In this document: positions 1-64,000 of the stretch, one piece after another
Layout: each line of letters starts with the position of its first letter
How positions within the stretch are numbered: the stretch's first letter is position 1
Notes under the pieces: generated by a model
What the model saw: the letters and a program-made list of their open reading frames with translations, nothing else
What the model was told of the DNA's origin: nothing
Database searches by the model: none
Translations under genes and position numbers: made by a program
Assembly: GCA_016124255.1 (NCBI GenBank)
Contig: WGOB01000005.1
Span: forward strand, 1 to 64,000
Direction of reading: 5' to 3'
DNA length: 64,000 bases
Source: Alphaproteobacteria bacterium
GTDB taxonomy: Bacteria; Pseudomonadota; Alphaproteobacteria; Caulobacterales; Aquidulcibacteraceae

Positions 1-395
1 ACGGCTGGCACGATACCGGCGACGTGGTGGACGTGGACGCCGACGGCTTCGTCACGATCGTCGGGCGGGTGAAGCGTTTCGCGAAGATCGGCGGCGAGTG
101 CGTGTCGCTCAATGCGGTGGAATGGTACGCCCAGCAGGTCTGGCCGCAGAACAACCATGCGGCGGTCTCGGTGCCCGACACCCGCAAGGGCGAGCGCATC
201 GTGCTCTTTTCCGACAAGCAGGACGCCGAGCCCGGCCCGCTGATCGAATGGGCGCAATCGAAAGGCGCGCCGGAGATCGCGGTGCCGAAGAAGATCGTCC
301 CGCTGCAGGAAATTCCCGTGCTCGGCACCGGCAAGACGGATTACGTCGCGCTGCAGAAGCTGGCGGAACAGGAACTGACGCGCGAAGCGGCGTAG
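1..395 (+). CDS. aas: Acyl-ACP synthetase / 2-acyl-GPE acyltransferase, C-terminal part (partial)
   Basis: The gene enters from the left edge, with its first complete codon at base 3, and only about 130 C-terminal residues are present. They form the end of an AMP-binding (adenylate-forming) domain: GWHDTGD near the start, the hinge motif GRVKRFAKIGGE, and the C-terminal GTGKTDY with the catalytic lysine. Known family: this tail, including the GTGKTD ending, resembles Aas, which reactivates free fatty acids onto ACP and re-acylates lysophosphatidylethanolamine at the inner membrane. The acyltransferase domain expected at the N-terminus lies outside the window, so a plain acyl-CoA or acyl-ACP ligase is still possible. 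Confidence 0.7.
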   Translation, partial: GWHDTGDVVDVDADGFVTIVGRVKRFAKIGGECVSLNAVEWYAQQVWPQNNHAAVSVPDTRKGERIVLFSDKQDAEPGPLIEWAQSKGAPEIAVPKKIVPLQEIPVLGTGKTDYVALQKLAEQELTREAA

Positions 396-396
396 C

Positions 397-420
397 CGCT
401 TCCCCGCGCGCGGGGAAGCG
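397..420. terminator. Perfect GC palindrome just after the aas stop codon
   Basis: Two bases after the TAG stop there is a perfect 24-base palindrome. The outer arms are CGCTTCCCC and GGGGAAGCG and the centre is GCGCGC. It sits between the end of the plus-strand aas gene and the end of the minus-strand lpdA gene, so a bidirectional stop is reasonable. No run of T follows on either strand, so intrinsic termination is not proven. Confidence 0.45.
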
Positions 421-530
421 CCAGCGATCGTTGGCCGGGGGCGCGAAGCGTCGCGCCGCGCCGTTCGGGAACGTCCGCCCTCTCCGGTCGGTCGCTTTGC
501 GACCACATCCCCCGTAAACGGTGGAGTAGA

Positions 531-1925
531 TCACACGTGGAGGACGCGGCCGTAGGCGTCGAGCACGGCTTCGTGCATCATTTCGCTGAGCGTGGGGTGC
601 GGGAAGACGGTCTCGATCAGTTCGGCTTCGGTGAGTTCGCCTGACATGGCGACCGCGTAGCCCTGGATCAGCTCGGTGACCTCAGCCCCGACCATATGGG
701 CGCCGAGGAGTTCGCCGGTCTGGGCGTCGAACACGGTCTTGACCAAGCCCTGGTCTTCGCCGAGCGCGATCGCCTTGCCGTTGCCGACAAAGGGAAAGCG
801 GCCGACCTTGATCTCGCGCCCGGCTTTCTTCGCCGCCTCCTCCGTCAGCCCGACGCTGGCGATCTGGGGATGCGAATAGGTGCAGCCCGGGATGCGCTCC
901 TTGATCATGGGATGGGGTTGCTTGCCGGCGATGGCTTCAACGCAGACGACGCCCTCATGGCTTGCCTTGTGCGCCAGCCAAGGGGCGCCGGCGACGTCTC
1001 CGATTGCATAGACGCCGGCGACATTGGTTTTGCCGTAGCCGTCGGTGACGATGTGGCCGCGCTCGGTTTTTACGCCGACGGCTTCAAGGCCGAGGTCCTC
1101 GATGTTGCCGGCGATGCCGACGGCGACGATGGCGTGGGAGGCGTTGAGGGTATCGCTCTTTCCGCCGGAGACGATTTGCGCCTCGACGCCTGACGCGGTC
1201 GCCTTCACGCTTTTCGCCTCGGCGCCTGTACGCAGCGTGAGGCCCTCCTTCTCGAAGCGTTTATGCGCAAATCTGGCGATCTCGGGATCTTCCACCGGCA
1301 AGATGCGATCGAGCAGCTCCACGACCGTCACCTTCACGCCGAACGCGGCGTAGAAGCTGGCGAACTCGATGCCGATCGCGCCGGAGCCGAACACGAGCAG
1401 GCTCTCGGGCCAGTCCGGCGGGGTCATGGCGTGGCGATAGGTCCAGATGCGCTTGCCGTCCGCCTTGAGGCCGGCTGACGGGATTTCACGCGCACGCGCG
1501 CCGGTGGCGATGAGGATGTGCTTGGCCTGATGCGTCTCGTTCCGGTCCTTGGACTTCACCGCTACCTTGCCGTCCTTCTCCAGGCGCGCATCGCCGATGA
1601 TCACATCGATCTTGTTCTTCTTCATGAGGAACTGGACGCCCTTCTCCATGCGGCCGGCGACGCCGCGGGAGCGGTCCACCACGGCCTTTGGATCGAACGA
1701 GACGCCCTCGGCCTTCAGGCCGTATGCCTTGGCGTGCTGCATGGTGCGGTAGACTTCCGCGGAGCGGAGCAACGCCTTGGTGGGGATGCAGCCCCAGTTG
1801 AGGCAGACGCCGCCGAGACGCTCGCGCTCGACGATCGCGGTCTTGAGGCCGAGCTGCGATGCGCGAATGGCGGCGACGTAGCCGCCGGGGCCCGCGCCGA
1901 TCACGATGAGATCATAGGTCGCCAT
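531..1925 (-). CDS. lpdA: Dihydrolipoyl dehydrogenase (E3)
   Basis: 464 residues, the normal length for E3. It reoxidises dihydrolipoamide on the 2-oxoacid dehydrogenase complexes and passes electrons to NAD+. Seen: FAD-binding GAGPGG at residues 10-15, the redox-active disulfide in GGVCLNWGCIPTKAL (Cys41 and Cys46), an NAD-binding GSGAIGIE near residue 180, and HPTLSE near the C-terminus carrying the catalytic His-Glu pair of the partner subunit. It is the last pyruvate dehydrogenase gene of the minus-strand cluster, separated from pdhC by two small secreted-protein genes and a MarC gene. It probably serves the 2-oxoglutarate complex as well if no other copy exists. Confidence 0.95.
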   Translation of the reverse strand: MATYDLIVIGAGPGGYVAAIRASQLGLKTAIVERERLGGVCLNWGCIPTKALLRSAEVYRTMQHAKAYGLKAEGVSFDPKAVVDRSRGVAGRMEKGVQFLMKKNKIDVIIGDARLEKDGKVAVKSKDRNETHQAKHILIATGARAREIPSAGLKADGKRIWTYRHAMTPPDWPESLLVFGSGAIGIEFASFYAAFGVKVTVVELLDRILPVEDPEIARFAHKRFEKEGLTLRTGAEAKSVKATASGVEAQIVSGGKSDTLNASHAIVAVGIAGNIEDLGLEAVGVKTERGHIVTDGYGKTNVAGVYAIGDVAGAPWLAHKASHEGVVCVEAIAGKQPHPMIKERIPGCTYSHPQIASVGLTEEAAKKAGREIKVGRFPFVGNGKAIALGEDQGLVKTVFDAQTGELLGAHMVGAEVTELIQGYAVAMSGELTEAELIETVFPHPTLSEMMHEAVLDAYGRVLHV

Positions 1926-1984
1926 GGCGGTTTCTTAGCAGCGTCCGTCCGCCCCCGCCTCACGCAATTCCGGATGGCTGTGGA

Positions 1985-2656
1985 TCAATGCGCGGGCGTC
2001 GGCAGATGGAACGCGGCGGTGACGCCGTCGACGACGAATTGCGCCGCCAGCGCGCAGAGCAGAATGCCGAAAATCCGTGTGAGGACGTTCGCCAAGGTGG
2101 CGCCCAGGAGGCGCGAGAGCGTTCCCGCGAGCAGGAACGCAATCAAGCAGAGAAGGAAGTTCGCGCCGGCGCCCGCCAGGATCGCGGCGCGCTCAAGCGT
2201 CCCGGGCTCCTGGCTGAAGAAGAGCATGATGGAGGCGATCGCGCCCGGCCCGGTGATCAGCGGGATCGCGAGCGGGAAGACCGAGATGTCGTCCTCCACG
2301 CCGGGGTGGGCGGCATGGCCCGCGGCCACCTTCTCGGCGCGCTCTTCGCGCCGCTCGGCCCGCTTCTCAAACAGCATGTCCACGCCGATCAGGAAGAGAA
2401 GCAGGCCCCCCGCAATCCGGAACGCGTCGAGCGTGACGTGCAGCTGCTGCAGGAGCCAGGCGCCGCCGAAGGCGAAGGCGAGCAGGATTCCGGCGGCGAT
2501 CACGAGCGCTTTCAGCGCCATGCGGCGGCGCCAGCCATCGGTCATGCCTTGCGTCATGGTGGCGAACATCGGCGCCATGGCGGGCGGATCGATCACCACG
2601 AAGAACGTGACAAAAGACGTCACGAACAGAGAGATGAGGGCGGGATCGAGGGCCAT
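1985..2656 (-). CDS. MarC family integral membrane protein
   Basis: 223 residues with about six hydrophobic segments. The N-terminus (LFVTSFVTFFVVIDPPAMAP) matches the start of MarC/UPF0056 proteins, which place a conserved Asp-Pro after the first membrane helix, and a GPGAIASIM stretch sits in the second half. A charged loop rich in Arg, Glu and Lys (about residues 110-125) separates the two halves. The family is of uncertain function; it was once linked to multiple antibiotic resistance, and the link was later withdrawn. It lies 59 bases upstream of lpdA on the same strand and may be co-transcribed, but nothing ties it to pyruvate metabolism. Confidence 0.85.
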   Translation of the reverse strand: MALDPALISLFVTSFVTFFVVIDPPAMAPMFATMTQGMTDGWRRRMALKALVIAAGILLAFAFGGAWLLQQLHVTLDAFRIAGGLLLFLIGVDMLFEKRAERREERAEKVAAGHAAHPGVEDDISVFPLAIPLITGPGAIASIMLFFSQEPGTLERAAILAGAGANFLLCLIAFLLAGTLSRLLGATLANVLTRIFGILLCALAAQFVVDGVTAAFHLPTPAH

Positions 2657-2751
2657 GGCGCGCTGACGGCTATAGGGTGCGTCGCCGCCGCGCTCAATCG
2701 GGAGAGCGCAAACGCCAGTCGCGTTTGGCGGCGATCAACCGGAGACGGCGA

Positions 2752-3114
2752 TCAGCTTGCAGGGTCGGCGATCGGCGTGCAGCGGCCGCGCTCAGCCTCG
2801 CCGCCGACGATCCAGACGAACGCGCCGGTCGATACATCCAGCGTCAGCGCCTGCTCCGAGGCCTGGCCGTTTCCAGATTCCCATTGCGCGCGGAAGGAAG
2901 CGCCGCTCATGGCGCAGGTGATGTAGGGGTGTCCGCACAGGTTTTCGCCCCATACGCCGTTCTCGAAGGTCTGCAATACGCCGGGGCCGACGCGCAGGGC
3001 CGCAGCGTCGCCGAGCGCGCCCTCACATTGGAGCGTCGTCGTTGCGCCCGGTTGCGCGCTTGCGGCAGCCGCCGCTGCGATCAGCGCGACCGCGATCCCC
3101 GCCCATTTGCGCAT
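2752..3114 (-). CDS. Small secreted cysteine-containing protein, copy 1
   Basis: About 120 residues from the ATG at 3114; a GTG four codons further upstream (3126) is also possible. Longer starts are unlikely because they would overlap the next gene upstream. The N-terminus is a signal peptide ending AAAASA-Q. The mature part has four cysteines: one in LQCEG, two in GENLCGHPYITCAM and one in RGRCTP, which could form two disulfides in the periplasm. It is a clear paralogue of the neighbour at 3183-3563, sharing the WGENLC...TC.M block and the LTLD...GAF...GRC ending. I do not recognise a named family. Confidence 0.65.
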   Translation of the reverse strand: MRKWAGIAVALIAAAAAASAQPGATTTLQCEGALGDAAALRVGPGVLQTFENGVWGENLCGHPYITCAMSGASFRAQWESGNGQASEQALTLDVSTGAFVWIVGGEAERGRCTPIADPAS

Positions 3115-3182
3115 TCTGTCGCTCACGTCATCCCTACGCGCCGTCTTAGAGCTTGGATGAACGTTGCGAAAGCAAGGACCGA

Positions 3183-3563
3183 TCAGGGCGCGATACGGCG
3201 CGGTTCTGCGACTTGTCCGCAACGCCCCGTCATAACGTCGGCGCCGCTCACATAGCGGAACGCGCCGCCGATGGTGTCGAGCGTGATGGTCTCGGCGGGG
3301 GCTTCGTCCGGGATTGCGGGATGGCTGACGGTGAGCAGGCCGGCGTTCGTCATCGTGCAGGTGGTGCTTTGGAACGCGCAGAGGTTCTCGCCCCAGCCCT
3401 CGCCGTCGTTCTGGCGGAATTCGCCGGGCGCAACCAGCAGGAGCGCTTCCATGCCGTCATCCATACGGCAGAGCACGTAGAGGGAATCCGCAGGGGCGGC
3501 GCTCTGTCCGAAAGCGGACATTGGCGTGAGGCAAGCAAGGCAGGCGATCAGGGCGGCGCGCAT
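3183..3563 (-). CDS. Small secreted cysteine-containing protein, copy 2
   Basis: 126 residues. The signal peptide is about 20 residues long and ends SAFG-QS. Four cysteines of the mature part fall in VLCRM, GENLCAFQSTTCTM and TGRCGQ, in the same order as in the neighbour at 2752-3114, so the two genes are a tandem duplication that has diverged widely. A periplasmic or surface location is inferred from the signal peptide. The function is unknown. It ends 68 bases before copy 1 and starts 41 bases after the pdhC stop, so it could be carried on the pdh transcript. Confidence 0.65.
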   Translation of the reverse strand: MRAALIACLACLTPMSAFGQSAAPADSLYVLCRMDDGMEALLLVAPGEFRQNDGEGWGENLCAFQSTTCTMTNAGLLTVSHPAIPDEAPAETITLDTIGGAFRYVSGADVMTGRCGQVAEPRRIAP

Positions 3564-3604
3564 GGGGGTTCAAGGCACGACCAGTGTGGCCGCTCTGAGG
3601 CGGC

Positions 3605-4900
3605 TTAGAGCAGCATCGCCATCGGGTCTTCGATGAAGCCGCGGAAGGCCTTCAGGAAGCTTGCGCCGATGGCGCCGTCGACGACGCGGTGATCGCAGGT
3701 GAGCGTCACGCTCATCATCGTGGCGATGGCGAGGGCGTCGTTCTTCACGATCGGCCTCTTTTCACCGGCGCCCACGCTCATGATGCAGCCGTGCGGGGCG
3801 TTGAGGATCGAGGCGAAGCTCTTGATCCCCATCATCCCCATGTTGGAGATCGAGAACGTGCCGCCCTGGTATTCCTCCGGCTTGAGCTTCCGGTTGCGCG
3901 CGCGCTCGGCGAGGTCGGCCATCTCGGCGGAGATTTGCGCGAGGCCCTTCGTCTCCGCCTTGCGGATGATCGGTGTGATGAGGCCGTTGTCGATTGCGAC
4001 GGCGACGGCGACGTCGGCGTGGTGGTGCATGGCGATGCCGTCCGGCGTGTAGCTGGCGTTGGCGCGCGGCTCGCGCACGAGCGCGAGCGCCGCGGCCTTA
4101 ATCACCATGTCGTTGACGGAGATTTTCACACCCTGGTCGGCGAAGCGTTTGTTGATGTCGCCGCGTGCCTTCAGCAGCGTGTCGATCTCCAGATCGATCG
4201 TCAGCGGGAAGTGCGGGACGTCGCGGAAGCTGTCCGTCATCCGGCGCGCGATGGTCTTGCGCATGAGATCGAGCGGCACGAGGTCGTAGCTGCCTTCGGG
4301 AACGCCGAGCTGCTCCAGCGTTTGCGGGGGCGCCGCGGGCGGGGAAATCGTCAGCGCGCGGCTCGCTTCCTGCGCCGGGCGCGCCGCGCCGCGGGCGCCT
4401 TCGATGTCGCGCTTGACGATGCGGCCGTTGGGGCCCGAGCCCTGCAAGCCGCTCAAGTCTATCCCAAGCTGCTCGGCCATGCGCTTCGCGAGCGGCGACG
4501 CCGCGACGCGTCCCCCTCCCCCTTGCGGGGAGGGGGTAGGGGGTGGGGGGCGAAGAGTCTGAGCGACGGGGAGCGGCGCCGGCGGCACGGGCGGGCTTTC
4601 TTTTGCACGCCCCCCACCCCCTGCCCCCTCCCCGCGAGGGGGAGGGGAAGACGCCTCACCTTCGGCCGCAAGCCGCGCGATGGGGGTGTTGACCTTCACG
4701 CCTTCGCTGCCGGCGGCGACGAGAATTTCCGCGAGCACGCCTTCGTCGACGGCTTCGACCTCCATCGTCGCCTTGTCGGTTTCGATTTCGGCGATGACTT
4801 GGCCAGGCTCGATTCTGTCGCCCACCTTCACAAGCCACTTGGCAAGATTGCCCTCCTCCATCGTGGGCGAGAGTGCGGGCATGGTGATGTCGATGCTCAT
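3605..4900 (-). CDS. pdhC: Pyruvate dehydrogenase E2, dihydrolipoamide acetyltransferase
   Basis: 431 residues. It transfers the acetyl group from lipoamide to CoA and forms the complex core. Domains: one lipoyl domain at residues 1-76 with ETDKATMEV (lipoyl Lys43); a Pro/Gly-rich linker of about 50 residues; an E1/E3-binding domain at about 132-165 ([13 protein letters not shown]...GPNGRI); and the catalytic domain ending in [11 protein letters not shown] with His404 and Asp408. The linker is odd: its DNA is a pair of inverted GC hairpins (4512-4647) translated as [12 protein letters not shown] and [13 protein letters not shown]. Its lipoyl domain is almost identical to that fused to PdhB. 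Confidence 0.95.
4512..4647. repeat. Paired inverted GC-hairpin element inside pdhC
   Basis: Two copies of one hairpin unit in inverted orientation. The left copy (4512-4550) has arms CCCCCTCCCC and GGGGAGGGGG around CTTGC, followed by a TAGGGGGTGGGGG tail. The right copy (4610-4647) is its reverse complement, with arms CCCCTCCCC and GGGGAGGGG around GCGAG. About 60 bases separate them. The whole unit is in frame and supplies the linker between the lipoyl and E3-binding domains. Related pairs lie at 5821-5925 and in pdhB at 6955-7093. Confidence 0.8.
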
Positions 4901-4903
4901 GGT

Positions 4904-5377
4904 CTAGTCCGTCTGATCGGCCGGGTTGGGCTGCAGCGAGACCGGCACGATGTCCGGGCGCCAGCGATGGAAGAAAGTGAGATAGAAGAGCGCGACATAG
5001 AGGACCCCGCTCACGGTCCACACGCCGACGCGTACGGCGTCGTCGAGGCTGAGACCCATGCCGAACATCGGGGAATCGGCGGAGTTCGCAAGCAGCGCGC
5101 GCCCCGACGCGGACAACAGGCCCTCCTGGTTGAGCTCATCGAGGCGTGCGATCAGCCCTTCGTGCGAAAGCTGTCCGCCGATCATCACCGCACCGAGCAT
5201 CAGCAGCACAACGGTGACGAAGAGAAAGGCGAGGAAGCGCGCGATCAGCGCGGCCTGGCCGATGAAATAATTGAGTGCGGCGATGTAGGCCGACACCACG
5301 GTGAAGAACACCGAAATTCCGAGCAACAGGATGTTGGTGAACTCCACCAATTGCTCGACGACTTCGCCCTCACTCAT
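4904..5377 (-). CDS. Small integral membrane protein, unknown function
   Basis: 157 residues. Hydrophobic helices lie at about residues 14-35, 45-68 and 116-140. Between the second and third is a hydrophilic loop of about 45 residues (GGQLSHEG...NSADSPMFG) that may face the periplasm or cytoplasm. The C-terminus is polar (RWRPDIVPVSLQPNP). I recognise no family. The gene ends three bases before the pdhC start, so it is very probably in the same transcript, but nothing visible links it to the dehydrogenase. Confidence 0.6.
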   Translation of the reverse strand: MSEGEVVEQLVEFTNILLLGISVFFTVVSAYIAALNYFIGQAALIARFLAFLFVTVVLLMLGAVMIGGQLSHEGLIARLDELNQEGLLSASGRALLANSADSPMFGMGLSLDDAVRVGVWTVSGVLYVALFYLTFFHRWRPDIVPVSLQPNPADQTD

Positions 5378-5414
5378 TGCCCCGCTCCCGCTTCTGCGTG
5401 TGCTTCTATGCCGT

Positions 5415-5807
5415 TCATGGCGTCGCGCTCAGATGGGCGAGCGCGCTCGCGTGCGCTTCCCAGTTCCGGCCGTCGAAGGCCGTGATGGTCGCGCCGAGCG
5501 TGTCTGGATCATCGAGACAGCGCAGATTGACGCTCCAGCCGTCCGGATTGGAGCGCGGGCGGTAGAAGCTCTTCACGCCGCAGATGCGGCAGAAGAAGTG
5601 CTGCGCCGTGCCGGTGTTGAAGGTGTAGAGCGTGAGCGTGTCTTCGCCCTGGGTGATGCGGAAGCGGCTTTCCGGCACGATGAGGTGGACGTAGCCGAGC
5701 TTCTCGCACAGCGAGCAATTGCAGGTTTGCGCCGGCGCGCCGCGCGGCGCCTCCACCGCAAACCGCACCGCCCCGCAATGGCAGCCGCCTGTGTGGGTCT
5801 GCATCAT
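5415..5807 (-). CDS. GFA / CENP-V family zinc protein
   Basis: About 130 residues from the ATG pair at 5807/5804. Longer starts are rejected because they would translate the GC-hairpin repeat just upstream. Seen: GGCHCGAVRF at the N-terminus, CNCSLC near residue 30 and FFCRICG near residue 77, the cysteine pattern of the GFA (glutathione-dependent formaldehyde-activating) fold that holds two zinc ions. Members are often annotated as S-(hydroxymethyl)glutathione synthases, but most are untested. It lies between pdhB and pdhC on the same strand and is probably an inserted passenger, since pdhB and pdhC are usually adjacent. Confidence 0.8.
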   Translation of the reverse strand: MMQTHTGGCHCGAVRFAVEAPRGAPAQTCNCSLCEKLGYVHLIVPESRFRITQGEDTLTLYTFNTGTAQHFFCRICGVKSFYRPRSNPDGWSVNLRCLDDPDTLGATITAFDGRNWEAHASALAHLSATP

Positions 5808-5820
5808 GCATCGCTCCGTG

Positions 5821-5925
5821 CTCCTCCCCCTGAAAGGGGGAGGCAGGGAGGGGGTCTGCACACGTTGGCGCGCAATTTGTTCGCGTTGCGCCGACCCCCT
5901 CTCGCTCCCCCTTTCAGGGGGAGTA
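5821..5925. repeat. Paired inverted GC-hairpin element between pdhB and the GFA gene
   Basis: The left hairpin (5823-5843) has arms CCTCCCCCT and AGGGGGAGG around GAA, followed by CAGGGAGGGGGT. The right hairpin (5905-5923) has arms CTCCCCCT and AGGGGGAG around TTC, preceded by the inverse tail. About 37 unique bases lie between the tails. The layout matches the pairs inside pdhC and pdhB but the loop sequence differs. It fills most of the gap between the pdhB stop and the GFA start and might act as an RNA-stabilising or terminating structure. Confidence 0.8.
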
Positions 5926-5943
5926 CGCGTTGGCGGTGTTCCC

Positions 5944-7341
5944 TCATCGGTACATCACCGCCTTCACCGCCGCGACGATGTCGGCGACTTGCGGCAGCGA
6001 CAGCGCTTCGAGGTTTGCGGCGTAGGGGAGCGGCACGTCCTTCTGGTGCACGCGGGTGGGCGGGGCGTCGAGATAATCGAACGCTTCGGCGACAACGCGC
6101 GCGCAGATCTCGGCGCCGACGCCCATCGGGCCCCAGCCTTCTTCGACGCTGACGAGGCGGTTGGTCTTCTTCACGCTTTCGATCACGGCGTCGATGTCGA
6201 CCGGGCGCAGCGTGCGCAGGTCGATGACCTCGGCCTCGATCCCCTCGCCGGCCAATTCCTCCGCCGCTTTCAGCGCGTGTCCGACCATGCGCGCGTGCGC
6301 GGTGATGGTGACGTCCTGGCCTTCGCGGCGGATGCGCGCCTTGCCGATCGGCAGCACGTAGTCCGGCAGGTCGGGAATCTCGAATTCCTGGCCGTAGAGC
6401 ATCTCGTGTTCAAGAAAGACCACTGGGTTCGGCGAACGGATCGCGGCCTTCAACAAGCCCTTCGCGTCGGCTGCGTCGTACGGCGCAATGACGATGAGGC
6501 CCGGCACGTGCGCGTACCAGGAGGAATAGTCCTGGCTGTGCTGGGCGGCGACGCGGGACGCTGCGCCGTTGGGCCCGCGGAAAACGACCGGCGCGGAAAG
6601 CTGGCCGCCGCTCATGTAGCGGGTCTTGGCGGCGGAATTGATGATCTGGTCGATCGCCTGCATCGCGAAGTTCCAGGTCATGAACTCGACGATCGGCTTC
6701 AGGCCGGCCATCGCGGCGCCGACGCCGAGGCCGGCGAAGCCATGCTCCGTGATCGGCGTATCGACGACGCGGCGATCGCCGAATTCCTGCAGCAGATCGC
6801 GTGAGACCTTGTAGGCGCCCTGATATTGCGCGACCTCCTCGCCCATCAGGAAGACGTCGGGATCGCGGCGCATCTCTTCCGCCATCGCATCGCGCAGCGC
6901 ATCGCGCACGGTGATCTTCACCATCGCCGTGCCGGCGGGGATATCGGGATCCAGACCCCCTCCCCCTTGCGGGGAAGGGGCAGGGGCCGGTCGCTGTTGT
7001 TCTGTAGGCGGAGGGCTTGGCGGCGGCGACTTCGTTTCCGTCGCCTTGGCGGATGGTCCCGCATCCCTTGCCCTTTCCCTGCGAGGCGGAGAAGCGGCTG
7101 CGCCGTTCTCGCTCAGCACCGCGATCGGGGTGTTGACTTTCACGCCTTCGCTGCCCGCCGGGACCAGGATCTCGGAGACGACGCCTTCATCGACCGCCTC
7201 GACCTCCATCGTGGCTTTATCTGTCTCGATCTCGGCGATCACCTGGCCGGGCTCGACGTGATCGCCGACCTTGATCAGCCATTTCGCCAGATTGCCCTCC
7301 TCCATGGTGGGCGACAGTGCGGGCATGAGAATCTGCGTCAT
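5944..7341 (-). CDS. pdhB: Pyruvate dehydrogenase E1 subunit beta with N-terminal lipoyl domain
   Basis: 465 residues from the ATG at 7341, which opens [16 protein letters not shown]; an upstream extension lacks homology. With PdhA it forms the thiamine-diphosphate E1 enzyme. Residues 1-76 are a lipoyl domain with ETDKATMEV (lipoyl Lys42), near-identical to that of PdhC. A Pro-rich linker follows (about 77-138), coded by a degraded pair of GC hairpins. Then comes the E1-beta body: [27 protein letters not shown], and a C-terminal transketolase-like domain ending in AVKAVMYR. The lipoyl fusion on E1-beta is known in several alphaproteobacteria and Zymomonas. Confidence 0.95.
6955..7093. repeat. 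Degraded paired GC-hairpin element inside pdhB
   Basis: The left copy (6955-6990) keeps arms CCCCCTCCCC and GGGGAAGGGG around CTTGC and a CAGGGGCC tail, with one arm mismatch. The right copy (7064-7093) is in inverse orientation and more eroded (CCCTTTCCCTGCGAGGCGGA). About 73 bases lie between them. The reading frame is kept and the element codes the linker after the lipoyl domain, the same place as in pdhC. Erosion of the arms suggests an older insertion or drift under coding constraint. Confidence 0.7.
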
Positions 7342-7348
7342 TGTCGGC

Positions 7349-7753
7349 TCACTGCACGATCGCGAAGAGCACCATCGCCGTGCCCACGATCCCAATCAGC
7401 CAGGCGAGCGGGCGCACGAGCGGGATGGCGGCGATGTAGAGGATCGCATGTGCGAGCCGCGACCACAGGAAGAGTTGCGCGCCGAGCGCGGTCTGGGCGT
7501 CGAATTGTTCGGTCAGCGCGCCCGCAATCACGATCGGCGCGAACAGGATGAGCCCTTCGCGGTGATTGTCGACGACGCGGAGCATCCGCGACTGGAACGT
7601 CTTGGGCGGGGGCAGATTGTCGCGCGAACCGGCCATGGTCATGAGGCCCTGGGCTGCGGCGCCGGCGCTGGCCTGCACGACCACCAGCACCAGGAGCAGC
7701 GCCGCCGCGCCCACGAGCGCGGACAATTCAACGCCGAGTTCTCCGAAGGTCAT
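7349..7753 (-). CDS. MAPEG family membrane protein
   Basis: 134 residues with four hydrophobic segments, the size and topology of bacterial MAPEG proteins (membrane-associated proteins in eicosanoid and glutathione metabolism). Family-like features are [21 protein letters not shown] in the middle, comparable to the conserved Arg/Asn/Glu-containing second helix region, and [12 protein letters not shown], comparable to the R.xH.xxY segment. Some members are glutathione transferases; many in this subgroup have no known substrate. It is seven bases upstream of pdhB and is probably co-transcribed with it. Confidence 0.8.
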
Positions 7754-7771
7754 CTGGTTCTTTCCCCCCTC

Positions 7772-8083
7772 TTATCGCGATCTCATGACATAGAGATTGA
7801 GCGCCAGCGCAACCGCAAGAGCGAGCGAGGCGGCGACCAGGACGCGACGGCTGTCCATCAGCTTCCGCTGCGCCTCCGGGGGCAGCCGCGCGCGGTCGAT
7901 CTCAAGTTCGGTGGCGAAGCGGTGCTGGCGCTTGTCGAAAGCGCCGCCGATGGATTTGCGCCAGGCGCGCACCGCCGCGCGGCGCAGCAGGAACGCCTGC
8001 ACGAAGGCAAGCCCCGCCGCGGCGTAGATGATCGCCACGATGACCAGTTCGATCTCGGTGATCAGCGGTTGGCTCAAGCTCAA
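7772..8083 (-). CDS. Small two-helix membrane protein, unknown
   Basis: 103 residues. Helix one spans about residues 10-33. A basic amphipathic middle follows (RRAAVRAWRKSIGGAFDKRQ...), and helix two is at about 80-98, just before the C-terminus NLYVMRSR. The start is a TTG at 8083 that overlaps the pdhA stop codon (TTGA), implying translational coupling. I recognise no family. The positive loop between the helices predicts that it faces the cytoplasm. It sits in the pdhA-pdhB interval together with the MAPEG gene. Confidence 0.6.
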   Translation of the reverse strand: MSLSQPLITEIELVIVAIIYAAAGLAFVQAFLLRRAAVRAWRKSIGGAFDKRQHRFATELEIDRARLPPEAQRKLMDSRRVLVAASLALAVALALNLYVMRSR

Positions 8084-9054
8084 CTCTCAGCCAGCACGTC
8101 GGTGTAGAGTTCCTCCGGCGCGGGCTCGGGGCTTTCCTGGGCGAATTGTGCGGCTTCGGTCACGATCGCGCGGATCTCGCGGTCGATGTCCTTGAGCGCG
8201 GCGTCGTCGAGATGCTCCGACAGCAGCGCCTTCAGGTGCTCGATCGGATCGCGCTGGGTGCGGACTTCATCCACTTCCTCACGGGTGCGGTACTTCGCGG
8301 GATCGCTCATGGAGTGGCCGCGATAGCGATACGTTTTCATTTCCAGGAGCGTGGGGCCCTTGCCGCTGCGCGCGCGCTGTACGGCCTTGCGCCCTGCTTC
8401 GCGCACGGCGAGGACGTCCATTCCGTCAACCTCTTCGCCGGGGATGTTGAAGCTCACGCCGCGCTTGAAGAGGTGCGTCTCGGACGAGGAGCGCTGCACG
8501 CTGGTGCCCATCGCGTACTGATTGTTCTCCACGATGAACACGACCGGCAGCTTCCAGAGGCTCGCCATGTTGAAGCTCTCGTAGACCTGGCCCTGGTTGG
8601 CGGCGCCGTCGCCGAAATAGGTAAGGCTCACGCGACCGTTGTCGCGGTAGCGATTGGCGAAGGCGAGGCCGGCGCCGAGGCTTACCTGCGCGCCGACGAT
8701 GCCGTGGCCGCCATAAAAGCCTGCGGCGCGGGAGAACATGTGCATCGAGCCGCCCTTGCCTTTGGACGAGCCGCCGGCGCGACCGGTGAGTTCGGCCATG
8801 ATCTCCTTGGGGTCCATGCCGCAGGCGAGCATGTGGCCATGGTCGCGATAGCCGGTGATGACCTGATCGCCCTCCTCCACGACCGATTGCATGCCGACGA
8901 CCACGGCCTCCTGGCCGATGTAGAGATGGCAGAAGCCGCCGATCAGACCCATCCCATAGAGCTGGCCGGCGCGTTCCTCGAACCGGCGGATCAGCAGCAT
9001 GTCGCGGTAATAGCGGACGAGTTCGTCCGCGCTGACGGCCTTGGCCTTGGTCAT
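8080..9054 (-). CDS. pdhA: Pyruvate dehydrogenase E1 subunit alpha
   Basis: 324 residues from the ATG at 9054 (MTKAKAVSADELVRYYRDM). Longer in-frame starts run into the ftsB side without homology, and a GAGG motif precedes this ATG. It binds thiamine diphosphate and decarboxylates pyruvate, then acetylates the lipoyl groups. Seen: LYIGQEAVVVGM in the N-terminal third; the ThDP motif opening GDGAANQGQVYESFNMA and closing at ENNQYAMGT; and YRGHSMSDPAKYR, corresponding to the regulatory loop of mitochondrial E1-alpha. It is the first pdh gene of the cluster and follows ftsB, an order common in Caulobacterales. Confidence 0.95.
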   Translation of the reverse strand: MTKAKAVSADELVRYYRDMLLIRRFEERAGQLYGMGLIGGFCHLYIGQEAVVVGMQSVVEEGDQVITGYRDHGHMLACGMDPKEIMAELTGRAGGSSKGKGGSMHMFSRAAGFYGGHGIVGAQVSLGAGLAFANRYRDNGRVSLTYFGDGAANQGQVYESFNMASLWKLPVVFIVENNQYAMGTSVQRSSSETHLFKRGVSFNIPGEEVDGMDVLAVREAGRKAVQRARSGKGPTLLEMKTYRYRGHSMSDPAKYRTREEVDEVRTQRDPIEHLKALLSEHLDDAALKDIDREIRAIVTEAAQFAQESPEPAPEELYTDVLAES

Positions 9055-9149
9055 GTGCGCCTCGCGGGGCGAACCTAGGGGGACGGCGCTGCGGCGTCCA
9101 TGGCCGCTGCGCCGCAAACCGCGGCGCCAGGCATGCGCGCAGCGCTCGG

Positions 9150-9452
9150 TCAGCCGCCCTGATCGAGGGCGAACACGATCTCGTCAGAGCCGCCGGCGGC
9201 GAGCAACGCGCGGGCCTTCTCGTCGAGATAGTCGAGATCGAGGCTTTCGGGGCGCAGGCGCGCGGCGCGGGCGTCCAGCGCCGTGCGCTCAGCGCGCAGC
9301 GCCGCGAGTTCCGCATTCAATGCGGACTCCTGCGCCTGCAGGTCCCACTGCGCCATCAGGCCTTGCCGGCCGGTGACCGCATGGGCGCTCAAGTATAACG
9401 CCGCCGCGCCCAGCCCGAGGCCGAGCGCGATCGTGCGCGCACGCTCTTTCAT
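9150..9452 (-). CDS. ftsB: Septum formation initiator FtsB/DivIC
   Basis: 100 residues, typical for the family. One membrane helix lies at about residues 7-25, followed by a coiled coil rich in Leu, Ala, Glu and Arg (about 35-68: QESALNAELAALRAERTALD). A short C-terminal segment, LDLDYLDEKARALL, resembles the LDPDLLDERAR end seen in alphaproteobacterial members. It joins FtsL and FtsQ in the divisome on the periplasmic face of the inner membrane. The position next to pdhA and not far from eno supports orthology. Confidence 0.85.
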   Translation of the reverse strand: MKERARTIALGLGLGAAALYLSAHAVTGRQGLMAQWDLQAQESALNAELAALRAERTALDARAARLRPESLDLDYLDEKARALLAAGGSDEIVFALDQGG

Positions 9453-9573
9453 GACCCGACCCCTCGAATCAAGAGCGCGTTAACTGGACTCTAAACGGTT
9501 AAAGAATCGTTTCGATTCTGAATGAAACGCCATGCCACGTCGCTTTTGAGGGCGCCGCCCCCTATGATGGGGC

Positions 9574-11127
9574 ATGGATACAGCCACCACCGCCACGCTG
9601 AGCGTTCGCCAGGCGCATGTGCGCGACATCGACGCGATCATCGCGCTGATGAAGCGCGCCTACACCGAGATGCCGGTCTATTCGCCAGGGAATCTGCAAG
9701 GGCAGATCACGGCATTCCCCGAGGGCCAGTTCGTGGCGCAGTTCGGCGACGAGATCGTTGGGTACGCCGCCACCTTCCGGATCGACGAACAGAGCGCAAT
9801 GGCGGCGCATACCTGGGCCGAGATCACCGGCGCAGGCTACGCCTCGCGTCACGACCCGAAGGGCGAATGGCTCTACGGCATGGAAGTGTGCGTCGATCCG
9901 GCATGGCGCGGGCAGCGCATCGGCCAGCGCCTCTATGACGCCCGCAAGCGCCTCGCGGAGCGGCTCGAACTCAAGGGGATCGTGTTCGGAGGCCGCCTGC
10001 CCGGACTCGCGAAACGCGTAAAGCAATACGGCTCAGCGCAAAGCTATCTCGACGCGGTGCGGGCGCGGCGGGTGCGCGACCAGGTCGCCACGTTTCAGCT
10101 GAACAACGGCTATGAGCCGATCGGGCTCCTGGAGTCCTACCTGCCCAGCGACAAAGAGAGCCTCGGCTACGCCACGCACATGGTGTGGCGCAATCCTTAT
10201 GTGGACCAACAGGCGCGTCCCGACACGCGCGCGATGCGGCCGAAGGAATGGGTGCGCGTCGCCAGCGTGCAATTCCAGCAGCGCGCGGTGAAGGACTTCA
10301 AGGAATTCATGGCGAACGTCGAATATTTCGTCGACGTCGTCAGCGACTACAAATCCGACTTTGTGGTGTTTCCCGAACTGTTCACGCTGCAATTGCTGGC
10401 GTTCGAGACGCAAAAGCTCGGCCCGGCGGAAGCGATCGAAGCGCTTACGCGCCACACCCAGCCGTTCGTCGAGGCGATGCGCGAGATGGCGCTCGGCTAC
10501 AACATCAACATCATCGGCGGCTCGCATCCCACGCGGATGCCGGACGGCGACATCCACAACGTGGCCTACGTCTTCCTCCGCGACGGTTCGGTGCACGCGC
10601 AGGAGAAAATCCACCCGACGCCGAACGAGCGGCACTGGTGGAACATCAAAGGCGGCGACGGCATCCGGGCGATCGACACCGATTGTGGGCCGATTGGCGT
10701 GCTCGTCTGCTACGATTGCGAGTTCCCGGAACTTGCGCGGCGGTTCGCGGACGAAGGCGCCAAGCTCCTCTTCGTGCCGTTCTGCACGGACAACCGCCAA
10801 GGCTATCTGCGCGTGCGCTATTGCGCGCAAGCACGCGCGATCGAAAACCAGTGCTACGTCGTGATGAGCGGCAATGTGGGCAACCTGCCGAACGTCGAAA
10901 ACATGGACGTGCAATACGCGCAGTCCTGCATCCTGACGCCGTGCGATTTTCCGTTCGCGCGCGACGGGGTGGCGGCGGAGACGACGGAGAACGTGGAGAC
11001 CATTGCGGTGGCCGATCTCGATCTTGACGATCTGGCCTGGGCGCGGCGCGAGGGCACGGTGCGCAATCTGCGCGATCGACGCTTCGATCTCTATCGGTTG
11101 ACGTGGCGCGACGGCGGCAAGGCCTGA
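9574..11127 (+). CDS. GNAT acetyltransferase - nitrilase-superfamily amidohydrolase fusion
   Basis: 517 residues with two enzymes in one chain. Residues about 9-190 are a GNAT domain with the acetyl-CoA loop WRGQRIGQRLYD. Residues about 225-505 are a carbon-nitrogen hydrolase with the catalytic triad in place: Glu in VFPELFT, Lys in QEKIHPTPNE and Cys in VLVCYDCEFPE. The same two-domain architecture is known in proteins annotated as bifunctional GNAT/carbon-nitrogen hydrolase. The substrate is unknown. The pairing suggests acylation and amide or nitrile hydrolysis of one metabolite. It is transcribed away from ftsB and meets the DMT transporter gene tail to tail, five bases apart. Confidence 0.85.
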   Translation: MDTATTATLSVRQAHVRDIDAIIALMKRAYTEMPVYSPGNLQGQITAFPEGQFVAQFGDEIVGYAATFRIDEQSAMAAHTWAEITGAGYASRHDPKGEWLYGMEVCVDPAWRGQRIGQRLYDARKRLAERLELKGIVFGGRLPGLAKRVKQYGSAQSYLDAVRARRVRDQVATFQLNNGYEPIGLLESYLPSDKESLGYATHMVWRNPYVDQQARPDTRAMRPKEWVRVASVQFQQRAVKDFKEFMANVEYFVDVVSDYKSDFVVFPELFTLQLLAFETQKLGPAEAIEALTRHTQPFVEAMREMALGYNINIIGGSHPTRMPDGDIHNVAYVFLRDGSVHAQEKIHPTPNERHWWNIKGGDGIRAIDTDCGPIGVLVCYDCEFPELARRFADEGAKLLFVPFCTDNRQGYLRVRYCAQARAIENQCYVVMSGNVGNLPNVENMDVQYAQSCILTPCDFPFARDGVAAETTENVETIAVADLDLDDLAWARREGTVRNLRDRRFDLYRLTWRDGGKA

Positions 11128-11131
11128 GGCG

Positions 11132-12064
11132 TCATGCGGCGGTTTTCGTGGCGGATGCGCGCACTGCCGCCGGCCGGCGCGTGCGCAAGAGCAGCGCCTG
11201 CCCGGCCAGGATGAGGATGAGCCCGGCGAACGCCGGGGCGGGCCAAGTCTTCCCCTCGAACACGGCGCTCATGCCCATGGCCAGCGGCGGCGTGAGCGCT
11301 GCGATGTAAGACGCAAGCCCATAGCCGCGCCGCCGTGCGAGCCCGAAATAGAGCGCGAACGCCACCACCGAGCCGATGACGGCGAGGTGCAGCAGCGACA
11401 GTACGTAGCGCCATGACGGATCGAACGACCACACGCGCCCTGTGGCGAGCGCGAAGAGCGTCAGGAAGCCCGCGCCATAGGCCATCGCCCAAGCGGTTGA
11501 AGCAGCGACGGCGGCGCCAGCGGCCTCGCCGCGCCGCGCGAAAAGATTGCCGACGCAGGCTGCGATGACGCCGAGCGCCGCAAGCAACAAGCCCGTCGCG
11601 GCGCGCGCTGAAAGGCGGGCGGCCGTGAGTTCGCTCCAGAACAGGATCGCCACGCCGGCGACGCCGAGCATCGCGGCGACCCACGCGGGCGCGGGCGCAC
11701 GCTCGTTGTAGACCAGCCTGAACGCGGCGAGATTGACGAATGCGAGCGCGGAGAACGTGACGGCGACCACGGCGGACGCGATCCGCTCCTCCGCCCAGTA
11801 GACGAATGCGTAGTCGATCGCGAAGGTGAAGAGGCCAACGCCGAGCGCGGCTATGTGCTGCGGCGCGGAGAGCATCGTCTGTTCACGCCGCCACGCCGCC
11901 CACGCGAACAGAAGCACGGCCGCCAGCGCGAACCGATAAATAATTGAGATGATCGGATCGACATGGCCGAACTGGAGCGTGATCGCATACCACGTGGTCC
12001 CCCACGCGAGCGTGCAGATCGCGATCGCTGCGAGGTCGGCCGCCGTGGACGATTTCGCCTGCAT
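11132..12064 (-). CDS. DMT-superfamily (EamA) transporter
   Basis: 310 residues with about ten hydrophobic helices arranged as two repeated EamA halves (about 12-140 and 155-290). The start reads AAIAICTLAWGTTWYAI, a typical EamA opening with the WG(T/S)xx motif, and the second half has SYIAALTPPLAMGMSAVFEGK, the usual Pro and Glu-containing end repeat. The family exports small metabolites such as amino acids or amines by proton antiport; the substrate cannot be read from sequence. It lies 107 bases downstream of eno on the same strand, and the gap shows no strong signal. Confidence 0.85.
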   Translation of the reverse strand: MQAKSSTAADLAAIAICTLAWGTTWYAITLQFGHVDPIISIIYRFALAAVLLFAWAAWRREQTMLSAPQHIAALGVGLFTFAIDYAFVYWAEERIASAVVAVTFSALAFVNLAAFRLVYNERAPAPAWVAAMLGVAGVAILFWSELTAARLSARAATGLLLAALGVIAACVGNLFARRGEAAGAAVAASTAWAMAYGAGFLTLFALATGRVWSFDPSWRYVLSLLHLAVIGSVVAFALYFGLARRRGYGLASYIAALTPPLAMGMSAVFEGKTWPAPAFAGLILILAGQALLLRTRRPAAVRASATKTAA

Positions 12065-12171
12065 GCTGTCCCCATCCGCGCCGCGTGCCGACAGCCCGCT
12101 ATCGGCTGCATCGCGTCGCGACGCAATCGTCCTCCTCCGCCTGCAGACACACTTGTGTCAGCAGGCGCGCG

Positions 12172-13515
<1,344 letters not shown>

Positions 13516-13545
13516 TCAAAACGCAAGGGCGCGCACCTCAGCCGG

Positions 13546-14211
13546 CTATTGGAACGAGATGTCGCCTCCCATGGAGCGCGAGACTCTGCGCGCGGCCGGC
13601 GCGCCCAGGACATCGATGTCGCCGCCCATGCTGGCGTCAGCGTCGACCGCCTCCCCGGCGAAGACGTCGGCCTCGCCGCCCATTGAGGCGTCCACCATCA
13701 CACGGGCGCATTCGAGACCGCGCGCGCGCAGCGCGCCGCCCATGCTGACATCCGCGTTCAACGACCCGCATCGCCCATCGACGGTCAGGCTCGCGCCCAT
13801 GCTCACGTCGACGCTGAGTTGGTCGGCGTCGAGGCCGTTGGCCCGCGCCTCAAGGCCCATCGACGCATCAAAGCTGCGCAGCGACGGCGCTGTCGCCTCG
13901 ACCCGTGCCAGCGTCCCGCGGGAGGAGCAGAAGAACGTGCAGCGCCGCGATATCCGGAGGACGCCGTTGCGAACCTGGACGCGCATGCGGTTAAGCCGGC
14001 GGGTCTCGCCGGTGATCACCACGGAATGGTCTGGTCCGGCCGTGTAGACCACTTCATAGGGGCCGCTTGCATCGATCGCGTGGAAAGCTTGGCCGTCGAT
14101 CCGGCGGGTGTCGGCGTAGGCGGGGCTGGCGGTGAGCGCGGCCGCGGCCAAGGCCATGGAGGCGGCGATCGCAAGCGCCTTCAAGAACGCGCGCGCAGTG
14201 GTCGTCGGCAT
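13546..14211 (-). CDS. Secreted DUF2807-like (head GIN) protein with SMGG repeats
   Basis: 221 residues. The signal peptide is about 33 residues long (ALTASPAYA-DT). The N-terminal third looks like the start of DUF2807 proteins (AFHAIDASGPYEVVYTAG...VVITGE), which form a right-handed beta-helix. From about residue 110 a unit containing SMG recurs six times at roughly 17-21 residue spacing (DASMGLEA, DVSMGASL, DVSMGGAL, DASMGGEA, DASMGGDI, RSMGGDI), consistent with stacked coils. Two cysteines (RRCTFFCSS) could be disulfide-bonded. It is probably periplasmic or on the cell surface, and its function is unknown. Confidence 0.7.
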   Translation of the reverse strand: MPTTTARAFLKALAIAASMALAAAALTASPAYADTRRIDGQAFHAIDASGPYEVVYTAGPDHSVVITGETRRLNRMRVQVRNGVLRISRRCTFFCSSRGTLARVEATAPSLRSFDASMGLEARANGLDADQLSVDVSMGASLTVDGRCGSLNADVSMGGALRARGLECARVMVDASMGGEADVFAGEAVDADASMGGDIDVLGAPAARRVSRSMGGDISFQ

Positions 14212-14266
14212 GGATTGATCTCCCTCTCTGAGTGGGAGATGCGCCGTTGGGCGCGTTCGGATGCGA

Positions 14267-15580
14267 TCAATCGGCGAACCAATCGCCGTGAAAGCCCTGC
14301 GGCACCCGGCGCGGCAGCTTCACCCGCGCTGTTTCGGCCAGGGTGTCCGCCTCCAGGATCACGAGATCGCTGGTCCCGCTTGACCCGTCATAGACGAAGC
14401 CCATCAGCCAGCCCTCGCCCTCCCCCGGGCCGCCGGCGGCGAAGGCGAATTCCGAGGCCATCGTGTTCTCGCCGAAGGTCTTGACGGCGCGCTCTCCGGT
14501 CTGGCGATCGAACCGGACGACACGATCGAAATGCTCCGCCTCGCCGATGCCGCGGTTCACGGCGCCGGCGGCGAAGGTGATGCGGTTCTTGAGGCCGGCG
14601 CGGCGGTCGTCGATGCGGGGAAACTCCGTGACGAGATCGTCGAGCGGCTCCTCGCGCGTCGCCATCGTGTTCAGATCAATACGCCAGCGGTGGAGGCGCG
14701 AAGCGGAATCGAACTCTTCCGCCCTGCCGCGCCACAGCGAGGGGTAACGGGCGACGTCCATGACGATCGCGCCGTCCTCCTCGTAGGCGTTGGCGGGATG
14801 GAAGACGTAACAGGGATCGATGTCGGCCCAGCGGATCTGGTCGGCGTCGCCGCCGCGAGGCAGCACGCCGAGGCGGGCGCCGTGCGCGTCGTTCCAGACG
14901 TAGGGAAAACGCCCGCGCATCGCGAGGTCGAAGTCGAACGTGATCGGCAGGTCCATGAAGATGACATGGTTGCGGGTCATGCCGAAATCGTGCGCCATCA
15001 CCGAGGCGCTCATCGGGATCTCGACCGACTTGGTCAAGCGGCCATCCCTGTCGATCACGTGATAGGTCAGAAACGGCGGCATGAAGCCGTAGCCGAAGGC
15101 GTGCATTTCGCCCGTATCCGGACAGATCTTAGGGTGGGCGGTGAAGGCGGTCGTCAGCTTGCCGGCAAAATCGTGTGGGCCGACGGACTCCAATTCGCCG
15201 GTCACCTCGAACGGGAAGGCGCCTTCCTCCAACGCGAAGAAGCGGCCCGCATGGCGGACGATGTGCGTGTTGGCCGTGGTCATCGCGCGGTCCATCAGCG
15301 CGCGGTTGCGTTCTTCGCCGGCGAACACGCGCGTGCGCTGATGACGGTTGCGATACCAGGCGGCGCGGCCGTTCTCGAGGCGCACGCCGTGCAGCATGCC
15401 GTCGCCCACGAACCAGTGCGGCGAGGGCGCGCGCGACGGGTTCGGACCGTTGCGCAGATAGACGCCCGTGAGCGCCGGCGGGATGGCGCCCTCGACCTTC
15501 AGCTCCGTGAGCGTCGCTTCGTCCGGGACGGGCGCGTAATTGCCGCGCAGGTGAAAGGGAACGCGTGCGTCGCCATCCAT
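14267..15580 (-). CDS. Carotenoid oxygenase family protein
   Basis: 437 residues from the ATG at 15580, which has a strong GGAGG site eight bases upstream; longer starts would run into the divergent TetR gene. The family is a seven-bladed propeller with Fe(II) held by four His, and cleaves carotenoid or stilbene double bonds with O2. Candidate ligands are visible in MHAFGYGF, MAHDFGMTRNH, VFHPANAYEE and the C-terminal GFHGDWF. Other family signs are VYLRNGPNP and WFVGDGMLHGV near the N-terminus. It is divergent from a TetR gene with an operator-like palindrome between them, so induction by substrate or product is likely. Confidence 0.88.
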   Translation of the reverse strand: MDGDARVPFHLRGNYAPVPDEATLTELKVEGAIPPALTGVYLRNGPNPSRAPSPHWFVGDGMLHGVRLENGRAAWYRNRHQRTRVFAGEERNRALMDRAMTTANTHIVRHAGRFFALEEGAFPFEVTGELESVGPHDFAGKLTTAFTAHPKICPDTGEMHAFGYGFMPPFLTYHVIDRDGRLTKSVEIPMSASVMAHDFGMTRNHVIFMDLPITFDFDLAMRGRFPYVWNDAHGARLGVLPRGGDADQIRWADIDPCYVFHPANAYEEDGAIVMDVARYPSLWRGRAEEFDSASRLHRWRIDLNTMATREEPLDDLVTEFPRIDDRRAGLKNRITFAAGAVNRGIGEAEHFDRVVRFDRQTGERAVKTFGENTMASEFAFAAGGPGEGEGWLMGFVYDGSSGTSDLVILEADTLAETARVKLPRRVPQGFHGDWFAD

Positions 15581-15635
15581 GGAGGACCTCCTGCAGGTTT
15601 CCGCAGCGGCGTACTTGACGGTACGCGCGCGGCGG

Positions 15636-15656
15636 AGTACCGAACGGTACGGTACT
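15636..15656. promoter_or_regulatory. Operator-like palindrome in the tetR / carotenoid oxygenase intergenic region
   Basis: A 21-base inverted repeat with perfect 7-base arms AGTACCG and CGGTACT around a 7-base centre. Nested inside it is TACCG-AA-CGGTA. It lies in the 103-base divergent region, 28 bases upstream of the TetR start. A TTGACG at 15615-15620 with 17-base spacing to TACCGA would put the palindrome over a -10 region for the plus-strand gene. The size and position suit a TetR-type dimer site controlling both genes. Confidence 0.6.
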
Positions 15657-15683
15657 AAGCGCCGCTTTTGAGGAAGAGTCCAG

Positions 15684-16340
15684 ATGCTGACGCCCCGCCC
15701 TGACTGGCTTGAGCCGCTCAACGATCCCCGCAACGAGGCGATCCTGACCGCGGCGTTCGACGTGTTCGTCGCAAAGGGCTTCCATGGCGCGACCATGGCC
15801 GACGTGGCGCGGGACGCGCGGGTGTCGAAGGAAACGCTGTACGCGCGGTTCGATTCCAAGGAGGGGCTGTTGTTTGCGCTGTGCGCCTGGGGCTGCGGCA
15901 AGACCGGCGACAAGGGCGCGGCGATCATGGCGCTCTTGCCGCACGAGCCGATCGCGGCGCTACGGCTCTACGCCGAAATGGTGTTGGCGCAGCTCACGCA
16001 TTGCGAGGCGATGGCGCTTTACCGGGTGGTGGTCGCGGAGTCGGAGCGCGCGCCGCAATTGGGCATCACGTTCGACGAAATGGGCCAGATCGGCAGCCGG
16101 GAGGTGCGCGCGGCGCTGTTCGACGCCCTCCGCGCCAAGGGGCTGATCGAAGCCGATGATCTTGCGGCGTTCGAGGACGATTTCTTCGGGCTGGTGCGCG
16201 GCAATCTCATGCACGAGGTGCTGATCGGGGCGCGCGCCGAACTCGACCCCGCGGAGGTCCCGGCCCGGGCCGAACGGGCGGCGGCGCGGTTGTTGAAGGC
16301 TTATGCGCCTTCGATGCCGCGCGCCGCGAACGCCGCTTAA
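15684..16340 (+). CDS. TetR/AcrR family transcriptional regulator
   Basis: 218 residues. The N-terminal helix-turn-helix region (about residues 15-62) reads AILTAAFDVFVAKGFHGATM then VARDARVSKETLYARFDSKE, the classic TetR signature including the recognition helix. The C-terminal ligand-binding domain is not conserved enough to name a ligand; it resembles the AefR-like C-terminal type by length only. It is divergent from the carotenoid oxygenase gene and is followed within three bases by the convergent end of rpmF. It most likely represses the oxygenase and itself through the palindrome at 15636-15656. Confidence 0.88.
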   Translation: MLTPRPDWLEPLNDPRNEAILTAAFDVFVAKGFHGATMADVARDARVSKETLYARFDSKEGLLFALCAWGCGKTGDKGAAIMALLPHEPIAALRLYAEMVLAQLTHCEAMALYRVVVAESERAPQLGITFDEMGQIGSREVRAALFDALRAKGLIEADDLAAFEDDFFGLVRGNLMHEVLIGARAELDPAEVPARAERAAARLLKAYAPSMPRAANAA

Positions 16341-16342
16341 GG

Positions 16343-16525
16343 TCAGTCGTCCTTCGCCTTGATGACCTGTTTGCCGCGGTAACGGCCGGTCGTCGGGTCG
16401 ATGTGGTGGGGGCGGCGCAGCTCGCCGCTCTCCTTGTCCGTCACGTAGGCGTTCTTCCCGAGCGCGTCGTGGGCGCGGCGCATGCCGCGGCGGGATGGGG
16501 ATGTCTTGCGTTTCGGGACGGCCAT
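16343..16525 (-). CDS. rpmF: 50S ribosomal protein L32
   Basis: 60 residues from the ATG at 16525: [20 protein letters not shown] is the standard start of L32, and the rest ([20 protein letters not shown]) matches alphaproteobacterial forms without the cysteine zinc knuckle. A longer in-frame start has no homology. L32 is a component of the large ribosomal subunit near the exit tunnel. It stands alone here, tail to tail with the TetR gene three bases away, so there is no room for a separate terminator. Confidence 0.95.
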
Positions 16526-16603
16526 CGCCGCGCGCTCCTGGGAAGTCTCGTGGAAGCGGCCGCGTATAGCGGCAGCCACGGCCCCTGACAAGCGCGGGGC
16601 CTC

Positions 16604-17002
16604 TTACACCGCGTTCCGGAACGGGGCGACCAGGGCGTCGAGGATCGCCTCCGCGTGCCCGCCGCCGAGGCCTGCCGCCTCGATATAGCCCATCAAGGCT
16701 TCCTTCTCGGCCGCCGGGAAAAGCCCGTCTGCGGCGACCACGGCGAGCAATTCCCGCACGATCGTCATTTTTTCCACGCGGGAGAAACGCGATGCGTGCT
16801 TGCGGAGGTAGACGGTCAGGTCCGCCCGGGTGAGCGCTGCGGCGTCGACCGCCGCATCGACCTTGTCGCGCGGGAAGACGGCACCGGTCGCGGTCGTCAT
16901 GGCGGCGACGATGGCCTGGCGCTCCAGTTCGGCCGCTTCGCCGTCGATCCGCGCGGCGTTGGCGAGGACTTCAAGGAGCAGATCGGGAAAGTGCGCGGCC
17001 AT
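16604..17002 (-). CDS. TerB-like tellurite-resistance domain protein
   Basis: 132 residues, all helical in character. The pattern LLLEVLANAARIDGEAAELERQ, then KMTIVRELLAVVAADGLFPAAEKEALM, matches the TerB/DjlA-N type fold, in which two acidic turns (ARIDGE and AADGLFPAAE) follow conserved helices and may bind metal. No transmembrane segment or J-domain is attached. The function of stand-alone TerB proteins is not settled; membrane stress and metal sensing have been proposed. It is a single gene on the minus strand between rpmF and a small zinc-ribbon gene. Confidence 0.7.
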   Translation of the reverse strand: MAAHFPDLLLEVLANAARIDGEAAELERQAIVAAMTTATGAVFPRDKVDAAVDAAALTRADLTVYLRKHASRFSRVEKMTIVRELLAVVAADGLFPAAEKEALMGYIEAAGLGGGHAEAILDALVAPFRNAV

Positions 17003-17045
17003 GTGCGCAGCTTAGGACGCTTGCGCGCGCCGGGCCACTCCTGCG

Positions 17046-17255
17046 CTAGGCCGCCTTTTGGCGCGCACAATGGGCGCAGCAATAGATCGCGCCGCCCTCC
17101 TCCACGGCGTGGCCGATGATGCGGCACTCGCAGTGCGCGCACCGCGGCGCCATCGCCTCGATCGCACATTCGAAGGAATCGAACGTCTTGGTCGCGCCGC
17201 CGCGCGTCACTTGGAACGCCTTGTCGTATTCATTGCCGCACACATCACACCGCAT
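17046..17255 (-). CDS. Small zinc-ribbon (prokaryotic metallothionein-like) protein
   Basis: 69 residues from the ATG at 17255, preceded by AGAGGAGG. Seven cysteines: CDVCGN at the N-terminus, FECAIE in the middle, CAHCEC and finally CCAHC, plus two His, giving two probable zinc sites. Similar small proteins with CDVCGNEYDKAF and TFDSFECAI are annotated as prokaryotic metallothionein-like in many genomes. The start with an excellent ribosome site argues for a real, well-translated gene. A role in zinc handling is an inference from the cysteine content. Confidence 0.75.
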   Translation of the reverse strand: MRCDVCGNEYDKAFQVTRGGATKTFDSFECAIEAMAPRCAHCECRIIGHAVEEGGAIYCCAHCARQKAA

Positions 17256-17345
17256 GAGAACCTCCTCTAACGCCAACGCGGCGGCGGCGGAGGGTGTTCC
17301 GTGCGGGCGCGCTACAGCCATGCATCGCGTGCTACAAGGCCGCCC

Positions 17346-17735
17346 ATGAACACTGACCTCTACGGCGCGCTCAAGCGCTACGCCGACGCCTGGACCGCGG
17401 GCGACATCGCCGCGATCTTCGCCTGCTACCACGACGACTTCACGCTGCACTACGGCGGCACCAATCCGCTCTCCGGCGATCATGTCGGAAAGGCTGCGTC
17501 CATCGCGACGCTTGCCGAAGTCACCCGCCGCACCCAGCGCGGCCGTCCCGAGATCATCGACGTCGCCGCCGGCGACACCCGCGCCGTGCTCATCGCGCGC
17601 GAACGCTTCACCCGCGACGGGCGGAGCGACGACTTGGTGCGCGTGCTGGTGTTTGCGGTGAAGGACGGTCTACTCGCAGAGTGCTGGCTCTACGATCAGG
17701 ATCAAGCGCTGGTGGATTGGTACTTGCGGGATTGA
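17346..17735 (+). CDS. Nuclear transport factor 2 (SnoaL-like) family protein
   Basis: 129 residues from the ATG at 17346 (MNTDLYGALKRYADAWTAGD). The pattern is a helix followed by DIAAIFACYHDDFTLHYGG, then a curved sheet ending AECWLYDQDQALVDWYLRD, typical of the cone-shaped NTF2/SnoaL fold. Members may be isomerases, hydrolases or ligand-binding domains; the pocket His and Asp here (CYHDDFTLHY) are compatible with catalysis, but no substrate can be inferred. It reads away from the zinc-ribbon gene and ends 15 bases before the convergent pyrG stop. Confidence 0.8.
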   Translation: MNTDLYGALKRYADAWTAGDIAAIFACYHDDFTLHYGGTNPLSGDHVGKAASIATLAEVTRRTQRGRPEIIDVAAGDTRAVLIARERFTRDGRSDDLVRVLVFAVKDGLLAECWLYDQDQALVDWYLRD

Positions 17736-17750
17736 GTCGACGCGTAAGCG

Positions 17751-19430
<1,680 letters not shown>

Positions 19431-19512
19431 TCACTCCAATCTCAAGACCCTGTTCCGGTCCCCACCTGGTGGGCGAACGCGATAACGCGACAGAACGCTG
19501 GCGCGCCTGCCG

Positions 19513-20139
19513 TCATTGATCCGGACCCGCCGGACGGCGCCGCACGGGCTCGTCCGGGGCCGGATCATCGCGCGATTCGGGCGGCGTTTCAGCCGGCGCC
19601 GTGCGCGGGGCGACCTCCACCGGCAAAGCCGCGGGGGCTTCCGTGCGCGCGGGCTGAGTGCGCGGCTGCGTCCGCGGCGGGGTGCTTGCCGGGGCGGACG
19701 TGCGCGGGGCCGGTTGGCGCGGCGCGGCTGCCGGCGGGGGCGCGCTGGAGATCGGCGCGGCGAACGTCTTGGCGTCGTCGGGCGACGGGGCTGTCGGGCT
19801 CTCGGTGGCGGCCGGCGCGGACACCGGGATCGCCTCTTCCGCGGGCGCTGCGGTTTCTGCCGGGGCGACGGCGCCGGCGACATCGAGATTGAGCTGGCGC
19901 TGCTGATTGCGCGCCTCGTAGCCGGAAAGCACCGTCAGCCCGAGGGAAGTTGCGAAAAAGAGCGCCCCGAGCACGGTGGTCATCCGCACCAGCGCATTGG
20001 CCGCGCCGCGCCCGGACATCATGGCGTTGCCCCCGCCGCCGCCCATGCCGAGCGCGCCGCCCTCGCTGCGCTGCAGCAGGACGAGCCCGATCAGAAACGC
20101 CGCGATCAGGAAATGGATGACGAGCACGACGGCTTGCAT
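19513..20139 (-). CDS. secG: Preprotein translocase subunit SecG with a long low-complexity tail
   Basis: 208 residues. The first 75 are a normal SecG: helix one (VVLVIHFLIAAFLIGLVLLQ), the polar loop RSEGGALGMGGGGGNAMMSGRG, and helix two (TTVLGALFFATSLGLTVLSG). It is the non-essential partner of SecYE in the inner membrane. The remaining 130 or so residues are Pro, Ala, Thr and Arg rich without fold signatures (repeats like PAETAAPAEE, TPPRTQPRTQPARTEAP), much longer than the usual short tail. The tail should be cytoplasmic or periplasmic depending on topology. It lies between tpiA and pyrG. Confidence 0.88.
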   Translation of the reverse strand: MQAVVLVIHFLIAAFLIGLVLLQRSEGGALGMGGGGGNAMMSGRGAANALVRMTTVLGALFFATSLGLTVLSGYEARNQQRQLNLDVAGAVAPAETAAPAEEAIPVSAPAATESPTAPSPDDAKTFAAPISSAPPPAAAPRQPAPRTSAPASTPPRTQPRTQPARTEAPAALPVEVAPRTAPAETPPESRDDPAPDEPVRRRPAGPDQ

Positions 20140-20217
20140 GGAGGCTCCGAAAGGAAAGCGGGTGGATAGCCGAGCGGCCCGGCGAACGCCAGCCGCAGAC
20201 GCTGCGTCCTATGGCCT

Positions 20218-20946
20218 TTACTTAAGGGCGCGAATGATCGCGGAAAAGTCGGCGGCCTTGAGGCTGGCGCCGCCGACCAGCGCGCCGTCAACCTCGTCCA
20301 GGGCCAGAATCTCTCCTGCGTTCTGGGGTTTGACCGAGCCGCCATAGAGTATCCGCGTGGCTGCGGCGCGGGGGCCCAGCGTGCTGCGGATAAAGCCGTG
20401 CATCGCCGCGATCTCATCGGTTGAGGCGGTCAAACCTGTCCCGATGGCCCAGACCGGCTCGTAGGCGACGACGAGTTCGCCTTCCGCGGGCAGGCTGCCG
20501 GCGATCTGGGCGCCGACCGTGGCTTCGGCCTGGCCCGCGCGGCGCTGCTCGATCGTTTCGCCGACGCAGACGATCGGCGTCAGCCCAGCCCTCAGCGCGG
20601 CGTCAGCCTTGGCGCGGACCAGGGCGTCGGTCTCGCCGTGGTCGCGCCGGCGTTCGGAATGGCCCACGATGACCAGGCTCGCCCCGGCGTCGGCCAGCAT
20701 GGCGGCGCTGAGGTCGCCGGTATGGGCGCCCTCGCCTGCGGTGTGACAGTCCTGGCCCCCGAGGAGGATCGGGGCGCCCTTCAGCTTCCAGGCGGCCTGC
20801 GCCAGGAGCGTCGCGGGGGGGCAGATGGCGACGTCGCCCGTCGCGGGCGCGGCCGCGAGGGCGGCCTTGAGCGCGTCGAGTTCCATCAGCGCGGCGGCCA
20901 GGCCGTACATCTTCCAGTTTCCGGCGATCAGCGCGCGGCGGCTCAT
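20218..20946 (-). CDS. tpiA: Triosephosphate isomerase
   Basis: 242 residues, slightly short but complete. It interconverts dihydroxyacetone phosphate and glyceraldehyde 3-phosphate. All active-site parts are visible: [10 protein letters not shown] (Asn, Lys), VIVGHSERR (His), [12 protein letters not shown] (catalytic Glu and the mobile loop) and [12 protein letters not shown] (phosphate binding). It is divergent from ppiD with 115 bases between; that gap should hold promoters for both but I see no clear palindrome. secG follows 78 bases downstream. Confidence 0.97.
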
Positions 20947-21061
20947 GGCGTCGTCCTCTTGGGGCGGGATTTTGCGGGGCGCGGCGTCGCAGCGGCGCCG
21001 CGTTGCCCCCTCGCGCGCCCCTCTCTATGGTTCGCGGCCCTTTTGATCAACGGACCCGTCT

Positions 21062-22960
21062 ATGCTTGCTCAGATGCGCGCCCTGACGCGCGGCTTCGTG
21101 GCGAAGATCCTTCTGGCGCTGCTCGTGATTGCGTTCGCGATCTGGGGCATCCAAGGCGCGTTCAGCGGGATCGGCACGACCGATATGGCGAAAGTCGGCT
21201 CGCGCAGCGTGTCAGCGCTGGAGCTTGACCGCACGCTGAGGCAGGTGCTGGACAACCAGCGCGAAGCGGGGCGCACCATCACGCGCGAAGAAGCGATCCG
21301 GCAGGAAGCCCATCGCCGCATCCTCGAAGAGCTGATCCAAGAGAAGGCGATGTATGCGTTCGCCGACCAGCTGGGCGTCCGCGCAGACCGGACCGTGGTC
21401 GCGCAGGAGATCGTCCGCGAGATTCCGGCCGCCCGCAATGAAATGACCGGCGCCGTGGATGAAGCCGCTTTCGAGGGCTTCCTGCGCCGCATCGGGTATT
21501 CTCGCGACGAGTTCTTCGCGCTGGTGCGGGATCGCCTTGCCGTGCAGCAGGTCGGCCAGGCCCTGACGGACGGTGTGCGTGCGCCGCACAGCTTCGGCGA
21601 ATTGCTGCTTGCCTATCAAAGCGAGATGCGCACCGTCACCGTCGCGCAGCTGCCGATCACCGCGCTCGGCGCCATTCCCGCGCCGACCGACGCGCAACTG
21701 GAAGAGCTCTATCGCGAACTCTCCGACCGTTTCGGCGTTCCCGAGTTTCGAAACTTCACGCTGGTTGTCGCCGATCCCGCGAGTTTCGCCGCTGCGGCTG
21801 ACATCAGCGAAGAGCGCATCCGCGACGTGTTCGAGCGTCAGCGCGCGCGTCTTTCCACACCGGAGCGGCGCAGCTTCACCATCGTCACCGCGCGCAGCGA
21901 GGCGGAAGCGCGCACCGCGGCGGAGCGGCTGGGACGCGGCGAAGACGCCGCAGCCGTCGCCGCAGCGATCGGGGGGCAGACTCTAAGCTATGACAACCAG
22001 ACGGCCGAGGAAGTCGGCGACGAAGCGCTCGCCGAAGCCGTGTTCGCGATGCCGGCGGGCGCCGCGCCGCGGGCTGTGGCGGGCTCGTTGACCCGGTTCG
22101 CGGCGGTGCGGCTCATCAGCGTCACGCCAGGCCAAGCGGCGAGCCTTGAGAGCGTTCGCGACGAAATTCGGACGGGCCTGGCGCGCGAAGCCGGCCGCGA
22201 ACGCATCGGCGACGCAATCGAGGAATTCGAGACGCTTACCGACGAGGGCCGTCCGCTGACCGAGGCGGCGCGTGCGGCGGGGCTTCAGGTGCGCGAGATC
22301 GCGGCGGTGAACGCGCAAGGGCAGCTCCCCACCGGCGAGGCGGCGGCGCCGCCGTTCAACGACCCTCGTGTGCTGCGCGAGGTGTTCGCGATCGACGCCG
22401 GTGAGGACGTCGCGTTCATGCGGATCGAGAACGATCTCGAAGTGTTCATCCACCTGAACGACATCACCCCGGAATCCACGCGCCCCCTTGCAGAGGTGCG
22501 CGACGCGCTGGCGCAGGAATGGATTCGGCGCGAGCGCACCTCGCGGCTGGAGGCGGTGGGGCGGCGCATCGTCGACGCCGTGCACGGCGGGACCGCACTG
22601 CCGGCGGCCGCGGCAGCAGAGCGTGCGACCATCGTGGCGCGTGGCGACACGATCTCGCGGGAAGACGCGTCACGGTCCATCCCGGAAATCTTCAGCGCGC
22701 GCGAGGGCGAAGCGGTGATGGGCGTCAGCGGCGACGGGTCGTTGCTGTTGGTCGCGCAGGTGGAGCGGATCGAGCGCGACGATCCCGCCCAGCAGCGCCC
22801 GATCATCGAACGCAATCGCGCGAGCTTTCAGCGCGGCGCTCGCAGCCTCGGCGCGAGCCTGGGCGAAGCGATCCAGGCTGCGGCAGTGGAGGCCGCGGAC
22901 GTGCGGGTGAACGAGAGCCTGCTCAATCGCACGTTCACGCTGGAGACGCCGGACCAATGA
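21062..22960 (+). CDS. ppiD: PpiD-like peptidyl-prolyl isomerase, membrane-anchored
   Basis: 632 residues. One membrane helix lies at about residues 12-32 (KILLALLVIAFAIWGIQGAF), and the rest is periplasmic. A SurA-like N-terminal region follows (RTLRQVLDNQREAGRTITREEAIR), then parvulin-type segments, which are weakly conserved. This is the layout of PpiD/SurA-N proteins that help outer-membrane proteins fold after leaving the Sec pore. Two regions of the form PRAVAGSLTRFAAVRLISVTPG and EVFIHLNDITPESTRPL look like the parvulin repeat ends. It is followed after ten bases by trpE, the arrangement found in many alphaproteobacteria. Confidence 0.88.
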   Translation: MLAQMRALTRGFVAKILLALLVIAFAIWGIQGAFSGIGTTDMAKVGSRSVSALELDRTLRQVLDNQREAGRTITREEAIRQEAHRRILEELIQEKAMYAFADQLGVRADRTVVAQEIVREIPAARNEMTGAVDEAAFEGFLRRIGYSRDEFFALVRDRLAVQQVGQALTDGVRAPHSFGELLLAYQSEMRTVTVAQLPITALGAIPAPTDAQLEELYRELSDRFGVPEFRNFTLVVADPASFAAAADISEERIRDVFERQRARLSTPERRSFTIVTARSEAEARTAAERLGRGEDAAAVAAAIGGQTLSYDNQTAEEVGDEALAEAVFAMPAGAAPRAVAGSLTRFAAVRLISVTPGQAASLESVRDEIRTGLAREAGRERIGDAIEEFETLTDEGRPLTEAARAAGLQVREIAAVNAQGQLPTGEAAAPPFNDPRVLREVFAIDAGEDVAFMRIENDLEVFIHLNDITPESTRPLAEVRDALAQEWIRRERTSRLEAVGRRIVDAVHGGTALPAAAAAERATIVARGDTISREDASRSIPEIFSAREGEAVMGVSGDGSLLLVAQVERIERDDPAQQRPIIERNRASFQRGARSLGASLGEAIQAAAVEAADVRVNESLLNRTFTLETPDQ

Positions 22961-22970
22961 CGCTGCGCGC

Positions 22971-24488
22971 ATGACGCCGTGCGAGCCGTCGTTCGAGGCG
23001 TTCGCGGCGCGTTTCGCCGCGGGCGGCGCGCTGGTGTGGACGCGCCGCATCAGCGATCTGGAGACGCCGGTCTCGGCGCTCCTCAAGCTCGGCGCCGACA
23101 GGCCGGGCGCGTTCCTGTTTGAAAGCGTCCAAGGCGGCGATTGGCGCGGGCGCTATTCGATCATCGGGCTCAAGCCAGACCTGATCTGGCGTGTGCGCGA
23201 CGGCCGCGCGGAGATGAGCGCCGGGCGCTTCGACGACGCCGCGTTCAAGCCCGATACGCGCGCCCCGCTGGACTCGCTTCGCCGCCTGATCGCGCAATCG
23301 GCGCTGCCCATCCCGGAAGGCCTGCCCCCGCCGGCGGCGGGGTTGTTCGGCTACCTCGCCTACGAGATGGTGCGCGAGGTGGAGACGCTGCCGCCGTGCG
23401 CGCCCGATCCGCTTGGGCTGCCTCAAGCGCTGCTGATGCGGCCCACGATCGTGGCGGTGTTCGACACCGTCGCCAGCGAGATCATCCTGGTGACGCCGGC
23501 GCGGCCGGGGCGCGGGCGCGATGCAGCGTCCGCCTACGAGTCTGCGCGACGCCGACTGGATACGGCGTTGCGTGCGCTGGAGCGGCCCGCGCCGCGCATC
23601 TCATCCGCCGCGGAGCCGCGCGAGCCGCCGTCCGCGCCGCAATCCAACATCGAGCCTGCGCGCTATCGTGAGATCGTGGAAGCCTGCAAGGCGTACACGC
23701 GGAAGGGCGACATTTTCCAGGTCGTGCCCAGCCAGCGTTTCACCACGCCGCTGGCGGCGCCGCCATTTGCGCTTTACCGCGCGCTTCGCCGGCTCAATCC
23801 CTCGCCGTTCCTCTTCTATCTCAACTTCAACGGCTTCGCGGTGGTCGGTTCATCGCCGGAGATTCTGGTGCGGCTGCGGGAAGGCGTCGTCACCATTCGC
23901 CCGATCGCGGGAACGCGCCCGCGGGGCAAGACGCCGGCGCAGGATCGCGCAAACGAGGACGACTTGCTGGCCGACCCCAAGGAGCGCGCGGAGCATCTGA
24001 TGCTGCTCGATCTCGGCCGCAACGATGTCGGCCGCGTCGCTGCGCGCGGGCGCGGGGCCAATGACGGTAAGCCAAACGTGCGCGTGACCGAGAGCTTCGC
24101 GGTCGAGCGGTATTCGCACGTGATGCATATCGTTTCGAACGTCGAAGGCCGCATCGCGCCGGACAAGGACGCCGTCGATGCGCTCTTCGCCGGCTTCCCG
24201 GCGGGCACGGTGTCTGGCGCGCCGAAAGTGCGCGCGATGGAGATCATCAACGCGATGGAGCCGCATGCGCGCGGCGTCTATGGCGGGGGCGTTGGGTATT
24301 TCTCCGCGGGCGGCGAGATGGACACCTGCATCGCGCTACGCACCGGCGTGGTGAAGGACGGCGCCTTGCACGTCCAAGCCGGCGGCGGCGTCGTACTCGA
24401 CAGCGATCCCCAGCTTGAACTGGAAGAGACGCAGCACAAGGCCGCCGCCCTCTTCCGCGCCGCGGCCGAGGCATGGCGTTACAGCTAG
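22971..24488 (+). CDS. trpE: Anthranilate synthase component I
   Basis: 505 residues. It converts chorismate to anthranilate using ammonia from TrpG, the first step of tryptophan synthesis. Seen: GRYSIIGLKPDLIWR in the N-terminal regulatory domain, and the chorismate-binding signatures PIAGTRPRGKTPAQD, HLMLLDLGRNDVGRVA and FPAGTVSGAPKVRAMEII, plus a late GGGVVLDSDP. It sits in a ppiD-trpE unit; trpG, trpD and trpC resume at 25928 after one gene on the opposite strand, so trpE and trpGDC likely have separate promoters. Confidence 0.96.
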   Translation: MTPCEPSFEAFAARFAAGGALVWTRRISDLETPVSALLKLGADRPGAFLFESVQGGDWRGRYSIIGLKPDLIWRVRDGRAEMSAGRFDDAAFKPDTRAPLDSLRRLIAQSALPIPEGLPPPAAGLFGYLAYEMVREVETLPPCAPDPLGLPQALLMRPTIVAVFDTVASEIILVTPARPGRGRDAASAYESARRRLDTALRALERPAPRISSAAEPREPPSAPQSNIEPARYREIVEACKAYTRKGDIFQVVPSQRFTTPLAAPPFALYRALRRLNPSPFLFYLNFNGFAVVGSSPEILVRLREGVVTIRPIAGTRPRGKTPAQDRANEDDLLADPKERAEHLMLLDLGRNDVGRVAARGRGANDGKPNVRVTESFAVERYSHVMHIVSNVEGRIAPDKDAVDALFAGFPAGTVSGAPKVRAMEIINAMEPHARGVYGGGVGYFSAGGEMDTCIALRTGVVKDGALHVQAGGGVVLDSDPQLELEETQHKAAALFRAAAEAWRYS

Positions 24489-24566
24489 AGCATCATCCGA
24501 CTGAATCGAACCAGGCCGCAGACGCGGGTGCGAAGCTCTCGGGAACGGCTCCGCCGCGGCGGCGCG

Positions 24567-25697
24567 TCAGGGCCGGATCAGATATTTTTCGCCGGTGCGC
24601 TTGGCGTTGTAGGCGACGAGCGTCGCGGGATCGAGCGCCTGGGCGAGCGTGATCTCATGGCTATAGCGGCTCTTGAACGTTGTGGTGAGTTCATCGACGA
24701 CACGCTTGCGCATCCGCGCGACCGTCTCCGCTCCGGCCTTCGCCATGAACGGCGTGAGCAGGAAGCCTGACAGCGCCCACGAGAATCCGAAACTGCGGGT
24801 GAGGATCGTGGGGCTGAGATCGAGCGCTCCATAGATGTAGACTTGCTTGAACGTGTCGGAGCCGTAGCGGCTGTAGGCGGTCATGCGTTTGACGGCGGCC
24901 GCTTCCATGGCGGTGAGAAGCTGGCCCGCAAGCTTGCCGCCGCCGGTGGCGTCGAATCCCAGCGTGGCGCCGGTCTCCACGAGCGCAGCGGTGAGATCGT
25001 CCATGAACGAGTCGGTCGAGGAATCGATCACATGCTGCGCGCCGATGCTCTTCAGCAGCTCAACCTGGGCCGGACTGCGCACGACATTGACAAGCGGCAC
25101 GCCGTCCTTTGCGCAGATTTTGACGAGCATCTGGCCGAGGTTCGATGCGGCTGCGGTGTGGACGAGCGCGGTGTGGTTCTCGCGGCGCATCGTCTCGACG
25201 AACGCGAGCGCAGTCAGTGGATTGACGAAGCACGAAGCCCCGTCGGCGGGGTCTGCGCCCGCGGGCAATTCCATGCACATCGCGGCCGGCAGGCAGCGAT
25301 ATTCCGCATACATGGCGCCGCCGAGCAGCGCGACGGTCTTGCCGATCAGCGCCTGGGCTTCCGGCGCGGCGCCGGCTTTGATCACCACGCCGCAGCCTTC
25401 GTTGCCCACCGGCAGCGCTTCACCCACGCGGCCGGCCATCGCACGCATCGCGGCCGCCGGGATCGGGGCGGTGAGCCGTGGGAGGCCGTCGCGTTCCGAG
25501 GCGCGTAAGCCTGAGACATCGGCGCCGCCCACCAGCAGCCCGAGGTCGGAGGGATTGATCGGCGTGGCGAGCACCCTCACCAGGACCTCGTGGTCGCGCG
25601 GCGTCGGCATCGGCTGTCGTACGAGGGAGATCTCGAGCTCGCCCTCCTCCTTCACCAGGGACAGAAGGACGAGGTTGTCGGCGGGAATGTCGGTCAT
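24567..25697 (-). CDS. Zinc-independent MDR family NAD(P)H oxidoreductase
   Basis: 376 residues from the ATG at 25697 (MTDIPADNLVLLSL). Medium-chain dehydrogenase fold: an N-terminal GroES-like half (LVRVLATPINPSDLGLL, the quinone oxidoreductase/enoyl reductase signature) and a C-terminal Rossmann half with LVHTAAASNLGQMLVKICAKDG in place of the usual AAAGGVG loop, then LKSIGAQHVIDSS. The structural-zinc cysteines of alcohol dehydrogenases are not evident. Related proteins reduce enals, enones or enoyl thioesters; the substrate is unknown. It lies between trpE and trpG on the opposite strand and splits the trp genes. Confidence 0.8.
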   Translation of the reverse strand: MTDIPADNLVLLSLVKEEGELEISLVRQPMPTPRDHEVLVRVLATPINPSDLGLLVGGADVSGLRASERDGLPRLTAPIPAAAMRAMAGRVGEALPVGNEGCGVVIKAGAAPEAQALIGKTVALLGGAMYAEYRCLPAAMCMELPAGADPADGASCFVNPLTALAFVETMRRENHTALVHTAAASNLGQMLVKICAKDGVPLVNVVRSPAQVELLKSIGAQHVIDSSTDSFMDDLTAALVETGATLGFDATGGGKLAGQLLTAMEAAAVKRMTAYSRYGSDTFKQVYIYGALDLSPTILTRSFGFSWALSGFLLTPFMAKAGAETVARMRKRVVDELTTTFKSRYSHEITLAQALDPATLVAYNAKRTGEKYLIRP

Positions 25698-25927
25698 GGC
25701 GCAGCTCCGGAAGGTCGCTTGAAGGGCTAGGACCAAGGGGCGCACGCGGCAAGCCTCGGGCGTGGCCGACGGTAGGGAAAGCCGATCGGCCGGCCGTTGA
25801 GATTGCCGGCAAACGCGCTAGGCTGGGGATCATGCTCCGCCGTGCAATCCCCGCGCCCGCCGTCCATGTACGATGGCGCCCGCTCGACTGACGTCCCCTA
25901 CCCCGTCAGCGAACGGATGCACACGCC

Positions 25928-26533
25928 ATGACTTCGGCCCCGACGATCCTCGTCATCGATAACTACGACAGCTTCACCTACAATCTCGTCCACTACGTGG
26001 AAGACCTCGGCGTCGCCTGCGATGTGCGCCGCAATGATGCGCTGGGCGTGGCGGAGATCCTCGCCCTCGCGCCGGATGGCGTGTTGCTGTCGCCGGGCCC
26101 TGGCCAACCGCGTGACGCGGGCGTTTGCATCGATCTCATCAAGCAGGCGCCCAACGCGCTGCCGATCCTCGGCGTATGTCTCGGCAACCAAGCGATCGGC
26201 GAGGCGTTCGGCGGTGAAGTGATCGCGGCGAAGGCGATCATGCATGGCAAGGTCAGCGAAATCCGGCATCGCAATGCGGGTCTGTTCAACGGCCTGCCCT
26301 CGCCGATGACGGCGACGCGCTATCACAGCCTCGCGGTGCGGCGCGACACGTTGCCGGAAACGTTGCTGATCGATGCGGAGACGACGGATGGGGAAGTGAT
26401 GGCGCTGCGGCACCGCACGCGGCCCATCTTCGGCCTGCAATTTCACCCGGAATCCATCGCCAGCGAACACGGCCACGCGCTGATCGGCGCGTTCCTCGGT
26501 GCAGCCGGGCTCGGCGCGGCGCGCGCGCGATGA
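25928..26533 (+). CDS. trpG: Anthranilate synthase glutaminase component II
   Basis: 201 residues, the separate glutaminase that feeds ammonia to TrpE. Seen: VIDNYDSFTYNLVHYVEDLG at the N-terminus, the oxyanion loop SPGPGQPRDAG, the nucleophile Cys in GVCLGNQAIGEAFGG and the His/Glu pair in LQFHPESIASEHG. The residue after CLG is Asn where most homologues have His; that position is not catalytic. The stop overlaps the trpD start (ATGA at 26530-26533), so the two are translationally coupled. Confidence 0.96.
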   Translation: MTSAPTILVIDNYDSFTYNLVHYVEDLGVACDVRRNDALGVAEILALAPDGVLLSPGPGQPRDAGVCIDLIKQAPNALPILGVCLGNQAIGEAFGGEVIAAKAIMHGKVSEIRHRNAGLFNGLPSPMTATRYHSLAVRRDTLPETLLIDAETTDGEVMALRHRTRPIFGLQFHPESIASEHGHALIGAFLGAAGLGAARAR

Positions 26534-27498
26534 GCGACCTTGCGGCGGACTTCGCCCGCGTTCTCGACGGCGAGACCTCGTTTGAAGAGACCAAGGCGTT
26601 TCTCGTCCGCTCGATCGAGCGCATGGGCGATTCCGGCGCGCTCGCGGCGGGCGCGCTGGCGCTCCGTGACCGTATGGTGCGGGTCTCAGCGCCGGACGGC
26701 GCGATCGACGTCTGCGGGACCGGCGGCGATGGGGCGCACACGCTCAACATCTCCACCGCCGTCGCGTTCGTCGTCGCCGGCGCCGGCGCAACCGTGGCGA
26801 AACACGGCAACCGCGCGATGAGTTCGAAAAGCGGCGCCGCCGACGTGCTGGAAGCGCTGGGCGTCAGGTTGACCGGCGATGTCGCCACGCTCGAACGCTG
26901 TTTGCGCGACGCCAAGGTCGCTTTCCTCTTCGCCCAGAACCACCATCCCGCGATGCGCCACGTCGCGGCGGCGCGGCGCGAGCTGGGCGTGCGCACCATC
27001 TTCAATCTGCTCGGGCCATTGGCGAACCCCGCCGGGGGTGCGAGGCAATTGGTCGGCGTCTTCAGCGCGGATTTTCTGACGCCGGTCGCGGAGGCGCTGC
27101 GCGCGCTAGGCGCCGCGCACGCCTGGGTGATCCATGGCGCCGGCGGCCTCGACGAATTGTCAACGTTCGGCGCGGGCGAAAACCATATCGTGGCGCTCCG
27201 CGGTGGCGCGACGGCGGCGCGGACGCTCGCCGCTGACGCCGCATCGCCGGCCGACAGCGGATTGCGCGGCGGCGACGCCGTCTACAACGCCGCCGCCTTG
27301 CGCGACCTGCTGGACGGTCGGTCCCGAGGGTCGGCGTACGAGGCTGTCGTGACGCTGAACGCGGCGGGCGCCCTTGTGGTCGCTGGTCTGGCCGACGATC
27401 TCGCGCAGGGACGTTCCATCGCTGCGGAGGCGCTCCGGAGCGGGGCCGCCCGGGCGGTGCTGGAGGCGCTCGTCGTCGCCACGAAGGACGCGCCGTGA
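26530..27498 (+). CDS. trpD: Anthranilate phosphoribosyltransferase
   Basis: 322 residues, a little shorter than the usual 330-345 but with all core motifs. It joins anthranilate to phosphoribosyl pyrophosphate. Seen: the PRPP-binding [35 protein letters not shown], and a central [11 protein letters not shown] that contacts anthranilate in known structures. It overlaps trpG by four bases and its stop overlaps the GTG start of trpC (GTGA at 27495-27498), forming a tight trpGDC operon. Confidence 0.95.
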
Positions 27499-28277
27499 CA
27501 GACGTGCTCGAAACCATCGTCGCCTACAAGCGCTCGGAAGTGGCGGCGCGCAAAGCGCTCGGCCGCGACATCGATGCGTTGGCGAAAGCGCAATCGCCGC
27601 CGCGCGGGTTTGCACGCGCGATCGCGGCGGCCGGCGGCGTGGCGCTGATCGCGGAGATCAAGAAAGCATCGCCGACACGCGGGCTCATTCGCGCCGATTT
27701 CGATCCGCCCGCGCTGGCGCGCGCCTATGCGGAAGGCGGCGCGCATTGCCTCTCCGTGCTGACCGATGCACCGAGTTTCCAAGGCGACGACGCCTATCTT
27801 GGCGCCGCGCGCGACGCGTGCGGGCTCCCCTGCCTGCGCAAGGATTTCATGATTGATCCGTGGCAGATCGCAGAAAGCCGCGCGCTTGGCGCCGACGCGA
27901 TCCTCGTGATTCTCGCGTGTACGGAGGATGCGCTCGCGCGCGAGCTTGTTTCGGAAGCGCAGCGATTTGGCATGGACGCGCTGATCGAAACCCATGACGA
28001 GACCGAGTTCGATCGGGCGCTCACGCTCGCCTCGCCGCTGATCGGGGTCAACAATCGCGACCTGCGGACGTTCGAGACGACGCTCGCGGTGACGGAGCGA
28101 CTGGCGCCGCGGGCGCCGCGCGATCGGCTGCTGATCGCGGAATCAGGCATCCACACCAGCGCCGACGTGGCGCGTGTCGCGCGCGCCGGCGCCCGCGCCG
28201 TGCTGGTCGGAGAATCCCTGATGCGTCAGTCCGATGTGGTGCAAGCGACGCGCGCGCTCATGGCCGCCCCGCTTTAG
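27495..28277 (+). CDS. trpC: Indole-3-glycerol phosphate synthase
   Basis: 260 residues, monofunctional (no fused TrpF). It closes the indole ring in tryptophan synthesis. Seen: [16 protein letters not shown] (catalytic Lys and phosphate loop), [25 protein letters not shown] and a final phosphate-binding [11 protein letters not shown]. The start is GTG at 27495, coupled to trpD. trpF, trpB and trpA are not in the window, and the lexA promoter begins two bases after the trpC stop. Confidence 0.95.
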
Positions 28278-28278
28278 C

Positions 28279-28307
28279 TTGACCTTTTTTAAGAACGGAC
28301 ATAGAAC
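28279..28307 (+). promoter_or_regulatory. lexA promoter with overlapping LexA (SOS) box
   Basis: A -35 TTGACC (28279-28284) and -10 TAGAAC (28302-28307) are spaced by 17 bases. Overlapping the spacer and the -10 is GAAC-GGACATA-GAAC (28293-28307), an exact match to the alphaproteobacterial LexA direct repeat GAAC-N7-GAAC (GTTC-N7-GTTC on the other strand). The lexA start is 82 bases downstream of the -10. This is classic autorepression, released when RecA triggers LexA cleavage. Confidence 0.8.
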
Positions 28308-28388
28308 AAAGAGCAACGTTCACTCTTTGGACCGTTGTTCCTTTTGCGGAACTCTTCGCGGCCCAGGCTGACAAGCGAGCGAGGCGCA

Positions 28389-29072
28389 ATGCTCACGTCG
28401 AAACAGAAAGAATTGCTGCTCTACATCCATGAGCGGATCAAAGAGACGGGCGTCTCGCCCTCCTTCGACGAGATGAAAGAGGCGCTCGATCTCGCGTCCA
28501 AGTCGGGGATCCATCGGCTCATCACCGCGCTTGAAGAGCGCGGCTTCCTGCGCCGGCTGCCGCATCGCGCGCGGGCGCTCGAAGTGCTGAAATTGCCGGA
28601 TGCGGTTACGCCGTCGGCGCCGCCGCGCGGGCGCGGAGCGTTTCGGCCGTCAGTCGTGCAGCCGCACGAGGCGCAGGCGGCCAATGCGGCGCACGACATT
28701 CCCATTCTTGGCCGCATCGCCGCGGGAGCGCCGATCGAGGCGCTGCAGAACGAAATCGGCCGCGTCGCTGCGCCGCCGGAAATGGTGGCGTCAGGCGATC
28801 ATTTCGCGCTGGAAGTGCGTGGCGATTCGATGATCCAGGCGGGTATTCTCGAGGGCGACGTGGTCGTCCTGCGCCGCGGCGACACCGCCAACAATGGCGA
28901 CATTGTCGTTGCGCTGATCGACGGGGAAGAAGCGACGCTGAAGCGCTTGCGGCGGCGGGGCAATTCGATCGCGCTTGAAGCGGCCAACCCGGCTTATGAG
29001 ACGCGCATTTTCGGGCCGGACCGGGTTCGGATTCAGGGGCGCCTCGTGGGGCTGGTGCGGAAGTACGCCTGA
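28389..29072 (+). CDS. lexA: SOS repressor LexA
   Basis: 227 residues from the ATG at 28389 ([19 protein letters not shown]). The N-terminal winged helix (about 1-70) has the alphaproteobacterial form [20 protein letters not shown]. The hinge is [11 protein letters not shown] with the Ala-Gly cleavage site, and the C-terminal peptidase domain shows the Ser in RGDSMIQAG and the Lys in GEEATLKRL. An SOS box overlaps its own promoter. The linker (about 75-105) is longer and Pro/Arg richer than in Escherichia coli, as is usual in this class. It ends 13 bases before the convergent comEC stop. Confidence 0.96.
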
Positions 29073-29085
29073 GGGCCCCGCGCGT

Positions 29086-31269
29086 TTAGTGCGGGTGCGG
29101 CGTCCATGCGCGGTGGCCTTCGTCACGGGCGCGACGGATGACTGGGGCTGAATCGGAGGCGTAGAGAAAGCCGCCGCCTCTGCGTTCGAGACTTTCCCGA
29201 TCGATGACCAGCATCGCGCGTGCGGCAAGCGCAGGGGGCGCATCGAGGCGCGTCAGTACGATCGCGCCGTCGAGTGCAGGGGCTGCAAAGCCTTCCGGTT
29301 TGAAGACGTAAGCGGCTGAGCCGCCGCCACGCAGCGGCATCACGCACACCGCGGTTTCCGCACACGCCGGCGGGGGCGCCATCGCATCCAGGCGCGACGG
29401 CGCCAGGCCCGCGCTCGCGCCGATGCGGTCGCGTGCGAACGTCGAGCGGCCGTAAGGGCGCAGCACCGTCCATCCCTCGGGTCCGTGCGCCACGATCGCG
29501 CGCGCCTCGCCGTCGAACAGCAGCACCGGCCGCTCCGCGAACGCGTAGAGCGCCGCCGCGCTCGCCAGCATCGGCGCCGCCGCCCAGCGCAGCGTCCCGC
29601 GCCAGAGGCAGGCCCACACGATCGCGAACGCCGCCAAGACAAACGCGCTGTCAGGGGGTTTCGGCAACGCGCGCAGCGCCTCGGGCCGCTCGCCAAAAGC
29701 TTGCGCGATACCGACCATCAGATCGCACGCGGCGGCGAGCGTCTGCAGCGCCGGGTCGGCCAAGCCGAAGGGCGCCAGCACCGCGGCGAGCGCGGCCGCC
29801 GGCGCCATCACAAAGCTCACCAGGGGCGCGACGGCCAGGTTAGCCGGCAGTCCGTATACGGAAAAGCGCTGGAAATGGTAGAGCGCGAACGGGTCTGTCG
29901 CCAATCCGGCGACGAAACTCACCAGCAACGCGCCGCCGATCCCGCGGCCGATCCCCTGCAACCCGCCGACGATTGGACCCGGCGTCGGGAGGTGCGCCGC
30001 CTGCTTGCGCGATCGATCCCAGCCCTCGAACGCGGCGACCAAGGCAGCCGTCGCGGCGAACGACATCTGGAAGCCCGGCTCCAAGACCGCCTCCGGCGTC
30101 ATCAGCACAATGACGAAGGCGGCCAGCGCCAGCCCGCGCATCGAGATCGCGGGACGGTCGATCAGCTTTGCGCTCAGCGCCACCGCCGCCATGACATAAG
30201 CGCGCTGCGCCGGCACGCTCGCGCCGGAGATCAACAGGTAGAAGGTGAGCGTCAGCAGCGCGCCCGCGGCGGCGATCTTCTGCGCCGGGATGCGCAGCGC
30301 CAGCGGCGCGATCAGCGCAGCCAGCGTCACCAGCGCAGCATAGACCACGCCGCCGGCGATGCTCATGTGCAACCCCGACACCGACAATATGTGGCCAAGA
30401 CCGGCGTTGAAGAGCGCGTCGTTGATGTCGGGCGGGATGTGGCTGCGATCACCGACGACCAGCGAGGCGGCAACTGCGCCGCCCGGGCCGGGCGACGCGG
30501 CATAAATCGCCTCCGACATGTCGCTGCGCACCGCGCCGAGCCAGAGCCGCGCGCGATCCTGCCAAGCGTCAGGGGGGGCGAGCGCAATCGGGCGGCAGCC
30601 GCCGAGCGTAAACCCTGTCGCGCCGAGCTTCTCAAAATAGGCCCGGCGGGCGAAATCGAAGAAGCCCGGCGCCATCGGCCCGTCCGGGGGTCCGAGGATC
30701 GCGCGGCAGCGTATCGCGCGGCCGGCGGAGAAGGCCCGCACACCGGGCGTCGAGACGCGCACGAAACGCGGCGCTTCAGCGACGCCCTCGATCCGATGCG
30801 TGAGGAGGCGCAGGCGCGTGCGCGGCTCGCCAGCTTCGACGGCGTCGACCCAGCCCTCGACGATGACGGGGCCAGTCTCTGCGGCGAGGCGCGGAGCGGC
30901 GACGCTGGCGGTCCGCCATTCCGCCGCCGCCGCGCCAAGCGCTGCAAAAGCGCCGACCAGGCACGCGCCCACCGCACATGCCCTGAGCCGCTCCCACACA
31001 AGCCGTCGCGCGGCGCTTGGCCAGGCGGCGATGGCCGCGGCCGCTCCAGCCAAGACAACGAAGCCCGCCAACGCCCACCAGCGCGGCGGATCGTGCGGCG
31101 CGGCGAGCCACAGCGCGGCCCCCGCGCCAGCGGCGACAGGCAGCCAGAGAATCCAGCGATCCCGCTGGGCCGCAAGGAGCCTTGCGAGCCAGCCGAACCT
31201 TGCGCCTGCGCGGGCGAGCGTCCGGCTGCGCACGCTTCGCCCTACGCTCGCCCCCGCCGCGCTTATCAT
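29086..31269 (-). CDS. comEC: ComEC/Rec2 DNA uptake channel protein
   Basis: 727 residues, many membrane helices. Residues about 60-190 contain the DUF4131-type beta domain (RAIRCRAILGPPDG), and about 270-560 is the Competence transmembrane domain with the signature GHILSVSGLHMS and VPAQRAYVMAAVALSA. The last 150 residues (from DGEARAIVAHGPEG) follow the fold order of the alphaproteobacterial C-terminus, but I do not see the metal-binding HxHxDH of the metallo-beta-lactamase domain found in many ComEC proteins. The protein would move single-stranded DNA across the inner membrane. The 5' boundary is uncertain by several codons. It is divergent from gltX. Confidence 0.85.
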   Translation of the reverse strand: MISAAGASVGRSVRSRTLARAGARFGWLARLLAAQRDRWILWLPVAAGAGAALWLAAPHDPPRWWALAGFVVLAGAAAAIAAWPSAARRLVWERLRACAVGACLVGAFAALGAAAAEWRTASVAAPRLAAETGPVIVEGWVDAVEAGEPRTRLRLLTHRIEGVAEAPRFVRVSTPGVRAFSAGRAIRCRAILGPPDGPMAPGFFDFARRAYFEKLGATGFTLGGCRPIALAPPDAWQDRARLWLGAVRSDMSEAIYAASPGPGGAVAASLVVGDRSHIPPDINDALFNAGLGHILSVSGLHMSIAGGVVYAALVTLAALIAPLALRIPAQKIAAAGALLTLTFYLLISGASVPAQRAYVMAAVALSAKLIDRPAISMRGLALAAFVIVLMTPEAVLEPGFQMSFAATAALVAAFEGWDRSRKQAAHLPTPGPIVGGLQGIGRGIGGALLVSFVAGLATDPFALYHFQRFSVYGLPANLAVAPLVSFVMAPAAALAAVLAPFGLADPALQTLAAACDLMVGIAQAFGERPEALRALPKPPDSAFVLAAFAIVWACLWRGTLRWAAAPMLASAAALYAFAERPVLLFDGEARAIVAHGPEGWTVLRPYGRSTFARDRIGASAGLAPSRLDAMAPPPACAETAVCVMPLRGGGSAAYVFKPEGFAAPALDGAIVLTRLDAPPALAARAMLVIDRESLERRGGGFLYASDSAPVIRRARDEGHRAWTPHPH

Positions 31270-31386
31270 CGAAGCATCAGACCCGCGCTGGGGGGCGTGC
31301 GCAAGGCGCGCGACACCATGCGCGGCCGCGGCCGGCGTGCTAAGCGGGCCGCATTGTTCGCAGCATCACCACGAGCCTTTGTCCGT

Positions 31387-32787
31387 ATGACCGTCGTCAC
31401 CCGTTTCGCCCCCTCTCCCACCGGGTTCCTGCACATCGGGGGCGCGCGCACCGCGCTATTCAATTGGCTGTTCGCGCGCCGGCACGGCGGCAAATACCTG
31501 CTGCGCATCGAGGATACCGACCGCGTGCGCTCGACTCAGGCCGCGATCGATGCACTGCTCGACGGGTTGAGCTGGCTCGGCGTCACCGCGGACGAGGCGC
31601 CGATCTTCCAATTCGCGCGTGCGAACCGGCACGCGGAAGTCGCGCAGGAGATGATCGCGCGGGGGACGGCGTTCCGGTGCTATCTCACGGCGGAGGAAAC
31701 TGAAGCGCTGCGCGCTGCGGCGCACGCGGAGGGCCGCGCGTTTCGCTCACCCTATCGCAGCGGCGACGTCCCGGCGACGGATCGCCCGTTCGTCGTGCGC
31801 CTGAAGGCGCCGGATGAGGGCGAGGTCGTGAATGAGGATCTCATTCAAGGCTCGGTGCGCATCCGCGGGCGCGACATCGACGATCTCGTGCTGCTGCGGA
31901 GCGACGGCACGCCGACCTACATGCTGGCCGTCGTTGCTGACGACCACGACATGGGGATCACCCATGTGATCCGCGGCGACGATCACCTCACGAACGCCGC
32001 GCGCCAGATCGTCATCTATCGCGCGATGGAATGGACGGCGCCCGCTTTCGCGCACGTCCCGCTGATCCACGGCGCGGACGGGGCCAAGCTCTCCAAACGC
32101 CACGGCGCCTTGGGGGCGGAGGCGTATCGCGATATGGGCTACCTGCCCGAGGCGCTGGCCGCGTATCTCATCCGCCTGGGGTGGAGCCCGGGGCACGACG
32201 ACATCCTCTCCAAGGAAGAGGCCGCGGCCGTGTTCGATCTTGCGCGCGTGGTGAAGTCGCCGGCGCGGCTTGATCTGGAAAAACTCAACAGCGTCAATGC
32301 GCATTTCATGCGTGAGGCCGACGATGCGCGGCTCGCGGCGCTGACGCTCGACTACATCGCCGCGCACCGCGACTGGTGCTTGACCGATGCGCATCGAAGC
32401 GCGCTCGCCGCCGCGGTTCCAATCCTGAAGCAGCGCAGCAAGACGATCGCAGAAATTGCTGACTTTTCCTTCTTTTTCATACGCTCCCGTCCCTTCGAAC
32501 TTGACGCCGCAGCGCAAAAGGCGATGGATGCGCCCGCGTCCGAGCGCCTGGCGCGGCTTGCGCCTCGCCTCGCTGCTCAGGCCGACTGGACCGCACCCGC
32601 GCTCGCCGCGGCGCTCAAGGCGTTCGCCGAGGCAGAGGGCGTGGGGCTCGGCAAGATCGGGCCGCCGCTGCGGGCGGCGCTGACCGGCGGCGCGCCGGCG
32701 CCCGATATCGGCTGGACGCTGGAGATTCTCGGGCGCGAAGAAACGCTTGCCCGGTTAACCGATCGGATCGGTCAACGATCCTCCTGA
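31387..32787 (+). CDS. gltX: Glutamyl-tRNA synthetase
   Basis: 466 residues from the ATG at 31387 ([20 protein letters not shown]). The class I signature HIGH appears as [12 protein letters not shown] and KMSKS as [11 protein letters not shown]; between them lie [11 protein letters not shown] and [13 protein letters not shown]. The C-terminal anticodon-binding domain is helical and complete. It charges tRNA-Glu and may also mischarge tRNA-Gln for later amidation, as in most alphaproteobacteria. A longer upstream reading frame exists but runs antisense to comEC and lacks coding signs. The gene precedes gltA by 44 bases. Confidence 0.96.
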
Positions 32788-32834
32788 TGCGCCGCGCCGA
32801 TGCGCGGGCGCCTGTGCGAATGTGGAGTAGGATG

Positions 32835-34139
32835 ATGCAGACCAAGTTGCGCACAAAGGCCTCGGCCACGCTGACCGTGAACAACAAGCAGATCGAGCTG
32901 CCGGTCTATGAGGGCGCCGTGGGCCCCGACGTTCTGGACATCCGCAAACTCTACGGTGAAGGCGGCGTTTTCACCTACGATCCGGGCTATCAATCGACGG
33001 CGAGCGCGGAGAGCCAGATCACCTATATCGACGGCGATGAGGGCGTGCTGCTCTATCGCGGCTACCCGATCGATCAATTGGCCGAGCAATCCAACTTCAT
33101 CGAGGTCTGCTATCTCTTGCTGCATGGCGAGCTGCCCGACGCCGAACAGTACAAGACGTTCGAGAAAGCCATCACCCATCACACCATGCTGCACGCGCAG
33201 TTCGACCGCTTCTTCGAAGGGTTCCGTCGCGATGCGCACCCGATGGCGGTGATGGTCGGCACCGTCGGCGCGCTGGCGGCGTTCTATCACGACTCCACCG
33301 ATATCGATGATTCCTATCAGCGGATGGTGGCCAGCCACCGCATGATCGCGAAGATGCCGACCATTGCGGGGCGCGCGTTCAAGTACACGATCGGCCAACC
33401 CTTCGTTTCTCCGCGCAACGAACTCGACTACGCCTCGAACTTTCTGCGCATGTGCTTTGCGGTGCCGGCCGAAGATTATGTGGTGAACCCCGTGCTCGCG
33501 CGTGCGCTCGACGTGTTCATGATCCTGCACGCGGACCATGAGCAGAACGCCTCGACCTCGACCGTCCGTTTGGCCGGCTCCTCCGGCGCCAATCCGTTCG
33601 CGTGCATCGCGTCCGGGATTGCGTGCCTGTGGGGCCCGGCTCATGGCGGCGCCAACGAGGCGGCGCTCAAGATGCTCGACGACATCGGCGACGTCAAAAA
33701 CATTCCCGATTTCATCAAGCGGGTGAAGGATCCGGGCGACGACGTGCGGCTGATGGGGTTCGGGCATCGCGTCTACAAGAACTACGATCCGCGCGCCAAG
33801 GTGATGCAGAAGCTCTGCCATGCGGTGTTGAAAGAGGTCGGCGCTGAGAACGACCCGATGCTCAAGGTCGCCATGGAGCTGGAGAAGATCGCGCTCAACG
33901 ACGAGTATTTCGTGAACCGCAAGCTCTATCCGAACATCGACTTCTATTCGGGCATTACGCTGAAGGCGATGGGGTTCCCGACGTCGATGTTCACGGTGCT
34001 GTTCGCGGTGGCGCGCACCGTCGGCTGGATCGCGCAATGGGCCGAGATGATCGAGGATCCCTCGCAGAAGATCGGCCGTCCGCGCCAGATCTACACCGGG
34101 GCCCCGCGCCGCGACTTCGTGGCGATGGACAAGCGCTAA
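32835..34139 (+). CDS. gltA: Citrate synthase (type II)
   Basis: 434 residues from the ATG at 32835, seven bases after a GGAG; the ATG at 32832 is also possible. It condenses oxaloacetate and acetyl-CoA. Seen: [15 protein letters not shown] near residue 75, a first catalytic His in [12 protein letters not shown], the second in [16 protein letters not shown], and an Asp in PNIDFYSGI. The length and N-terminal domain are those of the NADH-sensitive hexameric type. It ends sharing the four bases CTAA with the oppositely oriented lpxB stop. Confidence 0.96.
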
Positions 34140-35281
34140 CGCGTGCGGCCGGCCCGCGCGACCTGCAGCACCGCGTCCGCCGCAATCTCGGCCGCGGGGC
34201 GTGCACCGCGGCCCATACGATCGAGCGCCGCATTTTGCGCGTTGATCTGGGCGGCGCGTGCGTCTGGATCGCGGAGCAGTCGCACGCCGGCTGACGCCAA
34301 GGCTTCTGGCGAAAGCGCAGTCTGCACGAATTCCTGTGCGATCTCGGCCTCCGCCGCGATGTTGAGCAGCGTGATGTAGCGCGGCTTGTAGAGCTTCAGC
34401 GCCGTTGCAACAGCGTAGGTAAAGTAGCCGAGCCGATACGCGATCACCATCGGCGCCCCCTGGAGCGCGACTTCCGTCGTCACTGTGCCGGACGTCGCCA
34501 GCACAAGAGTCGCGGCGGCGAATGCGTCTTCTTTTTCCGTTTCAGGGACGATCAGTGCGTCGCTTGGCGCCTGCGCGCGCGCAGCCTCGGCCACGGCGTC
34601 CGCCGCGACCATGGCGATCCGCAGATCCGGGAAGTCCCGCTTGAGCAACGCCGCCGCAGCCCAGAGGTCGGGACCGACGCGACGCAGTTCGGCGCGGCGG
34701 CTCCCGGGCAGCACGACCAGAAGCGGCGCGTCACCGAGGCCATATCGTGTGCGAAACGCGGCGCCATCGCCTTTGCGCGCGCGGCCGATCGCGGGATGGC
34801 CGCAGACAGTGCACGCCAGTCCGTAGGGCGCATAATAGGCCGGTTCGAAATCGTGGATGCAGATCAGGTGATCGCACACTGCGGCCAAGGTCTTCGCGCG
34901 ACCCGCGCGCGTCGCCCACACTTGGGGACCAATGTATTTTACGATCGGGAGATACGGCAGCGCTTTGCGCAGGCGTTGCGCGACGCGCAGCGTGAAGCCC
35001 CAGGAATCGATCAGCACCGCGACATCGGGTTTGAACGCGGCAGCCGCAGCGACCGCGTCGTCCGCCGCCCCGATCACGCGGCTGTAGATTCTCAAGCCGT
35101 CGAACAAGCCAAGGACCGAAAGGCCGGTTATGTCGGCCTTGGAGGCGACGCCGGCTTCGGCCATACGCGCGCCGCCGACGCCGTCGAAGACGATATCGGG
35201 ATCGCGGGTGCGCAGGCAGCGGATGAGGTCGGCGCCCAGCGCATCGCCCGACGCTTCCGCCGCAACCACAAAGACGCGCAC
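34136..35281 (-). CDS. lpxB: Lipid-A-disaccharide synthase
   Basis: 381 residues from a GTG at 35281, which follows the lpxI stop by one base. An in-frame ATG further upstream would overlap lpxI. It joins UDP-2,3-diacylglucosamine and lipid X to make the lipid A disaccharide on the inner membrane surface. Seen: [19 protein letters not shown] at the N-terminus, [32 protein letters not shown] and [13 protein letters not shown], all LpxB signatures of the GT-B fold. It is the last gene of the lpxD-fabZ-lpxA-lpxI-lpxB run. Confidence 0.94.
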
Positions 35282-35282
35282 G

Positions 35283-36134
35283 TCAGGCCAGGTCCGCGGC
35301 GGTGAAACCATAGACGAAGAGGCCCAGCGCGTCCGCACATGCGACGACGTCGCTGCGCCGCACGACGAGCGCGCCGCCTGCTTCGACCGCCACGCCGGCG
35401 AGCCCGGCCTTGGCGGCGCCCTCGATCGTCCGTACGCCGATGGTCGGCAGATCGATGCGTCGCTCTTGCCCGGGCTTTGGGCGTTTCAGAAGAACGCCGC
35501 GCCGGGTCGCCTCAGACCCTCGCACTTCCAGCGGCAATGACGCGGTGCGGCCCAGCATCTCGTCGGTGCCCTCCTGCGCCTCGACGGCGAGGACGAGGCC
35601 GTCGCACACGACAATGGCCTGGCCGACATCCCACGCGTTGAGCGCATCGGCGATCGCGGCTGCTTTGGCGATGTCGCGCCGCGCCCGCTCATCCGGCGCA
35701 TGCGCGCCGTAGGCGCCGTCGCCAGCGAGCAGCTCGGCGAACGCCGCTTCCGCGCCGATCACGCGCAGACCTTTCTCTTCCAGCGACTTCACGAGCACAC
35801 GCAGGAGCGCGTCATCGCCTTCGCGGGCAGCTGCGATCAGGTCGGGCAAGAGGACGCGCCCGTAATCATCGAGCGCCAGCTTTGCAAAATCCGGGCGTCG
35901 CACCACGCCGATCAGCGTCACCGCGTCGCAACCTGCTGCTTTCATCGCGGCAATGCGCGCGCCCATCTCTCCGAGATTGAAGGTCTCGCCTGGATGCTGA
36001 TCGAGCCGGGGATCGGCGTGGTGCGCGATCCGCGCGACGTAGAACCCGGCGCCCCGTGCAGCGAGATGCTCGGCAAGCAACACGGGCAGCTCGCCGCCGC
36101 CGGCAATGATCGCGAGCTTCTTCCAGGCGGTCAC
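35283..36134 (-). CDS. lpxI: UDP-2,3-diacylglucosamine diphosphatase LpxI
   Basis: 283 residues from a GTG at 36134 that follows the lpxA stop at once. LpxI hydrolyses UDP-2,3-diacylglucosamine to lipid X and is the enzyme used by alphaproteobacteria in place of LpxH. Seen: IIAGGGELPVLLAEHL at the N-terminus, NLGEMGARIAAMKAAGCD, VTLIGVVRRPDFAKL, and a C-terminal domain with VRKI-type residues (LPTIGVRTIEGAAKAGLAGV) that includes the conserved Asp-containing GGALVVRRSDV. Its position between lpxA and lpxB is the standard one for this class. Confidence 0.93.
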   Translation of the reverse strand: MTAWKKLAIIAGGGELPVLLAEHLAARGAGFYVARIAHHADPRLDQHPGETFNLGEMGARIAAMKAAGCDAVTLIGVVRRPDFAKLALDDYGRVLLPDLIAAAREGDDALLRVLVKSLEEKGLRVIGAEAAFAELLAGDGAYGAHAPDERARRDIAKAAAIADALNAWDVGQAIVVCDGLVLAVEAQEGTDEMLGRTASLPLEVRGSEATRRGVLLKRPKPGQERRIDLPTIGVRTIEGAAKAGLAGVAVEAGGALVVRRSDVVACADALGLFVYGFTAADLA

Positions 36135-36135
36135 G

Positions 36136-36921
36136 TCAGTCTCTCGGCATGCAAAGCGGGCGCCCGCCCTCCTCGCGGATGAAGGCGACGATCTCCATCA
36201 CTTCAGGGCGATCGGCGTAGATCTCCGCAGCGTCGTCGAGGCGCTCCTGGAACGTGCCTTCTTCCGCGAAGAGCAATCGATAGGCGGCGCGCAGGTCGTG
36301 AATGAGTTCGCGTGAGAAACTGCGCCGCTTCATGCCCACGACATTGAGGCCGGCGAGGTGCGCGTGGACGCCGAACGCCGACCCGTACGGGATGACGTCG
36401 GAAACCACGGCGGAGAGACCGCCGACGAAAGCGTGGCGCCCGACGCGGCAATATTGGTGCACGGCCGCCAAACCGCCGATGATGACATGCTCAGCGATGC
36501 GTACGTGCCCGCCAAGCGTCGCGGCCTGGGCCATGATCACATGATCGGCGACAATGCAATCATGCGCCACGTGGGATTGCGCCATGAAGAAATTGTCGGA
36601 ACCGATGACCGTCCTGGCGCGGCCGCGGATGGTGCCGCGATGCATTGAGCAATGCTCGCGGAAGATGTTGCGGTCGCCGATGACGAGATGGGTCTCTTCG
36701 CCCTTGTAGGAGATGTCCTGCGCCGGCGTGCCGAGCGTCGCGTAGGGATAGGCGATGTTGTCCTCGCCCAGGCTCACCCAGCGCTCAATGTACACGTGCG
36801 CGACGAGTTTGGTGCGCGCGCCGATCGTGACGTTGGGGCCGACAATGCAATAAGGACCGATCTCAACATCGGCGCCGATTTCAACGCTCGGATCGACCAT
36901 GGCGGTGGGGTGGATCATCAT
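36136..36921 (-). CDS. lpxA: UDP-N-acetylglucosamine acyltransferase
   Basis: 261 residues from the ATG at 36921; the second ATG (36918) is one codon later. The first committed step of lipid A synthesis: it moves an R-3-hydroxyacyl chain from ACP to UDP-GlcNAc. Hexapeptide repeats of a left-handed beta-helix run through residues 1-185 ([20 protein letters not shown]), with the catalytic His in [16 protein letters not shown]-terminal helical domain follows ([18 protein letters not shown]). The start overlaps the fabZ stop (ATGA). Confidence 0.95.
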
Positions 36922-37370
36922 ATGTCCGTCTTCATCGCGGCGAATTCGGCTTCGGCGGCGAGTTCTCCGTCAACCTCGGCGCGGCCCTTGAACTTGAAGA
37001 TGTTGCGGCGGTGGAAGATCACTTCGACCGGAATCTCCAGTACATCGCCTGGGCGCACGGGACGCCTGAAACGCGCCTTCTCGATGCCCATAAAAAAGAT
37101 CAGATGCTTGGAGATGTCGGCGTCGAGAGATTTTGACATCAGCAGCGCGCCAGCCTGCGCCATCGCTTCGATCTGCAGCACGCCCGGCATCACCGGCGCG
37201 CCGGGGAAGTGGCCGGGGAAAAACGGCTCGTTGACCGACACGCACTTGATCCCGCGGATCGAGGTGAACGCCTGGTAGTCGCGCGCGCGGTCCACCAACA
37301 GAAACGGATAGCGATGCGGCAGGCGCCGCAGCACTTCCTCGATTCCGATGACGCTCTCGTCTTCAGCCAT
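36918..37370 (-). CDS. fabZ: 3-hydroxyacyl-ACP dehydratase FabZ
   Basis: 150 residues from the ATG at 37370; a much longer reading frame upstream lies inside lpxD. It dehydrates 3-hydroxyacyl-ACP in fatty acid elongation and competes with LpxA/LpxD for the same substrate. Hot-dog fold signs: [36 protein letters not shown] with the catalytic His and, after it, the Glu. The start overlaps the lpxD stop by eight bases, so the genes are coupled. Confidence 0.95.
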
Positions 37371-38385
37371 CGTTGTCGCCGCCCTTCCCTGCCTGCTTCT
37401 TTTCCTGCGCGCGTCGCTTGAGCCAGGCCGTCTCGCGCATCCAGGCGCGGATCGGGCGGGCGGGATAGCCGCACCAGGTCTCGCCGGCCGGCACGTCTTG
37501 CAGCACGGCCGAGCCGCCCGCAAGCACGGCGCCGTCGCCGATGGTCTTGTGGTCGGAAATCCCGACGCGGCCAGCGAGGGTCACCCCATCGCCGATCCGG
37601 GTGGAGCCGGAGATGCCGCCAAACGCCGCGATCAGGACGCGGCGGCCAAGCTGCACGTTGTGCGCGACGTGGCAGAGATTATCGATCTTGGTTTCCTCGC
37701 CGATCACGGTGTCGTCGAAGACGCCGCGGTCGATCGTGGAATTGGCGCCGATGGTCACCCGATCCTGGATGACGACGCGGCCCAGGTGGGGCACGTCCAC
37801 GAGACCCTCGGCGTCGCCGGCGACGCCGAAGCCTTGCTCGCCGATCACGGCGCCGGCGAGAATCTGGACGTCGTCGCCGATGAGCGCGAACGAGACTGCG
37901 GCGCGCGCGCCGATCCGTGTGCGCCGGCCGATCGCGACGCCCGGACCGATGACGGCGTGCGCGCCGATCCTGGCGCCGGCGCCGATCTGGGCGCCGGGTC
38001 CGATCACGGCGCCGGGCGCCACGACGGCGCCGGGTTCAATCTCCGCATCCGGATCAATCGCCGGCCCGGCGGCGAGCTCTTTGGGGCGCACCAGCGCGCC
38101 GACCAGGCGTGCAAAGGCCGCGCGGGGTCGCGGCGCGACAATGCGTGCTCGGGCTGTCGGAAACGCAGACGCCGCCTCGGCCCTCAGGATGATCGCCCCG
38201 GGCGCGCGGTCGGATGCGCTGCGCGGCGCGGCGGCGTCGAAATAGCAGAGATCGGCCAGCCCCGCCCGATTGAGCGGCGCGGCGGATGAAATGAGATGGC
38301 CGGCCTCGCCCTCTACAGCGAAGCCGGCCGCAATCGCCGAAACCGGCGATGGTTCTTGAAGCTCATAGAAGCGCGGATCGATCAT
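37363..38385 (-). CDS. lpxD: UDP-3-O-acylglucosamine N-acyltransferase
   Basis: 340 residues. It adds the second R-3-hydroxyacyl chain to the glucosamine nitrogen in lipid A synthesis. The N-terminal uridine-binding domain is followed by a long left-handed beta-helix with hexapeptide repeats ([29 protein letters not shown]), the catalytic His in [13 protein letters not shown], and a C-terminal helix ([16 protein letters not shown]). The start is about 60 bases downstream of the ompH stop. Confidence 0.95.
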
Positions 38386-38446
38386 GAGCCCGTTGTACGC
38401 CCCCTTCCGGGGGCGCCAAGCGGGTTCGCGACCAGATCAGGCGGCG

Positions 38447-39049
38447 CTATTGCTGCGGCTGCGGGGCCGGCGCCGTCTGGCGCGTGACGTTGATCGTGCG
38501 CACGCGCTCATCCATCAAGCGCATCACGTCCGGCGTGGCGTCGACGCCCTCGTTCGCCAGCATCACCGTGCTGCGATCAACGACAATCTGCGCATTCCGC
38601 GCCTGCATCACTTCGCGGACGATGGGCGTGAGCTGGCGGTTGAACTCCTGACGCGCCATCACCTGCGTGTATTGCATGTCGCGCTCAAGCGTCGCCAGAC
38701 GCTGCGCAAACGCTTCGCGGCGGCGGCCGAATTCCTGGATGCGGCGTTCCAGCTGGGAGTTCGCGCGGATCTGCTCCGGGGTCTGGCCTTGGGTCGCCTG
38801 GGCCAGCGCCTGCTGCTCCTGCTGGAGCCAGGTTTCATCGCCCTGCAACTCGCCGCGCATCTGCGTCTGTATCGCCTGAAGGCGTTGGGCCATATCACGC
38901 CCGGCGACGGATTGGGTGAGGACCGTCTCCGAATTGACGATGATCGACGCGCCCGATTGCGCAAACGCCGGGGCCGCCGCCAACGGCGTGAACGCCAGCG
39001 CGCACGCCGCGGCGAGCGCTTGAACCGAACGCATGATGAGTGAGCGCAT
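38447..39049 (-). CDS. OmpH/Skp family periplasmic chaperone
   Basis: 200 residues from the ATG at 39049, which opens a short basic N-terminus and a signal peptide ending APAFAQ-SG. A second ATG at 39034 is possible. The mature part is a long coiled-coil-like region (GRDMAQRLQAIQTQMRGELQ to about residue 140, rich in Gln, Arg and Glu), then IVVDRSTVMLANEGVDATPDVMRLMD, which resembles the end of Skp/OmpH. Skp trimers hold unfolded outer-membrane proteins for BamA. The gene sits directly downstream of bamA, the usual place. Confidence 0.88.
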   Translation of the reverse strand: MRSLIMRSVQALAAACALAFTPLAAAPAFAQSGASIIVNSETVLTQSVAGRDMAQRLQAIQTQMRGELQGDETWLQQEQQALAQATQGQTPEQIRANSQLERRIQEFGRRREAFAQRLATLERDMQYTQVMARQEFNRQLTPIVREVMQARNAQIVVDRSTVMLANEGVDATPDVMRLMDERVRTINVTRQTAPAPQPQQ

Positions 39050-39110
39050 GAGCGGCGCCTTTCTTTGTTTCTGGCCAGCCGGGGCGGACCCGGCCGTGAA
39101 GGAGGGGATG

Positions 39111-41621
39111 CTAGAAGCTTCTCCGCGTGGAGAACCGGAACGTCTCTGTCCGGTCGTAGTCTTCCCGCGCGAAGGGTTGCGCGAAGTCGAACTGGACCGG
39201 GCCGAAGGGAGAATCCCAATAGACCGACACGCCGGCCGAACCGCGCATCGCCATGGCGTCGTTGACGTAGGTGTTGAACACCGAATAGTCAGAGCCCGTG
39301 GACGGTGAGCGGAACACATTGCTCTGCCGGCTGCCTTCGTCGAGAATTCCCAGCCAACCTATGTCTGCGAATGCGGCGGCCGAAAGGCCGAAGCTCTCGG
39401 GCAGACCGAGCGGGAAGGTCAGCTCGAACGTGGTGATCGCAAAGGCGTTTCCGCCCAGAGCGTCGCCGTAGATCGTGTCCTGGACGACGTTGTTCTCGTC
39501 CGTCACCACCGTGATCAGACGCGGCCCGACCCCCGCCAGGTCGAAGCCCCGGAAGCTCGACCCGCCCTTGAAGAAGCGGTCGTTGATGCGGACCTCATCA
39601 TCGTCCCAGCCGAAAATGTAGCCGGACGAGAGACGCGCGCTCGCGGTGATGCCGGGGAACAGGCCGCGATAGATGCCGCCCTGCAGTTCCGTGCGCAAAT
39701 AATGCACATCGCCGCCAAGGCCGGCGACATCCTGGCTGAGCTGCAGATTGAAGCCGCGGGTCGGCTCGACAACGTCGTTGCGGCGGTCCCAGTTGAACGA
39801 ATAGCCCAACACGGAGGTCAGGAAGGTGCCTTCCTGGGCGCAGAGGAGCGGCCGGTTGATGTTCGCGGGATCGCATTGGTCGATCGGCGCTGTGGAGGCG
39901 TTCTCGTCGTGATCAATCAGCAGATTGGCGATGTCAGTGTCGTCGTGCAGGAGCGAGTAGTTCAGGAAGAGCCCCGTACGCTCGGTCAACGGGAACCCGA
40001 CGCGGAGGCCAAGACCCGTCGATTGGTTCGTGAACGAGGATTGCTGGGAGAAGTCCGTGCGCAGCGAGAAGAGGTCAAACCCGGCCGTCATCTCCCGGCC
40101 GAGGAAGCGCGGTTCGGTGAAGCGCAGATCGTATTGCTGGCGCAGAGAGCTGGTGGAGGCGCGAAGCCGCAGGAACTGGCCGCGCCCGCGGAGATTGCGC
40201 TCGCTGTAGGAGACGTCGAACAACAGCGATTCCTGCGAGGAATAACCGGCCGCGAACGCCAGCTCGCCGGTTGAATCCTCCTCAACGCGCACCTGAACGG
40301 CGGACCGATCGGGCTGCGAGCCGGGCTGTTCCTCGATCTCGACATTCTTGAAGAAGCCGAGCGCGCGGATGCGGGAGCGCGAGCGATCGAGCAAAATCCG
40401 GTTGAAGCTGTCGCCTTCGGCGACGCGCATTTCGCGCCGGATCACGCGATCGAGCGTGCGGGAATTGCCGACGATGTCGATGCGCTCGATGAAGACGCGC
40501 GGGCCCTCGTTCACTTCGAAGACGAGATCGACGGTCTGGGTGGCGGGATTGCGCTCCACCCGGGGCCGGATATCAACGTTGGCGTAGCCGACGGTGCCGG
40601 CCACGTAATTCATCGCATCGATCGAATCCTCAATCAGCGACCCTTTGAAGAGATCGCCCTCGCGGATCGGGATGGCGGCGCGCAGCACCTCGGCCGGCAC
40701 ACGATCGAGCTCGGTCTGAACCCGCACGGTGCCGAAATTGTAACGGACGCCTTCATCGACGGTGAACGTGATGAAGAAATCCTGCTGATCGGGCGTCAGC
40801 TCGGCGACGGCGGAAACCACGCGAAAATCTGCGTAGCCGCGATCGGTGTAGAATTGGCGCAGCTGCTCGCGGTCGTACTCCAGACGATCGGGATCGTAAT
40901 TGTCGTTGGAGTCGAAGAAATTCCACCAGCGCGATTCATTGGTGACGATCTGGTCGCGGAGCTTGCGGTCCGAGTAGCGATCGTTGCCGATGAAGTTGAT
41001 CTCGCGAACGCCCGTGACCGGGCCTTCGTCGATATCGAAGATGAGGTCGACGCGGTTCTGTTCGAGTTCACGAACCTGCGGCGTCACCTGCGCGGCGAAG
41101 CGGCCGCTGCGGCGATAGACTTCCAGAATGCGCTGCACGTCCTGCTGCGCGCGGGCGGGCGTGAACACGGAGCGCGGTCGCGCCTGGACTTCGTCGGTCA
41201 GGTTGTCTTCGCTCATGGAGCGAAGGCCTTCGAAGATGACGCGGTTGATGATGGGGTTCTCGATCACGCGCACGACGAGATCGCTGTCGCGCTGTTCGAT
41301 CTGCACGTCGGCGAAGAGGTTCGTCGCGAACAATGTCTTGATCGACAAATCGATGCGTTCGGGATCGAACGGGTCGCCGGGGCGAACGGCGAGATACGAC
41401 GTGACCGTGGAGGCTTCGATCCGCTGATTGCCTTCCACGACGACACGGCGAATGACTTGCCCGGAGGGCTGGGCGGCCTCAGCTGCGGGCGCCTGCTGCG
41501 CGGGGGCTTGCGGGGCCTGGTCCTGCGCGTGCGCGGCGGGCGCAAACGCAGCGCCCGCGCCGGCCGTCGCCGCTGTCGCGGTGACCATGCCGGCCACGAC
41601 TTTCCGCACCACGCGCTTCAT
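39111..41621 (-). CDS. bamA: Outer membrane assembly factor BamA
   Basis: 836 residues from the ATG at 41621 (MKRVVRKVVAGM), with a signal peptide ending AAHA-QD. An Ala/Gln/Pro-rich stretch follows, then five POTRA domains (about 60-410; VIRRVVVEGNQRIEASTV, NPIINRVIFEGLRSM, GPVTGVREINFIGNDR, VRYNFGTVRVQTE, PRVFIERIDIVGNSRT) and a 16-strand Omp85 barrel. The conserved loop motif appears as SSFRGFDLAG, and the chain ends in Phe (FSTRRSF), as required for barrel insertion. It folds outer-membrane proteins. It is downstream of rseP, within the pyrH-to-lpxB block. Confidence 0.95.
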   Translation of the reverse strand: MKRVVRKVVAGMVTATAATAGAGAAFAPAAHAQDQAPQAPAQQAPAAEAAQPSGQVIRRVVVEGNQRIEASTVTSYLAVRPGDPFDPERIDLSIKTLFATNLFADVQIEQRDSDLVVRVIENPIINRVIFEGLRSMSEDNLTDEVQARPRSVFTPARAQQDVQRILEVYRRSGRFAAQVTPQVRELEQNRVDLIFDIDEGPVTGVREINFIGNDRYSDRKLRDQIVTNESRWWNFFDSNDNYDPDRLEYDREQLRQFYTDRGYADFRVVSAVAELTPDQQDFFITFTVDEGVRYNFGTVRVQTELDRVPAEVLRAAIPIREGDLFKGSLIEDSIDAMNYVAGTVGYANVDIRPRVERNPATQTVDLVFEVNEGPRVFIERIDIVGNSRTLDRVIRREMRVAEGDSFNRILLDRSRSRIRALGFFKNVEIEEQPGSQPDRSAVQVRVEEDSTGELAFAAGYSSQESLLFDVSYSERNLRGRGQFLRLRASTSSLRQQYDLRFTEPRFLGREMTAGFDLFSLRTDFSQQSSFTNQSTGLGLRVGFPLTERTGLFLNYSLLHDDTDIANLLIDHDENASTAPIDQCDPANINRPLLCAQEGTFLTSVLGYSFNWDRRNDVVEPTRGFNLQLSQDVAGLGGDVHYLRTELQGGIYRGLFPGITASARLSSGYIFGWDDDEVRINDRFFKGGSSFRGFDLAGVGPRLITVVTDENNVVQDTIYGDALGGNAFAITTFELTFPLGLPESFGLSAAAFADIGWLGILDEGSRQSNVFRSPSTGSDYSVFNTYVNDAMAMRGSAGVSVYWDSPFGPVQFDFAQPFAREDYDRTETFRFSTRRSF

Positions 41622-41709
41622 GCGGCCCTCGACTCTGCGGCGCTCCCCAGCGCCGTCGTTGTAAGACAGCATCCCGGCGCGGAGCGCAAGGATGCGCGGC
41701 TGTTAGACA

Positions 41710-42918
41710 TCAGCTGAAGAAAATCCGACGGATGTCGTTCCAGGTCGCGAAGAGAAACAGACTGCCGAGCATGACGAGGCCGATACGCAGCGCCCATTCC
41801 TGGGACTGCAGCGAGAGCGGTTTTCCGCCCCGTACGGCTTCGATTCCGTAGAACAGCAGGTGGCCCCCATCGAGAATCGGAATCGGTAAGAGATTAACGA
41901 TTCCGACAGCCACCGATAGGATCGCGGCCCATTGCAGAAGATTGCGCAACAACGCCATCAGGCGCTCGCTCCAGGGCGTGTCTTCGCCGCTGATGGAGGC
42001 GGAGGCGATCTGGCCGGAGGCTTGGAGAATTCCGGCGGGGCCGGCGATGTGTTCGGCGGAGGCGCGGCCGGTGAAGATGTTGGCGACATAGGCGCCGGTG
42101 CGCGCCACGATTCCCCAAGTCTCCTTGGCGCCCTCGCTGAGAGATTGCAGCGGGCCGTACCGCTCCACGACGCGCTCTTCAGGCAGCGTGAGCCGGGCGA
42201 CGCCAAGCAGGCCGACCGTGTCCGTGACGCCCGTTGAATCGATCGTCTCGTAGGGGCGCGGCGTGATCGGGACGGTCAGGATCTGACCGCTGCGCTCGAC
42301 CGAGAGCGTGAGCGCCTCGCCGGGGCTTGCCTTGACGATCGCTTGCATCTCGCCGAACGACCGCACCGGCGTCCCGTCAATGGCGCGGACAAGGTCGCCG
42401 GCCTGGAGCCCCGCAGCGGCGGCGGGATAACCCGCCTCGATCTGATCGACCCGGGCGGACAAGGCGTTGTTGTCGGTGATGTCGCGGCCGTAGGCGAACA
42501 GCATCAGCGCGAAGACGGCGATCGCGAAAATGAAATTCATCGCGGGCCCGGCGGCGACGACGAAGGCGCGCGCGCCGACAGGTTGGGCGCGGAAGTGCCC
42601 CCTGGCGCGGGCTTCTTCCGGCGAGAGCTGGCGGAATTCTTCGCTGGCGGGCGCGGTGCTGGAGGGGTCGGTGTCGTCAACCCAGGAGACAAAGCCGCCG
42701 AGCGGCACCGCTGCGACCTTCCAGGTGGTCCCATGGCGGTCCTTGCGCTGGGCGATGGCGGGGCCCATGCCGATCGAGAAGCTCTTCACCGCGACCTTGC
42801 ACAGGCGCGCGGCTTTGAAGTGTCCGTACTCGTGCACGAATACGACAAGCGACAGCACGAGGACGAACGATCCGCCATAGATGAGGACGTTCTTCAGCGC
42901 CTCGATCAGAGTTTCCAT
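41710..42918 (-). CDS. rseP: Site-2 membrane metalloprotease RseP
   Basis: 402 residues. Zinc site: VVFVHEYGHFKAARL (HExxH) in the first helix, and the third ligand in NLLPIPILDGGHLLFY near the C-terminus. A PDZ domain lies between (about 130-230; YPAAAAGLQAGDLVRAIDGTPVRSF). One PDZ is visible rather than the two of the Escherichia coli protein, as is typical of alphaproteobacteria. It cleaves membrane-bound anti-sigma factors or signal peptides within the inner membrane. It lies between dxr and bamA. Confidence 0.94.
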   Translation of the reverse strand: METLIEALKNVLIYGGSFVLVLSLVVFVHEYGHFKAARLCKVAVKSFSIGMGPAIAQRKDRHGTTWKVAAVPLGGFVSWVDDTDPSSTAPASEEFRQLSPEEARARGHFRAQPVGARAFVVAAGPAMNFIFAIAVFALMLFAYGRDITDNNALSARVDQIEAGYPAAAAGLQAGDLVRAIDGTPVRSFGEMQAIVKASPGEALTLSVERSGQILTVPITPRPYETIDSTGVTDTVGLLGVARLTLPEERVVERYGPLQSLSEGAKETWGIVARTGAYVANIFTGRASAEHIAGPAGILQASGQIASASISGEDTPWSERLMALLRNLLQWAAILSVAVGIVNLLPIPILDGGHLLFYGIEAVRGGKPLSLQSQEWALRIGLVMLGSLFLFATWNDIRRIFFS

Positions 42919-42975
42919 GCTCGCGCCCTCTCCAGCCGGCCCCGCCTTATTTTGTGCGGACGGTCCGGTGCTCCC

Positions 42976-44157
42976 TCAAGCGTTTATATGTGCGACGGCG
43001 ACCCGTCTGGCGACGGCGCGTGCGGTTTGGTCGATCGCCTCCACCTCATCGAAGGATGAAGGCGTTTTTTGGAAGTGTCGCAACTCGGATGATTCGAGTC
43101 CGTCGAGGATTTCACCCGCCAGGGGCGCAATATGTGAAAAACCCAACCGCCCGGCGAGGAACTCCCCGACCGCCACCTCGTTGGCCGCGTTGAGCGCCGC
43201 CGTGGCGCGGGGCCCTGCTTCGGCGGCGGCGCGGGCGTAGCCGAGTGCGGGAAAGCGGCCTTCGTCCGGCGGCTCAAAGGTCAGCCGGCCCAGTTCGGCG
43301 AGGTCGAGCCGCGCGGCGGAGGTCTTCATCCGCTTCGGCCAGGCCAGGGTGTAGGAGATCGGGATCCGCATGTCCGGCGCGCCAAGCTGCGCGAGCACTG
43401 ACCCGTCCGCGTAGTGCACCAGGCTGTGGATCACCGATTGGGGATGCACCAGCACCGCGATCTGCGCCGGCGGCAAGCCAAAAAGATAATGCGCCTCAAT
43501 AAGTTCGAGGCCCTTATTCATGAGGGTGGCGCTGTCGACGGAGATCTTCGCGCCCATCGCCCAGTTCGGATGCGCGCAGGCCTGATCGGGGGTGGCCGCC
43601 TCCATCGCCTCGCTGGTCCAGGTGCGGAAGGGGCCGCCTGAGGCGGTCAGCGTGATGCGCTCCACCGCCTCGGGATGGGTGAGCACCTGGAAGACGGCGT
43701 TGTGCTCGGAATCGACCGGGAGCAGCACCGCGCCGGCCCTATCCGCCTCGGCCCGCAGGAGGGGACCCGCGCACACCAGGCATTCCTTGTTGGCCAAGGC
43801 CACCGCCGCGCCGCGGCGAACGGCCGCAAGGGTCGGCTTCAGGCCCGCTGCGCCGACGATCGCCGACATCACCCAGTCCGCCGGCCGGGCGGCGGCTTCG
43901 GCCAGCGCGCTTTCGCCCGCCCCCACAGCGATCCCCGGGAGCGCCGCCCGCGCGGCGTCCAAGAGATTAGGATCGGCTACGGCCACGAACGCAGGTTGAA
44001 GCGTCCGGGCGGCGGCAGCGAGCGCCGCGATATTGCCGCCCGCCGTGATGGCTTCAACCGAGATGTCGCCGCCCTGCGCGCGCAATTCCTCGATCACGGC
44101 CATCGTGGAGCGGCCAACGGAGCCGGTGACGCCCAGGATGGAAAGCCGTCTTTTCAT
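42976..44157 (-). CDS. dxr: 1-deoxy-D-xylulose-5-phosphate reductoisomerase
   Basis: 393 residues. The second step of the methylerythritol phosphate route to isoprenoids. Seen: NADPH-binding LGVTGSVGRSTMAVI at the N-terminus, VDSEHNAVFQ (metal ligands Asp and Glu), TASGGPFRTW, the phosphate loop SVDSATLMNKGLELIEAHYLF, and a C-terminal helical domain. The start overlaps the cdsA stop (ATGA). Together with uppS and cdsA it feeds undecaprenyl phosphate and phospholipid supply. Confidence 0.96.
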   Translation of the reverse strand: MKRRLSILGVTGSVGRSTMAVIEELRAQGGDISVEAITAGGNIAALAAAARTLQPAFVAVADPNLLDAARAALPGIAVGAGESALAEAAARPADWVMSAIVGAAGLKPTLAAVRRGAAVALANKECLVCAGPLLRAEADRAGAVLLPVDSEHNAVFQVLTHPEAVERITLTASGGPFRTWTSEAMEAATPDQACAHPNWAMGAKISVDSATLMNKGLELIEAHYLFGLPPAQIAVLVHPQSVIHSLVHYADGSVLAQLGAPDMRIPISYTLAWPKRMKTSAARLDLAELGRLTFEPPDEGRFPALGYARAAAEAGPRATAALNAANEVAVGEFLAGRLGFSHIAPLAGEILDGLESSELRHFQKTPSSFDEVEAIDQTARAVARRVAVAHINA

Positions 44158-44996
44158 GGCGCCAACATCACGCCGAAGCCGGGCCAGATGGCAAGCACCG
44201 CCGACGCCAGCAGGGTCGCCGCCATGCAGCCGTCGAGGCGGTCCAGCACCCCGCCGTGGCCGGGAATGAAGCGGCTGGAATCCTTCACATTGAAGCGCCG
44301 CTTGAGGGCCGATTCAAAGAGATCGCCGGCAAGGCCGGTCAGGGCGAGCACGGCCCCGACGCTGCTCCAGAGCGCGGGCGCTGCGTCGAAGAAGAGTGCG
44401 GCGGCGGCGCCCGCCGCCGCGCCGGCGAGCGTGCCCCCGGCGATGCCGCTCCAGGTTTTCTGCGGCGAGAGCGCGGGGTGTACTTTCGGACCCCCGATCA
44501 GCGTTCCGACAAAATAGGCCGCGATGTCAGCCGCCCAGATCACAACAAAGATCAGAATGATGTAGGCGAAGCCGCCGGGCTCCAGCCCGCGCAGCCAAAC
44601 GAAGAGCGCCGGCGGCGCGCCGACATAAAGAACGCCGCCCGCGGTCTCGGCGATTTCGACCATGGTCCGACGACGCATGGCCGACACCGAAGCGCATAGG
44701 CCGAGCCAGCCGAGCCCCAGCGTCGTCTCGTCCCAGCTTGCGAACATCACCGCGCCGAGGGCGCCGACGAGCGCGAACAGAAAGGCCGGGGTGATCGCCT
44801 CCGGTTCGCTCATGCGCGCCCATTCATAGGCCGCCGCCAGCGCTATTGCGCCCGCTGCGGCGGCCATCCACGGTCCGCCAAAGACCGCCGCGCCCAGTCC
44901 GATGGGAACGAGCACGAGGGCCGACAGCGTTCGCGGCAGGAGTTCGCGCCGAACGGCCGCGGCGGGCTTTGGCGCGTCAGCGTCAGGAGCGTTCAC
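44154..44996 (-). CDS. cdsA: Phosphatidate cytidylyltransferase
   Basis: 280 residues from a GTG at 44996 that overlaps the uppS stop (GTGA). Longer frames would lie inside uppS. It makes CDP-diacylglycerol from phosphatidate and CTP in the inner membrane. There are about seven or eight hydrophobic helices, and the C-terminal signature is [22 protein letters not shown], the conserved CdsA motif with its Asp residues. Also [21 protein letters not shown]. The last codons overlap the dxr start. Confidence 0.94.
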
Positions 44997-45730
44997 GCGC
45001 CACCGAGGCCTCCGAACCGACGGCCGCGCTGTGCGAATTCGCTGATCGCTTTTTCGAGCGCGGCCTTGTCGAAGTCCGGCCACAGGACGTCGAGGAAGAC
45101 GAGTTCCGAATAGGCCGCCTGCCAGAGCAGGAAGTTCGACAGCCGCAACTCCCCGCTGGTGCGGATCACGATATCGGGCGCAGGCAGGCCGCGCGTGTCC
45201 AGATAGCCTGCAAAAACATCCGCGCTGATTTCGTCTGGGCAGATCTTTCCAGCGATCGCATCTTCGGCCAACCGGCGCGCTGCGCGGACGATCTCCTGCT
45301 GGCCGCCGTAGTTGAAGGCGATGGTCAGGTTGAAGCTCGCATTCTGCGCCGTGCGCGCCTCGGCGCGGTCGATGATGTCGAGGATGTCGGGCGCGAGGCC
45401 CTCGCGCTCGCCGATGATCCGCACGCGGACGCCGTCGGCGGCGAGCCGCTCCAGGTCGCGATCCACGTAAAGCCGCAGGAGATCGAACAGCGCATTCACT
45501 TCATCGCGCGGGCGGCGCCAGTTCTCGGTTGAGAACCCGAAGACGGTGAGGTGATCGAGGCCGAGTTCGCCGGCGGCGTCCACCGTGCGGCGCAGCGCCT
45601 CAACGCCTTCGCGGTGGCCCAGCGTCCGCGGCCACATGCGCTGGCGCGCCCAGCGACCGTTGCCGTCCATGATGATGGCGACGTGCCGCGGCGTGTGGGC
45701 GGCGTCTTCGGAGGAGGCGGCGGCGACCAT
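44993..45730 (-). CDS. uppS: Isoprenyl transferase (undecaprenyl diphosphate synthase)
   Basis: 245 residues from the ATG at 45730. A longer frame reaches back into frr but has no homology. It adds isopentenyl units in cis to make the C55 lipid carrier. Seen: [16 protein letters not shown] with the catalytic Asp, the [10 protein letters not shown] helix, [13 protein letters not shown] and [20 protein letters not shown] with the diphosphate-binding Arg. It begins 35 bases after the frr stop. Confidence 0.95.
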
Positions 45731-45765
45731 TCTAGCGGCTTCTGCCGGCCCGGCGGCGCGCGCCG

Positions 45766-46332
45766 TCAGACCTGCATGATCTCCTCTTCCTTGTGCCGTA
45801 ACGCCTCGTCGACCTGTTTGACATGCTCGTCGGTGGCCTTCTGCACCTGTTCGCCGAGCTTCTTGTGCTCGTCTTCGCTGATGTCGTGGTCCTTCTCCTG
45901 CTTCTTGAGCGCGTCCATGGCGTCGCGGCGCACATTGCGAACGGCGACCCGCGCCTGCTCGGCGTACTTGCCCGCCTGCTTGGCGAGTTCCTGGCGCCGC
46001 TCTCCCGTTAAGGGCGGGATCGGCACGCGCAGCGTCTGTCCTTCCACGATCGGGTTGAGGCCGAGGCCCGAGGCGCGGATCGCCTTGTCGACGGCGCCGA
46101 CATTGGCGCGGTCCCAGACCTGCACGGAGATCATGCGCGGCTCTGGCACGCTGATGCCGGCCACCTGGAGGATCGGCGTGGTGGCGCCGTACGCCTCCAC
46201 CTGCAGCGGCTCCAGGAGCGACGCCGACGCGCGTCCCGTGCGCAGGCCGCTGAATTCGTGCTTCAGCGCGGTCAACGCGCCGTCCATGCGCTTCTTGTAA
46301 TCGTCCAGATTGAACTTGGCCGCCTGCGCCAT
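45766..46332 (-). CDS. frr: Ribosome recycling factor
   Basis: 188 residues from the ATG at 46332 ([20 protein letters not shown]). It splits ribosomes after termination together with EF-G. The fold is a long three-helix bundle (residues 1-30 and 105-185) with a small beta domain between; [20 protein letters not shown] and [20 protein letters not shown] are family signatures. Complete. It follows pyrH by about 60 bases, the standard order pyrH-frr. Confidence 0.96.
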
Positions 46333-46390
46333 GGTCTCCTCTCTTGCGCTTGTCCTGCAGTCGTCGCCGCTCGCGCCGGCGCACAGGACC

Positions 46391-47149
46391 TCAGTCTTCG
46401 ATGATCGTCCGTACGCCGCGCCCCGCGAGCACATCCCCCAGCGCGCCGCGCGCCTTGATCGAGAACACAACGATGGGAATATTGTTTTCGCGCATCAGCG
46501 AGACGGCGGATGCGTCCATCACTTTGAGATCGCGCGCCAGGACCTCGTGATAGGTGAGCCGGTCATAGCGCTGGGCGCTCGGATCCTTCTTCGGATCGGC
46601 GGAATAGACGCCGTCGACGCCGGTGCCTTTCAGGAGCGCGTCACAGCCCATTTCCGCGGCGCGCAGCGCAGCGGCGGTGTCGGTGGTGAAGAACGGATTG
46701 CCGGTGCCGGCGGCGAAGATGACGATCCGCCCCTTCTCCATGTGGCGCATCGCGCGGCGCCGGATGTAGGGCTCGCACACCGTCATCATCGGGATCGCGG
46801 AAAGCACGCGAGTCTCCACGCCATGCTGCTCGATGGCGTTCGACATCGCGAGCGCGTTCATCACGGTGGCGAGCATTCCCATGTAGTCGGCGCTGGCGCG
46901 CTCCATGCCCGAGGCGGCGCCGGAGAGACCACGGAAGATGTTGCCGCCGCCGATCACCAGGCACATCTGCTGGGCGCCGCCGCGCGCGGCGTCGGCGACT
47001 TCGCCGGCGATGCGCCCGCACACGGTCATGTCGATGCCGAACCCGGCCTCGCCCATCAGCGCTTCGCCAGAGATCTTCAGCAGCGCCCGCTTGAACGGGC
47101 GCTGGGGCGCGCTCCCGGTCGCCGTTTCCGAGGCAGGCATCGCGCTCAT
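46391..47149 (-). CDS. pyrH: UMP kinase
   Basis: 252 residues from the ATG at 47149; an ATG three codons later is equally plausible, and the first 15 or so residues before [13 protein letters not shown] are not conserved. It phosphorylates UMP to UDP. Amino-acid kinase family signs: [39 protein letters not shown] and [17 protein letters not shown]. It is allosteric in known bacteria, with GTP as activator and UTP as inhibitor. The remaining 89 bases to tsf hold no clear signal. Confidence 0.95.
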
Positions 47150-47238
47150 CCCTTGCTCCGTCCGGACTCGAACGACCAAAGCATGGCCCTCTCCCTTCCC
47201 TTAGGCAATCGCGGGCCTGCCGCGGGCGCCCCGGCCGA

Positions 47239-47976
47239 TCAGGCTTTTCCCGACATCGCAGCCACTTCGGCGGCGAAATCGTCGGTGCGCTTTTCGACAC
47301 CCTCGCCTACGGCGAAACGGAGGAACCCGGTGAGCTTCAGCGGCGAACCCGCGGCCTTGCCGGCGGCTTCAACGGCGGCTTCGACGCTCTTGTCGGGATC
47401 GAGGACGAACGCCTGCTTCAGGAGCACGACCTCTTCCATGAATTTGCGCAGACGGCCTTCGAGCATCTTCTCGATGACCTGCTCAGGCTTGCCCTTGGCT
47501 TTGGGATCTTCCTTGATCTGCTCCACGAGCACGGCCTTCTCACGCGCGACGCGGTCGGCCGGCAGATCGGCTTCAGTCAGCGCGATCGGATTGGACGCGG
47601 CGATGTGCATCGCCGTTTTGGAGGCGATCTCGGCCGCTGCGGCGGCGGCCTTCTTGTCGGCGGCGACGCCGACGAGCACGCCGATGCGGCCCATGTCGTC
47701 GGCGACCTTATTGTGCACATACGCCGTCACCGCGCCGTCGGCGGCGATGTAGGCGGCGCGGCGCAAGGTGATGTTCTCGCCGATCGAGGCGATGAGGCGC
47801 GTGACCTGATCCTGCACCGTGCCGTCGCCGTCCGGCGCCTTGGCGGCCAGCACTTTGGCGAGATCGCCCTTCTCCTTGAGCGCGATCTTGGCGAAGGCGC
47901 GCGCCGCCGCCTGGAACGTCTCGTTGCGGGCGACGAAGTCGGTTTCGGAGTTGAGCTCGATCAGCGCGCCGTCGCT
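47239..47976 (-). pseudogene. tsf: Elongation factor Ts, 5'-truncated at a junction
   Basis: About 245 residues of EF-Ts, from SDGALIELNSETDFVARNE to the C-terminus (AAEVAAMSGKA). The core and the C-terminal dimerisation region are normal (HIAASNPIALTEADLP, KMLEGRLRKFMEEVVLLKQ). Missing are the first 55-60 residues: the UBA-like domain with its TGAGMMDCK motif that binds EF-Tu, and the start codon. Upstream, where rpsB and the tsf 5' end should lie, the sequence changes at about 47977-47985 to an M48 protease gene on the other strand. EF-Ts is essential, so a decayed chromosomal gene is unlikely and a join artefact is more likely. Confidence 0.88.
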
Positions 47977-47990
47977 CCTGATGCTGTTCA
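47970..47990. other. Probable chimeric junction between tsf and an M48 protease gene
   Basis: Left of this point the minus strand reads in frame as EF-Ts from SDGALIE. Right of it the plus strand reads in frame as an M48 protease from LLMLFTYALF. Both proteins lose their N-terminal part here, and neither has a start codon or ribosome site. Two 5'-truncated genes joined head to head within about 15 bases is the mark of a wrong join, or of an inversion breakpoint whose other half lies elsewhere. Confidence 0.75.
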
Positions 47991-48919
47991 CGTACGCGCT
48001 CTTCCTGCTCTACGCCGGGTTCTCCGGGGAGACCTTCCAGGGATCGCAGGATCTCTCCGGGCCGTTCATCTGGGCCGGCGATGCGCTGGCGCACGCGTGG
48101 CCTTATGCGCTGGTCGCAGCCGGCGTCTGGTTTGCGATCGCGTACGCCTTCTACCAAGGCATCATCGACGTCTCGACCGGCGCGCGCCTCATCCAACGCA
48201 CCGACGATCCGCGTCTCTACCGTCTGCTTGAAAACCTCTGCATCTCCCGCGGGATCACCACGCCGAAACTGCGCGTGATCGAGACGCCCGCGCTCAACGC
48301 CTACGCCACCGGCCTGCACGAAGGCCAATATTCGATCACCGTCACCCGCGGCCTCATCGCGGCGCTCACCGAAGACGAACTTGAAGCCGTCCTCGCCCAC
48401 GAACTCACCCACATCCGCAATCGCGATGTCCGCCTGCTGATCATTTCGGTGATCTTCGTCGGCATCTTTTCCTTCATCGGAGAAATGGTGTTCCGCTCCC
48501 TGCGGTTCGGCGGCGGAAGCAGCAGCGGCGGCGGGTCGCGCCGCTCGTCGGATCGCTCCTCCGGCGGCGGCGCAGCGCTCGCCATCATCGTTGCGTTGCT
48601 GTTGATGGCGATCGCCTACGCGCTCGCGGTCGTCATCCGCTTCGCACTCTCGCGTCGGCGCGAATACCTCGCCGACGCCGGCGCCGTAGAACTCACCAAG
48701 AACCCCGACGCCATGATCTCCGCGTTGCAGAAGATTTCCGGCCGCGCCGCCATCCCCGGCGCGCCAAGTGAAGTCCGCGAGATGTTCATCGAGAACGCCC
48801 ACGCCGAGTTCGCCGGCCTCTTCGCCACCCATCCCCCGATCGAAAAGCGTATCGCCGCGCTGATGGAATATGCTGGCGGCCGCAAGGCGGAGCCGACAGG
48901 CAAAGGGCCTTGGGTGTAG
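47977..48919 (+). pseudogene. M48 family (HtpX/Ste24-like) membrane metalloprotease, 5'-truncated
   Basis: About 313 residues. The zinc motif is intact (VLAHELTHIRNRDV), followed by the third ligand region SRRREYLADAGAVELTKNPD and a C-terminal FATHPPIEKRIAAL, all as in M48B/HtpX-like proteases. Membrane helices are seen at about 1-15, 38-58 and two in the middle; the middle also holds a Gly/Ser-rich loop (FGGGSSSGGGSRRSSDRSSG). The first residues are cut at the junction with tsf: the expected N-terminal cytoplasmic segment and most of the first helix are missing. The first available ATG (47981) has no ribosome site. The family degrades damaged membrane proteins. Confidence 0.85.
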
Positions 48920-48924
48920 CGCCG

Positions 48925-48947
48925 GGAGCGCCGGCTTCTAGCCGGCG
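48925..48947. repeat. REP hairpin, left of the RAYT gene
   Basis: The tetranucleotide GGAG is followed by a perfect 8-base stem CGCCGGCT / AGCCGGCG with a TCT loop, beginning six bases after the M48 stop codon. This is the layout of REP sequences recognised by RAYT transposases. The partner at 49490-49512 is in opposite orientation, so the two bracket the transposase gene. Confidence 0.8.
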
Positions 48948-48952
48948 TTTGG

Positions 48953-49480
48953 TTAGCGCCGCCGCGCGGAAGACCATGGCCATTCTTCAGCCGCGCTCGC
49001 GAGCCCGGCGGCCACCGGATTCCGCTCGACATAGTCGATCGTTGCGGACAATTGAGCATCGTCGCGCATGAAGCGATCAAAGTATTCGCGTTGCCAAACC
49101 GCGCCGGTCCGGCCGGCGTCAACGTTGACCCGGTTCGCGGATACCGATTTCCAGCCGTGCACGACTTTGTGGAGCGGCCAGCCCTCGGCCTGCTCGATGA
49201 GCACGTGGACGTGATTTGGCATGACGCACCACGCGATTAGACGATAGCGAATGCTGTCGCCAAAGAGCAGGCAATCCTCGATAATTGCGGCATTTGAAGC
49301 TTGCAACAGCAGCCCTTCGCTTGCCGCGTCAAGCTGCAAATCCAACGCTTCGAGAGATAAACCGTGCGCACGCTTTGGCGCGGCGTCTTTGAGGCAGAAT
49401 ACGATATGCTGGTGCAGTCCCGGGCTATCGCAGTGGGGGAGGTACCCACGGGAACGCCAGCCTAGGTGGGGAGAAGGCAT
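48953..49480 (-). mobile_element. REP-associated tyrosine transposase (RAYT, TnpA-REP)
   Basis: 175 residues, apparently complete. HUH/Y1 family related to IS200/IS605 TnpA: the opening YLPHCDSPGLHQHIVFCLKD, the metal-binding His-x-His in VMPNHVHVLIEQ, FHDRFMRDD-like FDRFMRDDAQLSATIDYVERNP with the presumed catalytic Tyr, and a C-terminal WPWSS. RAYTs are domesticated single-copy transposases thought to spread REP hairpins by single-strand cutting and joining. The gene is bracketed by inverted REP hairpins at 48925-48947 and 49490-49512. Its insertion lies between the M48 gene and the transferase gene and splits neither. Confidence 0.88.
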
Positions 49481-49489
49481 CGCATTCCT

Positions 49490-49512
49490 CGCCGGCTGGA
49501 AGCCGGCGCTCC
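49490..49512. repeat. REP hairpin, right of the RAYT gene
   Basis: This is the inverse of the left REP: stem CGCCGGCT / AGCCGGCG with loop GGA, then CTCC, which reads GGAG on the minus strand. It lies one base from the stop codon of the aminoacyl-tRNA protein transferase. The two REPs differ only in one loop base when compared in the same orientation. Confidence 0.8.
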
Positions 49513-49513
49513 G

Positions 49514-50266
49514 CTAACCCGCTTCCCCCGTCTTCCGGAACGGCGTCCAATTGCCCGCGATCAGCAATTCAAGCGGCTGGAACTCGGCCTTGTAATCCAT
49601 CTTGTCGGACCCGCGCACCCAATAGCCGAGATACACATGCGGCAAGCCGACGGTGCGCGCCCGCATGATGTGATCGAGAATCGTGAACACGCCCAGGCTG
49701 CGCTTCGGATCGCGCGTGTCGAAAAACGAATAGACCAGCGAAACGCCGTCCTTCAGGACGTCCACCAGCGCCGCCGCCGCCAATTCGCCCTTGTCCGGCC
49801 CCGGCGCCGAATACCGGTATTCCACGATGTGCGTGCGCACCGCGGTCTCTTCCACCATCGCCGCATAATCGAGCAGAGACATATCCGCCATGCCGCCCTC
49901 GGCGTGGCGCGCCCCGAGGTAGCGCCGCAGCAGCCAGAATTGCTCTTCGGTGGCCTCCGCCGGCCGCAGCGCGCGCGTCAGGTCCTGGTTGCGCGTCAGC
50001 ACTTTTTTCCAACGCCGGTTCAACTCGAACTCGTCCACCCGCACCCGCGCCGAGACGCACGCGTCGCAGAGGTCGCATGCCGGGCGATAGGCGATGTTCT
50101 GCGAGCGGCGGAACCCGGCGTGGGTCAGCGCATCGTTGAGATTGACGGCGTCCATCGCTTCAAGCCCGGTGAACACCTTCCGCTCCCGCCGCCCCGGCAG
50201 ATACGGGCACGGCGCCGGCGCCGTAAGGTAAAACCTCAGGCTCCGTGAAGGGTAGGGGCGCGTCAC
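49514..50266 (-). CDS. bpt: Aminoacyl-tRNA protein transferase (Bpt/Ate type)
   Basis: 250 residues from a GTG at 50266, so that the protein opens VTRPYPSRSLRFYLTAPAPC as its relatives do (usual length 240-260). An ATG 42 codons upstream is in frame but adds unconserved sequence. It adds Leu or Arg to N-terminal acidic residues so that the protein is degraded through the N-end rule. Seen: CPYLPGRRERKVF, AYRPACDLCDACVSARVRV (the Cys cluster that may bind a metal or cofactor), DVLKDGVSLVYSFFDT and HVYLGYWVRGSDKMDYK. It stands alone between the RAYT unit and motB. Confidence 0.9.
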   Translation of the reverse strand: MTRPYPSRSLRFYLTAPAPCPYLPGRRERKVFTGLEAMDAVNLNDALTHAGFRRSQNIAYRPACDLCDACVSARVRVDEFELNRRWKKVLTRNQDLTRALRPAEATEEQFWLLRRYLGARHAEGGMADMSLLDYAAMVEETAVRTHIVEYRYSAPGPDKGELAAAALVDVLKDGVSLVYSFFDTRDPKRSLGVFTILDHIMRARTVGLPHVYLGYWVRGSDKMDYKAEFQPLELLIAGNWTPFRKTGEAG

Positions 50267-50396
50267 AGCGTCAAGGGCCTCGTTGTGAACCTTCCGCACG
50301 GATGGTTCGCGGGCCGGGCCGGTTTCGTCAAGGCCGTCCGCGATGAGGCGCGCGTTGCGCGTTCTGCGTCGTCGTTCCGACGTCACAACCAAATCC

Positions 50397-51305
50397 TCAT
50401 GGGCTCAGCTGATATCCGGGCGGCAGCGGCGGCGCCTCGCGCATCAGCGTGATCTCGATGCGGCGGTTGCCCGGGAGCGTCGGATCGTCGGGGAAGAGCG
50501 GCTCTGAATCCGCCTTGCCGGCGACCTGATAGACCCGTTCGCTGGAAATCCCGAGGCTCTCCAGCTGGCGCCGTGCGGCGTTGGCGCGGGCGGCCGAAAG
50601 CTCCCAATTGCTGCCGCCGGCGCCCGTCGGCGCCCCGTCCGTATGGCCGCTGATCATCAGCCGGTTGGGCAGCCGCGCAATGGCGCCCGAAATTGTCCGC
50701 AGCAACACCCGCGCCCGGTCGTTGAGCTGGGTTGAGCCGCGGTCGAACATCGAGCGGCCCTCCTGATCGATGATCTGGATGCGCAGGCCCTCGGGGGTCT
50801 GATCCATGATGATGTGGCGGGAGAGTTCAGCGACGTCGGGCAGATCCTGCATCGCTTGGCGGATGGCGGCCTCCGCGCGCGAGAATTGCGCGTTCTCCCG
50901 GATGGTGCGCGCGCGGTCGAGCGCGTCCTGCGCCGGCGATTGTTCTCCGGTGTTGGCGTCGGGGTTCTGCGCGTCGCGGTCATTGGTGGTGTAGTTGGGG
51001 TCGCTCGGCGGGCTCACCGGCGCGCTCATATTGTGCTTCACGCCCTCGTCGTCGAAAGCGGTGCCCTGAAGCAGGCCGCCCGATCCGCTGGACGTGCGAG
51101 AGACGCTCGCTGGCGCGAAGAATTCCGCGATGCCGCGCCGCTGGTCCGGGCTCGTCGTATTGATCAGCCACATCAGCAGGAAGAACGCCATCATGGCGGT
51201 TACGAAGTCGGCGTAGGCCACCTTCCAGGCGCCGCCATGGTGCCCGTGGCCGCCGCCCTTTTTCACCTTCTTGATGATGATGGGGGCTTTGTTGGCTGCC
51301 GCCAT
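50397..51305 (-). CDS. motB: Flagellar motor stator protein MotB
   Basis: 302 residues. A basic N-terminus (IIIKKVKKGGGHGHHGG) is followed by the single membrane helix WKVAYADFVTAMMAFFLLMW, which carries the proton-carrying Asp in AYADFV. Next comes a Gly/Ser/Asn linker with a plug-like region, and the C-terminal OmpA-like peptidoglycan-binding domain (about 170-295; MISGHTDGAPTG, SAARANAARRQLESLGI). MotB and MotA form the proton channel stator. No motA gene is adjacent here; in Caulobacter the two genes are also apart. Confidence 0.9.
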   Translation of the reverse strand: MAAANKAPIIIKKVKKGGGHGHHGGAWKVAYADFVTAMMAFFLLMWLINTTSPDQRRGIAEFFAPASVSRTSSGSGGLLQGTAFDDEGVKHNMSAPVSPPSDPNYTTNDRDAQNPDANTGEQSPAQDALDRARTIRENAQFSRAEAAIRQAMQDLPDVAELSRHIIMDQTPEGLRIQIIDQEGRSMFDRGSTQLNDRARVLLRTISGAIARLPNRLMISGHTDGAPTGAGGSNWELSAARANAARRQLESLGISSERVYQVAGKADSEPLFPDDPTLPGNRRIEITLMREAPPLPPGYQLSP

Positions 51306-51392
51306 GGCTCTAGGTCACTCCGATCCCCGCGCCATTCGGCGTCAAGCGCGTATGGTGAACGACGGGGCCTTAAGATCGGGTGTGCGAGCGGT

Positions 51393-51875
51393 ATGACGAG
51401 CGAGGACGAAGACCGGGCCTACCGGCGGGCGCTGGGCGGGTTCGCCACCGGGGTGGCGATCGTCACCGTCGCCGATGCGGCGGGCGGCTTCAGCGCCATC
51501 ACCATCAATTCCTTCGCTTCGGTGTCGCTGCGCCCGCGCCTGGTGCTGTGGAGCCTCGGCTGCGCCTCCGATCGCTATGAGGCCTTCGCCGCCGCGCCGG
51601 GCTTCGGGATCAACGTGCTCGCCGCCGCCCAGATCGATCTCGCCCGCCGGTTCTCCCAGCAGAACGTCGCGTCAGTTGAGCCCGACCTGGTCGAGACCTG
51701 GAATGCGGCGCCGGTCCTGCGCGCCGGGCTCGCGCGGCTTGGCTGCAGCATCCACGAGCGGCGCGTCGTCGGCGACCATCTGATGCTCATCGGCGCCGTC
51801 GAGAGGTTCAGCGCCGAACCGGGCGCGGGCCTTCTGTATTTTCGCGGCGCGTACGGTCAGGCGGCTGAGTCATGA
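51393..51875 (+). CDS. Flavin reductase-like domain protein
   Basis: 160 residues from the ATG at 51393 (MTSEDEDRAYRRALGGFATG). The flavin reductase-like split barrel is recognised by ALGGFATGVAIVTVADAAGG, FSAITINSFASVSLRPRLVL and FGINVLAAAQIDLARRFSQ. Relatives bind FMN and act as NAD(P)H-dependent flavin reductases, often supplying two-component oxygenases. No such oxygenase is next to it. Its stop overlaps the start of the dehydrogenase gene (ATGA), suggesting a two-gene unit. Confidence 0.88.
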   Translation: MTSEDEDRAYRRALGGFATGVAIVTVADAAGGFSAITINSFASVSLRPRLVLWSLGCASDRYEAFAAAPGFGINVLAAAQIDLARRFSQQNVASVEPDLVETWNAAPVLRAGLARLGCSIHERRVVGDHLMLIGAVERFSAEPGAGLLYFRGAYGQAAES

Positions 51876-52735
51876 GCAGGATCGTCTTCATCGGGCTTGG
51901 CGTTATGGGCGCGCCCATGGCCCGCCATCTGAGCGCCGCGGGACACGACGTGACCGTGTTCAATCGCTCGCCCGCGAAGGCGGCGGCCTGGGTCGCCCGG
52001 CACGGAGGCAAAACAGCCGGGGACGCAGCGCAGGCCGCAGCCGGCGCCGACGCCGTCATCACCTGCGTCGGCAATGACGCCGATGTCCGCGGCGTGTTCG
52101 ATGCGGCGCTTCCGCATCTGGCGCCCGGTGCGCTCTTCATTGATCACACCACCGCCTCCGCGCATCTGGCCCGCGCGCTTTACGCCGAGGGAGAAGGAAA
52201 AGGCGTCGGCGTGCTCGATGCGCCTGTGTCCGGCGGTCAGGCCGGGGCGGAAGCGGGCAGGCTCACCATCATGCTCGGCGGCGCCGCTGGAGACGTCGCC
52301 AAGGCCGAGCCGCTGCTCAAAGCCTATGGCGGCGCGATCACGCATATTGGTCCCGCCGGCAGCGGCCAACTCGCCAAGATGGTCAATCAGATTTGCATCG
52401 CCGGCGTGCTTCAGGGGCTGGCGGAGGGGCTTCACTTCGCCGGCGCCGCCGGGCTCGATGTTGAGAAAGTCATCGGCGCGATCTCGAAGGGCGCGGCGCA
52501 ATCCTGGCAGATGGAGAACCGCTGGCGCACGATGCGCGACGGCGAGTTCGATTTTGGCTTCGCCGTTGATTGGATGCGCAAGGATCTGGGCCTGGTGCTC
52601 GCGGAGGCGCGCGCCAACGGCGCCTCCACCCCGGTCGCGGCGCTCGTCGATCAATTCTACGCCGAGGTGCAGGCGATGGGCGGCGCCCGCTGGGACACCT
52701 CCAGCCTGATCGCGCGCTTGGAGCGCCCGCGTTAG
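51872..52735 (+). CDS. NAD-binding beta-hydroxyacid dehydrogenase (HIBADH family)
   Basis: 287 residues. The N-terminal Rossmann domain has IVFIGLGVMGAPMARHLSAAG. The substrate signature DAPVSGGQAGAEAGRLTIMLGG and the catalytic Lys helix GQLAKMVNQICIAGVLQGLA follow, and the C-terminal helical domain is complete. This is the 3-hydroxyisobutyrate dehydrogenase / tartronate semialdehyde reductase group; the specific substrate cannot be read. It overlaps the flavin reductase gene by four bases. No valine-degradation gene is nearby, so the name mmsB is not used. Confidence 0.88.
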   Translation: MSRIVFIGLGVMGAPMARHLSAAGHDVTVFNRSPAKAAAWVARHGGKTAGDAAQAAAGADAVITCVGNDADVRGVFDAALPHLAPGALFIDHTTASAHLARALYAEGEGKGVGVLDAPVSGGQAGAEAGRLTIMLGGAAGDVAKAEPLLKAYGGAITHIGPAGSGQLAKMVNQICIAGVLQGLAEGLHFAGAAGLDVEKVIGAISKGAAQSWQMENRWRTMRDGEFDFGFAVDWMRKDLGLVLAEARANGASTPVAALVDQFYAEVQAMGGARWDTSSLIARLERPR

Positions 52736-52798
52736 CAGCTCTCAATCATGCGTTAAGGCAGGCGCACTACTTTGGTCGCTGTGGGTCGGAGCGCGCGT

Positions 52799-53623
52799 AT
52801 GGACGTCCGCCAGCAACATGTTCTGCTGATCGAGCCGAATAAATACGAAGGCCAAATCCTGACGGATCTCCTGCGGTTCGCCGGCGTCCAGGAAATCCGT
52901 ACCGAGACGAACGCCGTGACCGGCCTTGAAGCCGTCGCCGGCGGCGCGTTTACGCTCATCCTCATGGAGCTCGATTGCGAGGGCGTCGAGGGCGTCGCCT
53001 TCACCCGCCGGCTGCGCCGCATGCAGCAAAGCCCTTCGCGCAAGGCGACAGTGGTCCTCTTGACCAAGCGTCTCTCGCGCCCCGTGGCGGAAGCGTGCCG
53101 CATCGCCGGCGCCAACGCCGCAATCGCAAAGCCTGTCTCGGGCGCAACTCTGGTCAGCACGCTCAACAAGGTGTTCGCCAACCCGCGTCCCTTCGTGGAG
53201 GACGCCAATTATGTCGGCCCATGCCGACGCGCCGGCATCGTGACGGCCGTCGCGCAGCGCCGGCGCAGGAGCGACGTTGAAATCGCACGCCCCGGCGCCG
53301 ACGTGCGCGAATTGATCGCGCGCGCCTTGACGGGCGTCGACGATCTGGTGTCGGGCCGCCAGGCGCGCGCCGGCGCCTGCGAAGACCTTCTCGACGAAAT
53401 CCGCGAGCGCGCCGCGCAGGCTGAAGACGGCCCGCTGATGCGCGTCAGCGCCGCCCTCGCCAACCATCTCGACGCCCGTGAAAGCCCGATCGGGCGCGCC
53501 GCCATCGGCGCCTGCGTCGACGGCCTGGGCGCGCTCGCGTCGGCCGGAGGCGATCCCGAACGCGCCGAGATCGCCGAGCGCGTCTGCGACTCCATCGCCC
53601 GCGCCACGCGGGCCGCCGCCTGA
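52799..53623 (+). CDS. Degenerate response-regulator receiver protein
   Basis: 274 residues from the ATG at 52799. Residues 7-125 have the receiver pattern: HVLLIEPNKYEGQ, LILMELDCEG, VVLLTKR and AAIAKPV. The phosphoacceptor position is Glu57 instead of Asp, the N-terminal acidic pair is Glu12-Pro13, while Thr89 and Lys111 are kept. So this is probably a pseudo-receiver locked in one state. The last 130 residues are helical, without an HTH or enzymatic motif (DVRELIARALTGVDDLVSGR, ERAEIAERVCDSI). It is single and meets hemB tail to tail. Confidence 0.72.
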   Translation: MDVRQQHVLLIEPNKYEGQILTDLLRFAGVQEIRTETNAVTGLEAVAGGAFTLILMELDCEGVEGVAFTRRLRRMQQSPSRKATVVLLTKRLSRPVAEACRIAGANAAIAKPVSGATLVSTLNKVFANPRPFVEDANYVGPCRRAGIVTAVAQRRRRSDVEIARPGADVRELIARALTGVDDLVSGRQARAGACEDLLDEIRERAAQAEDGPLMRVSAALANHLDARESPIGRAAIGACVDGLGALASAGGDPERAEIAERVCDSIARATRAAA

Positions 53624-53644
53624 GCGAGAGAAAGTGCGGCCAAG

Positions 53645-53695
53645 CAAAAAATCCAGAGCCTGCGGCCTGAGTCAATCAGGTCGCAAGAGGCTCTG
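53645..53695 (-). terminator. Intrinsic terminator of hemB
   Basis: Read on the minus strand, directly after the hemB stop, a hairpin with an 8-base outer stem (CAGAGCCT / AGGCTCTG) and an inner CCTGA / TCAGG stem is followed by ATTTTTTG. That is the standard rho-independent layout. On the plus strand the same hairpin could slow readthrough from the receiver gene but has no T run. Confidence 0.8.
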
Positions 53696-53697
53696 AA

Positions 53698-54702
53698 TCA
53701 CGGCGCGAGCAGCGCCGCCGCCTGCGGCGCGAAATAAGTGATCACCCCGTCGCACCCCGCGCGCTTGAACGCCGTCAGCGTCTCCAGGATCGCACGCTCC
53801 TCGTCGATCCAGCCGTTCGCGGCGGCGGCCTTGATCATCGCGTATTCGCCGCTGACCTGGAACGCATACGTAGGCAGCGCAAACGTCTCCTTCACCCGGC
53901 GCACGATGTCGAGATAGGCGAGGCCGGGCTTCACCATCAGCATGTCGGCGCCTTCCGCAACGTCGAGCGCGCATTCCCGCAACGCTTCGTCGGTGTTGGC
54001 GGAATCCATCTGATACGTCTTCTTGTCGCCCTGCAGCGCCTTGGCTGAGCCGATCGCGTCGCGATAGGGCCCGTAGAACGCCGACGCGTATTTCGCCGCA
54101 TAGCTCATGATCAGAACATCATGCTTGCCCGCCGCCTCAAGCGCGTTGCGGATCGCGCCGATGCGGCCGTCCATCATGTCGGACGGCGCCACGATGTCGG
54201 CGCCGGCGTCGGCGAGCACGAGCGCCTGGTCGACAAGCCGTGCGACGCTTTCGTCGTTCACGATCACGCCTTCGCGCAGCACGCCGTCATGGCCATGATC
54301 CGTAAACGGATCAAGCGCCACGTCCACCATCAGCCCGACGCCGGGCGCCGCCGCCTTCATCGCGCTGACGGCCTGGGGCACAAGCCCGCGCGGGTTCGTC
54401 GCCTCGCGGCCGTCATTGTCCTTCTTGGCCGCGTCGATGTGGGGAAAGATCGCGAGCGCGGGGATGCCGAGGCGCTGCGCCGTTTCCGCCGCTTTCGCGG
54501 CTTCCTCCACGTTCAGCCGCGACACCCCTGGCATCGACGGCACCGGCACGCGCGGCGCCGCGCCGTCATGGACGACAAGCGCCCAGATCAGATCTGCAGC
54601 GCAAAGCGTGTGCTCGCGCACCAGCCGCCGCGTCCACTCGGCTTGGCGCAAGCGGCGCGGGCGCGCCGTAGGAAATCGCGCGGGATAGTTGATATGCGTC
54701 AT
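53698..54702 (-). CDS. hemB: Delta-aminolevulinic acid dehydratase (porphobilinogen synthase)
   Basis: 334 residues from the ATG at 54702 ([11 protein letters not shown]). It joins two 5-aminolevulinate to porphobilinogen. Seen: active-site Lys pair in [17 protein letters not shown] and [13 protein letters not shown], and the metal-region sequence [16 protein letters not shown]. The Cys-rich zinc site of yeast and animal enzymes is absent, so this is the magnesium/non-zinc type usual in alphaproteobacteria. It is divergent from hemA with 121 bases between, bringing the first two tetrapyrrole steps together. Confidence 0.95.
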
Positions 54703-54792
54703 GTTCGTCGCGTGCGCCTCTTCCCATAGACAGCGGGAAACCACTTATACACTGTGCCTCTGCTCAGATCGCGCATTGTGCGTTGAGGATAT

Positions 54793-54807
54793 TGAGAATT
54801 ATTCGCA
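54793..54807. promoter_or_regulatory. Fur-like 7-1-7 iron box upstream of hemA
   Basis: TGAGAAT-T-ATTCGCA differs at one position from the palindrome TGAGAAT-N-ATTCTCA, a form of the Fur family 7-1-7 site. It lies 17 to 31 bases before the hemA ATG and overlaps a weak -10 (TTATTC at 54799-54804, with TTGTGC 17 bases upstream). Iron-linked control of haem synthesis is well known, but the binding protein here is an inference. Confidence 0.45.
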
Positions 54808-54823
54808 GGAAGGCGACGCCGTC

Positions 54824-56047
54824 ATGAGGTCCGAGGACCAGCAGGTGTTCGAGAGCGCCGTCGCCGAGATCAAGGGCGAGGGACGCTACCGCGTGTTCGC
54901 CGACATCCTGCGTCAGCGCGGCCGCTTCCCGCACGCGCGCCTGCGCCTCGAGAACGGCGGCTATCGCGATATCGTCGTGTGGTGCTCCAACGATTATCTT
55001 GGGCAGGGGCAGAACGAGGAGGTGCTGGCCGCCGCGCACGCCGCGATCGACGCCGTCGGCGCCGGTGCCGGCGGCACCCGCAACATCTCCGGCACCACCA
55101 GCTACCACGTCGATCTGGAGCGCGAGCTTGCAGCCCTCCACGGTAAGGAAGCAGCGCTCCTCTTCACCTCCGGCTACGTCTCCAACGACGCCACGCTCTC
55201 CACCATCGCCAAGCTCTTCCCCGATCTCTGGATCTTCTCCGACGCGCAGAACCACGCCTCGATGATCGAAGGCATCAAGCGCGCGAAGTGCCAGAAGCGG
55301 ATCTTCCGCCACAACGATCTCCAGCACCTTGAAGCGATGCTGAACGAGGCCCCCGCGGGCGCCGCCAAGCTGATCGCGTTCGAGAGCGTCTATTCGATGG
55401 ATGGCGACACCGCGCCGATCGAGGCGATCTGCGATATCGCCCGCCAGTACGGCGCCATGACCTACCTCGATGAAGTCCACGGCGTGGGCCTTTATGGCGA
55501 GAAGGGCGGCGGCGTCGCCGAGCGCGACGGCGTGATGGACCGCGTCGACTTCATCGAAGGCACGCTCGCCAAGGCCTTCGGCGCGATGGGCGGCTACGTG
55601 ACCGGGCCCGCGGCGGCGATCGACGCAATCCGCTCCATGGCGCCGGGCTTCATCTTCACCACCTCGCTCGCGCCCTCGATCGCGGCGGCGGCGCTGGAAA
55701 GCGTGCGGATCGTGCGCGCCTGCCCGCACATGCGTGACCGCTTGGCCGAGCGCGCGGGACGGCTCAAGGAGAAGCTCAAGGATGCGGGGTTGCCGGTAAT
55801 GGCGTCCTCCACCACCCACATCGTGCCGGTCGAGGTCGGCGACGCGGCGCTCTGCAAGCAGCTCTCCGATGCGCTCCTCTACGATCACGGCATCTATGTG
55901 CAGCCGATCAATTACCCCACGGTGCCGCGCGGCACCGAACGCCTTCGCATCACGCCCTCGCCCTTCCACGACGACGCGCTCATGGATGCGCTGGTGACCG
56001 CCCTGCAGGCGGTGTGGGCGCAATTCAAGATGCAACGCGTGGCCTAG
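54824..56047 (+). CDS. hemA: 5-aminolevulinate synthase
   Basis: 407 residues from the ATG at 54824, with AGGAAGG 11 bases upstream. It condenses glycine and succinyl-CoA with PLP (the Shemin pathway of alphaproteobacteria). Seen: [19 protein letters not shown] at the N-terminus, [16 protein letters not shown], the PLP-contacting [11 protein letters not shown] and the Schiff-base Lys in [15 protein letters not shown], then [19 protein letters not shown]. It is divergent from hemB and is followed without a gap by a small gene and then mucR on the other strand. Confidence 0.96.
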
Positions 56048-56263
56048 ATGGCGGGCGAGCGCGAGATCTTCTTCGAGATCGCGCGCTTGGGAGACGTCAT
56101 GCGCGTCTCCGCCATCGATGGCGAGACCGGTCTGGAGGCGACCGCCATCGGTCCCGCCAACGCCCTGCAAAGCGACCTGGAGCGCATCGCGCTGGGCAAA
56201 CTCGAGCGAAAACTGGCCTCGCCCCAGAATGGGTCGCCGCCCCGTCCCGGGCGGGTTGTGTAA
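56048..56263 (+). CDS. Small conserved protein (DUF6898-like), unknown
   Basis: 71 residues. It begins with the ATG immediately after the hemA stop, so the two are probably co-translated. The core REIFFEIARLGDVMRVSAIDGETGLE, then VIGPANALQSDLERIA-like residues, looks like the small DUF6898-type proteins of Caulobacterales; I am moderately sure of that name. A beta-rich first half is followed by an amphipathic helix and a disordered Pro/Gly tail. The function is not known. Placement behind hemA might hint at a link to tetrapyrrole supply, but this is only context. Confidence 0.65.
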   Translation: MAGEREIFFEIARLGDVMRVSAIDGETGLEATAIGPANALQSDLERIALGKLERKLASPQNGSPPRPGRVV

Positions 56264-56279
56264 GGCTGGGCCCGGCGAT

Positions 56280-56711
56280 CTAGTCCCGGCGCCGCACGCC
56301 CCGGCCGAGGCCGATGCGCTTGGCGAACTCGCTCCGGCGCTTGGCGTAGGCGGGCGCAACCATCGGATAGTCCGCCGGCAGCCCCCAACGCTTGCGGTAA
56401 TCTTCCGGCGACATGTCGTAGGTCGACCGCAGGTAGCGCTTCAACATCTTGAGCTTCTTGCCGTCCTCAAGACAAATAATGAAGTCGTTCTGAATAGACT
56501 TGTTGATCGGCACCGCAGGTTTCGGCCGCTCTACGCCGCGTTCTTCTTCGCCTTTGGACAGACCATCCAAAGTCGCATGAATGGAACGGATCAGGTCGGG
56601 AAGCTGTTCGGTCGGCACCGTATTATTCGCTACGAAAGACGCCACGATTTCCGCGGTCATTCGTAGTGTTTCGTCCCCGCTCGCAAGATCACCGTCACTA
56701 TCGTCACGCAT
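56280..56711 (-). CDS. mucR: MucR/Ros family transcriptional regulator with altered zinc ligands
   Basis: 143 residues from the ATG at 56711, which has AAGG at good spacing and sits about 37 bases after the predicted transcription start; an ATG at 56741 is possible but almost leaderless. Family signs: LRMTAEIVASFVANN near the N-terminus and NDFIICLEDGKKLKMLK, followed by DMSPEDYRKRWGLPADYPM. Of the four zinc ligands of Ros only Cys80 remains; the other three positions hold Asp83, Tyr93 and Tyr98. MucR proteins bind AT-rich promoters and act as global repressors, including of cell-cycle and surface genes. Confidence 0.88.
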   Translation of the reverse strand: MRDDSDGDLASGDETLRMTAEIVASFVANNTVPTEQLPDLIRSIHATLDGLSKGEEERGVERPKPAVPINKSIQNDFIICLEDGKKLKMLKRYLRSTYDMSPEDYRKRWGLPADYPMVAPAYAKRRSEFAKRIGLGRGVRRRD

Positions 56712-56754
56712 CTGCCCGCCTTTACGCCCAAAGTCGTCCATAAGCCCCAGGCTG

Positions 56755-56784
56755 GATATACAGCGCGCTTCGAAGAATTGGCAA
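56755..56784 (-). promoter_or_regulatory. Candidate mucR promoter
   Basis: On the minus strand TTGCCA (56784 to 56779) and TATATC (56760 to 56755) are spaced by 18 bases, a good sigma-70-type pair. Transcription would start near 56748 and give a leader of about 37 bases to the ATG at 56711. The rest of the 281-base mucR-glyA gap is moderately AT-rich near mucR and GC-rich near glyA; I see no riboswitch or RNA gene in it. Confidence 0.5.
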
Positions 56785-56992
56785 GTAAAGAGCGCAGAAC
56801 AAGTCTTGATTGGGGCAACGTGCGTCCAAGTCTTGCGTGAGCGGGTTTCCCCTGTCGCGTGCAATCTTTTCAGGTTGCAACTGCGCGCCCGTTCGCCTCT
56901 TTGGCGCGCATCTTCAGCGCGCCGCGCAATCGCATTTGCGGGCGAAGTCGCTTATGTGGAGCGCCACAGCCCACGCCGACTCGCGAGCCCCC

Positions 56993-58291
56993 ATGACGAC
57001 CCAGACCCGACCCTCCGCCATCGCCCATGACGGTTTCTTCGAGACCGGTCTTGCGCAGGCCGATCCGGAGATCTTCGCGGCCATCGAGAACGAGCAGGCG
57101 CGCCAGGGCCGCCAGATCGAATTGATCGCGTCGGAGAACATCGTCTCCCGCGCGGTGCTTGAGGCGCAGGGCTCGGTTCTGACCAACAAGTACGCCGAGG
57201 GCTATCCCGGGCGGCGCTATTATGGCGGCTGCGAGTTCGTGGACGATGTCGAGCGGCTGGCCATCGAGCGCGCGCGGCGGCTCTTCGATTGCGCGTTCGC
57301 CAACGTCCAGCCCCATTCTGGGGCCAGCGCCAACCAGGCGGTGTTCTTCGCGCTGCTGCAGCCCGGCGACGCCTTCCTGGGCATGGATCTGGCGGCGGGC
57401 GGCCATCTCACCCACGGCGCGCCGGTCAACATCTCGGGCAAATGGTTCAAGCCGATCTCCTACGGCGTCCGCCGCGACGATCACCTGATCGACATGGACG
57501 AGGTGGCTGAGATCGCGCGGCGCGAACGTCCCAAGCTCATCCTCGCCGGCGCCAGCGCGTATTCCCGCGTCATCGATTTCCGCCGCTTCCGCGAGATCGC
57601 CGACGAGATCGGCGCGATCTTCATGGTCGACATGGCCCATTACGCGGGCCTCGTGGCCGCCGGCGTCTATCCATCGCCGCTGCCCCACGCCCACGTGGTG
57701 ACCACCACCACCCACAAGACGCTGCGCGGCCCCCGCGGCGGCATGATCCTCTCCAACGACGAGGAGATCGGGAAGAAGATCAATTCGGCGGTCTTCCCCG
57801 GCCTGCAGGGCGGCCCGCTGATGCACGTCATCGCCGCCAAGGCCGTGAGCTTCGCTGAAGCGCTTCAGCCGGCGTTCAAGCTCTACGCCAAGCGCGTGGT
57901 GGAGAACGCCAAGGCCCTGGCCGATCGCCTGATCGATAATGGTCTCGCCGTCGTCTCCGGCGGCACCGACAGCCATGTCATGCTGGTGGACCTGCGCCCG
58001 AAGAACGTCACCGGCAAAGCGGCGGAAGCGACGCTCGAACGGGCGCTCATCACCGCGAACAAGAACGCCATCCCCTTCGATCCGGCCAAGCCGATGGTGA
58101 CGAGCGGCCTGCGCGTCGGCTCGCCCGCCTGCACCACGCGCGGCTTCGGCCCGGCCGAATTCCGCCAGGTCGCCGATCTCATGTGCGAGGTGCTCGACGC
58201 CTACGCCAAGTCGAACGGCGACAATAGCGCGACCGAAGCGGCGGTGGCTGCGAAGGTCGAAGCGCTGACCGGCCGGTTTCCGATCTACTGA
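56993..58291 (+). CDS. glyA: Serine hydroxymethyltransferase
   Basis: 432 residues from the ATG at 56993 ([19 protein letters not shown]). It interconverts serine and glycine with tetrahydrofolate and PLP and so supplies glycine to the 5-aminolevulinate synthase encoded 1 kb away. Seen: [56 protein letters not shown] and the PLP Lys in [17 protein letters not shown]. Complete. A repeat block begins two bases after its stop. Confidence 0.97.
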
Positions 58292-58293
58292 GT

Positions 58294-58323
58294 GAGTAGC
58301 GAATAGCGAGTAGCGAATAGGGG
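58294..58323. repeat. Left flanking repeat of the four-helix-bundle gene
   Basis: Two direct copies of a 14-base unit (GAGTAGCGAATAGC) in tandem, ending in AGGGG, immediately after the glyA stop. The same unit occurs in opposite orientation at 58704-58740, so the small gene between them is framed by inverted repeats. Confidence 0.8.
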
Positions 58324-58329
58324 CGCAGC

Positions 58330-58703
58330 TTGAGCACGATCAGCTCCTATCGCGACCTAAAAGTTTGGCAGGCGGCCATTTCCCTCGCCAAGGGCGTTTA
58401 CAGTCTAACCGGGCAGTTCCCCGTTTCAGAATTGTATGGATTGACCACACAGGCGAGACGGGCCGCGGTTTCGATCGCCGCCAATATCGCCGAGGGCCAG
58501 GTCGGGACACCACAGGCGCATTCGTGCAATTCCTAAGGATCGCGCAAGGCTCCCTCAAGGAATTGGAGACTCACCTTATTCTGGCCCAAGAACTCGACTT
58601 TGCGGCGAGCGAAGCTATCGGTGAATTGCTCTCGCGCTGTGATGAACTGGCAAAAATGACGCGAGCTCTTGTGCGGTCACTTCAGGACAAGGCCCATGAC
58701 TGA
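58330..58703 (+). pseudogene. Four-helix-bundle (S23 / IVP-like) protein, frameshifted
   Basis: The sequence reads SSYRDLKVWQAAISLAKGVY and then ARRAAVSIAANIAEGQ in one frame, and GRDTTGAFVQFLRIAQGSLKE...ELETHLILAQEL in the next. In intact relatives these join as NIAEGQGR.TT, so one G is missing near 58500 and the frame breaks after about 57 residues. The start is a TTG (58330). The family forms four-helix pentamers and is found both inside 23S rRNA intervening sequences and as free genes; the Avd protein of diversity-generating retroelements is related. The gene is bracketed by inverted repeats. A sequencing slip is an alternative to real decay. Confidence 0.82.
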
Positions 58704-58740
58704 CCCTATTCGCTATTCGCTACTCCCTATTCGCTAGTCC
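58704..58740. repeat. Right flanking repeat of the four-helix-bundle gene
   Basis: CCCTATTCGCTATTCGC followed by TACTCCCTATTCGCTAGTCC: the reverse orientation of the GAGTAGCGAATAGC unit at 58294-58323, with one extra partial copy. It ends directly before the nrdR start codon, so it also forms the leader of nrdR. Confidence 0.8.
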
Positions 58741-58741
58741 C

Positions 58742-59236
58742 ATGCGTTGCCCCTTCTGCCAGCACGAAGACACCCAGGTGAAGGACAGCCGCCCCACCGA
58801 AGACGGCGCGGCGATCCGCCGGCGCCGCCAGTGCGACAAGTGCGGCGCACGGTTCACCACCTTCGAGCGCGTGCAATTGCGCGAGCTGATCGTGGTCAAG
58901 AAGTCCGGCCGCCGTGCGCCGTTCGACCGCGAGAAGCTGACCCGTTCGGTCATGATCGCGCTGCGCAAGCGCCCGATCGACGGCGAGCAGGTCGATCAAT
59001 TGGTTTCCGGCATCGTCCGCCGCCTGGAGAGCGCCGGGGAAGCCGAGATTCCATCCCGCGAGATCGGGGAGATGGTGATGGAGGCGTTAGCCAATCTCGA
59101 TCCGGTCGCGTATGTCCGCTACGCCTCCGTCTACCGCGATTTCCGGGACGCTAACGACTTCGCCGATATTCTCGACGACCCTCAGCTCGGCGGCGCGCAG
59201 CCCGCCGGCGGGGCCGAACCGAAGAAACGGACCTGA
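58742..59236 (+). CDS. nrdR: Transcriptional repressor NrdR
   Basis: 164 residues. An N-terminal zinc ribbon ([17 protein letters not shown] and [13 protein letters not shown]) is followed by an ATP-cone (about 49-139; [20 protein letters not shown]). It represses ribonucleotide reductase genes when dATP is high, by binding NrdR boxes. No such box is evident in this window. It precedes the rib genes with five bases to ribD, the order glyA-nrdR-ribD being usual in alphaproteobacteria. Confidence 0.96.
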
Positions 59237-59241
59237 AGACG

Positions 59242-60000
59242 ATGAGCACCTCGAACGCGGCGGCGCAGAGCCCGCAAGAGCAATCCATGAGCGCCAGCCC
59301 CCGTCCGGTCATCATCCTCAAGCTCGCCACCAGCCTGGACGGCCGGATCGCCACCGCCTCCGGCGAAAGCCGCTGGATCACCGGCGAACTCGCCCGCGCC
59401 AAGGTCCATCGCCTGCGCGCCGACAGCGACGGCGTCCTGATCGGCTCCGGCACCGCGCTGACCGACGATCCTGAACTCACCGCCCGCCTGAAGCCCGCGG
59501 CCAAGCAGCCGGTGCGCATCGTCCTCGACACCGACTTGCGGCTGCCCTCGACCTCGAAGCTCGCGCGCACCACCGACCAGGGCCAGGTGCTCATCTACGC
59601 CGCCCGCGGCATCGAGCCTTCCGCGGTCGAGCGGCTGACCACCGCCGGCGCCAAGGTCGTCTTCGTGCCCCGCTCCATGGGCGGGGTGGATCTGGAATCC
59701 GTGTTCGAAGACCTGAAGACGAATTGGGCGATCAACACGCTGCTGGTCGAAGGCGGCGGCGCGCTTGCGGCCAGCCTCATTCGCCGCGGCCTGGTCGATC
59801 GCCTGGAATGGTTCAGGGCGCCGATTCTTCTTGGCGAAGAGGGCCGCGCCGCGATCGGCCCGCTGCAATTGAAGCATCTCGCCGACGCCCCGACGTACCG
59901 GAAGGTTGCGTCGCGCCAGTTTGGACCTGATCTATGGGAGACCTACGAGAAGGTCAGCGCGGAATGTTCACCGGACTCGTCACCGCCGTCGGAGAAGTGA
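59242..60000 (+). CDS. ribD: RibD reductase domain only (riboflavin synthesis)
   Basis: 252 residues, against about 360 for a full RibD. Only the C-terminal reductase half is present: VIILKLATSLDGRIATASGE, SRWITGELARAKVHRLRAD, VLIGSGTALTDDPELTARL and LLVEGGGALAASLIRRGLVD. The zinc deaminase half (HAE and PCxxxGrTPPC type motifs) is absent, and no separate deaminase is seen in the window. A start at 59287 is an alternative. It reduces the ribosylamino pyrimidine to the ribitylamino form. The end overlaps ribE by 37 bases. Confidence 0.88.
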   Translation: MSTSNAAAQSPQEQSMSASPRPVIILKLATSLDGRIATASGESRWITGELARAKVHRLRADSDGVLIGSGTALTDDPELTARLKPAAKQPVRIVLDTDLRLPSTSKLARTTDQGQVLIYAARGIEPSAVERLTTAGAKVVFVPRSMGGVDLESVFEDLKTNWAINTLLVEGGGALAASLIRRGLVDRLEWFRAPILLGEEGRAAIGPLQLKHLADAPTYRKVASRQFGPDLWETYEKVSAECSPDSSPPSEK

Positions 60001-60584
60001 CGCGCGCCGAGCGCCCTGGCGCTCAAGGAATCGAACAGGCGCGCTTCGAAATCGCGTCCCCCTACGATCCGGACTCGATCGCCATCGGCGCGTCCGTCAG
60101 CCACGCCGGCTGCTGCCTGACGATCGTCTCCAAGGAACGAACCAACACGGGCATGCGCCACATCGTCGAGTGCTCGCCCGAAACCCTGTCGCTCACCACG
60201 CTGGGCCGCTGGCGCGAAGGCGTCCGGGTGAATCTGGAGCGCGCCATGCGCGTCGGCGATGAACTCGGCGGCCACATCGTCGCCGGCCATGTCGACGGCA
60301 TGGGCGAACTGCGCGCGCGCGGCGTCGAAGGCGATTATCTGCGCCTTGCCTTCGCCGCGCCGCGCGCGCTCATGCCCTACCTTGCGCCCAAGGGCTCGAT
60401 CGCGATCGACGGCGTATCGCTCACCGTCAACACTGTTGACGCCGAGACGTTCTCGGTGATGATCATTCCCCATACCGCGGCGGAACCGACGCTCGGCGCC
60501 TTGACGCCGGGAGAGCCGGTCAACCTGGAAGCCGATCTCATCGCGCGCTATGTTGCGCGCATGCTCGCGTTCAAAGCGGAGTAG
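59964..60584 (+). CDS. ribE: Riboflavin synthase alpha chain
   Basis: 206 residues from the ATG at 59964 (MFTGLVTAVGEVTRAERPG). It dismutates two 6,7-dimethyl-8-ribityllumazine to riboflavin. It has two lumazine-binding barrels: the N-terminal half ends LERAMRVGDELGGHIVAGHV, and the second half repeats the pattern (VEGDYLRLAFAAP to LEADLIARYVARML). Motifs SHAGCCLTIV and IDGVSLTVNTV are the paired substrate segments. The start lies inside the end of ribD. Confidence 0.95.
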   Translation: MFTGLVTAVGEVTRAERPGAQGIEQARFEIASPYDPDSIAIGASVSHAGCCLTIVSKERTNTGMRHIVECSPETLSLTTLGRWREGVRVNLERAMRVGDELGGHIVAGHVDGMGELRARGVEGDYLRLAFAAPRALMPYLAPKGSIAIDGVSLTVNTVDAETFSVMIIPHTAAEPTLGALTPGEPVNLEADLIARYVARMLAFKAE

Positions 60585-60586
60585 TC

Positions 60587-61729
60587 ATGACCCGCGGGTC
60601 CGCCATGCCGTTCGATGATTTGAAACGCGCGATCTCGCCGGTCGACGAGATCGTGGAGGAAGCGCGCGAGGGGCGCATGTTCATCCTCGTGGATGCGGAG
60701 AACCGCGAGAACGAAGGCGATCTGATCATCCCCGCGCAGTTCGCGACGCCCGACAAAGTCAACTTCATGGCCAAGCACGGGCGCGGCCTCATCTGTCTCG
60801 CGCTCACCAGCCAGCGCACCCGCGCGCTGGGCCTTGAGCCGATGTCGGCGCGCAACGGCACGCGCATGAGCACCGCCTTCACCGTATCGATCGAAGCCAA
60901 GGAAGGCGTCACCACCGGCATCAGCGCCCATGATCGCGCCCACACCATCGCCGTCGCCATCGATCCGACCAAGGAAGCCGCAGACATCGTCTCGCCGGGT
61001 CATGTGTTCCCGCTCGAAGCGCGCGACGGCGGCGTGCTCGTGCGCGCGGGCCACACCGAAGCCAGCGTCGACATCGCGCGCCTCGCAGGGCTCCTGCCGG
61101 CGGCGGTCATTTGCGAGATCATGAACGACGACGGCACGATGGCGCGCCTGCCCGAACTCGTCGGCTTCGCCCAATTGCATGGCCTCAAGATCGGCACGAT
61201 CGAGGATCTGATCGCGTACCGCACGCTGCACGATCACATGATCGACAAGGTCGTAGAACGCCCGTTCGACAGCGCCTTCGGCGACGGCTTCCGCGTGCTT
61301 GTGTTCCGCAACCAGCTCAACGGTGCGGAATATCCAGCGCTCGTGCGTGGTGAAGTCAAGCCGGACAAGCCCACGCTCGTGCGCATGCACCGCGCCGACG
61401 TCGAGCACGATCTGCTTGGCGGCGCGGGCCCGCGCCAGGGGCTGCTCCAGCGCGCGCTGAAGGAGCTCGCCGCAGAGGAGGGGCCAGCGGCCATTGTCGT
61501 GCTTTGGGATCGCGGCCCGCATTCGTTGTCGCGCGCGCTCGGCGCCGACGATGCCGCCGCCGATCGTCGCCATCACATGCTACGCGAATACGGCGTCGGC
61601 GCGCAGATTCTCCGCGAGATCGGCGTGCGCCAGATGGTGTTGCTGTCGGATGCGCCGCAACAGATCGTGGGCCTTGAGGGCTACGGCCTCTCGCTTGTCG
61701 GCTGGCGCAAATTCCAGGAGAGGCAATAG
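60587..61729 (+). CDS. ribB: 3,4-dihydroxy-2-butanone-4-phosphate synthase with degenerate GTP cyclohydrolase II domain
   Basis: 380 residues; translation may begin at the ATG at 60587 or six codons later. The N-terminal half is a good RibB (VDAENRENEGDLIIPAQFAT, RGLICLALT, GHVFPLEARDGGVLVRAGHTEA, CEIMNDDGTMAR) that makes the four-carbon unit from ribulose 5-phosphate. The C-terminal half follows the RibA fold (KVVERPFDSAFGDGFRVLVF, YGVGAQILREIGVRQMVLLSD) but has none of the three zinc cysteines of the C-x10-C-x-C site, so cyclohydrolase activity is unlikely. It follows ribE by two bases. Confidence 0.9.
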   Translation: MTRGSAMPFDDLKRAISPVDEIVEEAREGRMFILVDAENRENEGDLIIPAQFATPDKVNFMAKHGRGLICLALTSQRTRALGLEPMSARNGTRMSTAFTVSIEAKEGVTTGISAHDRAHTIAVAIDPTKEAADIVSPGHVFPLEARDGGVLVRAGHTEASVDIARLAGLLPAAVICEIMNDDGTMARLPELVGFAQLHGLKIGTIEDLIAYRTLHDHMIDKVVERPFDSAFGDGFRVLVFRNQLNGAEYPALVRGEVKPDKPTLVRMHRADVEHDLLGGAGPRQGLLQRALKELAAEEGPAAIVVLWDRGPHSLSRALGADDAAADRRHHMLREYGVGAQILREIGVRQMVLLSDAPQQIVGLEGYGLSLVGWRKFQERQ

Positions 61730-61732
61730 GCG

Positions 61733-62203
61733 ATGGACCCGAACACAAAGCCTGAGCCGAAGCCGGTTCCCGGCGCGCGCATCCTGATCGTGGTCTCGTA
61801 TTATTATCGTGAGATCGCTGAGCAGATCGTCGCCGGCGCGAAGGCCGCAATCGAAGCGGCGGGCGCGACGCACGATCTCATGGAAGTCCCCGGCGCCTTT
61901 GAGTTGCCGACGGCGATCTCCTGGCGCGCCAAGGCCGGGCGCGCCTATGACGGCTACGTCGCGCTCGGCTGCGTGGTCCGCGGCGAGACCAGCCATTATG
62001 AGTATGTCTGCGGCGAGAGCGCGCGCGCGCTGATGGATCTCGGCGTCCGCGACGGCATCGCCATCGGCTACGGCATTCTCACGGTGGAGAATCTTGATCA
62101 GGCGGCCGCACGCGCTGATCCGACGAACCGCGACAAGGGCGGCGAGGCCGCGCGCGCATGCCTCGCGCTCGTCGCCATTCGCCGCGATCTGTTGAAAGGG
62201 TGA
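61733..62203 (+). CDS. ribH: 6,7-dimethyl-8-ribityllumazine synthase
   Basis: 156 residues. It condenses the ribitylaminouracil with dihydroxybutanone phosphate. Seen: ILIVVSYYYREIAEQIVAGA, MEVPGAFELPTAISW, the catalytic His in CVVRGETSHYEYVC, and ALMDLGVRDGIAIGYGILTVE in the last third. It forms pentamers or icosahedral shells in relatives. The stop overlaps a GTG start of nusB (GTGA). Confidence 0.95.
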   Translation: MDPNTKPEPKPVPGARILIVVSYYYREIAEQIVAGAKAAIEAAGATHDLMEVPGAFELPTAISWRAKAGRAYDGYVALGCVVRGETSHYEYVCGESARALMDLGVRDGIAIGYGILTVENLDQAAARADPTNRDKGGEAARACLALVAIRRDLLKG

Positions 62204-62679
62204 GCGCGCCCGCGCCTCCGATGAGCGGGCGCCGCGCCGCGCGCCTCGCCGCCGTCCAAGCGCTCTATCAGATGGAGACATCAGGCGCCTCCGCGGCCGA
62301 CGTGGGCGAGGACATCCGCGCCGGTCGCCTGCCGCGCGCCGAAGAGCCGCTCGAAGCCGAACCGGACCTTGCTCTTTTCACGGCGCTCATCGAGACGGCG
62401 GTCGAGAAGCAGGACGCGATCGACGTATCGATCGCCCGGCGTCTGGTCGGCTGGAAGCTCGAACGGATCGACAGCGTCGCACGCGCGATCCTGCGCGCCG
62501 GCGTCGCCGAATTGTGGGCGCGCAAGGACACCCCGACCGCTGTGGTGATCGACGAATATGTCGAGATCGCCAAGGCGTTCTTCGATGGGCCCGAGCCCGG
62601 CTTCGTCAACGCCGCGCTCGACGCCTGCGCCGCCAATCTGCGCGATGTGGCCGCAACGCTTGAATCGCGCGATGGATGA
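62200..62679 (+). CDS. nusB: Transcription antitermination factor NusB
   Basis: 159 residues from the GTG at 62200 that overlaps the ribH stop; the ATG at 62221 is the alternative. All helical: ARLAAVQALYQMETSG, the linker, and ARAILRAGVAELWARKDTPT...VVIDEYVEIAKAFFDGPEPGFVNAALD match the family. With NusE (S10) it loads on boxA RNA to keep polymerase going through rRNA operons. The ribH-nusB-thiL order is widely conserved. The stop overlaps the thiL start. Confidence 0.95.
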   Translation: MSAPAPPMSGRRAARLAAVQALYQMETSGASAADVGEDIRAGRLPRAEEPLEAEPDLALFTALIETAVEKQDAIDVSIARRLVGWKLERIDSVARAILRAGVAELWARKDTPTAVVIDEYVEIAKAFFDGPEPGFVNAALDACAANLRDVAATLESRDG

Positions 62680-63686
62680 ACCAGGCAGCGGCCGGGAGTC
62701 GGGACGCCATGGCCGGCGACGAGCTGGAGATCATCGCCAAGCATTTCGCGCCGCTCGCGACGCACCCCGCCGCGCGCAAGCTGGAAGACGATCTGGCCGT
62801 CCTGCAGACCCGCGGCCCTCTCGCGATCACTGCCGATACGATCATCGAAGGAGTGCACTTCCTTCCCGATGATCCCATCGAAACGATCGCCAAGAAGGCG
62901 CTGCGGGTGAACATCTCGGACCTCGCCGCGAAGGGCGCGCGCGCGATCGGGATCCTTCTCTCGCTCTCCTGGCCCAAGGCGCGCCGCAGCGCCGAGATCG
63001 CCCGTTTCGCCGCCGGCTTGGGCGAGGACCTCAAACTCTATCGCTGCGCGCTCTTGGGCGGGGACACCACCGCCACGCCCGGGCCGCTCTCGGTCTCCGT
63101 CACCGCGATCGGGCGCCCGTACCGCCGGCGGATCCCGGCGCGCGCGGACGGCAAGCCGGGCGAAGACCTCTGGATCACCGGGTCGATCGGCGACGCCCAT
63201 CTTGGCCTGCGCGCCGCGCGCGGCGAGCTTGGATCGCTGCCGGCGCGCGATCGCGACCTGCTGATCGACCGCTTCCGGCTGCCCCAGCCGCGCACCCGCT
63301 TCGCCCAGGCGATTGCGCGGCTGGCCGGCGCCGCGATGGACGTCTCCGACGGCCTCCTTCTCGACGCCGCGCGCCTCGCCCACGCCTCCCGGATGGCGCT
63401 GACCTTGGAAGCCGCTTCGCTGCCCCATTCCACGATCGCGCAGCGCTGGCTTGAAACGCCGGACGCTTATCAATTGCGCCTGCTCAGCGGCGGCGACGAT
63501 TATGAAATCTTGTTCACCGCCGCCCCGGAGAAGCGCGCCTCGGTGAAGCGGGCGGCGACGCGGGCGGGTCTCCAGGTCACCAGAATCGGCGGCGCGTCGG
63601 CCGGAGAGGGGGTTTCCCTTGTGGATTCCCACGGCGCGCCGCTGCCGATCCCGGACATGGGCTACCGCCACACCCTCGGGGGATAA
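62676..63686 (+). CDS. thiL: Thiamine-monophosphate kinase
   Basis: 336 residues. It makes thiamine diphosphate, the cofactor of the pyruvate dehydrogenase E1 encoded at 5.9-9.1 kb. Seen: LEDDLAVLQTRGPLAITADTIIEGVHFLP, ISDLAAKGARAIGILLSLS, LLGGDTTATPGPLSVSVTAIG, AMDVSDGLLLDAARLA and LLSGGDDYEILFT, the AIR-synthase/ThiL metal and nucleotide sites. It overlaps nusB by four bases (ATGA). An ATG about 11 codons later is another possible start. Confidence 0.95.
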   Translation: MNQAAAGSRDAMAGDELEIIAKHFAPLATHPAARKLEDDLAVLQTRGPLAITADTIIEGVHFLPDDPIETIAKKALRVNISDLAAKGARAIGILLSLSWPKARRSAEIARFAAGLGEDLKLYRCALLGGDTTATPGPLSVSVTAIGRPYRRRIPARADGKPGEDLWITGSIGDAHLGLRAARGELGSLPARDRDLLIDRFRLPQPRTRFAQAIARLAGAAMDVSDGLLLDAARLAHASRMALTLEAASLPHSTIAQRWLETPDAYQLRLLSGGDDYEILFTAAPEKRASVKRAATRAGLQVTRIGGASAGEGVSLVDSHGAPLPIPDMGYRHTLGG

Positions 63687-63758
63687 GTCGGGAACCGAGT
63701 CCAGATTCCGCCTCGAACGGGTAAGAGTCTGGAAACCGTGAGCGCCGACCCTGCCGCC

Positions 63759-64000
63759 ATGCGACACGCCGTCCGCCGGGCCATTGCGGCCGCCATGCTT
63801 GCCTCCACCATGCTGGCCGGCCACGCGGTGGCGACCGCCCAGCCGAGCACCGAGGAAAGCGACACCGCTCGGACCATGGACGCGACCTACATCGCGGTCC
63901 CGGTCGTCCGCGAGGGGCGGCTGGTGAACTATCTTTTCGTCTCCGTCCGGGTCGATATCGCCAACGGCGTCGATCTTTGGCGCACGCGCGAGAAGGCGCA
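63759..64000 (+). CDS. Secreted protein, 5' part (runs off the window)
   Basis: About 80 residues are visible from the ATG at 63759; a GTG at 63738 in the same frame is possible. The N-terminus is a signal peptide (RAIAAAMLASTMLAGHAVATA-QP). The mature part reads TYIAVPVVREGRLVNYLFVSVRV, then DIANGVDLWRTREKA at the edge. Proteins of this kind follow thiL in related genomes and are uncharacterised. It is co-directional with thiL, 72 bases downstream. Confidence 0.6.
   Translation, partial: MRHAVRRAIAAAMLASTMLAGHAVATAQPSTEESDTARTMDATYIAVPVVREGRLVNYLFVSVRVDIANGVDLWRTREKA

Follow-up and report, generated by a model that had tools for sequence, protein, structure and literature searches.

A decaying S23/IVP gene between inverted heptamer arrays, a probable copy of a small mobile intervening sequence of operons

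In a 64-kb window (the whole stretch of DNA that was analysed), the gap between glyA and nrdR holds what is probably a copy of a small, mobile, operon-dwelling intervening sequence (IVS), with arms that would form an RNA stem open to cutting by RNase III. The copy is decaying, its S23 reading frame being no longer intact in the assembled sequence. The architecture of an S23/IVP gene set between inverted arms recurs across phyla, and gene and arms travel together, since related S23 genes at unrelated sites keep nearly the same 7-nt word in their arms.

The element spans positions 58291-58739, about 450 bp. Its left arm (58291-58322, forward strand; lag-7 segment 58291-58320) is built of tandem 7-nt units, GAGTAGC/GAATAGC, whose G-rich strand reads inward, and starts at the stop codon of the upstream glyA (serine hydroxymethyltransferase; 56993-58291, forward strand), which marks the left edge of the insertion. 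The right arm (58704-58739, reverse strand) carries these units inverted and stops 2 bases short of the start codon of the downstream nrdR (58742-59236, forward strand), the right edge. The arms are up to 93% complementary to each other, and in a predicted RNA fold of 58280-58752 they pair around the gene, with a modest z of -2.27 and 1 of 100 shuffles equally stable. As in an IVS, an S23 ORF is thus framed by inverted repeats able to pair, and the inverted arrays around the gene that an earlier note on this DNA had described are indeed there. Chance repetition was ruled out by shuffles and by the uniqueness of the unit: a 14-mer with at most 2 mismatches occurs 6 times in the window, always within the two arms (0.25 expected, and none of 100 shuffles had as many), and a search for GARTAGCGARTAGC with at most 1 mismatch through the whole genome (3.34 Mb) found 6 places, none of them outside these arms.

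The gene (58330-58703, forward strand) belongs to the S23/IVP family (four helix bundle, PF05635), as that note had recognised, and is read in two frames, 58330-58536 and 58365-58703. In profile searches these matched PF05635 separately, at 65.7 and 49 bits against a cut-off of 33.8, one frame covering profile positions 1-53 and the other 48-104; both also exceeded the TIGR02436 cut-off, and S23 relatives cover the whole PF05635 profile. Because the two frames overlap there, one lost base can be placed within about 58491-58509 of the assembled sequence, which agrees with the frameshift suggested near 58500, and the TTG at 58330, likewise suggested as the start, is consistent with the relatives. 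S23 is the sole gene inside the element, where no known transposase gene was found. Profile searches of S23 proteins gave no match to nuclease families, no known catalytic motif was seen in S23 elements, and PADLOC returned no defence-system match for two S23 relatives. Among the relatives, 2gsc and 2rld have solved structures. On contig C17 the genome has a second S23 copy (L001), likewise broken, whose arms repeat every 8 nt; this copy adjoins a leucyl-aminopeptidase-like gene.

S23 loci were gathered at four taxonomic ranks around this genome (its genus, family, class and phylum) as well as in a named scan covering 84,980 species genomes; one search among relatives confirmed 566, of which the best 80 were kept. 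Among the matches listed, S23 record titles name Proteobacteria, Cyanobacteria, Planctomycetota, Chloroflexota, Bacteroidetes, Acidobacteria and Nitrospirae, and further titles among them name Treponema, Gemmatimonadaceae, Fibrobacteres, Kaiserbacteria, Poribacteria and a Methanophagales archaeon. The survey took in the 125 loci, out of 128 non-identical ones, whose flanks were long enough; three with too little flank and two duplicates were dropped, and flank windows were placed by hand for a few broken or special copies (L001, L005, L030-L033, L043). In these loci, which are best-scoring matches rather than a random sample and include orthologous sites, so that counts are not independent, autocorrelation peaked at lag 7 in 86 of 125 left flanks and 93 of 125 right flanks, at least one side doing so in 107 loci and both in 72. 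The mean score was 14-15 at lag 7 and 3-5 at other lags except 14, and in six loci both sides had period 8. Left and right arms matched in inverted orientation (score at least 12) in 105 of the 125 loci, compared with 64 of 1000 pairings of a left arm with a right arm from another locus and 3 of 500 shuffles; a clear arm match was absent in 20. A further set from the phylum search gave matched arms in 20 of 28 and a 7-nt array on either side in 24 of 28, and Uma2 control genes from S23-bearing genomes (19 usable of 30, 11 having been dropped for want of an ORF call) gave 0 of 19 and 3 of 19. In most arms the G-rich strand is the one read towards the gene (108 of 123 on the left, 105 of 124 on the right). 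With neighbouring ORFs and strands called by a crude ORF rule, the S23 gene shared the strand of two co-directional neighbours 69 times and ran against them 16 times; a further 51 copies had neighbours on opposite strands and 15 lacked one neighbour. A recurrent S23 site (L380, L394, L402, L404, L406, L407, L110, L117, L095) has an 8-nt, GGGGAGTA-like unit, apparently the 7-nt word plus one extra G.

The word itself is private to the locus and drifts with the gene. Among 151 distinct copies, each above 60 bits with most of the profile, both arrays could be called in 109, and in 82 of these the left and right words differ by 0-1 bases in inverted orientation; the same closeness is found in 121 of 2160 left-right pairs from other loci and in 7 of 109 in direct orientation. 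Words are on average 3.2-3.5 apart where protein identity is below 50% (random 3.17) and 1.2-1.5 apart where it exceeds 70%. Where S23 pairs of at least 70% protein identity have callable heptamers and no flank homology, no more than one base separates the words in 11 of 12, compared with 5% among random pairs; this count comes from a strict list, a looser different-site count (9 of 10) having been set aside as it included flank-homologous pairs. What defines the arms is their period and their complementarity to each other; their sequence is not fixed. Through replication slippage and copying from one paired arm to the other, the word could drift while both arms stay matched. The target site is not supported as the origin of the heptamer: same-site pairs are not clearly closer than different-site pairs (mean distance 2.70 vs 2.66 at 55-60% identity, 1.71 vs 2.42 at 60-65%), and unrelated sites share the word when their S23 genes are close.

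The glyA-nrdR gap preserves some of this history. With gap lengths anchored on the glyA C-terminal motif, glyA was found upstream of nrdR in 28 of 30 family loci, and the 28 gaps comprise three with S23 and arms (the window, G041 and G033), one remnant with the S23 end and both arms, nine gene-less inverted hairpins, one case of widely spaced arms, one unrelated insert and 13 short gaps of 8-44 bp. Within the genus of the window, G003 is empty, with a 23-bp gap that holds neither gene nor repeats, and in G001 and G002 the gap is taken by hairpins that lack the gene and use other words. At this site a 16-nt loop is identical in five genomes (G030, G036, G043, G048, G050), and therefore marks one ancestral hairpin; the loop has one further match, with a mismatch, elsewhere in G043. 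Their arms are CAGTGGG/CAATAGG-like in three genomes and GATTAGG-like in two. In four of the five (the G048 gap equals that of G043), own arms score 12-16 and arms across the two groups 6-12, while some between-genome pairs with GATTAGG-like words outscore own arms, as expected for one shared word. The loop is fixed and the arms differ by lineage yet stay paired; both arms have therefore changed together. In the glyA-nrdR gap of G047 (L165), matched arms stand far apart around a sequence resembling an ordinary empty gap, as if no loop had arrived with them.

At another site, in one genus, 30 loci were fetched (61 genomes matched), of which 19 are empty, with gaps of 26-32 bp, and 11 filled, with gaps of 443-573 bp. 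All 11 filled copies have the gene and both arms, with CAGTAGG units in varying numbers per side, and the insertion lies between a stop codon and a ribosome-binding site. In shared-site clusters, the nearest relative of 22 of 51 copies sits at a different site. The earlier proposal that gene and repeats moved as one unit is supported by these empty and filled sites, by the heptamer kept in unlinked pairs, by the uniqueness of the unit in its genome and by the empty gap in G003. No target-site duplication was seen in the empty/filled comparisons, in which the gaps have diverged. Nor was any near-identical recent transposition seen among the S23 copies, the identical pair in genome G585 lying in two rRNA operons. 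The pair L229/L230, 91% identical, was considered as a transposition and rejected as a segmental duplication, since the two share 2.6 kb of flank.

The nearest likeness is to the 23S rRNA IVS of Coxiella, in which, according to the part of the source consulted, tandem GACAGAT heptamers precede an S23 ORF, a 28-bp inverted-repeat stem is cleaved by RNase III (the 5' site lying at the start of the first heptamer), the S23 protein is held by the authors to be probably not made, and where rRNA intervening sequences come from is still described as unclear (PMC4990558). An extension of this account to other S23 genes was not found in that part of the paper. In the S23 elements as in this IVS, a stem of about 30 bp made of inverted repeats has an S23 ORF in its loop, heptamers stand in tandem and the size is about 430-450 nt, and by analogy operon-borne copies would also be cut by RNase III in the stem. 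Unlike it, the window element lies in an operon, between glyA and nrdR, rather than inside a 23S rRNA gene, and has a different heptamer word; most surveyed copies likewise appear to lie outside rRNA (four loci were checked by Rfam). Three of these four (L129, L131, L400) are inside 23S rRNA genes and L071 is not, and all three bear heptamer arms. Because these elements lie inside 23S rRNA genes, the classical rRNA IVS is one case of a wider element class. In G585, S23 elements with identical proteins (L400, L401) sit within the 23S rRNA gene of two rRNA operons, Rfam having been run on L400.

On transcription of the host operon or rRNA, then, pairing of the arms would give a stem of about 30 bp that holds the gene in its loop, and RNase III, following the rRNA precedent, would cut the stem, so that the insert is removed from, or split off, the host RNA. 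A transcript cut in the arms would thus make insertion between operon genes tolerable, with little harm expected between a stop codon and the next ribosome-binding site. It may also be, though we put this more cautiously, that the S23 protein binds the periodic arms, as RNA or single-stranded DNA, in the service of movement or upkeep, and that gene-less hairpins are non-autonomous derivatives.

The foremost rival, itself rather unlikely, is a DNA transposon with the arms as terminal inverted repeats, in which S23 or an unlinked enzyme cuts and joins DNA and the RNA hairpin is incidental. Inverted ends, gene-less derivatives, a scattered distribution, arms that move with the gene and the fixed strand polarity of the arms would all suit such an element. 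Yet the terminal inverted repeats of classical IS and MITE elements have a fixed sequence, whereas here the arm sequence varies freely between loci and only the period is conserved, and we know of no transposon ends of that kind; period-locked, sequence-free terminal repeats with both arms changing in step would differ from the transposon ends known to us. The lack of a nuclease family match also tells against a transposon, as may, between gaps that have diverged, the absence of an observed target duplication, and the strand bias towards the host operon and the presence in rRNA fit a constraint at the RNA level. REPINs are short inverted hairpins in many copies, with a rarer gene-bearing form that has RAYT transposases. 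S23 elements resemble them in combining many short inverted hairpins with a rarer gene-bearing form, but have no tyrosine transposase, and their arms conserve a period of 7 instead of a sequence. Correia elements have no gene inside, a fixed end sequence and a range of one genus, unlike the S23 elements, which carry a gene. In Neisseria these elements (also nemis) are intergenic inverted-repeat mini-elements whose RNA can be bound or cut by RNase III, as described in the part of PMC2649163 consulted. The window also has a strong hairpin of G-runs at 4513-4647 (CCCCTCCCCC...GGGGGTAGGGGGTGGGGGG), with 7-nt-like spacing, which looks REP-type, and a shorter palindrome pair at 5824-5923.

We also doubt that S23 is a domesticated host gene, acting as a regulator or RNA-binding protein, with the arms as its binding site or as a device that processes or insulates transcripts, and with movement rare and incidental. 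The median dN/dS of S23 is 0.08 over 55 non-independent pairs from 18 genes (pairs of equal length and 80-99% DNA identity; one vertically held site supplied 15 of the 18 genes, some of them fetched twice), and the protein therefore does something at that site, though the window copy is broken. Some sites are moreover retained from genus to genus (nuoC-nuoD, for one, is filled in 10 loci whose S23 identities are 47-68%), and S23 is co-oriented with operons, all of which would suit a host function. Against it stand the empty sites in many close relatives, the breakage of both copies in this genome and the relatives that have arms without the gene.

It is quite improbable that S23, as a relative of Avd, and a host reverse transcriptase form a retroelement-like unit that copies the excised RNA into DNA. 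Homology between PF05635 and the Avd protein of diversity-generating retroelements is stated in the part of PMC10053308 consulted. The sequence match is nonetheless weak, two intact S23 relatives scoring 24-25 bits with Pfam bAvd (cut-off 40) and 21-29 bits with NCBIfam Avd (cut-off 80), which leaves them outside Avd. Unlike Avd retroelements, the S23 gene has no reverse transcriptase, template repeat or variable gene beside it, and the one RVT_1 match of this genome is on another contig, C96. RVT_1 was found in 7 of 16 S23-bearing and 6 of 16 S23-free genomes, 9 of the 16 S23 genomes having none; with no such association, a reverse transcriptase in the same genome is therefore not needed for upkeep.

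Heptamer arrays without the gene at many sites, which the earlier note had named as a sign against its reading, do occur in S23-rich genomes such as the planctomycete G359 (15 S23 matches; 31 lag-7 arrays and 12 inverted pairs in 400 kb), while in a 368-kb sample of the window's own genome no lag-7 array was found away from the gene. One array was found in 314 kb of 20 S23-free alphaproteobacteria, 3 in 340 kb of 20 genomes with few copies, and 26 in 256 kb of 20 multi-copy genomes, the last confined to 4 of 20 sources with many contigs short; the multi-copy set is uneven, and partly a matter of lineage. The gene-less arrays look like derivatives rather than unrelated repeats. In the parts of the sources consulted, intergenic heptamer repeats are reported for Xanthomonas and Nostoc, those of Xanthomonas being rich in G and forming inverted convergent pairs, 70 in one genome and 75 in another (PMC4692102), and TAACTGA repeats for Beggiatoaceae (PMC4679880). 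Like the window arms, these are 7-nt tandem units, mostly intergenic as far as those parts go; unlike them, with no S23 gene linked there, the arrays described here end S23 elements or their gene-less derivatives. A literature link between S23 genes and intergenic heptamer repeats was not found within a coverage that excluded most subscription papers and bioRxiv. That S23 genes merely happen to lie near heptamer repeats, reported in those parts as abundant in intergenic DNA without an S23 link, is hardly credible given matched arms at none of the 19 control genes, arms that match within and not between loci, and the 368 kb of this genome free of lag-7 arrays away from the gene.

A wider and distinctly more tentative possibility, which we would not yet favour, is that S23 elements form a so far unrecognised, phylum-wide, RNA-level selfish class, in which a 7-nt period and self-complementarity are recognised, whatever the word, by an S23 pentamer (a pentamer being the form of the solved S23 relative); the abundant intergenic heptamers of prokaryotes would then for the most part be descendants that lack the gene, and rRNA IVSs those copies that had inserted into rRNA. 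If S23 elements were the source of the heptamers, the puzzling 7-letter repeats of many genomes might be explained, and if the whole held true, the role of S23/IVP, the origin of rRNA IVSs and the heptamer repeats would become one testable question. In two Nostoc species, S23 copies at the same site (L226 and L239) have inverted arms and also, at the stop codon of S23, an array of direct GGGAATA repeats, with about ten units in one species and one or two in the other.
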